From Dehalococcoidia bacterium (lineage in GTDB: Bacteria > Chloroflexota > Dehalococcoidia > Lucifugimonadales > Lucifugimonadaceae), in the NCBI GenBank assembly GCA_009693115.1, contig SHXW01000016.1:1-56590 (forward strand): a DNA stretch of 56,590 nt. Reading direction: 5' to 3'. The notes under the pieces were generated by a model that saw nothing but the letters and a program-made list of their open reading frames with translations, was not told the DNA's origin and ran no database searches. Below, one piece after another: positions 1-56,590 of this stretch (within the stretch, counting starts at the first letter, position 1; each line of letters begins with the position of its first letter). Made by a program: the position numbers and the translations under genes.

Positions 1-2
1 CC

Positions 3-47
3 ACGCCCACGCCCACGCCCACGCCCACGCCCACGCCCACGCCCACA
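3..47. repeat. Hexanucleotide tandem repeat (CCCACG)n encoding Thr-Pro
   Basis: About seven perfect copies of a six-base unit run from the window edge and encode alternating Thr and Pro in the linker of the surface protein. The copy number is probably prone to slippage. A degenerate relative of the repeat encodes the second linker at about 905-1000. Confidence 0.85.
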
Positions 48-1124
48 GCCACCCCTGGCGGCTCCACTGTTGGCACCCCAGAGGGGGATATCCTGGCAAG
101 TTGTCTGACGTACGGGTCATTAGTGATGCAGTCGGGACAGCAGGTACACTCTGGATCGCATTTGATAGACCAGTATGGGATTGCAGGCCGCACCCTGCCG
201 GGCATCACGTGGACTGTCAGCGCCACGGACGGGACGGTCAGTCCCGCTTCCGGCAGCGGGCAGCCTCGCTACACTTACACCGCCCCTTCCAGCGCGGGCA
301 ACTTCGTTATTACTCTAGTTGTCCAGCAGAATGGCGTAACCAAATGCACCAAGACCACGACTGTAGAGGTGCGGGCTCCGGCTGCCACTGCGGCCGCTAC
401 GCCGACGCCTGTGAACCCTGCGGGCCCAGTACCGACGATCATCGCGAAAGACATCGGCGTTGAATTGAAGGTCATTACCCCCGCAGAGGGCGGCACGCTT
501 GTGTCCACGAAGATTACCGGCGTCAGTGTCGCCTTCCCGCCTGGCGCCGTGAGCGACTATGCAGGCGTCCAGATCAAGGAAGTGTCCCCTTCGGAGGCGC
601 ACCTGGGTAATACCTTCGTGGCCTGGGGCGCAGTGGTAGACATCAAGATCACCGGCAAAGATGGCGTGGCCCTGTCCAGCGCCACGCTTAACAAGCCGGT
701 GAAGGTCTGTCTCCCATGGAGCCAGGCCGGAGCGCTGGGCTTGGCGCGTTTGAACCTTAACCCGGCGATATTCAGGTATGACGTGGAAAAAGGGCAATGG
801 ATAGTTCTGGTCAGCGAAGTTGACAGGGCTAGGGAAGTCATCTGCGCCTACACGTCCCGCTTCTCGTACTTCGTGGTTGGTGAAGAGATCGCTCCGGGTA
901 GCACGGCCACTCCGACCATGACCCCGACGGCCACGCCGACGAGGACGCCGACAGCCACCCCGACAAGGACCCCCACGCCGCAGCCGACGGCCACGGCGGT
1001 GCCGCCTGCGACGGGTGACTACTCAGCGAATTCCGGCGCCCTGGCCGGTGTGGCGCTGTTGGGAGTGGCGCTGATACTTGTGGGCGTAATCGCCATGCGC
1101 AGGACGCGCAGGACAGACTCATAG
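3..1124 (+). CDS. Surface-anchored protein with TP-rich linkers, 3' part only
   Basis: The frame is open from the first bases, so the true start is upstream of the window; an internal GTG at 123 is not needed. It begins with seven Thr-Pro repeats, then a beta-rich segment, then a domain that reads like a ZU5-type fold (short motif AFPPGAV near residue 145 counted from 123, then GDxV-like strands). A second TATPTRTP linker follows. The C-terminus is PPATGD, a hydrophobic segment of about 20 residues and RRTRR, which resembles an LPXTG sorting signal. What is seen: low-complexity linkers and a tripartite tail. Inference: an exported protein held at the cell surface. No sortase gene lies in the window, so the tail may simply be a membrane anchor. 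It ends before a strong terminator at 1153. Confidence 0.75.
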   Translation, partial: TPTPTPTPTPTPTPTATPGGSTVGTPEGDILASCLTYGSLVMQSGQQVHSGSHLIDQYGIAGRTLPGITWTVSATDGTVSPASGSGQPRYTYTAPSSAGNFVITLVVQQNGVTKCTKTTTVEVRAPAATAAATPTPVNPAGPVPTIIAKDIGVELKVITPAEGGTLVSTKITGVSVAFPPGAVSDYAGVQIKEVSPSEAHLGNTFVAWGAVVDIKITGKDGVALSSATLNKPVKVCLPWSQAGALGLARLNLNPAIFRYDVEKGQWIVLVSEVDRAREVICAYTSRFSYFVVGEEIAPGSTATPTMTPTATPTRTPTATPTRTPTPQPTATAVPPATGDYSANSGALAGVALLGVALILVGVIAMRRTRRTDS

Positions 1125-1152
1125 CCCATGCCGGGAACACAGGCTGATGGTG

Positions 1153-1186
1153 AGAGGGGACCCCTGACCGGGTCCCCTCTTGTTTT
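1153..1186 (+). terminator. Intrinsic terminator after the surface protein
   Basis: A perfect 11-bp stem (AGAGGGGACCC at 1153-1163, GGGTCCCCTCT at 1170-1180) with a six-base loop is followed by TGTTTT. It lies 29 bases after the stop codon at 1124. The first ATG of the next gene (1187) is directly at its end, which argues for the later start at 1229. Confidence 0.9.
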
Positions 1187-1228
1187 ATGGCGCCAGGACC
1201 GGGATTGCAGAGGAGGACCCTGACCGGG

Positions 1229-2860
1229 ATGCCAGCAAAGGCCAAATCTACGCGCACAGGGCGCCGTTCTGCGGTGCTGACGTTCGCGGCCCTGTTCGCC
1301 GCGTCTCTCGCGTTGTACGTCTTGACGATGGCGCCGGGCATCACGGCCCGAAACGAGGGCGGCGACGCGGGTGATTTCCTTGTCGCGGCCTTCAAATGGG
1401 GCGTCCCGCACCCGACCGGGTATCCGACGTACATACTTGGTCTGCGGCTCTTCGGCTGGGTCGTCCCCATAGGCGACGAGGCGTACACGGGCAACCTGTT
1501 TTCCGCGGTGGCTGCGGCCCTGGCCGTCCCGTTCGTGTTCCTGGCCGTAAGGGCTGTGCTCGGATACCTGCCCGAGAAAGCAGGAGACCGCAGGGCGGCG
1601 TACCTGCTCGCGCTTGTGTCCGCGACCGCGTTCTCGGTGTCGAGCGTCTTCTGGTCTCAGGCGACGATAACCGAGGTGTATGCGCTGAATGCGCTGTTCG
1701 TGTCGGTGCTGCTCTGGCTGGCAATAGAGATACGGGTCAGGCTGGAACGAGCCGAGAGTGTTGCCGCCTGGATGACAGTGGCAGCCCTGCTGCTGGGCCT
1801 CGGGCTAGGCAACCACGTCACGATAGCCCTCGCTGCGTTCCCGGTGATCGTGTGGGTCTACTGGCCGGCGCTGCGGGCCCGTGACTGGCGCGTGGCGCCG
1901 GTGTTCAGGCCGGCCGCGGCCATGGTTGCGGGGCTATGTGTTTACGCCTACCCGCCCATCGCGTCTGCACGCGAGCCTGTGCTCGAGTGGGGGCAGCCGC
2001 ACACATGGGAGGGGTTCAAATGGATGATCACAGGCGCGATCTACCGGAACTATGCGTTCGGCGTCGAGGGTGGGCGCGTGCTGCAGCGCATCGTCAAGGT
2101 CTTTGACTTCCTGACGGGGCAGTACGGGTACGCCGGGCTGGTCCTCGGGACGGCGGGGCTGAGCGTGATGTGGTCAAGGGCGCGTGGCCTAGCAATTGCC
2201 ACCGCGGCATCGACGCTGGGCGTCACGGTGTATGCCGTGGGCTACAGCCCGGGAGACTCATACGTTTACCTGATCCCCGCCTTCATGATGTTCGCCGTCT
2301 GGATGGGAGTGGGCGCAGCGAGCATGGCCGCTTCGCTGGCCCAGATCGCCAGAGGAACTCGAAGGGTGTGGCTCCATGCCAGGGAGAGGTTCATCCTCCC
2401 AGCAGTGGCCCTTGCGGCCTTCGCGGCCGGTCCTGCGTGGATACTCCCGGCGCACTTTCACAGCCAGGACCTGAGCCAGGACAGGGAAGCCGCCGATTAC
2501 GCGGCAAACGCGCTGGAGACAGCCGGGCAGGGGGGAGTGATATTCGCTGACGGGACGCAACTCTTCAGCCTGTGGTATCAGACCTATATCGCCGCGCCTG
2601 AACTGGACGTGCTGATAGTTTCGACCTCCCTGCTGCGGTTTGACTGGTACTGGGAGGACATACGCCGTCAGGCGCCTGACAGGGTGCCCGAGACGCCGCC
2701 GGTATCGTACCTGGACAGGCTCATCGCCATCGCATCATTCAATGAGGGCGGCGCGGCGGTATTCCTCACGCATGATGACAAGTTCTATTCACCGCGGTTC
2801 ACGCTTGAGGAGGACGGCGGCCTGTTCAGGGCCACCGGGCTTGTGGCCGTTGGCGGCTAG
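1229..2860 (+). CDS. DUF2723 multipass membrane glycosyltransferase-like protein
   Basis: This integral membrane protein of about 543 residues opens with a hydrophobic helix followed by the family hallmark GDAGDF and PHPTGYP near residues 50-65. These residues are typical of DUF2723 / TMEM260-like (GT117) proteins related to protein O-mannosyltransferases. About ten hydrophobic segments fill the first 400 residues, and a soluble C-terminal domain of about 150 residues follows. The ATG at 1229 is preferred over 1187 because GAGGAGG lies 12 bases upstream and 1187 abuts the terminator. It probably transfers sugar from a polyprenyl donor to extracytoplasmic protein or glycan; the acceptor cannot be told from sequence. 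Confidence 0.8.
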   Translation: MPAKAKSTRTGRRSAVLTFAALFAASLALYVLTMAPGITARNEGGDAGDFLVAAFKWGVPHPTGYPTYILGLRLFGWVVPIGDEAYTGNLFSAVAAALAVPFVFLAVRAVLGYLPEKAGDRRAAYLLALVSATAFSVSSVFWSQATITEVYALNALFVSVLLWLAIEIRVRLERAESVAAWMTVAALLLGLGLGNHVTIALAAFPVIVWVYWPALRARDWRVAPVFRPAAAMVAGLCVYAYPPIASAREPVLEWGQPHTWEGFKWMITGAIYRNYAFGVEGGRVLQRIVKVFDFLTGQYGYAGLVLGTAGLSVMWSRARGLAIATAASTLGVTVYAVGYSPGDSYVYLIPAFMMFAVWMGVGAASMAASLAQIARGTRRVWLHARERFILPAVALAAFAAGPAWILPAHFHSQDLSQDREAADYAANALETAGQGGVIFADGTQLFSLWYQTYIAAPELDVLIVSTSLLRFDWYWEDIRRQAPDRVPETPPVSYLDRLIAIASFNEGGAAVFLTHDDKFYSPRFTLEEDGGLFRATGLVAVGG

Positions 2861-2908
2861 CGGTATCGGGGGTTCAGTGTCTCTGTGGGATTTCAAAAGG
2901 GGCATCCC

Positions 2909-3688
2909 TTGCTTTCACCGGACTCCTCGCCAGGCGCACGCAGACTGGAAGTCATTGGCGTGCCCGGCATCCCTGAAGTCAAGGCAGGCGACCGCCTGGC
3001 TGAGATGATCGCCGGGGCAGCGAAGGCGGCCCGGACGCCGTTGCGGCCGGGCGACATAACCGTCGTCGCGCAGAAGATCGTCTCTAAGTCCGAGGGGAGG
3101 ACGGTGAGGTTGGAAGGCGTCCGGCCGGGCGCTGAGGCGTGCAGGGTGGCGGCGGAGGCGGGCCGTGACCCCAGGCTCGTGGAGGTGGTGCTCGGGCAAT
3201 CAAAGCGGATCATCCGCGTTGGCAGGGGAGTCTTGATCGTCGAGACGCATGACGGGCTGATCTGCGCGAACGCGGGCGTCGATTCGTCGAACGTGCCCGG
3301 CACAGATGTCGTCGCTCTCCTGCCTGAAGACTGCGACGCATCAGCGCGCAAGATCAGGGACGGGTTGTCGCAGGCCGCAGGCGGGCCGGTGGCCGTGATA
3401 ATCAGCGACTCCTTTGGGAGGCCGTGGCGGGAGGGCAGCGTCAACGTGGCGATTGGCGTTGCAGGCATGAAGCCGCTTCGCGACCAGCGCGGCGAGGAGG
3501 ATGGCTATGGCCACATACTGCGCGTTACGGTGGTGTCGGTCGCGGACGAGATCGCATCTGCCGCGCAGCTGGTCATGGGCGAGGTGCATGGCACGCCAGC
3601 CGCGATCGTGCGCGGGGTGGAGTGGGAAGAGTCGGAAGAGGGCGCAGGCGCGCTGATCAGGGTGGCGAGCCGGGACCTGTTCCGTTGA
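2909..3688 (+). CDS. cofE: Coenzyme F420-0:L-glutamate ligase CofE
   Basis: CofE adds gamma-linked glutamates to F420-0 with GTP, a late cytoplasmic step of F420 synthesis. The protein matches the family along its length: VIGVPGIPEVKAGD near the N-terminus, VVAQKIVSKSEG, IVETHDGLICANAGVDSSN and ISDSFGRPWR. It lacks the extra nitroreductase-like domain of actinobacterial FbiB, so it is the single-domain form of about 250 residues. The reading frame extends to a GTG at 2885, but a TTG at 2909 with AAAAGGGG six bases upstream is the better-placed start. It lies 48 bases after the DUF2723 gene and may be co-transcribed. No other F420 gene is present here. Confidence 0.93.
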   Translation: MLSPDSSPGARRLEVIGVPGIPEVKAGDRLAEMIAGAAKAARTPLRPGDITVVAQKIVSKSEGRTVRLEGVRPGAEACRVAAEAGRDPRLVEVVLGQSKRIIRVGRGVLIVETHDGLICANAGVDSSNVPGTDVVALLPEDCDASARKIRDGLSQAAGGPVAVIISDSFGRPWREGSVNVAIGVAGMKPLRDQRGEEDGYGHILRVTVVSVADEIASAAQLVMGEVHGTPAAIVRGVEWEESEEGAGALIRVASRDLFR

Positions 3689-3834
3689 CTCGATGCCGTG
3701 CCGGAGCATGGGAGAGTGGAGAGCGTGATCGGTGAGAAGGCCCGAATGCGTCAACGCCGCGTAATACTCTCACTTTGCGGCTCTCTTTCGCGCACGTCCC
3801 GTCCCGCTGGCAGTGGGGGAGGGGCCAAAGCCGG

Positions 3835-4488
3835 TTACTTCTTCGGGGGAACGGCGCTGGCGCCGGGCTTCGGCGGGGTCTTGGCGCCGTACCACGACGA
3901 GTATTCGTACGAGTTGCGGAATTCGCGGCTCTCACCGCACAACCGGCATTTGCCCGCGCTCACGGCTCCGTTTGGCGGCTCTATGAGCCAGTGATGTGAG
4001 CAACCCGTCTTTTCGGCCACGGCCACGGGCTTCACCTGCTTGCCGTCAGACGTGCGGGATGCTCCCGGGTATCTTCCGGCCAGACGGGGAGGCACAGGGC
4101 GTCCAGCCAAACGCTTGGCGGGCGCACGCAGATCCGTAGAGTTGCCGACCGGGTGCTTTCCGTTGGCTGTTCGCGGCGCAGGGGCGGTTGCGGCGGAAGG
4201 AGTCGGCTCCACGATGGCAGCGACAGTCCTGGGCGCAGGTGTTTTCACAATGACGCGTGCCGGGGCGGCCCGGGACGCAGCGGGGCGACGCGGTGCAGCG
4301 ACCGCTGCCACGGGCGTTGGGGCTGGTGTGTGTTTTGCAGAAGGCTTCCTGGCCGGTGCAGGAGGAGGAGTGACCAGTGGCCGGGCGGCAGCCCTGGCGC
4401 TGGTGGTCCGGGCGGCAGCCTTGGCGCTGGTGGTCCGGGCGGCTGGAGGGCGAGGCGCTGTCTTTTTAGGACGAGCAGTGGTCTTCAT
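3835..4488 (-). CDS. Basic Ala/Pro-rich protein with C-terminal zinc ribbon
   Basis: The protein has about 217 residues. The N-terminal two thirds are low complexity (Lys, Arg, Ala, Pro, Thr), resembling histone H1-like tails. The last 60 residues are compact, with CSHHW then CRLCG 20 residues later, and an aromatic EYSSWY stretch. The Cys-His-Cys-Cys set suggests one bound zinc. From memory, similar CxHHW...CxxCG domains recur in Chloroflexota proteins of unknown function. The ATG at 4488 is used; an ATG six codons upstream is possible. It is divergent from the SufR-like gene with 317 bases between starts. A nucleic-acid-binding role is inference from charge only. Confidence 0.7.
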   Translation of the reverse strand: MKTTARPKKTAPRPPAARTTSAKAAARTTSARAAARPLVTPPPAPARKPSAKHTPAPTPVAAVAAPRRPAASRAAPARVIVKTPAPRTVAAIVEPTPSAATAPAPRTANGKHPVGNSTDLRAPAKRLAGRPVPPRLAGRYPGASRTSDGKQVKPVAVAEKTGCSHHWLIEPPNGAVSAGKCRLCGESREFRNSYEYSSWYGAKTPPKPGASAVPPKK

Positions 4489-4586
4489 GCGTGCGCCGCC
4501 TCTCATGGACTGGGTGTGGTGACCCTGAAGGCCCCTGAAGGCCGACGAATCATTCTACACTGTTTGCCGGAATTGAGGTAGTTATC

Positions 4587-4600
4587 ACGCTAAAAAGCGT
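4587..4600. promoter_or_regulatory. Palindrome upstream of the SufR-like promoter, candidate operator
   Basis: ACGCT-AAAA-AGCGT lies in an AT-rich patch 22 bases upstream of the -35 box at 4622 in the divergent intergenic region. It could be an operator for the downstream regulator or a small hairpin. Only the dyad symmetry supports this. Confidence 0.3.
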
Positions 4601-4621
4601 TTAATAGGAAATAATGCGTCG

Positions 4622-4651
4622 TTGACACTATCTCTGCGGCGCACCTATAGT
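4622..4651 (+). promoter_or_regulatory. Sigma-70-type promoter for the SufR-like regulator
   Basis: TTGACA at 4622-4627, an 18-base spacer and TATAGT at 4646-4651. The predicted start near 4658 gives a 5' untranslated region of about 150 bases before the ATG at 4806. Apart from this promoter and the palindrome, nothing else was recognised in 4489-4805. Confidence 0.65.
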
Positions 4652-4805
4652 GGCGCGATCTCTTCTTGAGATTCTGGCGGGACGGTTTCGATGTGGCCAT
4701 TCCGGCCGACCGGCCCTTCGTCCGCGCCAATTCCCCTGAACCATGCTCGGGTGGACGTACGCGATGCATGTGTGGGTCATGGGTTGCAAAGAAACGGGAG
4801 TTGAC

Positions 4806-5459
4806 ATGGAAGGGTCCAGGGAACGGATAGTCCGCATCATCCAGCAGGCAGGCGCAGCCAATGTGGATAAGCTATCGCGCCAGTTGGGCCTGGCCCCGGC
4901 GACGGTCCGGCGCCATCTGGACATACTCCAGCGTGATGGCCTTGTCACATATTCCGAGGTCCGCAAGAAGACTGGCCGGCCCGAATACTCCTTTTCTTTG
5001 ACGGAGCGCGGGCACGAAGTGATGCCCAGGAGCTATGACGCGCTGCTCGCAGAACTCCTGCAGGAGATCGGATCCAGGCGCGCAGGGGACATGAACGGCA
5101 AGAGCGGCCCGCAGGTCCTGAAGGAGACCTTCGAGTCGCTCGGACGGAGGGCGGGCGCCGAGTACATGGCCAGGGCCGGGAATGACCCGGTTGGCGCCGC
5201 AGTGGCCGCCTTGAGAGACCGGGACTTCGCGCCCGAGGTCGCCCAGACTTCTCTGGGCCTGCGCGTACGGCTCACCAACTGCCCGTTCAGGTCTGTTGCG
5301 AGGCTTGACAAGTCTGTATGCACGTTTGACCAGACTTTGATCACAAGGCTGCTTGGAACACCTGTGCAGCGCGAGTCCTGCATCGCCGATGGGGCGTCCT
5401 GTTGCGAATACGTGACGGCGGACTTCGCGAAGTCCGCCGCAGGGCCGGGGCGCGGATAA
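4806..5459 (+). CDS. SufR-like winged-helix regulator with Cys-rich C-terminus
   Basis: This 217-residue regulator has an N-terminal winged helix: AGAANVDKLSRQLGLAPATVRRHL is a helix-turn-helix, and the wing carries the KKTGRPEYSF signature seen in SufR proteins. The C-terminal half holds four cysteines spaced C-X12-C-X26-CC; counting to the last cysteine gives C-X12-C-X27-C, which from memory matches the cluster-binding pattern of mycobacterial SufR. The expected role is Fe-S-sensing control of cluster assembly genes. No suf genes are next to it. ATG 4806 is preceded by CGGGAG five bases away, and an upstream frame to 4743 has no such site. The gene ends before the palindrome at 5583. Confidence 0.8.
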   Translation: MEGSRERIVRIIQQAGAANVDKLSRQLGLAPATVRRHLDILQRDGLVTYSEVRKKTGRPEYSFSLTERGHEVMPRSYDALLAELLQEIGSRRAGDMNGKSGPQVLKETFESLGRRAGAEYMARAGNDPVGAAVAALRDRDFAPEVAQTSLGLRVRLTNCPFRSVARLDKSVCTFDQTLITRLLGTPVQRESCIADGASCCEYVTADFAKSAAGPGRG

Positions 5460-5582
5460 GAGACCGTTTCAGAAACCCCTCTACCGGCGAGAGAGACCAC
5501 CGCAATTGGTGAGATGGCCTCTGAGAGGTGTTGTCCGGCGCGTTGTGAACGAAGCAACCCGGTCGGTGATCTTGAACTACGA

Positions 5583-5612
5583 AAAGGGGCCACGGCATGC
5601 CGTGGCCCCTTT
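5583..5612. terminator. Bidirectional palindromic terminator
   Basis: A perfect 30-base palindrome (15-bp arms, AAAGGGGCCACGGCA and its complement) is flanked by A-runs on the left and T on the right. It sits between the convergent SufR-like gene (ends 5459) and the secreted repeat protein (ends 5638) and can serve both strands. Confidence 0.85.
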
Positions 5613-5637
5613 CAAGAGGATGTCTGTTCAGGTTTGC

Positions 5638-6357
5638 TCAGCCGTTCGTGCCGCCCTTGAGTACTGACGGGTGAGGGACCGGGGCATCTTTGCCGCCGTG
5701 GGGCAGGAACCGGAAGTTTGCTGCGCCGCCATCACGCAACCCGTGACCCCGGCCGCGGCCGGGCACAAACCCGGGACGCTGGCCGGGCTTCACCTGTGGA
5801 GCGAGCGAGTCAAGAGACGCCGGACGGGCATTGAGCCACGCCTTGATCTCGTCGGCCTGCGCCTGCGTCAGTTTGCCCGCCGTGACAAGCTTCGCCAGGG
5901 CGGCGTCGAGTTTCGCTGGGTCCGCCCTGGGGCCAGAGCCGAGGACCGGGCCACCCGGCGGCTTGTTGCCGAACTCGGGCATGCCCTTGCCGTGACCGCC
6001 GCGTCCGTGCGGGCCGCCCTTGAAGCCGGCACCGGGCAGGATGCTGTTTGCGGATGCAGGACGGGCGTTGAGCCAGGCCTTGAATTCATCAGCCTGCGCC
6101 TGGGTCAGTTTGCCGCTGGTGACAAGCCTGGCAAGCCGTGAATCAAGCTCGCCAGCCTTGACTTCCGTATTTGCGCTCTTGAGGGCTTCGTCAAGCCTGG
6201 ACCGCTCGATGCCCAGCTTCTGGGCCAGGCTGTCCAGAAATGTGTCTCGCGGCGAGCCTTTGCTGGTTGTACCGCCGGCCTGCGCGAACGCCGCTCCGGT
6301 CAGGGCTCCTGCCAGCAATGCGCCGATTACGAGCCCGAGTAGAAGTTTCTTTCTCAT
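5638..6357 (-). CDS. Secreted protein with duplicated KLTQAQADE repeat
   Basis: The product of about 239 residues opens with a clear signal peptide (MRKKLLLGL, hydrophobic core, AFAQA cleavage site). The mature part has two copies of a 25-residue unit, LVTxGKLTQAQADExKAWLNARPAS, separated by a Gly/His/Pro-rich spacer. The repeat resembles short helical-hairpin units common in exported proteins of Firmicutes and Chloroflexota. The ATG at 6357 has GGGAGG six bases upstream; an in-frame ATG at 6420 would spoil the signal peptide. Location is extracytoplasmic. Function is unknown; the His/Gly-rich spacer could bind metal, which is inference. Confidence 0.75.
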   Translation of the reverse strand: MRKKLLLGLVIGALLAGALTGAAFAQAGGTTSKGSPRDTFLDSLAQKLGIERSRLDEALKSANTEVKAGELDSRLARLVTSGKLTQAQADEFKAWLNARPASANSILPGAGFKGGPHGRGGHGKGMPEFGNKPPGGPVLGSGPRADPAKLDAALAKLVTAGKLTQAQADEIKAWLNARPASLDSLAPQVKPGQRPGFVPGRGRGHGLRDGGAANFRFLPHGGKDAPVPHPSVLKGGTNG

Positions 6358-6420
6358 TCCGTGCCTCCCGAAGGCATGTCCCTGTACGGAGCAATTCTGT
6401 TGCACATATCTGTTGTACAC

Positions 6421-6698
6421 AAAGAATTTGTGGATTTCTTTCAGTAACTGTCAGGTAACGCTTTGCACACAATTGATATCAGATTGAACCTGGAGAAAAC
6501 GGAACGTCCCCCTGACATTGGGGATTCTCTCATCCCGAGTCCAGGCGCATCAGGGCCGAACGCGCTCCGCGCTGTCATTACCAGCCATGGCGAAGAATGT
6601 CTTCCCGTTTTTCCGGGGGCTACCCCTCACCTTCGTCTGTTCCGGCTGCCGGAGAGGATGGGCGGCACCGGACCTTGATCTCGCTGGAGGAGCGCGCG
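6421..6698. other. Intergenic region without recognisable gene
   Basis: Between the secreted protein and the B12 promoter there is no supported ORF. The first 70 bases are AT-rich and contain inverted TGTTGCACA / TGTTGTACA-like motifs that may belong to the promoter of the minus-strand gene. Nothing else was identified. Confidence 0.5.
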
Positions 6699-6727
6699 TT
6701 GACACCATGGCGAACGGGAATTAGCAT
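6699..6727 (+). promoter_or_regulatory. Sigma-70-type promoter of the btu operon
   Basis: TTGACA at 6699-6704, a 17-base spacer and TAGCAT at 6722-6727. The predicted start near 6734 puts the transcript 5' end about 30 bases before the P1 stem of the cobalamin riboswitch. Confidence 0.75.
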
Positions 6728-6763
6728 CTGATCCTGCGTCTGGGAAGGACGCGGAAACAAGAT

Positions 6764-6948
6764 CTCCCGGTGTCGGCTGACGGCCCGAAAAGGCTCAGGC
6801 CGCTGAAACGGGAAAGCGGTGTGATTCCGCTGCGGTGGCGCCACTGTGACCGGCGAGCTGCCCGCACCAAAGCCACTGTTTCGGCACGACCGGGACGGGA
6901 AGGCGCGGGGACAGCTTTGACCCGGGAGCCAGGAGACCTGCCGGGAGA
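6764..6948 (+). ncRNA. Cobalamin riboswitch upstream of btuC
   Basis: The segment shows the conserved elements in order: a GGTGTGATTCC-type core near 6818, GCCACTGT at about 6842, a second GCCACTG near 6873, and the B12 box GCCAGGAGACCTGCC at 6929-6943. P1 closes with CTCCCGG (6764-6770) against CCGGGAG (6942-6948). It is followed by an expression platform that ends in an intrinsic terminator at 7060. Binding of adenosyl- or methylcobalamin is expected to reduce expression of the uptake genes downstream. Confidence 0.95.
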
Positions 6949-7059
6949 AGTTGCATGACCGCTCCCCGCTTCAGGGAGCCCTCAGCGATCACCCGTCGGC
7001 TGTGTTGTCCCGGCCCCTGTGACAGGGCGAGGCGACTGCTGCACTCACTGATCATCTGG

Positions 7060-7092
7060 AGGCCCCTGACGGCGAGAGTCAGGGGCCTTTTT
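7060..7092 (+). terminator. Riboswitch expression-platform terminator overlapping the btuC ribosome binding site
   Basis: AGGCCCCTGAC (7060-7070) pairs with GTCAGGGGCCT (7078-7088) and is followed by a five-T run. The right arm contains AGGGG (7081-7085), which lies eight bases before the GTG at 7094. The same stem can therefore terminate transcription and hide the ribosome binding site. A second copy of the left arm, GGCCCCTG at 7012-7019, could compete for the right arm. Confidence 0.9.
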
Positions 7093-7093
7093 C

Positions 7094-8215
7094 GTGTTGC
7101 GCTTTTCAGCACGGGGCCGGGCGGATAACCGCCTGTCTCCGGTATTCAGGGCCATCCGCCGGTCGAAGGCAGGGTTTGCCTCGCCTGTCGTGCGGAAGCT
7201 CGTGGCCGGCACTGCCGTCCTGGTGGCAGGCATCTGCGCGCTAGCCGTCATGGCGGCCGCTGTAGGCCCGTACAACATCCCGTTCAGCCACACTCTGGCG
7301 GGGCTGCTCGGCGCGCTCGGCATGGGGCAGGGAGCGACGGCACGGTCGGAGCAGGCGATCATCGAGACGATCCGGCTTCCGCGCATCGTGCTGGCGCTCG
7401 GCGTCGGTGCTGCGCTAGCCACTGCGGGGGCGTCCATGCAGGGGCTGTTCCGCAACCCGATGGCCGACCCCGGCATCATCGGCGTGTCCGCGGGCGGAGC
7501 GCTGGGCGCTGTTCTGGCGATAGCGACGGGGGCCGCCGCGGCGATGTCCCTGGCGCTGCCGGGGATGGCATTTGCCGGTGCGGCGGGTGCGCTCCTGCTG
7601 GTTTATCTGATCGCTGCTGCGGGTGGTCGTTTTTCAATTGCCGCGCTGCTGCTTTCCGGCGTGGCGGTCAGCGCCTTTCTGGGTGCAATAGTCTCCGCCA
7701 TAGTCATCTTCACGAACAGCCAGCAGGCGCAGCGGGAGATGGTGTTCTGGCTGGCTGGCGGGCTGGACTCGACGGGATGGGAGGATGTGCGCATAGCGCT
7801 ACCGCTTATCGGAGCGGGCGTCGTGGTGATGATCGTCTTTGCGCGCGACCTGAACCTGTTGCTCGTTAGCGAGGAAGACGCCCGCGCCCTCGGTGTGCGG
7901 GTGGGACTGGTGCGGAACGTGCTTCTGGTATGCGCCGCGCTGGTCACGGGCACAGCGGTGGCATTCTCGGGCACGATCGCCTTCGTGGGGCTTGTGGTGC
8001 CTCATGCGCTGAGGCTGGTTGTCGGGGCGGACAACCGGGTGCTGCTGCCCCTGAGCGCGCTTGGCGGAGCGCTGTTTCTGCTGGCGGCGGACACGGTGGC
8101 GCGGACGGCGGCATCGCCAGCGGAGGTGCGCGTGGGGATCATCACCGCGCTTGCAGGTGCGCCGCTATTCGCGCTGTTGCTGATAAGGCACAAGGCAAGG
8201 GCGGGAGCGCTTTGA
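7094..8215 (+). CDS. btuC: Corrinoid ABC transporter permease BtuC (FecCD family)
   Basis: A 373-residue multipass permease of the FecCD family moves vitamin B12 or corrinoids through the inner membrane with BtuD. Family motifs are RLPRIVLALGVGAALATAG, MQGLFRNPMADP, IGVSAGG and the C-terminal GLVVPHALR with G-DxR/N. About ten helices are visible. The cobalamin riboswitch directly upstream, and btuF and btuD downstream, support corrinoids rather than ferric siderophore as substrate. The GTG start at 7094 has AGGGG at 7081-7085, inside the terminator stem. The N-terminal 35 residues are poorly conserved, so a later start is possible. Confidence 0.92.
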   Translation: MLRFSARGRADNRLSPVFRAIRRSKAGFASPVVRKLVAGTAVLVAGICALAVMAAAVGPYNIPFSHTLAGLLGALGMGQGATARSEQAIIETIRLPRIVLALGVGAALATAGASMQGLFRNPMADPGIIGVSAGGALGAVLAIATGAAAAMSLALPGMAFAGAAGALLLVYLIAAAGGRFSIAALLLSGVAVSAFLGAIVSAIVIFTNSQQAQREMVFWLAGGLDSTGWEDVRIALPLIGAGVVVMIVFARDLNLLLVSEEDARALGVRVGLVRNVLLVCAALVTGTAVAFSGTIAFVGLVVPHALRLVVGADNRVLLPLSALGGALFLLAADTVARTAASPAEVRVGIITALAGAPLFALLLIRHKARAGAL

Positions 8216-8330
8216 CGTCCGCACGCTCCCCCTAATCCGCGCCCAATGAGATGAGAAGGGCACAACCCACAACCTGGCTCTCTCCCGCCTGGGAGGGAGC
8301 CCGTAATGCGAACTTTGGAGAGACGACCGG

Positions 8331-9563
8331 ATGATTTCTAATAACAGGAGACAGGAAATGCTTCGACGCTGGTCAGGGACGGTCAAAGGCCTGATAACGG
8401 TGAGCGCAGCGACGCTGGTGCTGGCGCTGGCCGCGTGCGGCGAGGATGAGAAGGCCCTGCCGACTCCGGCAGGGGTTGTATCGCAACCGACGCTGACGCC
8501 ACAACTACCTGCGACTGCCCGGCCCCCGGCTGCTCCGGCGGCCACGTCCACACGGTTGCCATCTCCTGTCGCCACGCCGCCGACTCCGCCCGCTCCGACG
8601 ACGGTTCCCACAGCCACGCCCAACCCCGTCCTGCAGGCACTGAAGGGGATACCGGGCATTGTTGACCCGGCAAACCTCGGCTGGCCGCGCGAAATAGAGA
8701 CCGACCAGGGCAGGGTCACGCTCAAATCACCGCCGCAGCGCATACACACAGTCTCACTGGGGCACGATGAAATCATAGTGGCCCTGATCGGTGCGAAGAG
8801 GCTTGCGGGGATAGGCAGCTTCACCGCTGACCCGATTTACTCGAACGTGGCCGCTGATGTCAAAGGCCTGCCGAGGGTGAAGAGAGACGCAGAGGCCATA
8901 CTCGGACTTAACCCGGACATTGTGATCGCGTCCAAGTTCACGAACCAGGACCTGCTCAACAGGATCAAGGGTGCGGGAGTGCCCGTGGCGCGCACGAACC
9001 TGGAAAGCTCGTCGTTGGGCAACATCCCGAACATACTCCTGCTTGGTTACATGCTTGGCGCAGAGGAGCGTGCGAACCTGCTTGCAGGCGAGATCAGGAA
9101 GCGGATAGATGCTGTCGGGTCGAAAGTGCGGGACGTGCCTGCCGCGTCCATGGTGCGCGCCCTCTCCATCGCGAAGTTCGCTGAGACGATAGACGCGTCC
9201 GGGGCCACATCCACGGAGGGCGGCATCATCGAGAGCGCCGGCGCGGTGAACGCAGCCGCCGAGGTAGGTGTGTACGGACACCAGACAATTTCGTTGGAAA
9301 GCATCGCCGCCATGAGGCCCGATGTGATCATCCTGACTCAGCCAGTTGAGGGCGGCCTGAAGTTCATGGCGGAGCTATATGCCTCGCCTGCGCTTCAGGA
9401 CGTGCCGGCAGTGAAGAACAAACGGATCGTAATCGGCGACTCACGCTACTACACGACGCTGTCTCACTGGAACGTGAGGGGCATCGAGGAGTCTGCGAAG
9501 TTGTTCTACCCGGAACTGTTCAAAGACGTGATCTTCAAGGATTTCGTGCCTGTCGGGGGCTAG
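8331..9563 (+). CDS. btuF: Corrinoid-binding lipoprotein BtuF
   Basis: The 410-residue substrate-binding protein has an N-terminal lipoprotein signal with lipobox LALAAC. A Pro/Thr-rich tether of about 70 residues follows, then a periplasmic_binding_2 domain: PQRIHTVSLGHDEIIVALIGAKRLAGIG, GLNPDIVIA, and the C-terminal RYYTTLSHWN region. It should capture corrinoids outside the membrane and hand them to BtuC. ATG 8331 begins the frame; an ATG at 8358 with AGGAGACAGGAA just upstream is equally plausible and gives a more typical signal peptide. A 115-base gap with a CTCTCCCGCCTGGGAGGGAG inverted repeat separates it from btuC. Confidence 0.88.
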   Translation: MISNNRRQEMLRRWSGTVKGLITVSAATLVLALAACGEDEKALPTPAGVVSQPTLTPQLPATARPPAAPAATSTRLPSPVATPPTPPAPTTVPTATPNPVLQALKGIPGIVDPANLGWPREIETDQGRVTLKSPPQRIHTVSLGHDEIIVALIGAKRLAGIGSFTADPIYSNVAADVKGLPRVKRDAEAILGLNPDIVIASKFTNQDLLNRIKGAGVPVARTNLESSSLGNIPNILLLGYMLGAEERANLLAGEIRKRIDAVGSKVRDVPAASMVRALSIAKFAETIDASGATSTEGGIIESAGAVNAAAEVGVYGHQTISLESIAAMRPDVIILTQPVEGGLKFMAELYASPALQDVPAVKNKRIVIGDSRYYTTLSHWNVRGIEESAKLFYPELFKDVIFKDFVPVGG

Positions 9564-9648
9564 GGGATCTTTGATACCGACGCCTTGTGTGACCTCCCAC
9601 CCCAACCCTCTCCCGCAAGGTGAGAGGGGGACGGGTGGGGGCGCGCCA

Positions 9649-10932
9649 ATGAAGGACGCGCTCCTGCGCGCAGAGGGCGTGTCCGTCATGCTCGGTGGCA
9701 CGCCGGTGCTGCGCGGCGTCACGCTGGCGGCAAGGCGCGGCGAGATCGTCGGCCTCACAGGGCCGAACGGGTCCGGTAAATCAACGCTGCTGAGGGCACT
9801 TGCCGGCCTCCAGAAGCCATATGAGGGGGGTATCTGGCTGGGCGGCGAGGCCCTTGGGAGTACCGCTCCCTCAGCACGGGCCCGGCAGATCGCCTTTATG
9901 CCGCAGTCCGCCGAGCGGCACCCATTCACAGTGCTCGAAACCGTCTTGATGGGGCGCTACCCGCACCTGGGGAGGTTTGAATTAGAAGGGCGAAGGGACC
10001 GGGACATCGCTCTTGAGGTCATGCGGCGGGCGGGCGTGGAGGAGTTCGCCGGACGGCAGATCGACACGCTTTCTGGCGGCGAAAGGCAGCGTGTCCTGCT
10101 GGCGCGTGCGCTCGCCCAGCAGGCCGATGTGCTGCTCCTGGACGAGCCTACCGCCGCACTTGACCTGAAGCACAGGCTTCTGGTCATGGACGCGGTGCGC
10201 GAGGAGGCCGCAGCCAGAGATGTCGCCGTCATTGCCGCCATGCATGACCTTTCGCTCGCCGGACGTTACTGCGACAGGCTCCTGCTTATGGATGCCGGGC
10301 GCATCATCTCTGCGGGCGCGCCGGATGAGGTGCTGACGCCGGAGAACCTGCGCGCCGCGTTCGGCGTGGAGACGGTCATCGAGCCGGACTCGGTGACTGG
10401 CAGGCCACAGGTGACGCTCCTCGGGGCGTCGGGCATCTCCGGCACTGCGGTCGGGCAGGCCGGAGGCGAAGGGCCGCGGCGCATGGGCGAGGGTGTGCGT
10501 GTCCACGTCATCTGCGGCGCGGGTTCAGGGCGGGACCTCATGCACCAGCTCGTGTCCGCCGGATACACCGTCACCTCTTGTGTGCTTGGTCAGGGTGACA
10601 CTGACAGGGAGACGGCGGAACGCCTGAAGGTGGAGTTCGTCCCTTCTCCGCCGTTTTCCGCCGTTTCAGACGTCGAACACACCCTGCATTTGAAGCTGGT
10701 CGAGGCGGCGGACTTCGTCGTGCTGTGTGACATGGCGGTGGGTCGGAACAACCTGCCGAACCTGCATGCGGCGGCGGGCGCCAGGAGGCTGCTCATCGTT
10801 GATGGCAGGCCCTTCTCGGAATTGGACTACACAGGCGGTGACGCAGCGCTGGCCTTCGAGCCGCTCGTCCATCAAGGACGACGCGTCGCGAGGCCGGATG
10901 TGCTGCGGACGCTGGCGCGCGGCTCCGGTTAG
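9649..10932 (+). CDS. btuD: Corrinoid ABC transporter ATPase BtuD with extra C-terminal domain
   Basis: Residues 1-255 form an ABC ATPase of the FepC/BtuD type: Walker A GPNGSGKST, signature LSGGERQR, Walker B LLLDEPTAALD and the AAMHDLSLA switch histidine. A linker leads to a further domain of about 150 residues beginning VRVHVICGAGSGRDLM, containing GRNNLPN and ending near VARPDVLRTL. From memory this C-terminal domain is seen in some archaeal and anaerobe corrinoid or haem ABC ATPases; its role is unknown and it looks Rossmann-like. ATG 9649 is chosen because the frame upstream only reads through an intergenic CTCTCCCGCAAGG repeat. It ends six bases from the convergent cobU. Confidence 0.9.
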   Translation: MKDALLRAEGVSVMLGGTPVLRGVTLAARRGEIVGLTGPNGSGKSTLLRALAGLQKPYEGGIWLGGEALGSTAPSARARQIAFMPQSAERHPFTVLETVLMGRYPHLGRFELEGRRDRDIALEVMRRAGVEEFAGRQIDTLSGGERQRVLLARALAQQADVLLLDEPTAALDLKHRLLVMDAVREEAAARDVAVIAAMHDLSLAGRYCDRLLLMDAGRIISAGAPDEVLTPENLRAAFGVETVIEPDSVTGRPQVTLLGASGISGTAVGQAGGEGPRRMGEGVRVHVICGAGSGRDLMHQLVSAGYTVTSCVLGQGDTDRETAERLKVEFVPSPPFSAVSDVEHTLHLKLVEAADFVVLCDMAVGRNNLPNLHAAAGARRLLIVDGRPFSELDYTGGDAALAFEPLVHQGRRVARPDVLRTLARGSG

Positions 10933-10938
10933 CCGGAA

Positions 10939-11508
10939 TCACTTGATGCGGGTGCTTATCCCGGCGACGACGTGGTAGACGGCCCCCGCCTCCCTCGCCA
11001 CCGCCTGGTTCAATTCGCCCTGGAGGTCGGCGAAGATGTTGCCGAGGGAGGTGGCAGGGGCGACTCCCGAGCCGACCTCGTTGGTAACGATCACCACTGG
11101 TTGCGGCGCATCGCGCAGGGCCGCCAGCAGCGCCTCCGCCCCTGCCTCAAGTCCAGCGCGTGCCTGCCCCGCAAAACCCGGCTTTGCGACGTCCCCCGCC
11201 GCCTCCAGAAGGTTCGTAAGCCAGAGTGTCAGGCAGTCCACCAGGACGACGGCGGGCGCTGGAGCGCCATGGTGGCCGGTGATGGCGGCTCCAAGATCCA
11301 ATGGCGCCTCTTCGGTCTCCCAGTGAGAAGGGCGCTTCCTACGATGCTCACCGATGCGGGCTGCCATTGAAAGGTCGGCGAGGTCAAGTTTGGCCGTGGC
11401 GACGAAGCGCACGCCGCCGCCCTGCGACAGGTCAGTCGCCACCTGCTGGGCAAACCGGCTCTTGCCGGACCTGACGCCGCCTATGACCAGGATTACCGCT
11501 GCGCCCAT
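10939..11508 (-). CDS. cobU: Adenosylcobinamide kinase / phosphate guanylyltransferase CobU
   Basis: This bifunctional enzyme phosphorylates adenosylcobinamide and transfers GMP to it, giving adenosylcobinamide-GDP for CobS. At 189 residues it is the usual length. It has P-loop GGVRSGKS at residues 10-17, the guanylylation-site segment GEHRRKRPSHWETEE, VDCLTLWLTNLL and the VTNEVGSGV motif. Its ATG at 11508 overlaps the cobQ stop by 16 bases, so the two genes are translationally coupled. It is the last gene of the minus-strand B12 group, and its stop is six bases from that of btuD on the other strand, with no terminator between. Confidence 0.95.
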   Translation of the reverse strand: MGAAVILVIGGVRSGKSRFAQQVATDLSQGGGVRFVATAKLDLADLSMAARIGEHRRKRPSHWETEEAPLDLGAAITGHHGAPAPAVVLVDCLTLWLTNLLEAAGDVAKPGFAGQARAGLEAGAEALLAALRDAPQPVVIVTNEVGSGVAPATSLGNIFADLQGELNQAVAREAGAVYHVVAGISTRIK

Positions 11509-13037
11509 CCGTCCCGGCCTCCTACCGCCAGCCCAAGGAGGGCATAGACGACCTGCATGTCAATCGTATCCCTGATGGCTGATGCAAGCCGGTCGAGTTC
11601 TGTGTCCTGTGAGAAGTCTGGGACTTGCGGCGAAGGCAGGCCGTGGAGACGCGCGATGTTCCCGAGGATGCGTGTGAGCACGGGCGGGGCGTCAAACAGG
11701 CCGTGGACGTATGTCCCCAAAACGCGGCCGTCAGGGCTGAGCGCGCCTTCTGCCCGTTCGATGCCATGAGGCCCGTCAGTTATCTGCACCGCTGGAACGG
11801 TGTGTCCCGAAGTCTGCCCGGTGTGTATTTCGTACCCGCGGCCTGAAACGGGCGATGTTCCTTCGAGGAGGCCGGGGCCAGGCCGCAGGGCAATTTCAAC
11901 CCGCCGCGTCGTTTTTTCGCGCTCAAAGACCGTTGCGCCGGACAGGAGCCCCAGCCCCATTTCGGAGTCCGGGTGTCCCGAATCGGCCGCGAGCGGGTCT
12001 TCCAGGCGTCCGCACAGCATCTGGAAGCCGCCACAGATGCCTATAACCGCCGCTCCGCGCTGCGCTGCCGCAAACACGGCGGTGTCAAGGCCGCGCTGCT
12101 TCATCCAGCGGAGGTCTGCGATTGTGCTTTTGGTGCCGGGGATGATTACAGCGTGCGCGCCCTCTATCTGCGCGGCCTCGGTCACCATGTCAACCCTTAC
12201 CCCGGCGCGGCGGAGAGGGTCGAAGTCGTCGAAATTGGATATGCGCGGCAGACGCACGACTGCGATGCGTAGGGACTTGTCTGTGACTGGGCCCGGCCCT
12301 GACAGGCCGACGTCGAGGGTTGCAGCATCCTCGTCAGACAGGCGCAGGTCCTTGATATACGGCACGACGCCCAGCACAGGCACGCCTGTGCGCTCGGCGA
12401 TCATCGCGGGCAGCGGTTCGAGCACGGCGCGGTCGCCTCGGAAACGATTGATGATGAGGCCCTTGACCAGCGCCCGCTCTGCCGGTTCCAGCAGTTCAAG
12501 GGTGCCGAGAAGGGACGCGAAAACACCGCCGCGGTCTATGTCTCCCACGAGCAGCACGGGTGAGCGGGCGTAAAGGGCGACGCGCATGTTGGCGATGTCC
12601 GAGGCGCGCAGATTCACCTCCGCCGGGCTGCCTGCGCCCTCGATCACCACCACCTCGTGCAAGGAGCGGAGGCGGTCCAGCGCATTGGTGACCTCGCCCC
12701 AGAGTTCCATCTTGCGACTGTAGTACTCGCGGGCTGGCATGGAGCCGCGCGACCTGCCGTTGACGACCACCTGAGAGCGGGAGTCGGCCTCAGGTTTGAG
12801 CAGGACGGGGTTCATGTCCGTCGATGGCTCGATGCCGCAGGCGGCGGCCTGAAGGGCTTGCGCCCGGCCTATCTCGCCTCCCCCCAGCGTGACGTACGAA
12901 TTGTTGGACATGTTCTGCGACTTGAACGGGGCTACGCTCAGGCCGTCCTGCCTGAGGATGCGACACAGGGCCGCCGTGAGGATGCTCTTGCCCACGGAGG
13001 AGGCCGTTCCCTGGATCATGATGGTCTTCGCAGTCAT
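11493..13037 (-). CDS. cobQ: Cobyric acid synthase CobQ
   Basis: This glutamine-dependent amidotransferase converts adenosylcobyrinic acid a,c-diamide to cobyric acid by four amidations. The 514-residue protein has the N-terminal dethiobiotin-synthetase-like ATPase (MIQGTASSVGKS, FKSQNMSNNSYVT, MNPVLLKPE). The C-terminal class I glutaminase domain has nucleophile region GICGGFQML and catalytic GTYVHGLF. Length matches the family. The ATG at 13037 follows a 151-base gap containing a duplicated AGGGAGAGGGATGATCA element, so cobQ-cobU may have their own promoter or be processed from the longer transcript. Confidence 0.96.
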   Translation of the reverse strand: MTAKTIMIQGTASSVGKSILTAALCRILRQDGLSVAPFKSQNMSNNSYVTLGGGEIGRAQALQAAACGIEPSTDMNPVLLKPEADSRSQVVVNGRSRGSMPAREYYSRKMELWGEVTNALDRLRSLHEVVVIEGAGSPAEVNLRASDIANMRVALYARSPVLLVGDIDRGGVFASLLGTLELLEPAERALVKGLIINRFRGDRAVLEPLPAMIAERTGVPVLGVVPYIKDLRLSDEDAATLDVGLSGPGPVTDKSLRIAVVRLPRISNFDDFDPLRRAGVRVDMVTEAAQIEGAHAVIIPGTKSTIADLRWMKQRGLDTAVFAAAQRGAAVIGICGGFQMLCGRLEDPLAADSGHPDSEMGLGLLSGATVFEREKTTRRVEIALRPGPGLLEGTSPVSGRGYEIHTGQTSGHTVPAVQITDGPHGIERAEGALSPDGRVLGTYVHGLFDAPPVLTRILGNIARLHGLPSPQVPDFSQDTELDRLASAIRDTIDMQVVYALLGLAVGGRDGWAQR

Positions 13038-13103
13038 GCTCCCGATGGTACGCCGAGGACTCAGGTGCGGGAGGCGCGACCCACACCCAGACCCTCTCCC
13101 TTC

Positions 13104-13194
13104 CAGGGAGAGGGATGATCAGTCAGCGCGGCGGCTGCCCGCGACCAACACCGCCGCGCTTATGGCTTTCAGGGAGAGGGATGATCACTCAACG
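13104..13194. repeat. Direct repeat pair between cobQ and the phosphatase gene
   Basis: Two near-identical copies of CAGGGAGAGGGATGATCA followed by (G/C)TCA(G/A)CG lie at 13104-13128 and 13170-13194, 66 bases apart. The first is preceded by the arm ACCCTCTCCCTTCC, forming a hairpin. They belong to the GGGAGAGGG intergenic repeat family found elsewhere in the window. The second copy overlaps the 3' end of the phosphatase gene. Confidence 0.7.
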
Positions 13195-13833
13195 CTCAGG
13201 CCTCTGGTGGGCGGTCATGCCTGGCGTGGTGTTCACTGGCGCGAGGCCGACTCCGTCCAGGTGCGCCGTTTCATTCAACGACTCCAGCCGCACGGTCCCC
13301 GACACGGCGGCTATCACCGACACGCTGCAGTTGGCCGCGTAGAACTTCACAGTGGCGTCAACGGGCAGGTCCAACAGGGCGACTATGAGCGCCCGCATCG
13401 TGCCTCCATGGGACACGATAGCGACGTCACCATCGCCGGAAAGCAGGTTGGCCTCGCTGATGAACTGCCCGGCGCGAGCGACGAGATCGCTGATGCGTTC
13501 GCCTCCGGGAGCGGAGAAATCCGGGTCTCCGGCCACCCATCGGCTGGCGAGTTCAGGTGACTCTTTGAAGATGTCTGCCCAGAGCCTGCCTTCCCAATCC
13601 CCGAAGCGCACCTCGCGCAGCGTCTTCGATGCCCGGTAGGTCAGGCCCATCGCATCAGCCGTCTCTGAACAGCGCTTCAGGTCACTCGTCCAGACCTGCA
13701 TCGGTTTGAACTTCTGCCGGACGTATGCGCCAGCGAGGACCGCCTGTTGACGGCCGCGTTCGTTCATCGGCTGGTCATTCCACCCCTGGGCGCGGCGCTC
13801 CACGTTCCAGTCAGTCTCGCCATGGCGAATCAA
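13189..13833 (-). CDS. cobC: Histidine phosphatase, probable alpha-ribazole phosphatase CobC
   Basis: A 214-residue member of the phosphoglycerate mutase-like histidine phosphatase family: RHGETDWN at the N-terminus (catalytic His), SDLKRCSETA, and VSHGGTMRAL with the second histidine. Its place between cbiB and cobQ supports removal of the phosphate from alpha-ribazole-5'-phosphate or adenosylcobalamin phosphate. The first usable start is a TTG at 13833, which leaves only one residue before RHG. The frame upstream encodes RLIL, the normal first beta strand, but offers no ATG, GTG or TTG nearby, so the true start may be non-standard. The gap to cbiB is 46 bases. Confidence 0.85.
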   Translation of the reverse strand: MIRHGETDWNVERRAQGWNDQPMNERGRQQAVLAGAYVRQKFKPMQVWTSDLKRCSETADAMGLTYRASKTLREVRFGDWEGRLWADIFKESPELASRWVAGDPDFSAPGGERISDLVARAGQFISEANLLSGDGDVAIVSHGGTMRALIVALLDLPVDATVKFYAANCSVSVIAAVSGTVRLESLNETAHLDGVGLAPVNTTPGMTAHQRPER

Positions 13834-13879
13834 GATTAGTCGTGAGATAGACCTGCTCCGCGGCCGGGTGTCCCGGCAG

Positions 13880-14818
13880 TTACTTCTTGCCGTGTCTCTC
13901 GATTATTACTGCGGCGACAAGCACCGCCGTAAGCGCAGCCGCTCCTGCGAAGAGTTTCAATGAGCGGTCTATGTCGTCTGCGTCCATCTTCCTGCCCGCA
14001 GGACCGAGCTTGTAGTACCCGGCCTTTTCGATTTCTATGCCGAGCGCGCCCGCGGAGGCCCCTATCGGCCAACCAGAGTTTGGGCTCGGCGTGCGGGAGT
14101 GCTCCTCCAGCATCGTCTTCTCTGCTGCCGCTGCGTCCATTCCCAGTGCTCCCGCTGCAGCGACTACAGTGGCGCCCGCTATGCGCGCCGGGATGTGAGC
14201 CGCGGCATCATCCAGCTTTGCCGCGGCCTTTCCCAGGTACTCATATGCGCCGTGGTAGCCGTACATGGCGTCCATGGTGTTGATGGCCCTGTACGCCAGC
14301 GCGCCCGGAATGCCAAACAGGGCATAGGCGAGCAGCGGCCCGGTGACGCTGTCCGTAATGTTTTCCGTGACCGATCCGACAGCAGTGTTCGCGATTTCTG
14401 ACGCGTCCAGTTCCGACACATCGCGGCTGACGATCATCGCGACAGCCTTGCGTGCGGCCTCCGTATCGCCGCGCCTCAATGGGTCCTCTACGCGCCGGGC
14501 GTGCTCCTCCATGGCGCGGACGGAGAAGGTGCTTTTGAGCAGGAACGCACCGCCGATGAGTTCGGCGAGCGGACCATCCTTGCGAAGGTCGCGCATGATT
14601 AGCGCTCCTGCGGCTGCGCTGGCTGCAGGCAGGGCCAAAGCGGCGATGAGGCCGCGGGCGAAGTCCTGCTCCGGGTCGCCTGTGGGCTTGCCCATGAGTT
14701 CCTTTGCGGCCTCCCCCATCCAGACGACGGGGTGGATGTCAGCCGGGGGTTCGCCCAGGTACTGGTCCCACGCCAAAGCGAGGCCAAGCGTACCTAGCTT
14801 GAGCAACGTCTCTTCCAT
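13880..14818 (-). CDS. cbiB: Adenosylcobinamide-phosphate synthase CbiB/CobD
   Basis: The 312-residue membrane protein attaches the aminopropanol linker to cobyric acid. Family motifs are LAWDQYLGEPPADIHPVVWMG at the N-terminus, SRDVSELD, SVTENITDSVTGPLLAYALFG, YRAINTMDAMYGYH and the C-terminal TPSPNSGWPIGASAGALG. ATG 14818 gives the usual N-terminus. Upstream in-frame ATGs at 14842 and 14851 exist; the latter overlaps the cobS stop as ATGA, suggesting coupled translation. One C-terminal helix precedes the basic tail. Confidence 0.94.
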   Translation of the reverse strand: MEETLLKLGTLGLALAWDQYLGEPPADIHPVVWMGEAAKELMGKPTGDPEQDFARGLIAALALPAASAAAGALIMRDLRKDGPLAELIGGAFLLKSTFSVRAMEEHARRVEDPLRRGDTEAARKAVAMIVSRDVSELDASEIANTAVGSVTENITDSVTGPLLAYALFGIPGALAYRAINTMDAMYGYHGAYEYLGKAAAKLDDAAAHIPARIAGATVVAAAGALGMDAAAAEKTMLEEHSRTPSPNSGWPIGASAGALGIEIEKAGYYKLGPAGRKMDADDIDRSLKLFAGAAALTAVLVAAVIIERHGKK

Positions 14819-14847
14819 GTCACTGCGTTGTGTGCCGGTCATGCCTG

Positions 14848-15639
14848 TCATGTCCAGAGTGGCGCCATAGCAGCGCCCGTGCCTATGAGGCCGGTGAAAA
14901 TTATCAAGGCGGTGGTTTCGGAAATCTCCACTGCCGCTCCGTATACGTCTCCAGTGACTCCGCCGCCGAGACGCGCCGCCGCGAACGCTCCCGTCGCCAG
15001 ACCCGCCGTCAGCGATGCAGCGAGGGCGATGAGCGCCCACGGGCCTCCGAACACGTATGAAGCGACAACCGAACACAAGATGGCGAAGGCAAAGTTGACC
15101 AGTGCCGTCTTATGCCGCTCCTGCCCGGCCCGGTAGGGCGTCCCGGCGCCCTGCTCCCGGGCGTATCGGAAGACAGACATTACAGCGACGGCGGAGAGCC
15201 GCCCTGTCATGGGCGCAAGCAGGATGGGTACCCATGCATGTGGCGCTGTGAAGGACGATACCGTGCCAGCCTTGAGAAGCAGGGCGACACCTATCGCAGT
15301 CACGCCGAAAGCGCCAGTGCGGGGGTCCCGCATGATTTCGAGCCGCCGCTCGGGCGAGCGTCCGCCGAACAGTCCGTCGGCTGTATCTGCGAGTCCGTCC
15401 ATATGCAGTGCGCCTGTCAGCGCAGCCCCTGCGAGTATGGCCAGCCCTGCGGCTGCGAGCGGGGGAATGAACGCCAAAACGACGGTGTACACGCCTGCCG
15501 CGACGGCGCCTATCCCCAGGCCTACGAGCGGGAAGAACGCAGGCGACCTCGACATGCCGCGTTCCTGGGCATGTGGACTGCCGTGCGCTAGCCACGGGAG
15601 AATCGTCAGCAGGCGCACTGCCGCGGCGAGAGCGTTCAT
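14848..15639 (-). CDS. cobS: Adenosylcobinamide-GDP ribazoletransferase CobS
   Basis: This integral membrane enzyme joins adenosylcobinamide-GDP with alpha-ribazole (or its phosphate) to give adenosylcobalamin (phosphate). The 263 residues include RLLTILPW at the N-terminus, the active-site HMDGLADTADGLFGG near residue 80 and MRDPRTGAFG. About six helices are visible. The ATG at 15639 overlaps the cobT stop by four bases (ATGA), and its own stop overlaps a possible start of cbiB. The chain cobT-cobS-cbiB is therefore tightly coupled. Confidence 0.95.
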   Translation of the reverse strand: MNALAAAVRLLTILPWLAHGSPHAQERGMSRSPAFFPLVGLGIGAVAAGVYTVVLAFIPPLAAAGLAILAGAALTGALHMDGLADTADGLFGGRSPERRLEIMRDPRTGAFGVTAIGVALLLKAGTVSSFTAPHAWVPILLAPMTGRLSAVAVMSVFRYAREQGAGTPYRAGQERHKTALVNFAFAILCSVVASYVFGGPWALIALAASLTAGLATGAFAAARLGGGVTGDVYGAAVEISETTALIIFTGLIGTGAAMAPLWT

Positions 15640-16721
15640 AGCGGGGTGCTGCTCCCGCTTTCACTTCCGCGCTCCGGCCTGTCGGAAACGGACGCCTCGC
15701 CGAAGGTGGCCATCTCGTTGTGCAACTTCACCGCGGCTTCGATCAGGTTCAGCCCCAGTGCCGCGCCCGTGCCCTCGCCCAGGCGCATGCCCAGATCAAG
15801 CAGCGGCTTCAACCCCAGACGTTCAAGAGCGGCCCTGTGCCCCGGCTCGGCTGACATGTGGCAGGCGAAAATGAAGTCCCTCACCCGCGGGTTTATTCCG
15901 TGCGCCACAAGCGCAGCCGAGGTCGAGATGAACCCGTCAAGGGCGATTGCGACCCTGCCCTCCGCTGCGCCCAGGATCAACCCGGCCAGGAAGGCGATCT
16001 CGCACCCTCCGACCTTCGAAGCTACGCCCACGGCGTCTCGCCTGTCGGGCCGATTTACGGAGATGGCGCGCTCGATCACGGCCACCTTGCGCTTCAGTCC
16101 GGCGTCGTCAAGGCCCGTGCCGCGGCCAGTGACTTCGGCGGGCGGGTGGCCCGTGAAGACGGATGTGAGCGCTGCCGCGGCCGTGGTGTTGCCTATGCCC
16201 ATATCCCCGGTGGCGATGACGTCTGCACCTTTGAGCGAGAGTTGGCGCGCCAGGTCCGCTCCCTCCTGGATGAGGCGCTCCGCAGCGGAGCGCGACATGG
16301 CCGGCCCTAGAGCCATGTTTTCCGTGCCGCGCTGTGCAGATGTTGCTATCACACTCGAAGTGTCACCCGGTATGTCTGCCTTCACGCCTGCGTTGACGAT
16401 GACGAGATGAGCACCGGTGTGACGGGCCAGCACGCTTATCGCCGCGCCGCCACGGAGGAAGTTCGCGGCCATCTGCGCGGTGACCTCCTGTGGAAATGGG
16501 CTGACGCCCTCGGCGACGACACCGTGGTCCCCCGCCGCCACGACCACCCACTTCTGCCTGACCGCCGGGCTTGGGGTGCCCTGTATCGCGGCCATGCGGC
16601 AGGCGATGTCTTCGAGCGCGCCCAGACTGCCGTGTGGCTTCGTGAGCGAATCCTGCCGGGCGCGGGCTGCAGATTCGGCCTTTAGGTCCAGGGGGGGCAG
16701 GTCGAAGGATGATGCGTTCAA
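15636..16721 (-). CDS. cobT: Nicotinate-nucleotide:dimethylbenzimidazole phosphoribosyltransferase CobT
   Basis: CobT activates the lower ligand base by transfer of phosphoribose from NaMN. The 361-residue protein has the N-terminal PHGSLGALE, AAGDHGVVAEGVSPFPQEVT, ATGDMGIGNTTAAAA, GTGLDDAGLKRK and the C-terminal DLGMRLGEGTGAAL with the catalytic Glu of the GEGTGA motif. The start is a TTG at 16721, with no strong ribosome binding site visible. It lies 22 bases after the DinB-like gene. No bluB or bza genes for making the base itself are in the window. Confidence 0.95.
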   Translation of the reverse strand: MNASSFDLPPLDLKAESAARARQDSLTKPHGSLGALEDIACRMAAIQGTPSPAVRQKWVVVAAGDHGVVAEGVSPFPQEVTAQMAANFLRGGAAISVLARHTGAHLVIVNAGVKADIPGDTSSVIATSAQRGTENMALGPAMSRSAAERLIQEGADLARQLSLKGADVIATGDMGIGNTTAAAALTSVFTGHPPAEVTGRGTGLDDAGLKRKVAVIERAISVNRPDRRDAVGVASKVGGCEIAFLAGLILGAAEGRVAIALDGFISTSAALVAHGINPRVRDFIFACHMSAEPGHRAALERLGLKPLLDLGMRLGEGTGAALGLNLIEAAVKLHNEMATFGEASVSDRPERGSESGSSTPL

Positions 16722-16743
16722 GATTGCACCGGTTGGGCCTTTC

Positions 16744-17289
16744 TCAATGTGACGGGCCCGCAGAGAGCCACAGCCGTCCGGGCTCCGGGCTCTTCACCGC
16801 GCGGATGTAAACCATGTAGTCCACGTCCCCCGGCGAGAAGCCCACCCGGGTCAGTTCCGCGCCTGCCTCGCCTCTGTGCTGGGTGCCGTGGTTCACGAGG
16901 TGGAGGAGTATCTGCCACAGAGGAGTTTCATGGTCGCGGGCATCAAGCGTGGAGCGGTACCGGACGACCCTGTCGAGCCCTGAGTCGTCGAGCCCGGCCA
17001 GGTATCCCCGCATCGCGGCCTCCTCTGCGGGCCACCTTTTTCTGAGGGCTCCGAGGTCCGGGAACTCCTTTACGCCGGGCAGGGCAGTGGGAGAGCGCCC
17101 CTCCTGGCACCTGACTCGCCACACTATTTCGCCTGCAAGGGCGTGTGCGAGAGTGCCGAGCAGGCTATCGTGGGCCATCGGACCGCTCGCCGACAGGACG
17201 CCGGCAGGGAGTTTCGAGGCCGTGTCGAGGATCCGAGACGTGGCCCAGTAGTTGTAGTAGTACAGGTGTTGCAGTTCTGCGATGCGCAT
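16744..17289 (-). CDS. DinB-family four-helix protein in the cob gene group
   Basis: A 181-residue protein of the DinB/YfiT superfamily: LYYYNYWATSRIL near the N-terminus, GTLAHALAGEIVW with the first metal-binding histidine, and HLVNHGTQHRGE near residue 135, the characteristic H-x3-H pair. These histidines usually bind a divalent metal, and the family includes metal-dependent thiol S-transferases and many proteins of unknown role. It sits 22 bases upstream of cobT on the same strand, so it is probably transcribed with the B12 genes. A direct role in corrinoid metabolism is not established. Confidence 0.85.
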   Translation of the reverse strand: MRIAELQHLYYYNYWATSRILDTASKLPAGVLSASGPMAHDSLLGTLAHALAGEIVWRVRCQEGRSPTALPGVKEFPDLGALRKRWPAEEAAMRGYLAGLDDSGLDRVVRYRSTLDARDHETPLWQILLHLVNHGTQHRGEAGAELTRVGFSPGDVDYMVYIRAVKSPEPGRLWLSAGPSH

Positions 17290-17375
17290 TGTGGTTCCGC
17301 TGTCAGTCAGGGGGGAACGTTGTCATGCTGAACTTGTTTTGCTCTGTTGACATCTTCGCGTGACTGCCAGTACTC

Positions 17376-17472
17376 GTCATCCCGAAGGTCTGGCAAGGCT
17401 GAGGGATCTGGGGAAGGGAAGATCAACGCGGCATCCGCCCCAGATCCCTCAGCCTTCGGGTTCGGAATGACG
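17376..17472. repeat. Imperfect inverted repeat (dispersed intergenic element)
   Basis: Arms at 17376-17413 (GTCATCCCGAAG, then GGCTGAGGGATCTGGGG) and 17438-17472 (CCCCAGATCCCTCAGCC, then TTCGGGTTCGGAATGAC) form a long snap-back. The GGAATGAC end recurs as CAGAATGAC at 53948 and 55432, so this is probably one copy of a dispersed family. It lies between cobO and the DinB-like gene and might act as a processing site or weak terminator. Confidence 0.7.
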
Positions 17473-17545
17473 GTGATCATGTCAGCCGGGCCGATTTAAT
17501 TCAGCGACACACCGGCACTCTGAGTCGAACTGTTCGGGACAGCTG

Positions 17546-18112
17546 TTAAAACTCCACGCCCTTCTGCGCCTTGATCCCCTGGTCGTGGTAGGGGTGTTTC
17601 ACCTGCGTCATTTCGGTCACGAGGTCTGCGAACTCCACAAGTTCAGGTTGGGCGTTGCGGCCCGTAAGGATGACGTGAACCATGGGCGGACGGCGTTTCA
17701 GGACGTCGAGGACCTCGTTCACATCCAGCCAGCCGTATCGGATGGGATAGGTGATCTCATCCAGTACGACCACGTCATACTCGCCGCCCAGTACTCGCTC
17801 CCGGGCTGTGTCCCAGCCGTGGCGAGCCATGGCCGCGTCCTCACTCAGGTCCTTTGACGTCCATGTGAAGCCCCGCCCCGCTGGGACCATTTCGATGCCC
17901 AGCTTCTCTGCGGCGAGTTGCTCGCCGTATTTCACCTTCTCGCTCTTGATGAACTGCACGGCGCACACCTTCATGCCGCGACCCCAGGCGCGCAGCATCA
18001 CTCCGAACGCGGCCGTGCTCTTTCCTTTTCCGTTCCCCGTGTTGATGATGACAAGGCCCTTGCGAACGCGTTTCGGCGCGGGCTTGGCGGTGGCTGTCTC
18101 TTCGACAGGCAT
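17546..18112 (-). CDS. cobO: Corrinoid adenosyltransferase CobO/BtuR
   Basis: Transfers the 5'-deoxyadenosyl group from ATP to cob(I)alamin or cob(I)yrinic acid diamide. The family signature is complete: GLVIINTGNGKGKSTAAFG (P-loop), RAWGRGMKVCAVQFIK, RGFTWTSKDL, DVVVLDEITYPIRYGW and the end HPYHDQGIKAQKGVEF. The ATG at 18112 has GGAGGA about ten bases upstream and gives 188 residues; an in-frame start at 18145 is less likely. It is separated from the rest of the cob group by 256 bases with an inverted repeat. Its leader contains a large hairpin at 18194-18278. Confidence 0.95.
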   Translation of the reverse strand: MPVEETATAKPAPKRVRKGLVIINTGNGKGKSTAAFGVMLRAWGRGMKVCAVQFIKSEKVKYGEQLAAEKLGIEMVPAGRGFTWTSKDLSEDAAMARHGWDTARERVLGGEYDVVVLDEITYPIRYGWLDVNEVLDVLKRRPPMVHVILTGRNAQPELVEFADLVTEMTQVKHPYHDQGIKAQKGVEF

Positions 18113-18193
18113 CGGAAGAAGTCCTCCAGAGCGACCCCGAATCAAAGAATGTTGATCGTATTGTGCGGAGCGTCAGGCGGTCAATGGCGAAAA

Positions 18194-18278
18194 CAGTCCC
18201 GGGTTCCCATTGCCGTGGTTGGCAGCGTTGCGCCTCGAGGCGTTCCCATCTGTTTCTGGCAAGAAGGGAACGGGACTG
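18194..18278. other. Long structured inverted repeat in the cobO / ABC divergent region
   Basis: CAGTCCCGGGTTCCC (18194-18208) pairs with GGGAACGGGACTG (18266-18278) with a two-base bulge. TTGCC/GGCAA extends the stem inward, and a perfect CGCCTCGAGGCG palindrome forms one of the inner loops. On the minus strand it would fold in the cobO leader about 80-165 bases before the ATG. None of the conserved cobalamin riboswitch boxes is present. It could be an unrecognised leader RNA or a repeat. No gene is seen in 18113-18543. Confidence 0.5.
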
Positions 18279-18543
18279 AATCGCAACGTGGGCTATCACC
18301 ATCTCTGGCCAGCCCAGCGCAAACCGGGCGTCAGGTCTTTTGGCTTCGGCCTGTGCGGGACCTCCGCTCAACGAGGGGTTGTTGAGCTTGAAGGTCCCGC
18401 TGTCGTGGCGGAGACACGAGGACAACAATCCACGGACCCACGGGGGTTTCACAATTCCAAGGTGTACGGTGGGAGAATTACGGATTGCGTGTCTGAACCA
18501 ATCTGGAGCCGCCGCTGTGTCCGGCGGGGAGAGGACGACCCCG

Positions 18544-19263
18544 GTGGAACCGATAATCAGCGCGAAAAACATCGTGAAGATTTACAGGTCGCGCGATGTC
18601 GAGGTACACGCCCTGCGCGGAGCGGACATTGAGGTGCAGAAGGGCGAGATGGTAGCCATCATGGGCCCAAGCGGCTCGGGCAAGACCACGCTCCTGAACT
18701 GTCTTTCAGGGCTGGATGGGGTGGACGCGGGCGACATCACCATCTCCGGGCGGGAGATCAAGAAGATGTCTGACGATGCCCTGAGCGAATATCGGGCGAA
18801 GATGATGGGATTTGTTTTCCAGGCCTACAACCTCCTCCCCGTGCTCAGCGCGCTTGAAAATGTGGAACTCCCGCTCGTCCTTGCAGGGGTGAGCCAGAAA
18901 GAGGCGAAGAGGCGCGCCGGAGAAAAACTCGCTCAGGTGGGGCTCGCGGACAGGATGAGCCACAAGCCCGCAGAACTCTCAGGCGGTCAGCAGCAGCGCG
19001 TCGCCATCGCGAGGTCGCTGGCAAATGATCCTGCGATCGTCTGGGCGGACGAGCCTACCGGCAACTTGGACTCGGAGACTTCTCAGGAGGTCATGGACCT
19101 GCTTGTGAAGCTGAACAGGGAGCATGCCCAGACGTTCGTCATAGTCACGCACTCTGCGGAGATCGGCGGCAGGGCAAACAGGATCGTGAAGATGCGCGAC
19201 GGACGGATTGAGGACGATGGGAACGGGAAGAGTGCAGTGGCTGCAGCTGCGTCATCGAGGTAG
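18544..19263 (+). CDS. MacB/LolD-type ABC transporter ATPase
   Basis: A 239-residue ATPase with all ABC elements: Walker A GPSGSGKTT, Q-loop FQAYNLLPVLSALENV, signature LSGGQQQR, Walker B ADEPTGNLD and switch THS. The ENVELPL and GNLD segments are typical of the LolD/MacB/FtsE group that powers FtsX-type permeases. The GTG at 18544, preceded by GGGGAGAGG, is the likely start; the open frame upstream to 18340 has no family similarity. The partner permease starts seven bases after the stop. Confidence 0.9.
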   Translation: MEPIISAKNIVKIYRSRDVEVHALRGADIEVQKGEMVAIMGPSGSGKTTLLNCLSGLDGVDAGDITISGREIKKMSDDALSEYRAKMMGFVFQAYNLLPVLSALENVELPLVLAGVSQKEAKRRAGEKLAQVGLADRMSHKPAELSGGQQQRVAIARSLANDPAIVWADEPTGNLDSETSQEVMDLLVKLNREHAQTFVIVTHSAEIGGRANRIVKMRDGRIEDDGNGKSAVAAAASSR

Positions 19264-19270
19264 AAGCGGG

Positions 19271-22200
19271 ATGGAAAAACTCTTCGGCATACCCATGCAA
19301 AACCTGGCGGTCACTCTTCTGGTGATCGTCCTGATCATCGCGATCGGCATCGGATTCCTGGGTTGGCGCAACCGCCTCCTGTTCAGGATGGCCGTGCGCA
19401 ATATCCCGCGTCGTCCGGCGCAGACGATCCTCATCGTCCTGGGCCTCACGCTGAGCACAACGATCATCACAGCCGCACTCACCATTGGCGACACGGTCAG
19501 CGGTTCGATCCGCGGCGCAGTCATCGAGGGTCTGGGCAGCGTTGACGTCCGTGTTTCCTCGCCGACGGAAGGGGAGCGTGGTGACGCCTACATGCCCGAG
19601 TCCAGCGCAGGCGATGTGCGGGCCGCGCTTGCCGGCGATGGCCGGGTTGACGGCATCATGCCGCAGGTCAGGGAGTTCCTGCCCGTCACGTTACCGCGGA
19701 CTTCAAAAACGGAAGCCCGGACACGAGTCATGGGTGTGGACATGACGGCCCTCGCGGGGTTTGAGGGAGTCTCAAAGCTGGACGGATCGCCCTTCAACCT
19801 CGCCAGCCTGGGGGAACGCGAGGCGGTCATCAGCGCGGAGCTGGCGAAAAGGCTGAGCGCTCAGGTTGGGGATGAGATAGAGGTTGTCACGCCCAGGGGG
19901 CGGCAGAAGTTCACGGTGGCGCTTGTAGCGCGGCGCGGTGGGCTGGCCGCGAATGAGGCGCGGGCCATCGTCACTCTCAAGTCCATGCAGGAGGCGATGG
20001 GCAGGCCAGGACAGATCACCGCTATCGAGGTCTCGGCCGTGGGCAGGCCAGGAGAAACGACGGATCTGTCAAAGGCCATCGCCAGGGATCTGCGCCTCAA
20101 ATTCACCAGCCCTATCGCGGCAGGCCAGATTTTTGGGAGTCTGCGCGACCCGGCGGTGCTGGCAGAGATAGAGAAGCTGTCGCAACCGGACGGCGGTCTG
20201 CCAATGGGCCTTCAACGGGACCTGAACACTATCGCAGCAGAACTGAAGAAGGCAGGACCCACAGACCAGTTCACGGAATTGATCGGGCGGGGCGGCGTGG
20301 CTGCCGCGGTCTTTGTTGCCATAGACAGGGCCGGCAGGACAGACTTGGTCCCGGCTTTGATACCCGCCTACGCCGCACTCCAGACCTACCCCGTCTCCGA
20401 GATAAAGAGTGATCTGGTTGAACTCGCGAACCTCATCGGGAGCTTCATCACCACCATCTTCACTGTATTGGGTTCATTCTCGATCATCGTGGGACTGCTG
20501 CTGATCTTCCTCGTGTTCGTGCTTCTAGCTGCCTCGCGCACGAGCGAGATGGGCATTTCGCGCGCCATTGGCATGAAGCGTGGGCAGCTTGTGCAGATGT
20601 TCACTTTCGAGGGCTTCGTATACGCGGCGTGCGGATCCCTCGTCGGTGTCGTGCTGGGACTTCTTACAAGCATGGCCGTCGTGCAGGTCTTCGTGGGGAT
20701 AGTCCAGCCGGATACAGATGGCTTCTCCATCCACTACTCGGTAGGGAAGTACTCCCTGATCGCGGCCTTCTCCCTCGGCCTCCTGCTCACGGCGATCACT
20801 GTGGCCATATCCGCCTACCGGGTGAGCAAGCTGAACATAGTGGTCGCCATACGCGGGCTGGCGCAGGAGTTTGCAGACAGCGGCAAGCCCACGTACAGGA
20901 AGATGCTCAAGGACCTCGCCCTCGCGTTCATCTCACCGGCCAGATACGCCTTCGAACTTGTGCGCGAATGGCGGCGGAAGGGCGATTGGCGGAGCAGGCT
21001 GAAAGGGCTGGCCGCGTCACTGCTGATCGCCCCATGGGTCTTCTCGATACTGGGTGCGCTCGTCAGGCTTGTCGGGCCGTCCCTGAGCCAGGGCTGGTTG
21101 CTCATCGTCGCCGGCCTGTTTGCGGCTGTGAAAGGCATCAACATGGAGCAGGCTGCGCCTTTCACCATAGGTGTGAGCATGATGATCGTGGGCATGGGCC
21201 TGTCCATGCGGTGGTTCTTGAGAAAGACGAAGATGCGGCAAGAGGTCGAGGACCGGATTGCCTACACGTTCATGGGGGCCGCTCTCCTCGTGTTTTGGTC
21301 GCTGCCGTTCGACACATTGGAGCCGATCACCGGCAAACTCAAGTCCAACATCGAAATGTTCATCCTGTCCGGCGTCTGGATGGTAGCTGCAGCCACCTGG
21401 CTGGTGATCCACAACGCAGATGTGCTGTTGTGGGTGCTTGACAGGACGCTCGGTCAATTCGGCAAGCTACGCCCGATCATCAAGATGGCTGTCGCCTACC
21501 CGGTGAACGCCCGCTTCCGGACGGGCTTGACTGTGGCCATGTTCGCACTTGTGATATTCACCCTGATGGTATTTGCCATCCTGAACAACCTAGGCAACGT
21601 CGCGCAGGATGAGCCGGACCGTGTGACAGGCGGTTATGACGTACGCGCCACTGTGAACAGGCGCCTGCCCGTTTCAGACATGCGTGCCGCTATCGCCGCC
21701 AGCCGACTGCTGAACGCGGCGGATTTCACCGTCATGGCCGCACAGGCTAACGTAGAGGTTGAGGCTCGCCAGCCAGGCGCGAAGGAAACGCGGTTCCGGC
21801 CGCTCGGAGTGCGCATAGGGGACGACGCATTCCTGAAGTCGAACGTGCTGGAACTCACTCACCGCGACCCAAAATACGGCAAAACAGACCGCGAAATCTG
21901 GGACGCTCTTGCCAGAGACCCGTCGCTTGCGGTCGTTTCAGCGGGCGTAATTGCCCAGCAGCAGGGCGGTTTCGGCGGCTTCGAGTCCGGGTTTAAGGCT
22001 GAAGGGGTGAAAGCGGAAGTAAAAGGGGATATGCAGGCCTTCGACGTTGATCTGAGGCCGTTTCTTGGCCAGATCTCGGGCGGCAGGACGTTCCACCGCA
22101 CGGTGATCGGGGTCGTGGACGCTCTTGCCGAGAGCCTGGAGCCATCCGCCGATGGCGGTGACCGCGGCGGTCCTCCAGGCGGCGGGCTGCTCCTCTACAC

Positions 22201-22786
22201 AGGCCCTACGGCACTCGTGGATTTCGGCGCAAAACCGCTCCCCTTCACCGTTTACAAGTTCAAACTCAGGGATCCGTCAAAGGCGGCGGACATTGGGCCT
22301 GTCCTTGAAACTGCGTTCATGGAAAACGGCATGGAGGCGACCAGCACTGCGCAGGACATAAAGGACAACCAGGCGCAGAACGCAGCATTCAACCGCCTCT
22401 TCCAGGGCTTCATGGGCCTGGGCCTCATCGTCGGCGTCGCCGCTCTGGGAGTCATCTCGTTCCGGGCGGTCGTCGAACGCAGGCAGTCGATAGGCATGAT
22501 GCGAGCGCTGGGTTTCCGGGCCAGCATGATCAGGACGCAGTTCCTGATCGAATCGGCCTTCGTAGCGCTGTTGGGTACGGCGATGGGGCTCGGTCTTGGG
22601 ACGGTCATCTCCTGGAGCATCGTTCAGGATTTGAGCGACGAAGTCGACGGACTGAAGTTCGTCATACCGTGGCTGCAGGTCGGAGTGATCGTGACGATCG
22701 CGCTTGTATTCTCGCTCCTGATGAGCCTTGCCCCGGCGCACCAGGCCTCGAAGATCTATCCAAGCGAGGCCCTCAGGTATGAATGA
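19271..22786 (+). CDS. Large double-FtsX ABC transporter permease
   Basis: The 1171-residue permease has two FtsX domains. An N-terminal helix precedes a MacB-like extracytoplasmic domain (about residues 70-390). Three helices with LLAASRTSEMGISRAIGMKRGQ then follow (about 400-530), a middle block of extra helices (about 570-760), a second extracytoplasmic domain (770-1050) and a closing FtsX domain with VERRQSIGMMRALGF (1060-1171). The fused architecture resembles the YtrF/LolCE-like permeases of Gram-positive and Chloroflexota bacteria, likely acting on lipoproteins, lipids or peptides. ATG 19271 follows TAGAAGCGGG closely; a frame to 19208 overlaps the ATPase. Substrate unknown. Confidence 0.88.
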   Translation: MEKLFGIPMQNLAVTLLVIVLIIAIGIGFLGWRNRLLFRMAVRNIPRRPAQTILIVLGLTLSTTIITAALTIGDTVSGSIRGAVIEGLGSVDVRVSSPTEGERGDAYMPESSAGDVRAALAGDGRVDGIMPQVREFLPVTLPRTSKTEARTRVMGVDMTALAGFEGVSKLDGSPFNLASLGEREAVISAELAKRLSAQVGDEIEVVTPRGRQKFTVALVARRGGLAANEARAIVTLKSMQEAMGRPGQITAIEVSAVGRPGETTDLSKAIARDLRLKFTSPIAAGQIFGSLRDPAVLAEIEKLSQPDGGLPMGLQRDLNTIAAELKKAGPTDQFTELIGRGGVAAAVFVAIDRAGRTDLVPALIPAYAALQTYPVSEIKSDLVELANLIGSFITTIFTVLGSFSIIVGLLLIFLVFVLLAASRTSEMGISRAIGMKRGQLVQMFTFEGFVYAACGSLVGVVLGLLTSMAVVQVFVGIVQPDTDGFSIHYSVGKYSLIAAFSLGLLLTAITVAISAYRVSKLNIVVAIRGLAQEFADSGKPTYRKMLKDLALAFISPARYAFELVREWRRKGDWRSRLKGLAASLLIAPWVFSILGALVRLVGPSLSQGWLLIVAGLFAAVKGINMEQAAPFTIGVSMMIVGMGLSMRWFLRKTKMRQEVEDRIAYTFMGAALLVFWSLPFDTLEPITGKLKSNIEMFILSGVWMVAAATWLVIHNADVLLWVLDRTLGQFGKLRPIIKMAVAYPVNARFRTGLTVAMFALVIFTLMVFAILNNLGNVAQDEPDRVTGGYDVRATVNRRLPVSDMRAAIAASRLLNAADFTVMAAQANVEVEARQPGAKETRFRPLGVRIGDDAFLKSNVLELTHRDPKYGKTDREIWDALARDPSLAVVSAGVIAQQQGGFGGFESGFKAEGVKAEVKGDMQAFDVDLRPFLGQISGGRTFHRTVIGVVDALAESLEPSADGGDRGGPPGGGLLLYTGPTALVDFGAKPLPFTVYKFKLRDPSKAADIGPVLETAFMENGMEATSTAQDIKDNQAQNAAFNRLFQGFMGLGLIVGVAALGVISFRAVVERRQSIGMMRALGFRASMIRTQFLIESAFVALLGTAMGLGLGTVISWSIVQDLSDEVDGLKFVIPWLQVGVIVTIALVFSLLMSLAPAHQASKIYPSEALRYE

Positions 22787-22794
22787 GCGCGGCT

Positions 22795-22837
22795 GGCTGA
22801 CAGTGTGAGGAAGAGTCCCTAACTCACCCTGTCAGCC
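22795..22837. terminator. Hairpin between convergent genes
   Basis: GGCTGACAGTGTGAG and CTCACCCTGTCAGCC form a stem with a single mismatch nine bases after the permease stop. There is no T-run on the plus side. It lies before the end of the convergent mobA-like gene (22873). Confidence 0.5.
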
Positions 22838-22872
22838 TCTGGAACCCAGGCGGTTTCGTTTGGCAGAGGAGG

Positions 22873-23562
22873 CTACAGTCCGCCCGGCCTGATCTCCGGC
22901 CTTACTGCCTGTCCCCACGACTGCACGATACGTCGCGCTGTGGCAAGGTGCGCCAGAGTGTCTATGTCGAACAGGCTCAGTAGTTGCGGGTCGTGGGACT
23001 CGACCTCGTCCTCGGTCATGATGTCAACGGGCGGGTAGCCGCTTTCGGACGCCTGCTCGATGATGCGCCGCGGCGACGAGCCGCCTCCGGTCAACGACCG
23101 TGCGAACAGCGGCAACCACTCTGCGACCGGGTAGACGGCGTGGAGGGGGTGCAGGCCGCCGCCCGCCCTGGGTACCACAGCCGTGGGAGCGCCTGAACCG
23201 CCGGACATGGCGGCTGCGGTCATGGCGGCAATCAATCGGCGTGAAAGGAACGGATAGTCGGCCCCGGCGACAAACGCCAGCGGCGTGGTACAGGCTGCGA
23301 GTCCGGCATGGAGTGCAGCCAGCGGGCCGCGCCCGGGTGCCGTGTCAGTGACTACGTGCATGCCCAGCGCCATGCCGAGGTCGGGGATGTCATCGTCCTG
23401 GTCGGGACGCACCGACAATATGAGTTCGCTGCACAGAGGCTTGAGCGTATCTGCGACGCGTGCCAGCATGAACTTTCCGCCGAGCATGAGCATGGGCTTG
23501 GACTGGCCCAGCCTTTTCCCGTGCCCGCCGGCAAGCACCACTCCTGTGAGCATTTCTCGCAT
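22873..23562 (-). CDS. mobA: MobA-like molybdenum cofactor nucleotidyltransferase
   Basis: A 229-residue nucleotidyltransferase with the N-terminal GVVLAGGHGKRLGQSKPML loop, GRGPLAALHAGLAA, the metal-binding AGADYPFLS and the C-terminal FDIDTLAHL, as in MobA. The expected reaction is transfer of GMP to molybdopterin in the cytoplasm. The final 15 residues are an unconserved tail. No molybdoenzyme or other moa/moe gene is near, so the assignment rests on sequence only; another sugar or cofactor nucleotidyltransferase cannot be excluded. Confidence 0.8.
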   Translation of the reverse strand: MREMLTGVVLAGGHGKRLGQSKPMLMLGGKFMLARVADTLKPLCSELILSVRPDQDDDIPDLGMALGMHVVTDTAPGRGPLAALHAGLAACTTPLAFVAGADYPFLSRRLIAAMTAAAMSGGSGAPTAVVPRAGGGLHPLHAVYPVAEWLPLFARSLTGGGSSPRRIIEQASESGYPPVDIMTEDEVESHDPQLLSLFDIDTLAHLATARRIVQSWGQAVRPEIRPGGL

Positions 23563-23688
23563 GGGACAAGCGTAAGCCCCTTACCGGATGAAATACAGCC
23601 TGGGCCCTGCACCCAGAACATCGCCTCCCTCTCGGGTGCCCACAGGGCGCAGGATGTCAGGCAGAGGTGCGTGTCGCCGCTGTCCCGT

Positions 23689-23697
23689 TGCTATACT
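23689..23697 (+). promoter_or_regulatory. Extended -10 promoter upstream of rraA-like gene
   Basis: TGCTATACT, an extended -10 element identical to that of the cysH leader promoter, lies 94 bases before the TTG start at 23791. No good -35 box is seen. Confidence 0.5.
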
Positions 23698-23790
23698 CCG
23701 CGACCTGAAAACCGGTCTCAGCTACAAACGCGTGTCGAGATTGGTTAAGGGGCGTGCGCTCCTGCCCGCCTGCCATTCGGAGGTTCGCAA

Positions 23791-24585
23791 TTGGTTGATC
23801 CGTCACTGCATGTGTCAGACGCCCTGCTGAAGAAACTGGCGGGTGTCTCCAACGCCACCGTGCTGGGCCTGCTGCTCAGGCGCGGCTATGCGAAGGTCTA
23901 CATGGAGGGCGTCAAGACACTTGCCCCGGGCCGCAGGCTCACCGGTAGGGCCGTGACCCTGCGCTACCTGCCATCCCGGCCTGACCTGCAAAAACGCATA
24001 GCCCTCAGCAAGACTGGTGACGGTATGAACGACACCCCGCGCTGGCGCGCCCTTGAAGCTCTGGGGCCGGGTGATGTCCTCGTTGCAGATGCCATGCGCC
24101 TCGGCGGCGTGTCTACCGGCGGCAACGTCGTCTTTTCCCGCATCCTCACAAAGGGAGCGGCCGGGCTCGTCACGGACGGCGCGGTGCGTGACGGAGCAAA
24201 GGTGGCGGAATACGGCTACCCCGTCTTCGCCGGCGGGAGCACTCCCACGGTCGGCGAGCCGAACATTCTCCCGTACTCCGTAAACGAGCCTGTCCAGTGC
24301 GGTGGCGTACTAGTCTGGCCCGGCGACATCATTCTGGGCGACGATGAAGGCGTGGTCGTCCTTCCCTCGCAACTGGCCCAGGAAATACTGCCCGAGGCGT
24401 TGAAACATGACCAAGAAGAGGAGGCTCTCCTCGACTACACAATGAAGAATCGGGTGTCGCCGTCGAAGTTCTATCCGTTCAATGAAGATACGAAGAAGAT
24501 CTATGACGAGTGGAAGCGCATACGCGATGGCCGCGGCGGTGCGAGCGGGCGCGCACCGAAGGCGAAACCTGTGAACAAGACTTGA
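23791..24585 (+). CDS. RraA-like / HMG aldolase family protein
   Basis: A 264-residue member of the RraA / 4-hydroxy-4-methyl-2-oxoglutarate aldolase family. It carries the family segments GVSNATVLGLLLRRG, GDVLVADAMRLGGVSTGGN, TDGAVRDG (the Arg-Asp pair of the active site) and GDIILGDDEGVVVLP. The family has metal-dependent retro-aldol or oxaloacetate decarboxylase activity, and similar proteins are often misnamed demethylmenaquinone methyltransferase. The TTG start has GGAGG seven bases upstream. The tail is longer than usual by about 30 residues and basic. It is followed after seven bases by the tenA-like gene. Confidence 0.85.
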   Translation: MVDPSLHVSDALLKKLAGVSNATVLGLLLRRGYAKVYMEGVKTLAPGRRLTGRAVTLRYLPSRPDLQKRIALSKTGDGMNDTPRWRALEALGPGDVLVADAMRLGGVSTGGNVVFSRILTKGAAGLVTDGAVRDGAKVAEYGYPVFAGGSTPTVGEPNILPYSVNEPVQCGGVLVWPGDIILGDDEGVVVLPSQLAQEILPEALKHDQEEEALLDYTMKNRVSPSKFYPFNEDTKKIYDEWKRIRDGRGGASGRAPKAKPVNKT

Positions 24586-24592
24586 TCACACC

Positions 24593-25291
24593 GTGACTGA
24601 GATGCCGCTCAAGGGCCACCCCTCAAAACGTTTTTCTGACTCGCTGCGGGAAGCATGCGCGGGCGAATGGCGCGCCGCTCACGAGGATCACGCGTTTGTC
24701 AGGGCGATCGGTGACGGTACGCTGCCCCTGAGCAAGTTCCAGTTCTTCATGCGCCAGGACTATCTGTTTCTCATCGGGTACTGCCGTGTGCTGGCCATCG
24801 CCGCATCGAAGTGCCCGGACCTGGACTCGATGGGTTGGTGGGCGAAGCTCCTCGATGAAACCCTGAACTCCGAAATGGCCCTTCACCGCAGCTTCTGCGT
24901 GGATTTCGGAATCACGGAGAAACAGCTGGAGCAAACGCGTCCGGCTGAGGTGACCATCGCATATACCGGCTTCTTATTTGAGACGGCGCGACGAGACTCG
25001 ATCGCTGTCATCTCAGCCGCGCTCTTGCCGTGCCAGTGGGGATACGGTGAAATCGGGCGCAGCCTGGCAAGGGACCTGAAAGCTGGCCCCGACTCGTTTC
25101 ATGCGAGATGGGTCGCCGGGTATAACGCGCCCGAGTACCACGCGCTCACAGACTGGCTGCGGATATTCGTTGACCGGCTCGGGAAGGATGCCCCCCCGGC
25201 CGAGCAGGCACGCATGGCGGACGCGTTCCTTGCTGGCACGCGCCATGAACTGACCTTCTGGGAACAGGCCTGGCACTCCAGAAGCGCTTGA
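24593..25291 (+). CDS. tenA: TenA-family aminopyrimidine aminohydrolase / thiaminase II
   Basis: A 232-residue all-helical protein of the TenA family, which salvages base-degraded thiamin by hydrolysing the aminopyrimidine. Seen: DGTLPLSKFQFFMRQDYLFL near residue 45, LNSEMALHRSF, YTGFLFETA, ALLPCQWGYGEIG with the conserved cysteine, and the C-terminal E-x2-FWE-AW (ELTFWEQAW). The start is GTG 24593 or the ATG at 24602. It follows the rraA-like stop by seven bases and is probably co-transcribed. Some TenA-like proteins lack thiaminase activity, so the substrate is provisional. Confidence 0.87.
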   Translation: MTEMPLKGHPSKRFSDSLREACAGEWRAAHEDHAFVRAIGDGTLPLSKFQFFMRQDYLFLIGYCRVLAIAASKCPDLDSMGWWAKLLDETLNSEMALHRSFCVDFGITEKQLEQTRPAEVTIAYTGFLFETARRDSIAVISAALLPCQWGYGEIGRSLARDLKAGPDSFHARWVAGYNAPEYHALTDWLRIFVDRLGKDAPPAEQARMADAFLAGTRHELTFWEQAWHSRSA

Positions 25292-25330
25292 CGCCCCCGT
25301 GCACACCCGATCGTCAGGCCGCGTCCGCCC

Positions 25331-25741
25331 TTACTTCAAGCTGATGTCGAGGCGCATCCCTGCTTCGTAGTGGCCCGGCACGTGGCAGGCAAACTCGAGA
25401 GGGCCAGATGTTCCAGATGGGAACGTGTATTCCACCGTGACTGATGCCCCCGGGGGCAATTGCTCCTGGCCTATGTGCTGCAACATGGCGTCGTGACCCG
25501 TCCCGCCTCGTGCAGCCACTGACCACTCATGCGCCAGTTTGCCCTTGTTTTCGATGATGATCCTGTACTTCTTGCCCTTTTCGAAGGTGGTCACATCCGA
25601 TTCGAACTTGAGGTCGCTCAGGGTCACATGGACATTGGACGGCGCAACTGTCGCGGCGGCCCCTCCGCCGGACCCTCCGCATGCTGCGGCCGAGATAACG
25701 GCGAGGGCCAGCAGGGCAGTGGTGAACAGCAATATTTTCAA
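25331..25741 (-). CDS. Cupredoxin-like blue-copper lipoprotein
   Basis: A 136-residue exported protein with a lipoprotein signal (lipobox ISAAAC) and a single cupredoxin domain. Type 1 copper ligands are visible: the first His in LAHEW, then C-X4-H-X4-M in ACHVPGHYEAGM near the C-terminus. It probably carries electrons, or copper, on the outer face of the membrane. It is divergently placed with respect to the bicupin gene; the 272 bases between hold no recognised motif. Confidence 0.88.
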   Translation of the reverse strand: MKILLFTTALLALAVISAAACGGSGGGAAATVAPSNVHVTLSDLKFESDVTTFEKGKKYRIIIENKGKLAHEWSVAARGGTGHDAMLQHIGQEQLPPGASVTVEYTFPSGTSGPLEFACHVPGHYEAGMRLDISLK

Positions 25742-26013
25742 TTACACACCTCTCGTTTCAATCAGGAATATCACCAGAAAAAGGAGTGCATGTGATCCGT
25801 CTTGCTCAGGGTAGCGGGCCAATTCGAAATATCAACCCCCATCACCCGGCACGACAGGCATCCGCCCTCTCTTACCTGCAGGGCATCAGGGAGAGTGGGG
25901 ATTCAATTTGAACGACCATCCTTGCAGGCGCCTCAAGCCGCTTTATCTCTATCTGAGCTAACATTGCACATCGCGCCAACTTGATCTTCTCAGGGCCACT
26001 CAGGGAGCAGGGA

Positions 26014-26766
26014 ATGTCTATCGTCCGCAGATCAGATCAGGTCCTTTCTGACCGCTACCCCGGCATCAAACGCCACGCCATGACAGGCGCTTCAACTGGC
26101 TCGACGATGCTGCACGTCGGCGACCTAACCTATGCCCCGGGCGCAGTCGTGCCCTATCACATACACCCCCATGCCGAAGAGACGCAGTTCATGGTTGAGG
26201 GTGAACTTGAGTGCTGGTTCGACGGCAAGCGATTCACCGCGCGAGCCGGAGACGCCATCCTCTCCCCAATTGGTGTACCGCACGGGTTCATCAACAGGTC
26301 GGGGAAGCCCGCCCGCCAGATCACGGTCTTCCCGATGATCAATCCGGTCACGAACGAGGTGCTGGATCAGAAGACTGAGCCGAAGCTGGTTGACGGCGTG
26401 CCTGAGCAATTCGTGGCGCTCAGATCCCAGATGAAACCCTACGAGTTCAGGCCCGGAATCATGCGCTATGACATGATCGGTGACTTTCGCGGTGCAAAAT
26501 CAACGTACGTGGGCGAGCTTGTCTTCGACCCCGGCGCCATCGCCCCGAACCACTTCCACCCGTCGCACGAAGAGTCAATGTTCTGCCTTCGAGGCTCTTT
26601 GAACGCTGTGTACGGGCCGCAGAACGACATTCCGCTTCATGCCGGCGACATGTTCATGTGCGAGAAGGCCGTGCGGCACGGGATTTTCAACGGCTCAAGG
26701 GAGAAGGCTTCCCTCCTCGCCATCCACCCTGTCCTCAACCCCCCACCGCGCGTGGACGTCCCTTAG
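26014..26766 (+). CDS. Bicupin protein
   Basis: About 250 residues made of two cupin domains. The first has PYHIHPHAEETQFMVEGE (His and Glu metal ligands) and GVPHGF; the second has APNHFHPSHEESMFCLRG and KAVRHGIFN. Both carry complete metal sets, typical of dioxygenases, isomerases or storage cupins. ATG 26014 is preceded by GGGAGCAGGG; the frame extends to a TTG at 25981. The reaction cannot be given from sequence. Confidence 0.82.
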   Translation: MSIVRRSDQVLSDRYPGIKRHAMTGASTGSTMLHVGDLTYAPGAVVPYHIHPHAEETQFMVEGELECWFDGKRFTARAGDAILSPIGVPHGFINRSGKPARQITVFPMINPVTNEVLDQKTEPKLVDGVPEQFVALRSQMKPYEFRPGIMRYDMIGDFRGAKSTYVGELVFDPGAIAPNHFHPSHEESMFCLRGSLNAVYGPQNDIPLHAGDMFMCEKAVRHGIFNGSREKASLLAIHPVLNPPPRVDVP

Positions 26767-26909
26767 CGACCGATGCTGGAAGAAATATTGGAGTTCTGCA
26801 GGTTGCCATGAGAGTACGGGTTTCACCTTCATACTCTCCCGCAACCAGGGCGGACACGCGTGGCCGATGGCGAACCATTTTCTTCTTGAAGAAAGGGAGA
26901 TGCCCGTCG

Positions 26910-28535
26910 TCAGGCGCTCTTCGAGGACACGGGGCCGGGTACTTCTCTCCGCCGGCCCTTCTGGTCAGCAAACGTCACAAACGCCATTGCCACACCAACT
27001 GAGCTGACCACTGCTGCTACTCGGAAGACGAGCCTGATAGCAGAGTTCAGATCCGCGCGCGACGCTGCCACAGAAGACTCGAATTCAACCCGGCCGAGCG
27101 CAGGGTCTCCCTCGAACTTCTCACGTACTTCGGCGAGGCGCGTTGAAGATACCAGCACCTCCGGGTCCTTTACCTCCTCGCGAGGGTCGCCGGAGGCCGC
27201 TCCTCCCAGGCTCAGCTGCGCCAGCAGCAGCGCGCCCAGTGTTGCGCTTGCCACCGCCATGCCAAGCACGCGGGCGAACTGGAGGCTTGTCGTCACGACC
27301 CCAAGCGACTTCTGCGGCATGGCGTTTTGCACCGGCACGGTGAACGCTGTGAACCCGAACGAAGCGCCTATGCCCAGCAGGAGGGCTGTGCCGACGATGA
27401 GGCCCATTGGAGTGTCTGGCTGCAGGAGTCCGAAAGAGGCGATGGACACGGTGGCGATGGCAAGACCCAAAGCCCCCAACTCTCTCACGTATCCCCAGCG
27501 CGAGATGATCTGCCCGCCCAGGTTCGACCCTATAGCCACGCCGATGGCGTTGGCTATGAGCGGCAGCGCAGCGATGGTGGCGGATTGGCCCCTCACACCC
27601 TGTACGTAAAGCGGCATGAAGACGGTGATCACAGCGAAAGTGACCGTTATGGTGACGGAGGCGACCATTGCTCCACTGAACACCCGCGACTTGAACATCC
27701 CAAGCGGGACCACAGGGTCAGCCGCCCGCGGTTCGATGATGAGGAAGGCGACGAGAGAAGCGAACGATAAAGCGATCATTCCCAGGATGACCGGTGAGCC
27801 CCATGCGTACATCTCACCTCCCGCAGACAGTGTGAAAAGCCCAAGCGAGGCGAACAGGGCAAACGTTGCCGCCCCCGCGATGTCGAACTTCGGTCTCCTG
27901 TCCGGCTTCCCCACTGATGGGAACCACAACAACAGGAGAGCAAACGCCGCACCGCCTATTGGCAGGTTCATGTAGAAGATCCAGCGCCACGACAGAGTCT
28001 CAGACACGACGCCGCCCACCACCGGGCCCAGAACGCCAGACAGCGTGAACCCGGTGGCCGTCACTCCCATCCACTTCGCCCGGTCCCTCGGCTCCCACAG
28101 CGCAGCCATGATGATCCAGACGCTCCCGAGCGCGCCGGAGAACCCGATGCCCTGGACAACGCGGGCAGCGATGAGCTGGGGCATGTCCTGCGCCATGCCC
28201 GCGCCAGCAGACGCCACAAGGAATATCGCCAGCGACGCCAGCATCACCGGCTTGCGGCCAACCATGTCCGACAGCTTGCCTATGATCGGGACGGCCACCG
28301 CCCCGGCCAGCGAAAACCCGGCGAAGAGCCACGTGAACAGTTCAAAGCGGCCCAGGTCGCCCACAATGTTCTGCGCGGCCGTCGAAACCACGCTCTGATT
28401 CATCGTCGTAACGAAGAGCGTGACCGTGAGCGCAGCGACAAGGAATAGCTTGCGCCTGTATGGGACCTCGACCAGCGAGGCGTAATGTCGGCGCGCCGGA
28501 GATGGGGCGGCCGCGGAAGTATCGTTTGCAGACAT
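26910..28535 (-). CDS. MFS drug efflux transporter, DHA2 (EmrB/QacA) family
   Basis: This 541-residue proton antiporter has about 14 helices. It shows MNQSVVSTAAQNIVGDL in helix 1, the loop 2-3 motif GKLSDMVGRKPV, the motif C-like GPVVGGVV, and the WRWIFYMNLPIG segment typical of DHA2 members. A loop of about 60 residues before the last helix is unusual and hydrophilic. It probably exports toxic hydrophobic compounds across the inner membrane. No adjacent regulator is evident; the next gene on this strand is a methyltransferase 63 bases upstream. Confidence 0.9.
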   Translation of the reverse strand: MSANDTSAAAPSPARRHYASLVEVPYRRKLFLVAALTVTLFVTTMNQSVVSTAAQNIVGDLGRFELFTWLFAGFSLAGAVAVPIIGKLSDMVGRKPVMLASLAIFLVASAGAGMAQDMPQLIAARVVQGIGFSGALGSVWIIMAALWEPRDRAKWMGVTATGFTLSGVLGPVVGGVVSETLSWRWIFYMNLPIGGAAFALLLLWFPSVGKPDRRPKFDIAGAATFALFASLGLFTLSAGGEMYAWGSPVILGMIALSFASLVAFLIIEPRAADPVVPLGMFKSRVFSGAMVASVTITVTFAVITVFMPLYVQGVRGQSATIAALPLIANAIGVAIGSNLGGQIISRWGYVRELGALGLAIATVSIASFGLLQPDTPMGLIVGTALLLGIGASFGFTAFTVPVQNAMPQKSLGVVTTSLQFARVLGMAVASATLGALLLAQLSLGGAASGDPREEVKDPEVLVSSTRLAEVREKFEGDPALGRVEFESSVAASRADLNSAIRLVFRVAAVVSSVGVAMAFVTFADQKGRRREVPGPVSSKSA

Positions 28536-28598
28536 GAGGGATCAGGCTACACCGGCCCCGCCCTGGCTGAATCCCCCTCTTGTAAGTTCCGGGGTGTG

Positions 28599-29369
28599 TC
28601 AGACAGGCTTGCGTGCGCGGCAGACATAGGCTGGCCACGAAAACGCGAAGTCTCCGCCCTCGATAGCCTCCACCCTGTATTCGGCGACGGCTTGTTTTGG
28701 GGTGTAATGCCACTCTGCGCGCATCTTCTCGCGCGCATCTTCCGGCGTGCCTGAACGCCCCGTCCATGTATTGAAGGTCATGTTGACCCTGGTGGCAGTC
28801 TCGAAGTCGATGCTCATGCCAGTGGCCGAAATGGCGCTACGCCACCCCGAAGGCGTCAGGCTCCGGACGTGTGTCGGGTCGCGCCGCTTTTCCATGTCCT
28901 GTTGCCACGCGCGCGCCGTTCTGTCTTCGGACGTGGTCGTATCAGCGAGCAGATATACGCCGCCGGGCCTGAGAACTCTGGCAACCTCGCGCAGCGTGGC
29001 AGCGATGTCAGGGAAGTGGTGGGGCGCCGTCCGGCAAGTGACGAGGTCCAGCGAGGCGTCTGTGTATGGCAGTGCCTCCGCGGCGGCCAGCACAAATGCG
29101 GCATTGGTCAGGCGCCGTTCCTTCGCGATGCGGTGCGCCTCTGCGAGCATGTTCGATGAGATGTCCGACGCTATGACCTGGCCGCAGAACGGAGCGACGG
29201 CGAATGCTGTGAAGCCGGGGCCAGTGGCGATGTCCATGGCGACCCCGTAACGGCCTTCCGAGGCGAGCTTCGCGATGACCTGCAAGCTCTCACCTGACGA
29301 ATGCGGCGCGCTGGACGCGTACTCTGCGGCCTGTCTATCGAACTGCTGGCGTGCGTCAGGTTCGGGCAT
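28599..29369 (-). CDS. SAM-dependent class I methyltransferase, UbiE-like
   Basis: A 256-residue methyltransferase: motif I VAMDIATGPGFTAFA, acidic residue ASDIS at the end of strand 2, AEALPYTDASLDLVTCR, and HHFPDIAATLREVARVLRPGG. This is the Methyltransf_11 / UbiE type acting on a small molecule. ATG 29369 has GAGGA five bases upstream; the longer frame to 29471 runs into the divergent gene's promoter region. The substrate is unknown. Confidence 0.85.
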   Translation of the reverse strand: MPEPDARQQFDRQAAEYASSAPHSSGESLQVIAKLASEGRYGVAMDIATGPGFTAFAVAPFCGQVIASDISSNMLAEAHRIAKERRLTNAAFVLAAAEALPYTDASLDLVTCRTAPHHFPDIAATLREVARVLRPGGVYLLADTTTSEDRTARAWQQDMEKRRDPTHVRSLTPSGWRSAISATGMSIDFETATRVNMTFNTWTGRSGTPEDAREKMRAEWHYTPKQAVAEYRVEAIEGGDFAFSWPAYVCRARKPV

Positions 29370-29446
29370 CGCTTCCTCTTTGGCGGCGTATCGTGGCGTC
29401 ACTGACGCCGGAGTAGCACAATGTGGCGTCTCGGGAGGGCGTCCAC

Positions 29447-30532
29447 ATGCGACAGAACTATACACAGACACTTTTCCCGACGTTCGTCGTCGGCAGCCTC
29501 CCGCGGCCGCAGTGGGTGCGGGACGTTATCGATGAGCGCAAGCACGGGCGGCTTTCTCACCGTGAGGCGGACCGCCTGCTCGACCCGGCCATTGCCTTTG
29601 CGGTGCGCCTGCAGGAGCGCACCGGGCTGGACTTCGTCTCCGACGGGGAGTGGCGGCGTGAGAGTTACGTCAAGGTCTTCACCGAGGCCGTTGACGGTTT
29701 CAAGATAGATGCAGCGCCGAGGCCGGGCAGGCCAAGCCCTCCCAACCCGGCAGTCGTGTCCAGGCTGAATCAATTGCGGTCCATTGCCCTGGATGCCGCG
29801 GCCGCCCTGCACTCCTACACGAACCGAAAATCCATCGTCGCGCTGCCGTCACCGTACATCATGGGAGTCAGGATGTGGCGGGCTGATCTGTCATCGAAGG
29901 CATACCCGGAGCGAGAAGACTTCATGGCGGCTTGCGCCCCGCTGATACGCGAAGAGATAGGGCGTCTTTTCGCAGCGGGTATAGACCACGTGCAGATAGA
30001 CGACCCTGAACTGGCGATGCTCGTGGACTCGCAAAACCTAGCTGCCCGCGGCGTGAAGGATGCAGGCAGGGAAATGGCCCTCGCCGTCCGCATGATCAAC
30101 TCAGCGCTCGAAGGGCACGAAGGTAGGCCGGTCAGCCTGCACGTTTGCCACGCGCACTTTGCCCGGAGCAGGGCATCAGCGGGGGGTTACGGTCCCGTCA
30201 TGGAGGCCATCGGGCAGGTCAAGGTTCAGAGAGTCGCCATGGAATTCGCCGCGCCGGAATCGCAGGGCCTGGAGTCACTACGGCTCTTTCCTAAGGAAAA
30301 GATTCTGGGCCTCGGAGTCATTGACCACTGCGATAGGAAGGTCGAAACTCCTGATCAGGTAGCCGCCCGTGCAGAGGCGGCAATGAAGTTCATCGAGCCG
30401 GAAAGGATTACCCTGAACCCTGACTGCGGGTTCTCGCCAGGGATGCAGAACCCCATGGATCTGGACGAGGCGTACCTGAAACTTTCTGCCATGTGCCGGG
30501 GGGCAGAGTTGCTGAGGACACGGCATACTTAG
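29447..30532 (+). CDS. Core-MetE-like cobalamin-independent-type methyltransferase
   Basis: A 361-residue protein equal to the C-terminal catalytic half of MetE. Zinc ligands can be assigned: HVC (His and Cys), Glu in AMEFAAPES, and Cys in LNPDCGFSPG. The N-terminal FPTFVVGSLPRP and DFVSDGEWRRE segments are typical of this COG0620 group. MetE proper is over 700 residues, with an N-terminal domain missing here. From memory, core-MetE enzymes of Dehalococcoides use methylcobalamin as methyl donor, which would fit the B12 genes in this window; related archaeal and environmental proteins may use other methyl donors. The ATG at 29447 has GGGAGG seven bases upstream. Confidence 0.85.
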   Translation: MRQNYTQTLFPTFVVGSLPRPQWVRDVIDERKHGRLSHREADRLLDPAIAFAVRLQERTGLDFVSDGEWRRESYVKVFTEAVDGFKIDAAPRPGRPSPPNPAVVSRLNQLRSIALDAAAALHSYTNRKSIVALPSPYIMGVRMWRADLSSKAYPEREDFMAACAPLIREEIGRLFAAGIDHVQIDDPELAMLVDSQNLAARGVKDAGREMALAVRMINSALEGHEGRPVSLHVCHAHFARSRASAGGYGPVMEAIGQVKVQRVAMEFAAPESQGLESLRLFPKEKILGLGVIDHCDRKVETPDQVAARAEAAMKFIEPERITLNPDCGFSPGMQNPMDLDEAYLKLSAMCRGAELLRTRHT

Positions 30533-30612
30533 CAGCAAGGCTGCACACCGAAAGATGGAATTGCCCAGCCCGGCTGTCTGCCAAAGCTGGGCGCCGGAAG
30601 ATGGAGGCACAA

Positions 30613-30849
30613 ATGCCGATCAGAGCTTATCTGCTTATCGAGGCTCAGGCGGGCAAGGGGGGCAACATCGTTTCCACCCTCCGCAGGTTGCCCGAGACGG
30701 TTCAGGCCGACCGTGTCACCGGCCCCTATGACGTGATTTGCGTACTGGAGTCGGATGACCTGGACAAGCTAGGCGACCTCGTGCGCGACAGCGTTCACAA
30801 GATAGACGGCGTCACCCGCACCATGAGCTGTCTCAGGTTCACCGCTTAG
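30613..30849 (+). CDS. Stand-alone Lrp/AsnC ligand-binding (RAM) domain protein
   Basis: Only 78 residues, matching the C-terminal ligand-binding domain of Lrp/AsnC regulators: IRAYLLIEAQAGKGGNIV, VQADRVTGPYDVICVLE and IDGVTRTMSCLRF. No helix-turn-helix is present. The ATG at 30613 has GGAGG five bases upstream. Such proteins form rings that may bind amino acids and modulate full-length Lrp proteins. It is 80 bases after the core-MetE gene and may be co-transcribed, hinting at an amino acid link; this is inference. Confidence 0.85.
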   Translation: MPIRAYLLIEAQAGKGGNIVSTLRRLPETVQADRVTGPYDVICVLESDDLDKLGDLVRDSVHKIDGVTRTMSCLRFTA

Positions 30850-30885
30850 CGAGTTAGCCCGCATCCACATCCCTTGCAAATCATC

Positions 30886-30925
30886 CCCTCTCCCCCTACG
30901 GGAGAGGGTTGGGCGAGGGGTCGAA
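30886..30925. repeat. CCCTCTCCC / GGGAGAGGG intergenic repeat
   Basis: CCCCTCTCCCCCTACGGGAGAGG is an inverted repeat followed by GTTGGGCGAGGGG. Related copies lie at 8280-8300, 9600-9630, 13090-13115, 32733-32830 and 53885-53920, always between genes. The rest of 30850-31183 holds nothing recognised. Confidence 0.7.
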
Positions 30926-31183
30926 GATCGAACTCAGACAGCAACCTCTGGACCACCACCGATTTCGTTTCAGGATGGTTTCTTAGGCTTGGGTTGCTTC
31001 GCCTCCGCCCTCATCTGGTTCAGGCGCTACTACCGCGTGGCAGTTTCGAACTAGCCACTAAGGCGACTCTGGGTCCACGAAGCGGATAGGATTTGCAGCT
31101 CCCCTTGCCCTATAGCGGTCTGGAACTCGTCTATTCACGTACTGGCTAGCAATCTCCTTTTAAGCGGGATGCCCAACGAACCC

Positions 31184-31822
31184 TCAACGACCGACGACGC
31201 CATCAGCCAACGCAGGAATGTTCGCCTTAGTTGCGGGCAGCCATTCCTCGGGCCGAAAGGCTCCGACGGCAATACCTCGACGATGCGCCAAAACTAGGTT
31301 GTACCTCCTGGCCCTCTTTACATCGATACGCCAGGCCCACCGCACCGCTTCGTACACGTCGCTCCTTTCTTCGTAGCTTCGGGCAATAGAGATCAGGATC
31401 AGCGGCTCTTTGACTTCGAACTCCATCGATTCGTACTCCAGAACTATCTCTTCAACGTGCCTGCAACCATAGTCGCCTGAGCCATGCCCGCCAACTTTGT
31501 TCGTGAGGGCGGGGTAAGCGTCAATCAAGGCTGCTTCAATCTGAAACGCGATTTCCTCAGTGTCTATGTTGTGCCGGTGGATTATGTGTCCGACATCAAG
31601 TCCGACACTCCCAATCTCCTTGATCCGCAGGAGCTTTAAGTCAGCTGCGTCCTCGTCTGACGTACTCTCCAAAGCACCTTTGGCGTGCTGAAAGATCCTG
31701 TCGCCCTTGCCCTTGCCCACGTAGAAGGTTTCGCCGTTGCGCGGGTCGATGAGCCTATAGACGTACCACTTGAGCCGGTCGCTGACCCCCGGCGGAAACT
31801 TCTCTCGCATGTCGCTCTCCAT
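31184..31822 (-). CDS. GIY-YIG nuclease-domain protein
   Basis: A 212-residue protein with an N-terminal LEM-3-type GIY-YIG fold: WYVYRLIDPRNGETFYVGKGKGDRIFQH near residues 18-45, then a conserved Glu in AFQIEAALIDAYP. The C-terminal half (about 100 residues, VLEYESMEF...EEWLPAT) is unrecognised. Base composition is lower in GC than its neighbours, consistent with horizontal acquisition. Start is ATG 31822 or ATG 31810. Similar proteins are often found with defence or mobile genes, but none is adjacent here. Confidence 0.75.
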   Translation of the reverse strand: MESDMREKFPPGVSDRLKWYVYRLIDPRNGETFYVGKGKGDRIFQHAKGALESTSDEDAADLKLLRIKEIGSVGLDVGHIIHRHNIDTEEIAFQIEAALIDAYPALTNKVGGHGSGDYGCRHVEEIVLEYESMEFEVKEPLILISIARSYEERSDVYEAVRWAWRIDVKRARRYNLVLAHRRGIAVGAFRPEEWLPATKANIPALADGVVGR

Positions 31823-31879
31823 CTGAACGTTCTGACCAATGACCTGGCCCGGTATTGAACCCGGTGACTATGGTCTCGC

Positions 31880-32551
31880 CTACTTCAGGTTCTTTGAGAA
31901 AAACGCGAGCGTCCTGTCCCATGACAGCTTCGCCGCGGCGGCGTTATACACCTGCGGGCGCTCGTCATTGAAAAAGGCGTGCGAAGTACCCGGGTAGATG
32001 TGAAATTCGGCATTCTTACCCGCCTTCTCCAGGGCAACCTTAAGGCTGGGAACGGCGTCCGTGGCGCCGTCGTGCTCCGCATAGTGGCCCAAGATGGGGC
32101 ACTTCACGCCATTCCAGTCGGGCGCGCCCTTTGTAAGGACGCCGTAGTAAGGAACTGAGGCGTTAATCAGGCCCTGCGCGGCTAGGTAAAGGGCCATGCC
32201 ACCTCCCATGCAGTAGCCCACGCATCCGACCTTTTTCGGGGCGACGGCTGGGTGCGCCTTTAGAAATGCAACAGCTCCAGCCATGTCCTTGCCAGCTTGC
32301 GCGATCTGAAGCTCCATCATCAGTTTGCGCGCCTCGTCCGGCTCCACCGCGGCTTTGCCATGGTAGAGGTCGGGCGCCAGTGCCACGTACCCGGCAGCGG
32401 CGAAGCGGTCCGCCACGGACTTGATGTGCGGGACGAGGCCCCACCACTCCTGGATGACGAGTACGCCTGAGCCTCTGCCTGCGGTGGGGAGAGAAAGGTA
32501 GCCGGTGGCTTTGCCGCCGTTGCTATTGAACTCGACCATCGTGCCGGGCAT
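31880..32551 (-). CDS. Dienelactone hydrolase family protein
   Basis: A 223-residue alpha/beta hydrolase of the dienelactone hydrolase family. The triad is Cys in GYCMGGGM, Asp in EHDGATD and His in GTSHAFFND; QEWWGLVPHIKSVADRFA is typical. The role is hydrolysis of lactones or esters in the cytoplasm, for example in aromatic breakdown, though no ring-cleavage genes are nearby. ATG 32551 has AAGGAG nine bases upstream; a longer frame to 32668 includes a Cys/Pro-rich stretch unlike the family. Confidence 0.9.
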   Translation of the reverse strand: MPGTMVEFNSNGGKATGYLSLPTAGRGSGVLVIQEWWGLVPHIKSVADRFAAAGYVALAPDLYHGKAAVEPDEARKLMMELQIAQAGKDMAGAVAFLKAHPAVAPKKVGCVGYCMGGGMALYLAAQGLINASVPYYGVLTKGAPDWNGVKCPILGHYAEHDGATDAVPSLKVALEKAGKNAEFHIYPGTSHAFFNDERPQVYNAAAAKLSWDRTLAFFSKNLK

Positions 32552-32732
32552 TCTTCGCGCTCCTTTGCTGGGCGAACCTGGACATGGCTGAAGCGATGAG
32601 AACTTGCTGCCGTCCGTGCATGGGCAGGGCGGGACACCCGGCGCAATCATACTGCGCTCATTCGACATGAAAACCTGACGTGGTGGCAGATGATTGGGAC
32701 ATGGTCAATGGCGCTCGCCCGCATGACCGGGG

Positions 32733-32830
32733 CCCTCTCCCGCTGCCGGGCGTCTTCTCTAATGAGCGGGAATCATGTGAAGGGCCAGATGATCCCCGTA
32801 TCGGTCGGGAGAGGGATAGGGTGAGGGCAT
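32733..32830. repeat. Intergenic inverted repeat before crcB
   Basis: CCCTCTCCCG (32733-32742) is complementary to CGGGAGAGGG (32806-32815), with GATAGGGTGAGGGC after the right arm. It is a copy of the dispersed family. No fluoride riboswitch consensus was found in 32552-32879. Confidence 0.6.
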
Positions 32831-32879
32831 CGTCAGCTACATCCGCCTGTTTCGTCGGCCAACGGGCCCAGTCAACCGG

Positions 32880-33263
32880 GTGAGCAACATGGAAAAGGTG
32901 CTCTGGCTCGCGGTGGCGGGCGCTGCTGGAACCCTTGCCCGCTACGGGGTCACAACCCTGTTTCTGAGATACGCCCCCTCCGGATTCCCCTGGGGGGTCT
33001 TCGCTATTAATGTCGCCGGGTCGTTCTTGTTCGGGGCAGTCTGGGTGATGGGCGAAGAGCGAGGCGTCGTTGGCCCGAACATGCGCCTGATTGCCCTGAC
33101 CGGGTTCATGGGCGCCTTCACGACGTTTTCGACCTTCGCCTTCGATAGCGTGCAACTAGCCCGGGGAGGCAACTGGACCTGGATGGTAGCGAACCTCGTC
33201 CTCAGCAGTGCCGCTGGCATGGCCGCCGTGCTGGTGGGATTCAGGGTGGGGCGGGCGTTTTGA
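32880..33263 (+). CDS. crcB: Fluoride channel FluC/CrcB
   Basis: A 127-residue four-helix protein that exports fluoride as a dual-topology dimer. Motifs: GAAGTLARYGV in helix 1, WGVFAINVAGSFLFG with the polar Asn of helix 2, and GFMGAFTTFSTFAFD in helix 3 with the Phe box and Na-site region. A single gene rather than the paired form is present. Start is GTG 32880 or the ATG at 32889. Its neighbours give no further clue. Confidence 0.93.
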   Translation: MSNMEKVLWLAVAGAAGTLARYGVTTLFLRYAPSGFPWGVFAINVAGSFLFGAVWVMGEERGVVGPNMRLIALTGFMGAFTTFSTFAFDSVQLARGGNWTWMVANLVLSSAAGMAAVLVGFRVGRAF

Positions 33264-33599
33264 GCGAACGCCTGATGCGGCCACAAAGGTCTTCTTCAAT
33301 CCGTCTTGCAGTAACTTCAGGGCCGGCTCGGTTTCGGACATACGGGATACCTTGATGCCCGCCTGAAGCGCCGAAATGATGGGTCAGTCTTACAGGCTGG
33401 AAGCCGCGGAACGTGGCGTCTCATTCGCTTGGAGGTTTGCTGGGCAAAGGCTAGGCCGTGGAGGGGAGCGGCGGATAAGAGTCACTCAAGAGCCACCGCG
33501 CAGTCATCGAGTACATCGACAGTATGTGGGTGCAGCTGGTCGAATGATGATGGTTTCGGGATGCACACCGCGTGTTATTCTCAAGTGTTGGAACTACAT
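33264..33599. other. Intergenic region upstream of tRNA-Asn
   Basis: No convincing gene. A TATTCT -10-like box at about 33573 may belong to the tRNA promoter. A minus-strand frame at 33156-33341 starts plausibly but runs into crcB and has no family resemblance. Confidence 0.4.
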
Positions 33600-33674
33600 T
33601 CCCCAGTAGCTCAGCGGTAGAGCGAGCGCCTGTTAAGTGCTTGGCCGTAGGTTCGAATCCTACCTGGGGAGCCA
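33600..33674 (+). tRNA. tRNA-Asn (GTT)
   Basis: Full cloverleaf: acceptor TCCCCAG/CTGGGGA, D stem GCTC/GAGC, anticodon stem AGCGC/GTGCT with loop CTGTTAA (anticodon GTT), T stem GTAGG/CCTAC with loop TTCGAAT, discriminator G and encoded CCA. Confidence 0.97.
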
Positions 33675-33685
33675 GAATCACACGT

Positions 33686-33728
33686 CGAAAGGCCCGAAGG
33701 CTACTAGCCTTCGGGCCTTTCGCTTTTC
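33686..33728 (+). terminator. Intrinsic terminator after tRNA-Asn
   Basis: A perfect 17-bp stem (33686-33702 with 33706-33722, three-base loop) followed by CTTTT, 12 bases after the tRNA. Confidence 0.92.
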
Positions 33729-33790
33729 GCACTCGGATCGTCTGTCGACTTCCATGAACGTCATGGTGGCGCGCAGGGGCATGCTGCCTG

Positions 33791-34372
33791 CTAACTGCTG
33801 GCTGACATTGTCTTGATCGCGCCGTGCCTGAAGCATGAAACTACGTGGTCATTCACCATCCCGCAGGACTGCATGAATGCATACACGCCGGTTGGGCCGA
33901 CGAACTTGAACCCCCGCTTCATAAGCTCTTTGCTGATGCGTTCCGAGTCCGGTGTGATTGCGGGTAGTTCCGCCGGCTTTTTCCATGCGTTCTGACGCGG
34001 GCTGCCTCCCACGAGCGCCCACAGGTAAGTGTGCAGGCTACCGAACTCCGTTTGCACGTTGAGTACGGCCTGAGCATTAGTGACTGCTGACCTGATCTTC
34101 ACCCTGTTCCGCACTATTCCCGCGTCCAAGATCAACGCATCCACCTTCGCATCGTCGAAGGCAGCGATCTTCTTCAGGTCATAGTTTGCGAACGCCCGGC
34201 GGTAGCCCTCCCGCTTCTTAAGGATCAACTCCCAGCTCAGGCCCGCCTGTGCGCCCTCCAGCACGAGGTGCTCGAAGAGGTGGCGGTCATCGTGCGACGG
34301 CACGCCCCACTCGCCATCGTGGTACTCGATCATCAACTGGCTCTTAGGCCATTCGCAACGCTGCGCCGGCAT
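33791..34372 (-). CDS. tag: DNA-3-methyladenine glycosylase I (Tag)
   Basis: A 193-residue base-excision enzyme that removes 3-methyladenine from alkylated DNA. Family features: RCEWPKS and YHDGEWGVP near the N-terminus, FEHLVLEGAQAGLSWELILKKRE, KFVGPTGVYAFMQSCGMVNDH and SCFRH, giving the Cys/His zinc set at both ends. Length is typical. GGAGG lies nine bases before the ATG at 34372. It is divergent from the DtxR-family gene, 89 bases apart. Confidence 0.95.
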   Translation of the reverse strand: MPAQRCEWPKSQLMIEYHDGEWGVPSHDDRHLFEHLVLEGAQAGLSWELILKKREGYRRAFANYDLKKIAAFDDAKVDALILDAGIVRNRVKIRSAVTNAQAVLNVQTEFGSLHTYLWALVGGSPRQNAWKKPAELPAITPDSERISKELMKRGFKFVGPTGVYAFMQSCGMVNDHVVSCFRHGAIKTMSASS

Positions 34373-34424
34373 GTGTAGCCCTCCAGTGGGCGCAGTTTAC
34401 GTCACGGCGGTTGTGCCACATGCG

Positions 34425-34464
34425 TTGACCCCGGCGCTGCAGGACTGCTAGGCTCGGCCCCATG
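34425..34464 (+). promoter_or_regulatory. Leaderless promoter of the DtxR-family gene
   Basis: TTGACC at 34425-34430, an 18-base spacer and TAGGCT at 34449-34454 (preceded by TGC, extended -10). Seven bases later comes the ATG at 34462. Transcription should begin at or beside the start codon, so the mRNA would have no ribosome binding site; none is visible. Confidence 0.65.
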
Positions 34465-35247
34465 CCAGAAGATCGCACAGACCTGCCGCGCAATGCCGGT
34501 GGCCGTACATCCGCCGAGCACGCCTCGTCACCAAAGCCCGGCAAGCGCCCACGCGCTGCCGCCGAGCCGCACATGACTCAGGCCATGGAAAATTACCTCC
34601 TGTCGATCTACCTCGTCGAGGAGCAGGGCCAGCGCGTCACGAACCAGCAGCTCGTCGAACAGCTCCGCCGGGTCCCGGCCACCGAGCACCTCGGCACATC
34701 GCTGCCATCGGTCTCCGGGATGCTGCGGCGTATGGACGGGGAGGGCCTCATCCAGGTCGGTGAAAATAGGGACATCGGCCTCACCGCGCACGGCAAGACA
34801 CTCGCCGAAAGCATCATCCGCCGCCATCGTTTGGCCGCGAGGATGATCGTGGACCTCCTCGGCGTGCCTCTCCATATGGTCAACGGCGAGGCGCACCGGC
34901 TTGAACACGCCATGTCGGAAGGTCTGGAGGAGCGCATCAAGGCCGTTCTCGGCAACCCCACCACTGACCCATTCGGCCAGCCCATCCCCGGCGGGGGCTA
35001 CGTCCAGCCAAAGGGTGTCATCACCCTCGATAAGGCACATGCAGGGGCGAGGATGATCGTGGACCGGATCCCCGAGGACGATGAGGCCCTGGTCCAATAC
35101 CTGGCGGACCGGGGAGTCCTGCCGGGTGTGGAGGTCACCGTCGAGGAGGTTGCCCCGTACCGCGGTGTGGCCACTCTGAAAGTTGGCGACCACACCGCCA
35201 TCGTCGGCTACGCCGTCGCCAGCAGGATCCGCGTCAGGCCAGCGTAG
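34462..35247 (+). CDS. DtxR/MntR-family metal-dependent regulator
   Basis: A 261-residue regulator. After a basic, probably disordered N-terminus of 35 residues comes the winged helix (MENYLLSIYLVEEQ, TSLPSVSGMLRRMDGEGLI). The metal-binding dimerisation domain follows (IIRRHRLAARMIVDLLGVPLHMVNGEAHRLEHAMSEGLEERI), then a C-terminal FeoA/SH3-like domain. The Met/Glu/His/His pattern HMVNGEAHRLEH matches iron or manganese regulators. It probably represses metal uptake genes elsewhere. The ATG is taken because it sits at the predicted transcription start; a later ATG at residue 38 would also keep the domain. Confidence 0.88.
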   Translation: MPEDRTDLPRNAGGRTSAEHASSPKPGKRPRAAAEPHMTQAMENYLLSIYLVEEQGQRVTNQQLVEQLRRVPATEHLGTSLPSVSGMLRRMDGEGLIQVGENRDIGLTAHGKTLAESIIRRHRLAARMIVDLLGVPLHMVNGEAHRLEHAMSEGLEERIKAVLGNPTTDPFGQPIPGGGYVQPKGVITLDKAHAGARMIVDRIPEDDEALVQYLADRGVLPGVEVTVEEVAPYRGVATLKVGDHTAIVGYAVASRIRVRPA

Positions 35248-35719
35248 GGCGGGTCTTGGGCGTGGCCATTAGGGCGATCCTTGCCGAGTTTGCATTTGGT
35301 TCGAACACAATGGGCTGGCGCTACAAAAGGGATAACAACGGGCGTCCGAGCGATATAGCGATCTGATCTTCCTGCGTACAGGTGTGTTTCCACCGCAACA
35401 ACGGCAACAAGCAGGCTGTACGCCGCTGCCATTCCTGTGGCCTGAGCATTCTGACACACTCGCAAGCCGGTTCAACCTGGCAGATGGTTACCGGGATGCC
35501 GTGCGTGAGGAAGACGCCAGAAAAGTCGAGGACGGGTGGACGCCGGGGGCGTGACGGCGCCTGCGGTGCCCGCTCATTGCGATGGAGGGGGTTAGGGTGT
35601 CTAACACGCCGTCCCGTATCTCTTTGCCGTGTCTCTCTGTTCCGCCATCGGCGGATCGGGCATGACACGGATCAGGGCAGGATCCCGCTGCTTCGCTCAA
35701 GATGAGGGGGCGCCGATGC
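35248..35719. other. Intergenic region with possible zinc-finger gene remnant
   Basis: No intact gene. A short plus-strand stretch at 35382-35530 encodes CFHRNN...CHSCG, which faintly resembles the zinc-binding N-terminus of rhomboid-type proteins, but has no downstream domain. The remainder, including GAGGGGGTTAGGGTG at about 35586, looks like intergenic repeat material. Confidence 0.3.
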
Positions 35720-36886
35720 CTACCCGCTCTTCACTGGCGCAGCCTTTGCCGCTTCGATCAGGATGTCTGCCACTTCGGCGCGGGTGAACTCGGAAGGCGG
35801 GCGCTGTCCGGCGGCGAGCATCTCGCGCACCTTCGTCCCGCTGAGGTTGATGCGGTCCGTCTCGAGGTGCGGGCAGGTCTTCGCTGTGCCCATGTTGCCG
35901 CAGGCCTTGCAGAAGAATGAGTTCTCGAAGAACATCGGCCGGATGCCGATGGCCGCAGCGTCGAACTCGCCAAAGATCTTCTGGGCGTCATAAGAGCCGT
36001 AATACGTGCCCACTCCGGCGTGGTCCCGACCCACAATGAAGTTGGTGCAGCCGTAGTTCTTGCGGCAGATGGCGTGGAAGATGGCTTCCTTCGGCCCGGC
36101 GTAGCGCATCGAAGCCGGGAAGGTCGAGAGCAAGGTGCGGGTGGCAGGGTAGTACTTTCCAAGGAGGGCGTGGTAGCAGCGCATCCGCACCTCGGCGTCG
36201 GTATCCCCTGCCTTCGTCTCGCCGACGAGCGGGTGAACCATGAGGCCATCAACGAGCTCAAGGGCGCACTTCATGATGTATTCGTGCGCACGGTGGATGG
36301 GATTGCGGGTCTGGAAGCCGACGACCGTGTTCCACCCCTGTTCCTTGAAAAGAGCGCGGGTCTGCGCCGGAGTGCGGTCGGAGTCGGCATAGACGGGTAG
36401 GGGCTGCTGCGCAAAAGCCTTGACCTTGCCGCCGAGGAGCACTTCGCCCTGCTTCATCACAACTGCGACGCCAGGGTGGGCTTCGTCAGTGGTGCGGAAG
36501 ATGTTCTGCGCCTCCTTCGCCTTGTCATAGCCGAACTTGTCTTCAACAGTCAGGCTGCCGAGGATCGCGCCTTCTTGCGTCTTCAAGGCAACCTCAGCGC
36601 CGGGCTTGAGGTGGTCGGCGGTGGCCTTGTCTGTCGAGAGTGTGACCGGGATTGTCCATGGCAGGCCATTCGCGAGGGCGGCGCGTTCGACGACGCCGCG
36701 ATAGTCAGCCGAGTTCATGAAGCCTTCGATGGGCGAGAAGGCACCGATGGAGATCATGCGGAGGTCTGACGTCTCACGAGCGTTCAGAGTGAGCGAGGGG
36801 AGTGAGTGGGCCCGCTTCTTGAGGTCATCTCCCTCGGCGTGGGAAATGATGCGGTCAATGAGTTTTCCGCCGTGAGGTTCGAACAT
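35720..36886 (-). CDS. sat: Sulfate adenylyltransferase (ATP sulfurylase) Sat
   Basis: Makes APS from sulfate and ATP, the substrate of the CysH encoded just upstream. About 388 residues in the homo-oligomeric Sat/MET3 form: QTRNPIHRAHEY (ATP-binding HRAH), GRDHAG, MRYAGPKEA, and a C-terminal zinc-type site FFCKACG...KTCPH. The ATG at 36886 is preceded by AAAGGTGG four bases away. The frame stays open to an ATG at 36937, adding a Cys-rich N-terminus described separately. The gene follows cysH after a 138-188 base gap with a strong hairpin; sat and cysH probably form one operon for assimilatory sulfate reduction. Confidence 0.95.
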   Translation of the reverse strand: MFEPHGGKLIDRIISHAEGDDLKKRAHSLPSLTLNARETSDLRMISIGAFSPIEGFMNSADYRGVVERAALANGLPWTIPVTLSTDKATADHLKPGAEVALKTQEGAILGSLTVEDKFGYDKAKEAQNIFRTTDEAHPGVAVVMKQGEVLLGGKVKAFAQQPLPVYADSDRTPAQTRALFKEQGWNTVVGFQTRNPIHRAHEYIMKCALELVDGLMVHPLVGETKAGDTDAEVRMRCYHALLGKYYPATRTLLSTFPASMRYAGPKEAIFHAICRKNYGCTNFIVGRDHAGVGTYYGSYDAQKIFGEFDAAAIGIRPMFFENSFFCKACGNMGTAKTCPHLETDRINLSGTKVREMLAAGQRPPSEFTRAEVADILIEAAKAAPVKSG

Positions 36887-36937
36887 GCTTCCACCTTTGT
36901 TTGACGAGCAGGGGCACTGCCTACATTGACAGGCCAT
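36887..36937 (-). other. Cys-rich in-frame extension upstream of sat
   Basis: From ATG 36937 the frame reads MACQCRQCPCSSNKGGS and joins sat at its internal ATG without a stop: four Cys codons in the first ten. It may be a true N-terminal metal-binding extension of Sat, or a leader that senses cysteinyl-tRNA. No good ribosome binding site precedes 36937, while one precedes 36886. Confidence 0.45.
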
Positions 36938-37009
36938 GAACGCCGCGGGTGCCCTGAGAGGGCCTGCCCTGAGCGTGGTTGAAGGATTGCGGGAGCGTGG
37001 GGCGTAGTT

Positions 37010-37050
37010 CCCCGCGTGTGAGACTCCTCGGCGTCTCTCGGAACGCGGGG
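37010..37050. promoter_or_regulatory. Strong hairpin between cysH and sat
   Basis: On the minus strand CCCCGCGT pairs with ACGCGGGG around an inner GAGAC/GTCTC stem. It begins 25 bases after the cysH stop and is not followed by a T-run. It may stabilise or separate the cysH and sat parts of the message. Confidence 0.55.
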
Positions 37051-37074
37051 CCGGGGACTGCGTTCAGAATGAAA

Positions 37075-37818
37075 TTAACGATGTGCTGCCTCGACGACGT
37101 GGAGACCGCACTCCTTGGCGTTAGGGTCGCTCTCCCACCACCAGCGGCCTGCGCGCAGGTCTTCACCTGGCTTGATGGCGCGGGTGCACGGGTCGCAGCC
37201 AATGCTGGGGTAGCCCTGGTCGTGGAGGGCGTTGAAGGGGACAGAGTGCTGGTCCACATATTTGCGGACTTGCTCGAAGGACCAGTTGGCGAGAGGGTTG
37301 ATCTTGTAGAGGCCAAAACCCTGGTCCCACTCGACGATACCGATCCTGCCTCGATCCATTCCCTGGTCGCGGCGGAGGCCTGTCACCCAGGCGTCGAGTC
37401 CGGAAAGAGCACGCTTCAGGGGCTCGACCTTGCGGACACCGCAGCACAGTTTCCGGTTGTCGACCCCTTTATAAAAGAGGTTGTAGCCCTTTTCCTGGAC
37501 CATGTTGGTGACGGCCGTCATCTCCGGCAGAAAGACCTCGATATTGGCCTTGTAGCGGAGCTTCGTCTGGTCGATCACGGTGTAGGTTTCGTTGGGCAGG
37601 CGCAAAGTGTCGAGGGTCATGAGGCGGGCCTTTGAGTTGACGCGCCAATACATGTCATAAAGTGCGACGTCTTCGAGGCCGAACGACGACATCTGGGCGA
37701 TGCGAGCGCCGAAGTGCTTGTCAGCCCAGGCGAGCACATCCCCGGGAGGAGTATTTTCGAACCTGGCGTTGATTTGAACGAGTTCGGCGTCGGGGATGCG
37801 TGTCGCTGTGAAGGTCAT
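37075..37818 (-). CDS. cysH: Fe-S adenylylsulfate (APS/PAPS) reductase CysH
   Basis: This 247-residue reductase makes sulfite from APS. It has SSFGLEDVALYDM in place of the usual SFG-EDxV loop, TLDTLRLPNETYTVID, and the two cysteine pairs CCGVRK and GCDPCTR that hold a [4Fe-4S] cluster in APS-specific enzymes. The ECGLH motif near the end carries the catalytic cysteine. No C-terminal thioredoxin domain is present. ATG 37818 has GGAGGA nine bases upstream. Its transcript begins about 230 bases earlier, with a Cys-rich leader ORF and terminator, so expression is probably controlled by cysteine supply. Confidence 0.95.
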   Translation of the reverse strand: MTFTATRIPDAELVQINARFENTPPGDVLAWADKHFGARIAQMSSFGLEDVALYDMYWRVNSKARLMTLDTLRLPNETYTVIDQTKLRYKANIEVFLPEMTAVTNMVQEKGYNLFYKGVDNRKLCCGVRKVEPLKRALSGLDAWVTGLRRDQGMDRGRIGIVEWDQGFGLYKINPLANWSFEQVRKYVDQHSVPFNALHDQGYPSIGCDPCTRAIKPGEDLRAGRWWWESDPNAKECGLHVVEAAHR

Positions 37819-37921
37819 GGTGTCGGTTCCTCCAGATAGTCTGAACTCGCGGGTGCGGGGGTTGCCTGTTTCAAATGAGCAGTACTTGCCCTTCGTGCGC
37901 CTGTTTCTTTGTTCCTTCAAC

Positions 37922-37956
37922 AAAAAAAGCCCCCAGGGCACATAGCCGCAGGGGGC
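37922..37956 (-). terminator. Attenuator terminator in the cysH leader
   Basis: On the minus strand GCCCCC (37956-37951) pairs with GGGGGC (37934-37929), with an inner GGC/GCC hairpin, followed by seven T. It lies 103 bases before the cysH ATG and four bases after the leader ORF stop. Its right half, TGTGCCCTGGG (37942-37932), can instead pair with CCCAGGCACA (37984-37975) over ten base pairs with one bulge. Confidence 0.85.
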
Positions 37957-37960
37957 GAAT

Positions 37961-38044
37961 TCAGGCGTCCGTTGTGTGCCTGGGCTGCACCTCTCCGGTA
38001 GTGGGCACAGTGCAACAATGGCACTTGGACGGTGAAGTCCGCAT
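37961..38044 (-). CDS. Cys-rich leader peptide of the cysH-sat operon
   Basis: A 27-codon ORF (ATG 38044, TGA 37961-37963) encodes a peptide with K-C-H-C-C at residues 7-11. The ATG lies ten bases after the -10 box, so the message is nearly leaderless, and no ribosome binding site is seen. The Cys codons immediately precede segment 1 (TGTGCC, 38009-38004), which can pair with segment 2 (GGCACA, 37980-37975); segment 2 can alternatively pair with the terminator. A ribosome stalled at the Cys codons would cover segment 1 and favour the antiterminator. This is inferred from sequence; the peptide itself is unlikely to have another role. Confidence 0.65.
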   Translation of the reverse strand: MRTSPSKCHCCTVPTTGEVQPRHTTDA

Positions 38045-38054
38045 ACAGCCAAAA

Positions 38055-38063
38055 AGTATAGCA
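38055..38063 (-). promoter_or_regulatory. Extended -10 promoter of the cysH leader
   Basis: TGC-TATACT on the minus strand, with no good -35. The expected start is at about 38047-38049, three to five bases before the leader ATG at 38044. Confidence 0.6.
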
Positions 38064-38464
38064 CCGGGGTTCGCCGGGACGTGCCGCCCGGCGGGTGTGT
38101 GCGGCCTGTACCCTCCGGACGGCGTGACACATACGGTGACAGGCGGCGTCTGGTCAGGACAGGGCAGAATCCACCCCTCTGGTATCCCTCGCCCTCCGGG
38201 TCTGGAGCAACGGTGATCAGGCCAGGTTGAACTTGTCTTGTATTAGCATCTGGCCCGATCTAGGGGTCACTCAGGCCAGCCCCCGAACATTTGGTGGGAA
38301 TGCCCGGAGAGAGGGTGGGATCTGAATGTGCCTTCCCAATTTCTGTGTAGCCTAGACCACCAGAGAGTGAAACTACGATGGGCAATCAACTGTCAAGGCA
38401 AAGGGAACTGAAAACATTCAAGATGACACGCGCAAGTTCAGTACTACAGATGCTTGGAGGCTGA

Positions 38465-39244
38465 ATGGCTCAGAGGTTTTCTGGCAAGGTGGCGATAGTG
38501 ACCGGTGCGGCGTCAGGGATAGGTCGTGCGGTCGCGCTCGCTCTCGCGGGCGAGGGTGCGGCGGTGACTCTCACTGACGTTGACCGTGCGCGGGGTGAGG
38601 CAGCGTTGACAGATGCCGTGGCGCAGGGGGCAAGGGCGATCTTCATCGAGGCTGATGTGTCAAAGGCGGATCACGCGAGCCGGATAGTGGACCAGACCGT
38701 CGCTGCGTTCGGTGGCGTCGATTTGCTGGTGAACAATGCCGGCGTCGAGTTGGTTTCGCCGCTAGCGGAGACGTCGGAGGCGGACTGGGACCGCGTGCTT
38801 GGCGTAAACCTTAAAGGCGCGTTCCTGTGCTCGAAAGCGGCGATTCCGGAGATGGTGAAGCGTGGCGGTGGAGCAGTAGTGAACGTGGCTTCGATTGCGG
38901 GAAAGAGGGCGCCGAGGCGGTCAACGGCGTATGTAGTGTCGAAGGCCGGGCTGATAGCGCTCACGCAATCGGCGGCGGGGGACTATGCGAAGGACGGGGT
39001 CAGGGTGAACTGCGTTGCGCCGGGGATGACGGACACGCCAATGCTGCGGCGGTCGGCGGAGGCGGTCTCTCCAGCGGAGCCGCAGGCTGTGTATCAGGAG
39101 TGGGCGAAGGGCCTGCCGCTGGGCCGTCCGGGATCTGCGGAGGAGGTGGCGGCGGCGGTGTTGTTTCTGGCCTCGGCGGAGGCGTCATTCATCACGGGCG
39201 TGACGCTGGATGTGGATGGCGGGAGTATGTCCACCCTGACATAG
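38465..39244 (+). CDS. Short-chain dehydrogenase/reductase
   Basis: A 259-residue classical SDR: cofactor loop TGAASGIG, acidic residue TDVDR (NAD preference likely), NNAGVE, catalytic Ser in NVASIAG and YVVSK (Tyr, Lys), and the C-terminal GVTLDVDGG. FabG-like; it oxidises or reduces an unidentified alcohol or ketone. GGAGG lies five bases before the ATG. The 159-base gap to the aminotransferase leaves co-transcription possible. Confidence 0.9.
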   Translation: MAQRFSGKVAIVTGAASGIGRAVALALAGEGAAVTLTDVDRARGEAALTDAVAQGARAIFIEADVSKADHASRIVDQTVAAFGGVDLLVNNAGVELVSPLAETSEADWDRVLGVNLKGAFLCSKAAIPEMVKRGGGAVVNVASIAGKRAPRRSTAYVVSKAGLIALTQSAAGDYAKDGVRVNCVAPGMTDTPMLRRSAEAVSPAEPQAVYQEWAKGLPLGRPGSAEEVAAAVLFLASAEASFITGVTLDVDGGSMSTLT

Positions 39245-39403
39245 CAGAGGGGTTGTGCCGTGGGTGCAACACCGAGCTAGACCGATGGGTTTGGCGCACG
39301 ATAAGATTGGCGGGATCCGCAAGCATCGGACTCTCGGCCCCCTCATTCGGACAATTAACGCCCTGATGGTTCCCTTCGCAGCCGAAGGGCCTTGGAGAAG
39401 CAG

Positions 39404-40789
39404 ATGGCAACAGCTACGAAGCCGCCGCAGTTCACTGGCGAGCAGATCGAAGAACTTCAGACCACCGCGGCCGAGCATATGTTCATGCACGGCTCCCAGA
39501 CAAATGACTGGAAGGGTGACCTGAAGATATTTGTGAAGGGTGAGGGTTGCTGGGTCACGGACATGCAGGGCAACCGTGTGCTGGATGGTATGGGCGGCCT
39601 GTGGTACAAGGCTGCGGGCTACGGCCGCAAAGAAATAGCGGACGCGATGTATCAGCAGGCACTGGCCATAGAGTCACCACCCGCGCCTGGGGCATGTGTG
39701 CCAACAATCCAGCTTTCAGGCAAGATCGCAGAACTCTACCCTGACCACCACTGCCGCACATTCTTCGTCTCGGGGGGGTCGGAGGCAGTCGAGACGGCAG
39801 TGAAGATGGCGAAGAAGCACCAGCAGTTGAAGGGCAAGGGCGGCGCTTACAAGGTGATTTCGCGCCGCAACTCGTACCACGGCTCGACGGCAATGGCTGT
39901 CAGCCTGGGCAAGGCGTCTTATGCCGACTCCGTTGGTCCGGATATGCCGGGCGCCATGTGGGTGACGAACTGGAACTCGTACCGCCTTCCCTACGCGGGC
40001 GACCCGGTGGACGCGGCCGTGAAGTGTGCCAACGAGTTCGAGGCTGTGATCTTGCACCAGGGGCCGGACACGGTGGCGGCGATCATCGCAGAACCGATTT
40101 CGACGGCCTCTGGCATCCAGGTGCCGCCGGCCGAGTACTGGCAGAGGCTGCGGGAGATAGCGACGAAGTATGACGTGGTCCTCATAGCGGACGAGGTGAT
40201 CACGGGGTTCGGGCGTCTCGGCACGTATTTCGGCCCTGAGAACTGGGGTGTGCAGCCGGACCTGACGGTGGTGGCGAAGGCGCTTACGAGCGGGTATGCC
40301 CCGCTGGGCGGGGTGATCGCGACGAAGAAGGTCGCGGATGTGTTTCTCGGTGGGGAGCGCGAGACGTTCAAGCATCTGATTACGTTCGGCGGACACCCGG
40401 TGGCCGCTGCGGCCGGACTCGCCAACCTGAAGATATTCGAACGAGAAGACCTCGTTGGGAACTCGAGGCGCATGGGCACTTACCTGTACGAGAGGCTGCA
40501 GGACCTGAAGAAGCACAAGATCGTAGGCGACGTGCGCGGTGGCCTGGGGCTGTTGGCTGTGGTGGAACTTGTGCAGGACCGAGCGTCCAAGAAGCCGTTC
40601 CCTAAGGAGGCTGGCTTGGGCAAAAAGCTGCCGAAGATGCTCTACGACCGCAAACTGGTTACTTTCCGAGCCGCGGACCTCATCGCGATGTGTCCGCCAC
40701 TCTCCATCAATAGGTCAGAGGTTGACTTCATAGTGGATGCGCTGGACGACGCGATCGGGAAGTTGCAGAAGGAACTTGCCGTCACCTAG
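39404..40789 (+). CDS. Class III (omega) aminotransferase
   Basis: A 461-residue PLP enzyme of the ornithine/beta-alanine:pyruvate group. Seen: GLWYKAAGYGRKEI, the phosphate-binding GGSEAVETAVKMAKK, SRRNSYHGSTAMAVSLG, the PLP-pairing ADEVITGFGRLG and the lysine region VAKALTSGYAPLGGVI. It transfers amino groups from an omega-amino acid or amine to a 2-oxo acid. ATG 39404 has GGAG six bases upstream; a TTG at 39392 is in frame. The exact substrate is not determined. Confidence 0.92.
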   Translation: MATATKPPQFTGEQIEELQTTAAEHMFMHGSQTNDWKGDLKIFVKGEGCWVTDMQGNRVLDGMGGLWYKAAGYGRKEIADAMYQQALAIESPPAPGACVPTIQLSGKIAELYPDHHCRTFFVSGGSEAVETAVKMAKKHQQLKGKGGAYKVISRRNSYHGSTAMAVSLGKASYADSVGPDMPGAMWVTNWNSYRLPYAGDPVDAAVKCANEFEAVILHQGPDTVAAIIAEPISTASGIQVPPAEYWQRLREIATKYDVVLIADEVITGFGRLGTYFGPENWGVQPDLTVVAKALTSGYAPLGGVIATKKVADVFLGGERETFKHLITFGGHPVAAAAGLANLKIFEREDLVGNSRRMGTYLYERLQDLKKHKIVGDVRGGLGLLAVVELVQDRASKKPFPKEAGLGKKLPKMLYDRKLVTFRAADLIAMCPPLSINRSEVDFIVDALDDAIGKLQKELAVT

Positions 40790-40934
40790 ATGCGGTCTGG
40801 AAAAGAGGACATTCCCCTTGTTCGAGGGGCAAAATGTTCTGAAAGAGATCCGCGCTCAGGCGAGCCGGTCGAGACTTTGGGGTAGGGAACGGTCATGCTA
40901 CTTTTCGGAGCAGTGGAGACAGACGGCGACAATC

Positions 40935-40943
40935 TGGTATAGT
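40935..40943 (+). promoter_or_regulatory. Extended -10 promoter candidate upstream of the Opp ATPases
   Basis: TGG-TATAGT, 153 bases before the ATG at 41097. No clear -35. The rest of 40790-41096 shows no gene. Confidence 0.4.
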
Positions 40944-41096
40944 GCGGCGCGACCCTGGGCCTGCCTGCAATCAGGTGTGCTTGAGGGTGATTAGAATGTG
41001 GCTGCCGTGCGTGCTCGAATATTCTTTGGAACGCGCGGAAACGCCCGATGCACTTCGGGTGTGCCGACACCGGGTCAGTTAGGCCAGGAGCCGGGA

Positions 41097-42155
41097 ATGC
41101 AACAGGCTACAAAGACTCCACCCGCCGCGACGCAGACAAACGGTCATGACGGGTTCGGAAAGACGAATATCCGCGAAGAAGTGGTGCTTGACGTCAAGGA
41201 CTTGCGCACTTACTTCACCACGCGCTGGGGCACGGTCAAGGCCGTGGACGGCGTGAGCTACTTCGTCCGCAAGGGCGAAACGCTAGGTGTAGTCGGCGAG
41301 TCCGGGTCGGGCAAATCGGTCACGGCACTTTCGATCATGCGCCTCATCCCTTCGCCGCCAGGCCACATCGTGGGCGGAGAAGTGTTGTTGAACGGCCGCG
41401 ACATACTGCAGCTGCCTGAGAAGGATATGACGAAGGTCCGGGGCGGCGAGATCGCGATGATCCTGCAGGACCCCATGACGGCACTAAACCCTGTGTTCAC
41501 GATAGAGAACCAGGTCGGCGAGGCCATCGCCATCCACCAGAACCTTAAGGGCAAGGCCCTTTGGGAGAAGGTGGTGGACGCGCTGAAGAAGGTGCGTATC
41601 CCGGCCCCGGAGCAGCGGGCAAAGGACTATCCGCACCAGCTATCCGGGGGAATGCGCCAGCGCGTCGTGGGTGCGATAGGCATTTCATCGAACCCAGGCG
41701 TGATTATCGCCGACGAGCCGACGACGTCTCTTGACGTGACAATTCAGGCTGCCTATCTCCGCCTGCTGAAGCAGATTCAGGCGGAAGAAGGCGTGGCGAT
41801 CATTTTCATCACGCACGACTTTGGCATCGTTGCGAAGATGTGCGACCGGGTGGCCGTGATGTATGCGGGCCGGATCGTCGAAACGGGTGATGTGAGATCA
41901 ATATTCAACACGCCCAGGCACCCGTACACGCAGGCCCTGATCGAATCCGTGCCGAAGTTGGAGGAGAAGACGGGCCGTCTGCGACAGATTGAGGGCCAGC
42001 CTCCGTTGCTTTACAACCTGCCCGTAGGTTGCCCGTACGCCCCTCGCTGTACCCGTGTGACGGATCGCTGCCGTGAGGAGTACCCGCCGACTGAGATCGA
42101 CGCGGTCAAGACGCACTCTTACAATTGCTGGAACCCTGTGCCGGTGAAGAAGTAG
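41097..42155 (+). CDS. Oligopeptide/dipeptide ABC transporter ATPase, OppD/DppD type
   Basis: A 352-residue ATPase: Walker A GESGSGKS, QDPMTALNPVFTI, signature LSGGMRQR, Walker B IIADEPTTSLDVT, THDFG, and the oligo_HPY C-terminal domain with cysteines CPYAPRC...DRC and a final C that in this family bind an Fe-S cluster or metal. ATG 41097 follows AGGAGCCGGGA. It is followed six bases after its stop by the F-type partner. No permease or binding protein genes are in the window, so the pair works with components encoded elsewhere. Confidence 0.92.
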   Translation: MQQATKTPPAATQTNGHDGFGKTNIREEVVLDVKDLRTYFTTRWGTVKAVDGVSYFVRKGETLGVVGESGSGKSVTALSIMRLIPSPPGHIVGGEVLLNGRDILQLPEKDMTKVRGGEIAMILQDPMTALNPVFTIENQVGEAIAIHQNLKGKALWEKVVDALKKVRIPAPEQRAKDYPHQLSGGMRQRVVGAIGISSNPGVIIADEPTTSLDVTIQAAYLRLLKQIQAEEGVAIIFITHDFGIVAKMCDRVAVMYAGRIVETGDVRSIFNTPRHPYTQALIESVPKLEEKTGRLRQIEGQPPLLYNLPVGCPYAPRCTRVTDRCREEYPPTEIDAVKTHSYNCWNPVPVKK

Positions 42156-42161
42156 AGGTCC

Positions 42162-43274
42162 ATGACTACTAAAACGATGACTGCTGCACCGACCAAAGGC
42201 CTGATCAAGGGTGTCCCCACCACTGGCGAGGCGATCCTTGAGATCAAAAACCTCCGCAAGTGGTTCCCTATTGGCGGCGGGCTGATGGGCATCGGCAAGA
42301 AGAAGATGCTGAAGGCTGTAGACGATATCTCCTTCAATGTCGAGAAGGCCAAGACCTTCGGCTTGGTGGGGGAGTCCGGCTGCGGAAAGACGACGACAGC
42401 AAAGGTGCTTCTCGGGCTGGACAGTCCGACAGCCGGCGCGATCTTCTTTGAGGGCGAGGATACGTCGAAGCTGACTAAGATCGGGCGGAAGAAATTCCGG
42501 TCGTCCATTCAGGCTGTGTTCCAGGATCCGTGGTCTTCGTTGAACCCACGTATGCGCGTGACATCCATCATCGCCGAGCCGCTGGAAATAGCGACGACGA
42601 TGACGAAGGCTCAGGTGAAGTCGCGGGTCGGCGAACTTCTGGCAGAGGTCGGCCTGAACCCGTACCAGGGCAACCTGTACCCGCATGAGTTCTCGGGCGG
42701 CCAGCGCCAGCGCATAGGCATCGCCCGCGCCCTCGCTCTGAAGCCGCAGGTTGTGGTGTTGGACGAACCTGTGTCAGCTCTGGATGTTTCCATCCGTGCG
42801 CAGATCATGAACCTGCTCGTTGACCTGCAGAACCAGCACGGCCTGGCGTACCTGTTGATCGCACACAACCTGGCGACGGTGCGTTACATGTGCCACCAGG
42901 TGGGCGTGATGTATCTGGGCAAGATCAGGGAGATCGGCCCGACGGAGGACGTGTTCACAGACCCGCTCCACCCGTACACGAAGGCGTTGATCTCGGCCGC
43001 GCTGCCGTCCCATCCTGACATCAAACGCGACGAGATCATTCTGACAGGTGAGGTGCCGTCACCTGTGAACCCGCCCTCCGGGTGCAGCTTCAACCCGCGC
43101 TGCTATGTGAAGATAGGCGAGGTGTGCGAGAAGCAGGTGCCTGAGCTGGAAGAACAGCATCAGCCGCAGCACTATGTGTCCTGCCACCTTTATGACGCAT
43201 CCTCAGCGCCTGGCAAGTGGAAAGGTCAGACGCAGGGTGTGGCGGCGGGCGGCACCACGACTTTGAACCGCTGA
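42162..43274 (+). CDS. Oligopeptide/dipeptide ABC transporter ATPase, OppF/DppF type
   Basis: A 370-residue partner of the preceding ATPase: WFPIGGG N-terminus, Walker A GESGCGKTT, QDPWSSLNPRM, signature FSGGQRQR, Walker B VVLDEPVSALDVS, IAHN, then the oligo_HPY tail with C-X5-C spacings. The two proteins would form the heterodimer energising uptake of peptides, nickel or other solutes. Both share near-identical N-terminal leader segments before the ABC domain. A terminator follows at 43300. Confidence 0.92.
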   Translation: MTTKTMTAAPTKGLIKGVPTTGEAILEIKNLRKWFPIGGGLMGIGKKKMLKAVDDISFNVEKAKTFGLVGESGCGKTTTAKVLLGLDSPTAGAIFFEGEDTSKLTKIGRKKFRSSIQAVFQDPWSSLNPRMRVTSIIAEPLEIATTMTKAQVKSRVGELLAEVGLNPYQGNLYPHEFSGGQRQRIGIARALALKPQVVVLDEPVSALDVSIRAQIMNLLVDLQNQHGLAYLLIAHNLATVRYMCHQVGVMYLGKIREIGPTEDVFTDPLHPYTKALISAALPSHPDIKRDEIILTGEVPSPVNPPSGCSFNPRCYVKIGEVCEKQVPELEEQHQPQHYVSCHLYDASSAPGKWKGQTQGVAAGGTTTLNR

Positions 43275-43299
43275 TCCGCATTCCAGTCAGAAGAAATTA

Positions 43300-43330
43300 A
43301 AAAGGCCGCAACGGACGTTGCGGCCTTTTC
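43300..43330 (+). terminator. Intrinsic terminator after the Opp ATPases
   Basis: AAAAGGCCGCAACG and CGTTGCGGCCTTTT form a 14-bp perfect stem with a two-base loop, ending in TTTTC. Confidence 0.92.
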
Positions 43331-43509
43331 CTTTCATTGAGGATCGCCTGAGAATGTCAGTTGAAACACACTCAGCGTTACATTCCCGGGCGGTTACGAG
43401 AGGCGGTACCCGGTGGCCTGAAGAGCGGCCGAACGGACGCCATGCTGCACCGGGTGGGCAGGCGGCCTGCGTCCCCCCGGCCAATCTCCGATCTGTACGT
43501 CTAGGGATG

Positions 43510-43583
43510 TGGCTCCCAGGCCAGGACTCGAACCTGGATTAGAGGATTCAAAGTCCTCAGTCCTACCTTTGAACGACCCGGGA
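43510..43583 (-). tRNA. tRNA-Gln (TTG)
   Basis: Minus-strand cloverleaf: acceptor TCCCGGG/CCTGGGA with one G-T pair, D stem GTTC/GGAC, anticodon stem GAGGA/TCCTC with loop CTTTGAA (anticodon TTG), T stem CCAGG/CCTGG with loop TTCGAGT, discriminator G, CCA encoded. No clear terminator follows. Confidence 0.95.
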
Positions 43584-43827
43584 AGGCGTCCGCGCCCGTC
43601 GTCGCGCTGACTGTCATGGAGTCTGTCCCGAAGTTCAGGTGGAGGAATTCGCTTTCAACCCTCACCCGACCCCCTCTGATTGAGGGAGATGGTATTTCGA
43701 GACGGTTCCTAGGATACGGTAGAGGCGCTGAGGGAGCCACGCGCCCGCAGGCCTTTACTTGCTCCGGACGTGGCATTCTGTCCAGATCATTGCATCTGGG
43801 TAACTGTGGCCTTCCGGCAGGGGAGGG

Positions 43828-44310
43828 TTATTTCGGCGGCGGGTTCTTGATGAGGAACGCTTTGAGCTTTGCTGCGAAGTCCAGAGCTTTGGCCGGGTCA
43901 GCTGCAGCCCGTTCGCCCTTGGCAGTGCTCCGAAGAATGTCTGCGACGCCGAAGGCGACATCAGCCTGCGGCATGTCAGCGTAGCGGGGGATGAGGTGCG
44001 CGTGCATGTGGGGTACGCTTTCACCGAAGGCGACGAAGTAGACCCTGGGTGCGCCCGTGACTTGCTCGATGGCGCTCGAAACATGGCGGAGGACAGGGCC
44101 AAACTGCGCGGCTTCGGCGTCATTGAAGTGGGCCGGGCCCTGGACGTGCCGCTGGGCGTGGAACATCGTCCAACCGACGAGCGGGGAGGGCGGCGGACCA
44201 TGGCGCACGAGCCAGTTGCTGTTCTCCCATATGACGCCGCCGGGGATGTCCACCTCTCCAGCGTTCTGTTTGCATACGCCACACTGGGCCGTGTACGAAG
44301 AGTGCTTCAT
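43828..44310 (-). CDS. HIT-family hydrolase
   Basis: A 160-residue histidine-triad protein. The motif SVPHMHAHLIPR contains the H-x-H-x-H triad with nucleophilic His. The N-terminal CGVCKQ pair may bind zinc, as in several HIT proteins. The expected activity is hydrolysis of nucleoside polyphosphates or AMP derivatives. ATG 44310 has AGGAG seven bases upstream; the longer frame to 44460 would overlap the tRNA-Ala promoter region. Confidence 0.9.
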   Translation of the reverse strand: MKHSSYTAQCGVCKQNAGEVDIPGGVIWENSNWLVRHGPPPSPLVGWTMFHAQRHVQGPAHFNDAEAAQFGPVLRHVSSAIEQVTGAPRVYFVAFGESVPHMHAHLIPRYADMPQADVAFGVADILRSTAKGERAAADPAKALDFAAKLKAFLIKNPPPK

Positions 44311-44476
44311 GAGGTTTCTCCTGTGCCGGATCTGGGCATGTGCCCGGATGTGTCGGCTATCGGGATTTTGGGCCGGAAGTCCGAATCTTACTCCCCGGTG
44401 AGGGCAGGGGGCATGGCGGTCTGGGCAGATGGCGATACAATTCGGAGTGGATCCGGTCAAACCGGCGAGAAACTGT

Positions 44477-44552
44477 GGGGCTGTAGCTCAGCTGGGAGAG
44501 CACCTGCTTTGCAAGCAGGGGGTCAGGGGTTCGAGCCCCCTCAGCTCCACCA
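44477..44552 (+). tRNA. tRNA-Ala (TGC)
   Basis: Acceptor GGGGCTG/CAGCTCC with the G3:U70 identity pair, D stem GCTC/GAGC, anticodon stem CCTGC/GCAGG with loop TTTGCAA (anticodon TGC), T stem AGGGG/CCCCT, discriminator A, CCA encoded. Confidence 0.98.
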
Positions 44553-44561
44553 TTACACCAT

Positions 44562-44612
44562 GCAGGCAGGATCGCTAGTCCCTCATCTGGGGCGGTTCTG
44601 CCTGCGCTTTTT
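44562..44612 (+). terminator. Intrinsic terminator after tRNA-Ala
   Basis: GCAGGCAG (44562-44569) pairs with CTGCCTGC (44598-44605), then GCTTTTT. Confidence 0.8.
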
Positions 44613-44842
44613 AACACACTGTGCGTCCAATTCGGTGTGATCTCAGGCGTCCTGCAAAAAGTCAGTTACGCGGATGTCTGGTTAAGGCGACATGAACGTG
44701 GCGGACATCGCCCGTACACTACACGAGGTCAACGACGGCCGCACGATGCTCTGGAACACCTCTGTCTTGTGCCTGCACACCCGGTCGCCCGAGGCGGTCG
44801 GGCGGATGGTAGAGTCGGGGCTGTGCCACCTTCAACTTGGGG

Positions 44843-45658
44843 ATGGCCTCTCAGACAGACACCATGCAGAAGTCAGCCACAGCGCGAAAACAGAAGATCC
44901 TCGTCGTGGACGACGAATCGGGTTCGACGATCATGCGCTCAGTGCTCCTGCGTCTTGAGCGCGAGGGTTACGAACCGGTCGTCGTCGCGCCGAAAGGCCA
45001 GCGCGTTACCGGCGATGACTTTGAGACCGAAGCCCTGTACCGGATACAGGAGTCTCGGCCGTCAGCGGTTCTGCTTGATGTCCGTTTCGGAGAGCATGCG
45101 GACGACCGTTTCAAGGGCCTGTCGATCTTGAAACGCATTTCAGAGATGGACCGCAGCCTCCCGGTCCTTGTGTTCACCCAGTACGCTCAGGGGCCGTACC
45201 GGGAAACAGCGGTCGCGGCCAGCCTGAGCGTGGGTGCTCCTGTGGATTTCATAGACAAGCTTGCCAGCACGGACGAAGTGCTGCTGCGCCTCCGCCGTCT
45301 GATCGGCGCAAGGCCTGAGCGCATCTCTATTGGCAGCCTCTTTGAACTGGACGGCCCCAACTCGACCGTTTACGCCATCTCTGGCGGGGAACGGAAGCCC
45401 GTAAAAGAGATACAGGGCATGAAGTTTGAAATCCTGAAGGAGCTGGCCGCCGCCTTTTACCGCAGCGAGGGCGAACTTGTGCCGTTCTCCCGTCTTGAGC
45501 GGTTTTCGGAGGGTGAAGACTCTCGGGCATCACTAAGGGTTCGGATACGCGAGATAAAAGACGCCATGGGCAATGCAGCGGGCGTCAGGTTCGGAGCGGA
45601 GGAGTTCATCATCAACATCCGCAACCGCGGCTACAGGCTCGTCCCTCCGCGCGGGTAG
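44843..45658 (+). CDS. Response regulator with REC and OmpR/PhoB-type DNA-binding domain
   Basis: About 271 residues. The REC domain spans roughly 15-145: ILVVDDE, phosphorylation-site VLLDVRF, VLVFTQYAQ and FIDKL. After a linker comes a winged helix (about 180-270) ending RNRGYRLVPPRG, the PhoB-type tail. The REC domain has an insertion around the aspartate (FGEHADDRFKG), unusual but seen in divergent regulators. Start is ATG 44843, or TTG 44837 or ATG 44864. The kinase gene starts 16 bases after the stop. Confidence 0.88.
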   Translation: MASQTDTMQKSATARKQKILVVDDESGSTIMRSVLLRLEREGYEPVVVAPKGQRVTGDDFETEALYRIQESRPSAVLLDVRFGEHADDRFKGLSILKRISEMDRSLPVLVFTQYAQGPYRETAVAASLSVGAPVDFIDKLASTDEVLLRLRRLIGARPERISIGSLFELDGPNSTVYAISGGERKPVKEIQGMKFEILKELAAAFYRSEGELVPFSRLERFSEGEDSRASLRVRIREIKDAMGNAAGVRFGAEEFIINIRNRGYRLVPPRG

Positions 45659-45674
45659 GCGGGCCCGCATCATC

Positions 45675-46673
45675 ATGGCCCAGACACAAGAAACTTCCCG
45701 ACTCAGGCCCACTCCACGCGCTCTCAAGATGGCGCGGTACGTTGCGCTGGGCATCGCTGCGGCCGGAACCATGCTTCTCGCCCTCTCGGAAATGATCGGC
45801 CCGGCGGTGACGAACTTCCGCTGGACAGTGGAGCCGGTTGCCTACATTGGCGTCATCCTGATGGTCGCTGGGCTGGGTGTGGCGGTGGGCGTATTCGCTC
45901 TCGCAGGCAGGGCGTCAGCCGGGGAGCATGGAGCTGCGATGCGGTCGTGGAGGACGGTCACGGAGGATTACTTCGATACCTTTTCACATGACATGGGCCG
46001 CCCAATTCGCCGGATCCTGGGCAAGGCGCGGGAAGTGCGGGTGCGCCTTGAAGAGTCGAAGGCCAGCGCGCCGCAGAGCTTCATTGAACTGCTGGACGAG
46101 ATTGAGCAGCAGGCGCCGGGGTTCCGCCTCATGCTTGCCAACGTACGCGTGCTTGTCGAACTTGAAGACCCGGTGATTCAGGCGCGAACAGAACCGCTTG
46201 ACGCTGCGGCCATCGTCCGCAATATCGTTGACCGCTATCGTGGCATCGCAACAGACCGCGGTGCGGAGATCACCTGGTGGGCTGAGCCGCAGGAGTTTGG
46301 CCTCGTGTATGGCGATGCCTCCGCTCTGGACCACGTCGTAACCAACCTCGTGGATAACGCGGTCAAATTCGCCACCGGGCACATAGAGGTCCGAGTGACC
46401 CGTAACTCCACCCACTACCTTGTGCGAGTCTGGGATGATGGCCCGGGCGTGCAGCCCTCGCACGTGCCTCACATCTTCGACCGCGGCTGGACGCCGGAGG
46501 TGGCTGCGCGCCGGGAGAAGACCAGCTCGGGGCTGGGGCTTTTCATAGCGCGGTCACTCGCCCGGCGGGCCGGTGGGGATATCGCTTGCGAGACATCGGA
46601 CGAAAAAGGTGAGGGCCACCACACAGCCATGACTGTGATGCTGCCGATGGCGAGCATTGGGCAGCAGACGTAG
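45675..46673 (+). CDS. Sensor histidine kinase
   Basis: A 332-residue membrane kinase with two N-terminal helices (about 20-40 and 55-80) and almost no external loop; it has no HAMP or PAS domain, so signal input may be through the membrane. H-box TFSHDMGRPIRRI, N-box NLVDNAVKFA, G1 DDGPGV, F-box HIFDRGW and G2 SSGLGLFIARSLA are present. It probably phosphorylates the response regulator encoded immediately upstream. Confidence 0.9.
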   Translation: MAQTQETSRLRPTPRALKMARYVALGIAAAGTMLLALSEMIGPAVTNFRWTVEPVAYIGVILMVAGLGVAVGVFALAGRASAGEHGAAMRSWRTVTEDYFDTFSHDMGRPIRRILGKAREVRVRLEESKASAPQSFIELLDEIEQQAPGFRLMLANVRVLVELEDPVIQARTEPLDAAAIVRNIVDRYRGIATDRGAEITWWAEPQEFGLVYGDASALDHVVTNLVDNAVKFATGHIEVRVTRNSTHYLVRVWDDGPGVQPSHVPHIFDRGWTPEVAARREKTSSGLGLFIARSLARRAGGDIACETSDEKGEGHHTAMTVMLPMASIGQQT

Positions 46674-46918
46674 TAGTGTGTGATGCCTGTCCTGCCTGTT
46701 CCATGTACGGTTTTCGACGCCGTTTCTTCAGTGGAACTGTAGATCAGGAAAGGCTGGACGCTGAGAGACGTTGCCGGCGACGGCGGGCTGTGGAGTACGG
46801 TGAGAGCACCCGGCCGGCACAAAATGTCGTAACTCATTTGTAACGGGCGCGGCGGGACGATTCGCGCCATGACACTGGACAACAACTTTTGCTCGCACCG
46901 TCGGCCCATTGCCGGAGA

Positions 46919-47416
46919 ATGCGAAGGATGATGAGAACGAAGGCGCTCGGATTGGCGATTGTGGTGGCGGGGGCGATCACAGCCGCTGCCTGCACGCAGA
47001 GCGTCGAGCGGGCCATTCCTACGCGATTGCCGCCTCCCCCGACAGCAACGCAGGCCCCAGTGCCCACCGCCAGTCCTGCGCTTCCTGAAGCTACGTCAAC
47101 TCACGCGCCCCAGCCCACTGCAAAGACCGTCCCGGTTAGCACGACTACCCAGCGCTTTGGGCTGTTCCTGGAGATTCAAGGCCTCGGCGAAGAGAACGTG
47201 GTGCGTGGAGACAACGTAATCGCCAGGGGCAAGACATCTCCGGACGCCATCGTGAGTATCAACGGCGTCATCGTCCCTGTTGATATCGACGGCAACTTCC
47301 AAGTCCATCTGGCCCTCGAAGCCGGGCCGAACATCATCGAAGTCGTTGCTTCAGACCCGGATGGCAATGAAGTCAACAAGGTCATCGCAATCATCTCGCT
47401 GCCGGAGGGGGTGTAG
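46919..47416 (+). CDS. Lipoprotein with Pro/Thr tether and Ig-like domain
   Basis: About 165 residues: basic start, hydrophobic signal and lipobox ITAAAC, a Pro/Thr/Ala tether of about 50 residues, then a beta domain with GKTSPDAIVSINGVIVPVDIDGNFQV and NIIEVVASDPDGNE, as in glucodextranase-B-type Ig folds. Starts at 46919, 46928 and 46931 are all possible. It lies 245 bases after the kinase and two bases before the next gene, so it belongs with the large secreted protein. Nothing else was recognised in 46674-46918. Confidence 0.8.
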   Translation: MRRMMRTKALGLAIVVAGAITAAACTQSVERAIPTRLPPPPTATQAPVPTASPALPEATSTHAPQPTAKTVPVSTTTQRFGLFLEIQGLGEENVVRGDNVIARGKTSPDAIVSINGVIVPVDIDGNFQVHLALEAGPNIIEVVASDPDGNEVNKVIAIISLPEGV

Positions 47417-47418
47417 CG

Positions 47419-50343
47419 ATGACCAAACAGTCTGCACGCCAGCGGGTAGGCGAAAGTAACAAACAGGTAAGGGCACGGCTGGCAGAATTAATCATGTCCT
47501 TCAGGCCAGTGGCGGGATTCTTTGATGCTGGCGCGAAAAGACAGGCAGTAATGCGGACCTCAAATGCAAAGGGTTTCATGCGGGTGGGTGGCCGACATAA
47601 GGCCGCTGTAGCCGCGCTCCTGACCGTGCTAGTACTCGCCGGATCGCTCATCGCGCCGTTCACCGGGAGGGCCAACGCCCAGACGGGCCAACTGAAACAG
47701 GTAGCGCTCTTTGGCACTGTGCTCGACGTCACTCCTCCGGACAGGATTTCTGTCGTGACCGATTCCGGCACAGTGAAGCTCATCATCGGGACTACAACCA
47801 AATTCAAGATCGGCGCTGAAAACGGGAAGATAGAGAACGTGGCCCCCGGCGACAAGGTTGTCGCCACGGCGACGCGTATTGACGATGCCACGTTCAACGG
47901 CGTCAATGTCTTAATCCGAGCGGGTGAGCACAGCAAGCCGGTCATAAAGCACATCGTTGGCACCATCGTGGACGTGGCGGACGGCCATGTCACCATCCAG
48001 ACGCGTGACGGAGACAACATCACAGTTGATGTGGCTTCGGGCATCGAGATGCCGGAAGTTGGAACAGTTGTCACCACGGTGGCAACTCTGGACCGTGTAA
48101 CGCAGCGTTTGCTTGCGAAGGTATTCGAACGAGCCGAGAACGTTGTTGACCGTATTCAAGCTGCGGCGGATAAGGCCACCAATGCTCAGGAGGCGCAGCG
48201 CCTCAAGGACCTTGCGTATGAGGCCCGGCAGAGCCAGCTTTCCGCCCTGGAGGAGGCCAAACGCGCTTTAGAGCGCGCCATGCAGCAGGTCGCCGAAGCG
48301 CAGTCTCAGGCGAAAAAGGCGGGCGAACGCCTGAAGGAGCTTGAAGAAAAGCTCAAAAAGCTGAATGACCAGTACAAGGAAGAGGCGAAGCTGCGCGGCG
48401 AACAACAGCCGCACTCCCGAGTGAAGGGCGTGCTGTACGGATCCGATTCGCAGGGCTGGACATTCACCATCCGCACCAACGAGAGCGAGTTGAACTTCAC
48501 ATATGACGACAACACTCGCGCCGCAGGCATCGCGGCCAATGAAGAAGGCGACGAGGTCATAATTTGCGACCCGTGCGCCGACGGTCGCCTGCCCTTCCTG
48601 CAGGACGTGCTGGCAACCGTCCCTCTGGGCGCGTCAGTCATCGTGGAATACGAAATCGGCACGGAACCGCCGCTGGCGGTGGGAGTGCTGTTCGTCGAAC
48701 CCGGACTGCCTAAAGAGGTCAGGGACGCACTGGACGAGCGCGAGAAGGGTTTCTTCATCGGGACTATCACCCTCGTCGAGAAGTCACTGGAAGGCAATGA
48801 GGCGACCGGCCTGATCGTGGTCGTTGACGAGCAGTCCAGCCGCAAAGCCGTCGCCCGTATCACGAAGGACACCGAGATCATAGTTGACGGTGATGCCGCC
48901 GCGTTCGGGGACCTTGCAGTGGGCCAGAAGGCCGAGGTCCGTTTCGACGACGATGTCATCCGCGCCGCATCCGGCGCCTCCGCCGCTGCCGCCAGGGGCC
49001 TCTTGGACGCTGTGGCGGTACGTGCCCGGAACAACGTGGATGAGGACGCGGAAGTGAAAATCGCGGGCATCATACGTGAAGTCCAACCCGAACAGCGCGT
49101 GATCATCATCGTCCCCAGGGACGGCGGACCGGTCAAGGTTCACGTCGATGACGATGCGAAGCTCCAGAAGGACGGCGCTCCCGCCATTTTTGCTGCTCTC
49201 AGGGACGGCGACCTGGTACTGGACGCCACGCGTTACGCCCCTCTCACCGGTGAAGTGGAACGCCTGGTCGCGCTATCGCCGCGGGACGTGGACTTCAAGG
49301 GCGTGATCACTGGCATAGAGGCCGCAAGGATTGAGTTCCAGACAGCGGCGGCGGCAAGCCGGTCGGAGCTCATCTCGGGTCTCAAGGTCACCGTCAACCG
49401 GCGCGATAGCGAGCGCACCACAGTCCTCGCCACTCGCGAGACGAAACTGCTCTCCCGGAATTCGGGCGGCATTAGCGCGAGTGACCTCAAAGTGGGTGAT
49501 GTCATCGTCGGCGGTCAGTTCCGCACCGTTGAGGTCAACGGCGCCGCCTACAACCTGGCGCTTTCGATCATCATCGGCGCAACTGAAATAGACACTGTGC
49601 GCGGCATCGTAAGGAAGGTTGACGCGTATTCAGGCACGCTCGTGGTAGAAGTCACAGGCAGGCGGAACGTGGAACTGGATGCCCAGTCCCAGATCGCTGC
49701 CATGTTCAAAAATGAATCGCCCATTGAGACGCTCCACCTGATCGAGGTTGGAGACATCGTCGAGAACGCGACGTTTGAAGTCAGGAATAGCACGATCTTG
49801 AAGCTCTCCATCGTGTCTGCCAACACGGCCCGTGTGTCAGGCCTGGTTGGGGACATGGACGCAGACGCTGGAGCGCTTGTCATCAAGAGCCGTGAAGGCA
49901 ATCAGGGTGTGGAATTGCGTGTCTCTGGCGACACAAGAATTCGCCTTAACGGGCGTGAAGCTGAAACGCTCGACGGAGTAGAGGCAGATGACACTGCCGT
50001 CGCCATTTACGTTCCAGACCCCGGGGACAAGTCGAAAGGGTTGGCCCTGCTCCTGCAGATTTTCAACCGCTCGAAGGCGGATGTTGCGCGCCCGGCCACG
50101 CCCGGCACGACGAACGTCCGGCCTTCAAAAGTGGAAACAACTGTGGCAGGAAAGATCGGGGCCATTGATGGCAACACATGGGTCATCGGAGACAAGAAGT
50201 TTCAGGTGAACAGCCAGACGTTGTACTTCGGCCAGAAACCTCAGGTGGGCCTCATCGCCAGAGTGTCCCTCCAGACGGATGAGAACGGCGCCGCGACGGC
50301 CATGGCCGTCACCGTGGTAGGACGGCCCGGCGACAACCGGTGA
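47419..50343 (+). CDS. Large secreted protein of repeated DUF5666-like beta modules and a coiled coil
   Basis: The product has 974 residues. A hydrophobic segment at about 64-88 ending in ANAQ is a signal or membrane anchor. Eight or nine repeats of about 70-80 residues then follow, each with a V.G.I..V....I.V....G....V....T.I pattern and a GD.V element, as in DUF5666 domains. A Lys/Glu/Ala-rich coiled coil of about 100 residues (about 225-330) interrupts repeats 2 and 3. GGAGGGGG lies seven bases before ATG 47419; an alternative ATG at 47578 after AAAGGG gives a conventional signal peptide. It likely forms an extended surface or periplasmic fibre; function unknown. Confidence 0.8.
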   Translation: MTKQSARQRVGESNKQVRARLAELIMSFRPVAGFFDAGAKRQAVMRTSNAKGFMRVGGRHKAAVAALLTVLVLAGSLIAPFTGRANAQTGQLKQVALFGTVLDVTPPDRISVVTDSGTVKLIIGTTTKFKIGAENGKIENVAPGDKVVATATRIDDATFNGVNVLIRAGEHSKPVIKHIVGTIVDVADGHVTIQTRDGDNITVDVASGIEMPEVGTVVTTVATLDRVTQRLLAKVFERAENVVDRIQAAADKATNAQEAQRLKDLAYEARQSQLSALEEAKRALERAMQQVAEAQSQAKKAGERLKELEEKLKKLNDQYKEEAKLRGEQQPHSRVKGVLYGSDSQGWTFTIRTNESELNFTYDDNTRAAGIAANEEGDEVIICDPCADGRLPFLQDVLATVPLGASVIVEYEIGTEPPLAVGVLFVEPGLPKEVRDALDEREKGFFIGTITLVEKSLEGNEATGLIVVVDEQSSRKAVARITKDTEIIVDGDAAAFGDLAVGQKAEVRFDDDVIRAASGASAAAARGLLDAVAVRARNNVDEDAEVKIAGIIREVQPEQRVIIIVPRDGGPVKVHVDDDAKLQKDGAPAIFAALRDGDLVLDATRYAPLTGEVERLVALSPRDVDFKGVITGIEAARIEFQTAAAASRSELISGLKVTVNRRDSERTTVLATRETKLLSRNSGGISASDLKVGDVIVGGQFRTVEVNGAAYNLALSIIIGATEIDTVRGIVRKVDAYSGTLVVEVTGRRNVELDAQSQIAAMFKNESPIETLHLIEVGDIVENATFEVRNSTILKLSIVSANTARVSGLVGDMDADAGALVIKSREGNQGVELRVSGDTRIRLNGREAETLDGVEADDTAVAIYVPDPGDKSKGLALLLQIFNRSKADVARPATPGTTNVRPSKVETTVAGKIGAIDGNTWVIGDKKFQVNSQTLYFGQKPQVGLIARVSLQTDENGAATAMAVTVVGRPGDNR

Positions 50344-50510
50344 CGCGAACTGTTGATGTTCGCCTTGTTGACCGCTTGATGATTACAGGCCGAATGTTGT
50401 TGGCACGATTGTCCACATCAGCGGGGTCATAGAGGTCACGTACCGGCGGGGTGGTGTAGTCCTGGGCGGCACCGAAGTTGCTGAGCGATGGCCATGCCAC
50501 GCGACGTCGT

Positions 50511-51848
50511 TCATTTCCGGGTTCGCGCCAAACGTGACGCCTTGAACTTTAAACGGGCAAGTGCGGCCACGCGATGCTGGCTCTCTAACGCGAGGGACAT
50601 TGGCACGGCCAGCACAAGCAGCGCCGCCATGATCGCAAACGCGGGGCGGTAGTCGCCCGTCAGGTCAAACATCAGCCCGGCGAAGACAGGCCCTGCGGCG
50701 CCGAAGCCCGCGCTCACCGAACTCATGAGCCCGACTATCGACCCATAACTCTTGCGTCCGAAGTAGTCGCCCATCATGGCGAGCCGGAGTGGGACGGTGG
50801 CACCGAACCCGAGGCCGAAGCCCACGATAAACACAGGCAGCGTCCAGGCGGGGCTGAACTTGAACGGGCCGACTTCGTAGTTCACCAGTGTCAGGCCCAC
50901 CGTGCCAATCATCTCGACGGCGAAGGCCATGGCCAGCAGCTTGCGTTTGTCGAATCGGTCGCCCAGCACGCCCGACAACAACCGGCCAGCAAGGTCTCCG
51001 AAAGCGATGCTGCCCACCGCGGCGGCGGCCAGACCGGCGCTTACTCCGAACTCTTTGAGGGCGGTGAGGTGCACCAGGTTCGTGGCGCTGACCATCTGAC
51101 CGATGCTCGTCGCCAGCGCGAGTTGCCAGAAGAACCTGAGCTTTATCGCTTCCTTGACCCTGATATTGGTCTCTCGTGGTATTCCGGCCTGCTGGGTCTT
51201 GCCATCTGCAGAGACAGCGGGAGGCGGGCCTCCGTCAGGCAGTAGTCCGTACTCCTCAGGGCTGCGCTTCATCATGTACGCCGCGGGGAACCCGATGATC
51301 CAGCACCCCACTCCAACGGCGAACAGCACGGAACGCCACCCGAAGTGGTCTATCGAGAAGACGAGGAGGGGGAATGTGAAACCGCCCAGCGCTGAGGCAG
51401 CCATCATTATCGATAGCGCCTGCCCGCGCTTTCGGATGAACCAGTTGTTCACTGTCGCGACGAGCACTATGAACGTGCCGAACGACATCCCGAGCGTCAG
51501 TAACGCTACGGACAGGTAGAACTGCCAGAGGGAGTTCACCTGACTCATGAACATGAAGCCCAGTCCGGTGACGGCCACTCCGAACGTCATCGCCTTTCTG
51601 GGCCCGAACTTGTCCAGCACCGTGCCGACGAATGGAGAGATCATCCCGCCCTGAATGCGCTGGATCGAGGCGGGACCTGCTGTTGCCGCGTGGCTCCACC
51701 CAAAGGTGCCCACCATTGAGTCGAAAAAGGCCGGGAAGCCGCGCCAGAAAACGGCGGCTACGTACCACTGGACGCTGCCGCCCGCGGCGACGATCCACCA
51801 GCCGTAAAACACCTTTCCTCTGGGCCGGCGTGTCCCTGGCGTTGCCAT
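50511..51848 (-). CDS. MFS transporter, monocarboxylate/oxalate-formate type
   Basis: A 445-residue transporter with about 12 helices. FYGWWIVAAGGSVQWYV at the start and GPASIQRIQGG-FVGTVLDKFGPRKAM (motif A) fit the MCT/OxlT-like group that carries organic anions. The central loop is hydrophilic (about 40 residues). Its ATG overlaps the stop of the hydrolase gene by one base (TGATG), so the two are translationally coupled; the transporter may import the hydrolase's substrate or export its product. Confidence 0.88.
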   Translation of the reverse strand: MATPGTRRPRGKVFYGWWIVAAGGSVQWYVAAVFWRGFPAFFDSMVGTFGWSHAATAGPASIQRIQGGMISPFVGTVLDKFGPRKAMTFGVAVTGLGFMFMSQVNSLWQFYLSVALLTLGMSFGTFIVLVATVNNWFIRKRGQALSIMMAASALGGFTFPLLVFSIDHFGWRSVLFAVGVGCWIIGFPAAYMMKRSPEEYGLLPDGGPPPAVSADGKTQQAGIPRETNIRVKEAIKLRFFWQLALATSIGQMVSATNLVHLTALKEFGVSAGLAAAAVGSIAFGDLAGRLLSGVLGDRFDKRKLLAMAFAVEMIGTVGLTLVNYEVGPFKFSPAWTLPVFIVGFGLGFGATVPLRLAMMGDYFGRKSYGSIVGLMSSVSAGFGAAGPVFAGLMFDLTGDYRPAFAIMAALLVLAVPMSLALESQHRVAALARLKFKASRLARTRK

Positions 51849-52732
51849 CAGACGGGCAGCCCTTCAAGAAAACTCAGGACGGCCGCGTTAAACGCCCCAG
51901 GGTTGTCTCCTGCGACCAGGTGCCCTGCTTTTTCAATGGTGACTGACCTGCTGTCCGGCACAGAGGCGAGCATCCTCTGCACGGTGCGGTTCGAGATCAT
52001 GTCGCTCTGCTCGCCGATGACGAACAGGGCGGGGCAGCGCACGTTCGACAACGCCTCCCACTGCGATTTGGGTTCATAGGGCGCCGATGAGCGGGAACTG
52101 CGGACGGCGGGGTCCCACTTCCACGCCCACTTACCGTCCGGCCTCTGCCGCACGCTGTTCCTGAGTGACCCGCGTACCTGCTCCGGGGTGCGGCGTGGGT
52201 TATATGCCAACACGCGGGCCACGATGTGCTCGAAATCGTCAAACTCTGCCGGGGCTGTGAAGTCCGAGACAGATCTGCGCCCTGCCTCCAGACTTTCGGG
52301 AGCAGCCTCGGTGACGATCAGCGCTCTCACTCTGGCGGGATTCTGCCCGGCGAAGGTATAGGCAGTCCGGCCGCCCATTGAGAGCCCGCACACGGCGAGG
52401 GAACGCAGGCCCAGGCCATTCACGAACGCCTCGGTGTCTGAAACGAAGGAGCCAAGCCCGTATTCGCCGGTCGGCGACCATGCGCTGTCGCCGTGACCGC
52501 GCAAATCGAGCGCGATGCAGTGGTACTTGTGTCTTAGCGCGAGCGCGGCGAAGTCCCATGAGTGCGCCTGCTGCGCGAACCCGTGCAGGAACAGCAGGGG
52601 AGGGAGGTGCGGGTTGCCCCAGTCGAGGTAGTGCAGGCGGATGCCGTTAACGTTGACCGAGCGGTCCTGTGGAGTCGCAGGCTCGACTACGGTTACGCCT
52701 GCGGCCCGGGCAGCAAGCACGGCCTCAGACAC
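51848..52732 (-). CDS. Alpha/beta-fold hydrolase
   Basis: A 294-residue hydrolase: oxyanion segment LFLHGFAQ, DLRGHGDS, nucleophile elbow GLSMGG, acid in IGEQSD, and catalytic His in KAGHLV. It is similar in layout to epoxide hydrolases and ring-cleavage product hydrolases. The first ten residues are unconserved. It is the first gene of a pair with the MFS transporter. Substrate unknown. Confidence 0.88.
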   Translation of the reverse strand: MSEAVLAARAAGVTVVEPATPQDRSVNVNGIRLHYLDWGNPHLPPLLFLHGFAQQAHSWDFAALALRHKYHCIALDLRGHGDSAWSPTGEYGLGSFVSDTEAFVNGLGLRSLAVCGLSMGGRTAYTFAGQNPARVRALIVTEAAPESLEAGRRSVSDFTAPAEFDDFEHIVARVLAYNPRRTPEQVRGSLRNSVRQRPDGKWAWKWDPAVRSSRSSAPYEPKSQWEALSNVRCPALFVIGEQSDMISNRTVQRMLASVPDSRSVTIEKAGHLVAGDNPGAFNAAVLSFLEGLPV

Positions 52733-52956
52733 AGTGTTTCCTTGACGATTGCACGATGCCGTGTGAAAGCTCCGACGCGTGCGCTGTCTGTTTGTGGGCC
52801 ACTCCTGCCCCTCTGCCTGGCCGGAGAAGGATCAGGGACATGAGCTCTCGGTCCCGGCCCAGCATGATAGCCCCGCCCGGCCCACCGGCGCATGTGTGCC
52901 CGCGGATCCACTTCGGCGCATGAGGCGCGATGCGGGACAACTCTGACCGTCAGCGC

Positions 52957-53736
52957 CTAGAGGCCCATGATGGAGTACCCGGCGTCCACGGGGATGACCG
53001 CTCCGGTTATCCCGCTCGCAAGGTCGCTGAGGAGGAATAGGGAAGCGTTGGCGACCTCTTCGTGGTTTACGTTACGCTTCATCGCAGAACGGGTCTCATA
53101 AGCGCTCCGCATCTCGTTGAACCCCGGGATGCTGCGGGCGGCCAGTGTAGGAAGCGGGCCTGCGGACACAGCGTTCACCCGCACCTTCTTCGGCCCGAAC
53201 TCCGCTGCGAGCTGTCTGACGATGTTCTCCAGGGCAGACTTGGCGGTGCCCATGATGTTGTAGCCGGGGTAGACGCGTCCGGCAGCGTCAAATGTAAGGG
53301 TCACCACCGACCCGCCGTGCTCACCCATCAGGGGCACTGCCTTGCTGACGACGGGCACGAGCGTATATGCGCTGACTTCCAGTGCCGTGCGGAAGCCCTG
53401 CAGGCTGGTCTTTGAGAATGCGCCGCCCAGGTCGTCATGCTGCGCGTAGGCGATGCTGTGCACGATCATGTCCACGCGCCCGTACTTTTCACCAACGCGC
53501 CGGTAGACGTTTTCAACCTGCGCCTCGTCAATGGCGTCGCACTCGACCAGCAGAGAAGAGCCGAGGGGAGCGACGGCCTTTTCGACATGCTCCTTGAGCC
53601 GTTCGTTCTGATATGAGAACGCCATCTGCGCTCCCGCCGCGGCGACCTGCTGGGCGATGGCGTAGGCGATGCTGCGCTGGTTGGCCACGCCGAAGATGAC
53701 GCACGTTTTGCCTGTCAGGTCGATGGTTTTAGGCAA
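52957..53736 (-). CDS. fabI: Enoyl-ACP reductase FabI
   Basis: The last reductive step of each fatty acid elongation cycle. At 259 residues: GVANQRSIAYAIA (NADH loop of FabI rather than the FabG TGxxxGIG), HSIAYA, and YNIMGTAK, the Y-X6-K catalytic pair typical of FabI. The C-terminus GAVIPVDAGYSIMG fits. The start is a TTG at 53736 with GGAG six bases upstream. The 225 bases on each side carry only intergenic repeats. Confidence 0.95.
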   Translation of the reverse strand: MPKTIDLTGKTCVIFGVANQRSIAYAIAQQVAAAGAQMAFSYQNERLKEHVEKAVAPLGSSLLVECDAIDEAQVENVYRRVGEKYGRVDMIVHSIAYAQHDDLGGAFSKTSLQGFRTALEVSAYTLVPVVSKAVPLMGEHGGSVVTLTFDAAGRVYPGYNIMGTAKSALENIVRQLAAEFGPKKVRVNAVSAGPLPTLAARSIPGFNEMRSAYETRSAMKRNVNHEEVANASLFLLSDLASGITGAVIPVDAGYSIMGL

Positions 53737-53884
53737 GGTCGACTCCCATTGAGAGAGAGGTGATAGTCAGGTATGTCGGTTCCAGACCGGAAAAAGATAT
53801 CAGGCGGCCCATCGGTCAGGTGAAGTCGAATCCATGAGCCTCCTTCGGATGCCGGTCGCCCGCGTTGGTCGCGATGCCCGCACC

Positions 53885-53955
53885 CTAGTCCTCTCCCGCA
53901 AGGGAATAGGGGAGCGGGATTCTTCCCCCTCGGTGCGCTCGGGGTCAGAATGACA
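53885..53955. repeat. Intergenic repeat between fabI and the enolase-family gene
   Basis: TCCTCTCCCGCAAGGGAATAGGGGA followed by GCGGGATTCTT and GGTCAGAATGAC. The GCGGGATTCTT...CAGAATGAC part recurs at 55408-55440 next to the second enolase-family gene. Confidence 0.65.
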
Positions 53956-53961
53956 TTGCGC

Positions 53962-55209
53962 CTACCAGTTCGTGTAGGAGCCGTCGGTGCGGTGCAGGTG
54001 CGGCGCCTCCCAAGGGCGGAACGGTTCGTTGAGGCAGCTCTCATCCACCTCGATGCCGAGGCCGGGAGCGTCCGGGACTATGAACCGGGCGTCCTTGAAC
54101 TTCATCCCTGTCTTGAATATGCGCTCATCATCGTGCCGGTCTGGGGCCCACGGGTTGCGCCATGTCTCCAGCCATGCGAAATTCGGGATGGCGGCGGCGA
54201 AGTGGACGGTGGCTATGGTGCAGATGGGTCCGAGCGGGTTATGGGGCATGAGGTCTATGTAGTGCGCCTCGGCCCAGCCAGCCACCTTCATCGCCTCTGT
54301 GAAGCCTCCCACGTTGCAGAGGTCCAGCCGGGCGTAGTTCGTGATGCCGCGCTCGATGAACGGCAGGAACTGCCACTTGGACGAGAACTCCTCGCCGATG
54401 GCGAAGGGGACAGGCGTCATCTTGCGGAGGGTTTCGTAGGCCTCCGGAGACTCGTCCCTGATGGGCTCCTCGATGAAGTCCAGTGTGCCCACGGGCATCA
54501 TCTGCAGGAAGGATGCCGCTTCGGCCACGGAGAGCCTGTGGTGGTAGTCCACGCCGAGCACGGCCTCGCGCCCGAGGGCTTCGCGCGTCTTGATGTACCA
54601 CTCTGCGGTGCGGGCAATGGACACCCGCGGCTCGAACAGGCCCGGCTCGTACTTCGCGGTGGCCCTGTCGCCATCGCGGGCGATCTTCGCCCCGGCGTGG
54701 AGGTCGCGGATATCCGCCGCTGGTTTCGGCGTGCCGCCCTGAGGGATGCCCATGCTTTCGGAGGAGAGGCGGAAGCAGTTCCACCCGGCATCGAGGAGCC
54801 GCTTGCCCTGTTCGATCATCTCCGGGCCGATGGGCGCGGAGGTCGTGGCGAAGGTGTGGACATTGTCCCTGTGCTTGCCGCCGAGGAGCTCGTAGACGGG
54901 AACCTTGAGGGCCTTGCCGGCGATGTCATAGAGGGCGATGTCTATGGCGGACATGGCGGCGGTGAGGACGCGGCCGCCCTCGAAGTACTGCGAGCGGTAC
55001 ATCTCCTGCCAGAGGGCGCCGCGCTTCATGGGGTCACGGCCGATGAGCCACTCGCGGTAATGCTTGACTGCGCCTGCCACGGCGAGTTCGCGTCCGGAAA
55101 GGCCGGACTCGCCCCAGCCATGGATGCCGGCGTCGGTCTCGACCTTGACGAGCATCTGGTTGCGGTGGCCGACCCAGACGGGGTAGCCCTTGATGTCCGT
55201 GATTTTCAA
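53962..55209 (-). CDS. Mandelate racemase/muconate lactonizing family enzyme (enolase superfamily)
   Basis: A 415-residue enolase-superfamily enzyme. The capping domain has GYPVWVGHRNQMLVKVET and WGESGLSGRE. The barrel has metal ligands Asp in GVDYHH, Glu in FIEEP and Glu in GEEFSSKW, and the general-base region MPHNPLGP, as in galactonate/mannonate dehydratase-like members. It most likely dehydrates an acid sugar. The start is a TTG at 55209. It is a tandem paralog of the next gene; the central loop (about residues 130-190) differs most between them. Expansion of this family is a known feature of SAR202 genomes, from memory. Confidence 0.9.
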   Translation of the reverse strand: MKITDIKGYPVWVGHRNQMLVKVETDAGIHGWGESGLSGRELAVAGAVKHYREWLIGRDPMKRGALWQEMYRSQYFEGGRVLTAAMSAIDIALYDIAGKALKVPVYELLGGKHRDNVHTFATTSAPIGPEMIEQGKRLLDAGWNCFRLSSESMGIPQGGTPKPAADIRDLHAGAKIARDGDRATAKYEPGLFEPRVSIARTAEWYIKTREALGREAVLGVDYHHRLSVAEAASFLQMMPVGTLDFIEEPIRDESPEAYETLRKMTPVPFAIGEEFSSKWQFLPFIERGITNYARLDLCNVGGFTEAMKVAGWAEAHYIDLMPHNPLGPICTIATVHFAAAIPNFAWLETWRNPWAPDRHDDERIFKTGMKFKDARFIVPDAPGLGIEVDESCLNEPFRPWEAPHLHRTDGSYTNW

Positions 55210-55404
55210 TCTGTTGCTACCTGCGGATGGTAATGGCGAATTCTAACGGAACCGTGCCTGCTCGCCCTGAATCTGTCGAAAGGTCTCGGAACCATCTTCC
55301 ATGACGGGGTGACTCATGGGCGCTACGGCCCCTCATCCCGAGTGAGACGAGCGGTCAATCAAGTGGTCAACCCTCATCCAGCCCTGTTGCGTCCAGTCGG
55401 CATC

Positions 55405-55442
55405 CGGAGGAGCGGGATTCTTCGACCCGCTCAGAATGACGG
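55405..55442. repeat. Second copy of the CAGAATGAC intergenic repeat
   Basis: GGAGCGGGATTCTTCGACCC and CTCAGAATGACGGGG match the element at 53915-53955, both directly after the stop codon of an enolase-family gene. Confidence 0.6.
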
Positions 55443-55444
55443 GG

Positions 55445-56590
55445 CTACCAGTTCGTGTGGGAGCCGTCGCGGCGGTGCAGGTGCGGCATCTCGGCGAAGC
55501 GGAAGGGCTCTGTGAGCGAGGCTTCGTCAACTTCGACGCCGAGGCCGGGCTGGTCCAGCAGGGTCACGCGGCCGGGCGTGATCGCAGGCTGAACCGGGAA
55601 GACTTCCTTCGAGTAGAAGCCCGGGTGCTCGCCGGGAGAGTCGCGTATTTCAAGCCAGGAGAAGTTCGGCGCGGCGGACGCCACGTGTGAAGTCGCGGCC
55701 ACGCAGATCGGCCCGAGCGGGTTGTGCGGCATGAGGTCTATGTAGTGCGCCTCACACCAGCCGGCCACCTTCATGGCCTCGGTGATGCCGCCGATGTTGC
55801 ACACGTCAACTCGCATGTAGTTCGTCAGGCCGCGCTCGATATATGGGAGGGCCTGCCATTTGGATGAAAACTCCTCGCCGATGGCGAAGGGGACCGGGGT
55901 CATGCTGCGGAGCGCAGCGTAGGCCTCGGGCGACTCGTCGCGTATCGGCTCTTCCAGGAAGTCCAGCGTGTGCGGGGGCATCATCTGGCAGAGCGACGCG
56001 GCCTCAGCCACGGACAGACGGTGGTGGTAGTCGGTGCCGATGACCGGGGCCATTCCGACGGCCTCCCGCACCTTGATGACCGCCTCCGCGAAGGCCGGGA
56101 TGTGCTCGCGCGGCTCATAGAGGCTGCTGTCCTCCTCATCCTTTGTGCTGAGGTGGATGCGGAAGCAATTGAAGCCGGCGGCGATGATCTTCTTCGCCAT
56201 GGCCGTCATTTCGCGAGCGTCCTTGCCGCCGCCAGTGGCGAAGGTGGGGATCCAGTCGCGGTGCTTTCCGCCGAGGAGTTGATACACGGGCACGCCGAGC
56301 TTTTTGCCCGCGATATCATGCAAGGCGATGTCTATGGCGGAGATGGCCCCGGTGAGGACGCGTCCACCTTCGAAGTACTGCGAGCGGTACATCTCCTGCC
56401 ACAGTGCGCCGCGCTTCATGGGGTCGCGTCCCACCAGCCATTCCCGGTAGTGCTTGACCGCGCCTTCGACTGCCAGTTCACGGGACGAGACACCGGACTC
56501 GCCCCAGCCATAGATGCCCTCGTTGGTTTCGACTTTGACGAGCATCTGGTTGCGGGTGCCAACCCAGACGGGGTAGGGCTTGACGTCCGT
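55445..56590 (-). CDS. Second mandelate racemase family enzyme, 5' truncated by the window
   Basis: At least 381 residues are visible; the frame continues to the window edge, where 15 codons upstream of the first ATG still match the paralog (PYPVWVGTRNQ), so only about five residues are missing. The metal ligands (GTDYHH, FLEEP, GEEFSSKW) and MPHNPLGP are intact. It shares the C-terminal PHLHRRDGSHTNW with its neighbour. The loop that shapes substrate choice is shorter by about 25 residues. The 235 bases between the two genes carry the GCGGGATTCTT...CAGAATGAC repeat. Confidence 0.9.
   Translation of the reverse strand, partial: TDVKPYPVWVGTRNQMLVKVETNEGIYGWGESGVSSRELAVEGAVKHYREWLVGRDPMKRGALWQEMYRSQYFEGGRVLTGAISAIDIALHDIAGKKLGVPVYQLLGGKHRDWIPTFATGGGKDAREMTAMAKKIIAAGFNCFRIHLSTKDEEDSSLYEPREHIPAFAEAVIKVREAVGMAPVIGTDYHHRLSVAEAASLCQMMPPHTLDFLEEPIRDESPEAYAALRSMTPVPFAIGEEFSSKWQALPYIERGLTNYMRVDVCNIGGITEAMKVAGWCEAHYIDLMPHNPLGPICVAATSHVASAAPNFSWLEIRDSPGEHPGFYSKEVFPVQPAITPGRVTLLDQPGLGVEVDEASLTEPFRFAEMPHLHRRDGSHTNW

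Follow-up and report, generated by a model that had tools for sequence, protein, structure and literature searches.

A Probable Cysteine-Responsive Leader-Peptide Attenuator Upstream of cysH-sat in SAR202-Type Dehalococcoidia

Introduction

How might a bacterium of the class Dehalococcoidia tie the expression of cysH and sat to its supply of cysteine? The question is raised by a stretch of 56,590 nucleotides, hereafter the window, in which a short open reading frame (ORF) with clustered cysteine codons is followed by an intrinsic terminator and then by these two genes. A first-pass annotation had proposed cysteine attenuation at this site. Comparison with related genomes makes it highly probable that the locus is indeed a leader-peptide attenuator, in which a ribosome controls transcription in response to cysteine. 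Of the original proposal, the Cys-codon leader, the alternative pairing and the control by a terminator are supported; the particular stems that it drew are not.

According to a survey published in 2010, leader-peptide attenuators had been known from Proteobacteria and Actinobacteria alone until the survey itself reported a find in Firmicutes (PMC2965389). Mycobacteria and a few other Actinobacteria do have Cys leader peptides, though ones that lack a terminator (PMC1262725), and in 2015 candidate cysteine uORFs from mycobacteria were presented as the first instances of cysteine-directed attenuation in bacteria (PMC4633059). In the openly accessible literature we found neither a cysteine transcription attenuator nor a leader-peptide attenuator from Chloroflexota, and an earlier prediction may exist in subscription papers such as Lopatovskaya et al. 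2010.

Architecture of the Element in the Window

All parts of the element lie on the minus strand. It opens with an extended -10 promoter element, TGCTATACT (38063-38055), read directly from the sequence, and a 10-nt spacer separates this from the ATG (38044) of a 27-codon leader ORF, MRTSPSKCHCCTVPTTGEVQPRHTTDA* (37961-38044), which has homologous Cys-cluster ORFs in relatives and ends with a TGA at 37963-37961. Its K-C-H-C-C motif places cysteines at residues 8, 10 and 11, and the putative regulatory codons Cys8-His9-Cys10-Cys11 (TGC CAT TGT TGC, 38012-38023) align with the Cys clusters of relatives. Four nucleotides past the leader stop begins the intrinsic terminator hairpin GCCCCCTGCGGCTATGTGCCCTGGGGGC (37929-37956, -18.8 kcal/mol), followed by a run of seven T, likewise read from the sequence (37922-37928). 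The promoter, the ORF, the 4-nt gap and the terminator agree to the base with the first-pass annotation, as does the gene order. The first gene behind the leader is cysH, encoding (phospho)adenylylsulfate reductase (37075-37818; PF01507, E 1.1e-44), whose ATG at 37818 lies about 100 nt past the T-run; the second is sat, encoding ATP sulfurylase (35720-36886; PF01747 and PF14306), with an ORF that reaches 36937. Because the upstream neighbour is divergent, the terminator cannot be the end of that gene.

Leader and terminator together fold better than dinucleotide shuffles (z = -2.66). Rfam gave no match at the leader site, and a simple motif scan of the window reported neither this promoter nor this terminator, its criteria being narrow. 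When the extended -10 pattern plus ATG was sought elsewhere in the genome, the one further match stood before an ordinary transporter-like gene and was set aside as chance.

Two other features of the window deserve mention. A cobalamin riboswitch occupies 6751-6959 on the plus strand (RF00174, 103.7 bits). The cysH-sat operon also contains a second Cys cluster, MACQCRQCPCSSNKGGS, in frame and directly 5′ of sat (36886-36937, minus strand), which could be either an N-terminal extension of sat or an in-frame leader; no counterpart before sat was seen in the relatives examined.

A Conserved Cys Leader Upstream of cysH

A cysH search of genomes from the same order gave a match in 88 of 250, the named matches within the family including a “SAR202 cluster bacterium” and an “uncultured Dehalococcoidia bacterium”; NCBI places the SAR202 cluster in Chloroflexota, Dehalococcoidia. 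Upstream regions were taken from 70 cysH loci of the order. With ORFs picked for their Cys content, 49 of the 70 show a short Cys-cluster ORF followed by a terminator hairpin and a T-run, the clusters including NCACTCR, MCTCCCPS, ACTCCCMPS and SCVCCCCCM. The arrangement precedes cysH at most loci of the window's family and occurs in about ten families of the order. Since choosing ORFs by Cys content is circular, a single fixed rule (a T-run at most 110 nt away and three Cys in six residues) was applied both to the relatives and to controls, namely 139 cysH loci drawn from further orders of Chloroflexota and from other phyla. Such a leader precedes 36 of the 70 cysH loci of the order versus one of the 139 controls (Fisher 9e-20), and among the cysH loci examined elsewhere in the phylum no attenuator was found.

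Nearly all relatives have a -10-like hexamer, in many cases TGNTATACT itself, whose last base lies 4-10 nt 5′ of the leader start. A Shine-Dalgarno site would not fit into so short a stretch, and translation of the leader ORF probably begins at or very near the 5′ end of the transcript, which would be leaderless or almost so.

The Alternative Pairing and Its Partner

What could the leader do to the terminator? In relatives, a G-rich segment begins shortly past the Cys codons, ending near the leader stop in the window's family, and its bases complement those of the terminator's C-rich 5′ arm (CTCGGAGGGG with CCCCTGCGAG in the leaders L004, L005 and L007). The 49 cysH leaders form duplexes with their own 5′ arm at a mean of -17.36 kcal/mol, versus -14.38 when arms are swapped between genomes (0/20,000 permutations). 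Much the same holds for 38 non-cysH leaders (-17.56 versus -14.44 permuted; 0/20,000), a replicate set found by a model of terminator pairs only, in the choice of which complementarity to the leader played no part. A register test was anchored solely on the longest G-run and C-run, the bases flanking them being scored. These pair in register 0 (0/10,000), with no signal in registers -1, +1 and +2 and a weak excess in register -2 (50/10,000); with one sequence per genus the fraction for the test is 0.003, and all these permutation results are inflated by relatedness, part of which the controls take out. The predicted alternative pairing, between a leader segment and the terminator 5′ arm, is thus backed by covariation at the family level. 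Relatives accordingly display what the first-pass annotation had looked to them for, a conserved leader ORF, a T-run and a covarying alternative stem, the latter made with the 5′ arm.

That the covarying partner is a terminator arm and no Shine-Dalgarno site bears directly on the possibility of translational control, in which stalling would alter how accessible the ribosome-binding site of cysH is, the hairpin being incidental. The polycysteine uORFs of mycobacteria, which are leaderless, are reported to work in this manner (PMC9031893; PMC13236596). Here, by contrast, the leaders are followed at essentially all loci by a strong terminator with a T-run, and the cysH start lies well beyond it, at the distance given above; such control is therefore improbable as the explanation of this locus.

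A little less probable again is the pairing of the first-pass annotation, an antiterminator CCCAGGCACA formed with the terminator 3′ arm TGTGCCCTGGG and specific to this genome. It had placed a segment 1 at 38009-38004 and a segment 2 at 37980-37975, and both are found there; segment 2 was to pair either with segment 1 or, as part of a longer strand (37984-37975), with the 3′ arm. In the window the ten pairs with one bulge do exist, and this duplex is stronger than the one with the 5′ arm (-17.9 versus -14.0). It does not rise above shuffles, however (z -0.6), and by the time its partner has been transcribed the local terminator hairpin is already closing. Nor does the family lend it any signal: the 49 cysH leaders show no preference for their own 3′ arm over permuted ones (7,754/20,000), and the 38 other leaders are equally flat (5,473/20,000). 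As to the pairing of segment 1 with segment 2, a stem of this type is present in the minimum free energy (MFE) fold of the window and shows no general covariation in the family (1,432/10,000).

A GCGCGC-like element is common directly 3′ of the leader stop in most leaders. Its tendency to pair with the Cys-codon segment is weak (10/10,000), and for the pre-terminator segment there is no such signal.

Ribosome Position and Nascent RNA

Equilibrium folding with ribosome masks did not discriminate between states, for the finished terminator wins every one of them in most leaders. As the complete terminator is favoured at equilibrium, any switch must be kinetic, and folding was done instead on nascent RNA, before the 3′ arm exists. 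Under these conditions the 5′ arm pairs more with the leader when the ribosome stands at the Cys codons than when it stands at the stop codon, in 45 of 49 cysH leaders and in 37 of 38 others, a difference that is partly geometrical because less of the leader is free with the ribosome at the stop. Compared with shuffled leaders, stalled-state pairing over all 87 is modestly higher (0.59 versus 0.51; Wilcoxon 3e-4).

For the window, nascent pairing between the 5′ arm and the leader amounts to 0.40-0.73 in the stalled state, and to 0 both with the ribosome at the stop and without a ribosome. With the ribosome at the last Cys codon, the nascent MFE fold pairs CCGGAGAGGTGC (37987-37998, minus strand) with GCCCCCTGCGG around a small hairpin, CAGGC...GCCTG (37962-37982, minus strand), itself a folding prediction only. 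The segment CCGGAGAGGTGC has the same position as CTCGGAGGGG in relatives, and its pairing with the terminator 5′ arm GCCCCCTGCGG is the likely antiterminator of the window.

The footprint of a ribosome was taken to extend about 12 nt past the stop codon (PMC4833913). In L272, a leader from the window's own genome, the antiterminator lies about 20 nt past the leader stop, outside the cover of a ribosome at that codon, so that details vary between loci.

Other Genes Behind the Element

A covariance model, R1, was built from 25 cysH leaders using seven terminator pairs only and searched against 247 genomes of the order. Besides cysH leaders it returned many others, with E values down to 1e-14, and 40 non-cysH sites were read. 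Nearly all of them have a Cys-cluster ORF in frame with an ATG or GTG near a -10-like hexamer. In about half (e.g., L254, L276 and L288) the next gene encodes a DUF4395 membrane protein, of a family of unknown function with Cys-x-x-Cys motifs; being the commonest gene behind these leaders, it is suggested by its position to have a role in sulfur or cysteine metabolism. Sulfite reductase follows L280 and L272, the latter with the leader MKLCFRPNCAC; further leaders in the window's genome were sought by covariance model only. Elsewhere the element precedes a Cys/Met PLP enzyme gene (L265), a Sulf_transp gene for thiosulfate uptake followed by TusA and rhodanese genes (L277), ThiF and then cysteine synthase (L286 and L287), and a TauE gene (L285). 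In L289 (301-450) a leader with six consecutive Cys codons, MKFYLTQTCCCCCCQNDNGVTSRV, stands before an AhpC-type peroxiredoxin gene, a possible link between cysteine supply and redox defence.

Could the small ORFs instead encode functional Cys-rich peptides, for metal or redox purposes, with the terminator merely setting a low level of operon expression? The peroxiredoxin gene behind one leader would suit this, as would the peptide MIYRSTMCACCCTTRRGG, strongly conserved in one genus. Across the family, however, the peptides are almost wholly divergent outside the Cys cluster, and what is kept after the cluster is complementarity to each leader's own terminator, which makes a peptide function very unlikely to account for the element.

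Several sites stand apart. One genus (L257, L261, L266, L279, L281, L283 and L291) has a strongly conserved Cys leader and terminator preceding a small ORF of about 45-50 aa, which ends in ...TVSAFRRLINAVDGLGIEP and has its own terminator. In L264 (genome G075) the Cys leader and terminator have no codirectional gene within about 1.2 kb, and this copy may therefore be an orphan or act in trans.

Outside the order the element is rare. Run on 400 phylum-wide genomes, R1 gave matches in only five genomes besides the window's. One of these matches, L293, comes from another order of the class: a clear Cys leader there precedes the gene for an ABC transporter substrate-binding protein and shares its contig with cysH. 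Two further sites were noted in other Chloroflexota: L295 (1501-1664, minus strand), outside the class, has an Arg-rich leader, MQRPVRDRRRRAPAC..., and a terminator before an argC-like gene, and L294 (1501-1580) has a short ORF and a terminator before a dihydroorotase-like gene. Attenuators may thus be common in Chloroflexota.

The Window as an Atypical Member

A second covariance model, R2, was built from 24 relatives with the window excluded, and over the whole 56.6 kb its sole match is the element described here (E 3.6e-4). The window is nevertheless an atypical member of the attenuator family. Its predicted antiterminator with the 5′ arm lacks a GGG run, contains two mismatches and is no better than shuffles (z +0.5 for the duplex, p 0.22 for the nascent fold). 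The distance from leader stop to hairpin is 4 nt, versus 16-64 nt in relatives; a terminating ribosome would hence cover the left arm, a difficulty that the first-pass annotation had rightly raised. Chance, that is, a GC-rich spacer in which a Cys-containing ORF happens to occur, would fit the non-significant antiterminator of the window taken alone, and is refuted at the family level by the leader counts in relatives and controls and by this independent-model match, which leaves it hardly any probability.

Proposed Mechanism and Significance

The attenuator reading implies the following order of events. RNA polymerase would start a few bases 5′ of the leader ATG, giving the leaderless start suggested by the promoter spacing, and a ribosome would translate the Cys-rich leader close behind it. 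When cysteinyl-tRNA is plentiful, the ribosome would reach the stop codon and cover the segment past the Cys codons, leaving the C-rich arm to form the terminator, and transcription would end before cysH. When cysteinyl-tRNA is short, the ribosome would presumably stall on the Cys codons and leave the post-Cys segment free to pair with the emerging C-rich 5′ arm; this antiterminator would allow cysH-sat to be transcribed. The direction of the response to cysteine is what we infer from this scheme. Comparative evidence supports its framework, that is, the conserved Cys leader with its terminator, the covariation of antiterminator and 5′ arm, and the recurrence of the element before sulfur and cysteine genes.

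The distribution of the element points further. In this order of SAR202-type Dehalococcoidia, the genes of sulfur and cysteine metabolism likely form a regulon controlled through many separate Cys leader-peptide attenuators of the leaderless kind, where CysB, CymR or SAM riboswitches serve in other bacteria; besides sulfate activation and reduction, the regulon would likely take in sulfite reductase, thiosulfate uptake and cysteine synthase, and perhaps peroxiredoxin. SAR202 bacteria, an abundant group in the ocean, are for the most part uncultured. A sensor of cysteine supply that can be read from sequence would tell which of their sulfur genes respond together, and the covariance model allows a test in metatranscriptomes, where short leader RNAs with a 3′ end at the T-run can be sought. 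The element suggests, too, that transcription attenuation can go together with leaderless initiation.

Comparison with Known Systems

The classical attenuators (trp, his and ilv in Proteobacteria; trp and ilvB in Actinobacteria) share with the present element a leader ORF containing codons for the end product, an intrinsic terminator, and a leader segment that pairs, as the alternative fold, with the terminator 5′ arm. Compared with them, the Dehalococcoidia element would sense cysteine, is apparently leaderless, and has no general 1:2 stem that we could find.

The polycysteine uORFs of mycobacteria (Canestrari et al. 2020; Seliverstov et al. 2005, PMC1262725) are leaderless short ORFs with Cys-codon clusters before cys operons, which the probably leaderless Cys-cluster ORF described here resembles. 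The mycobacterial leaders lack obvious terminators (PMC1262725) and are reported to act on translation, whereas here the Cys cluster is followed by an antiterminator segment that covaries with an intrinsic terminator.

A third comparison is with the ilvB1 attenuator of M. tuberculosis (PMC13236596). It differs in its branched-chain amino acid (BCAA) codons, its leadered transcript and its phylum, yet the model proposed for it is the same: a ribosome at the stop codon masks the antiterminator, and a stalled ribosome frees it.
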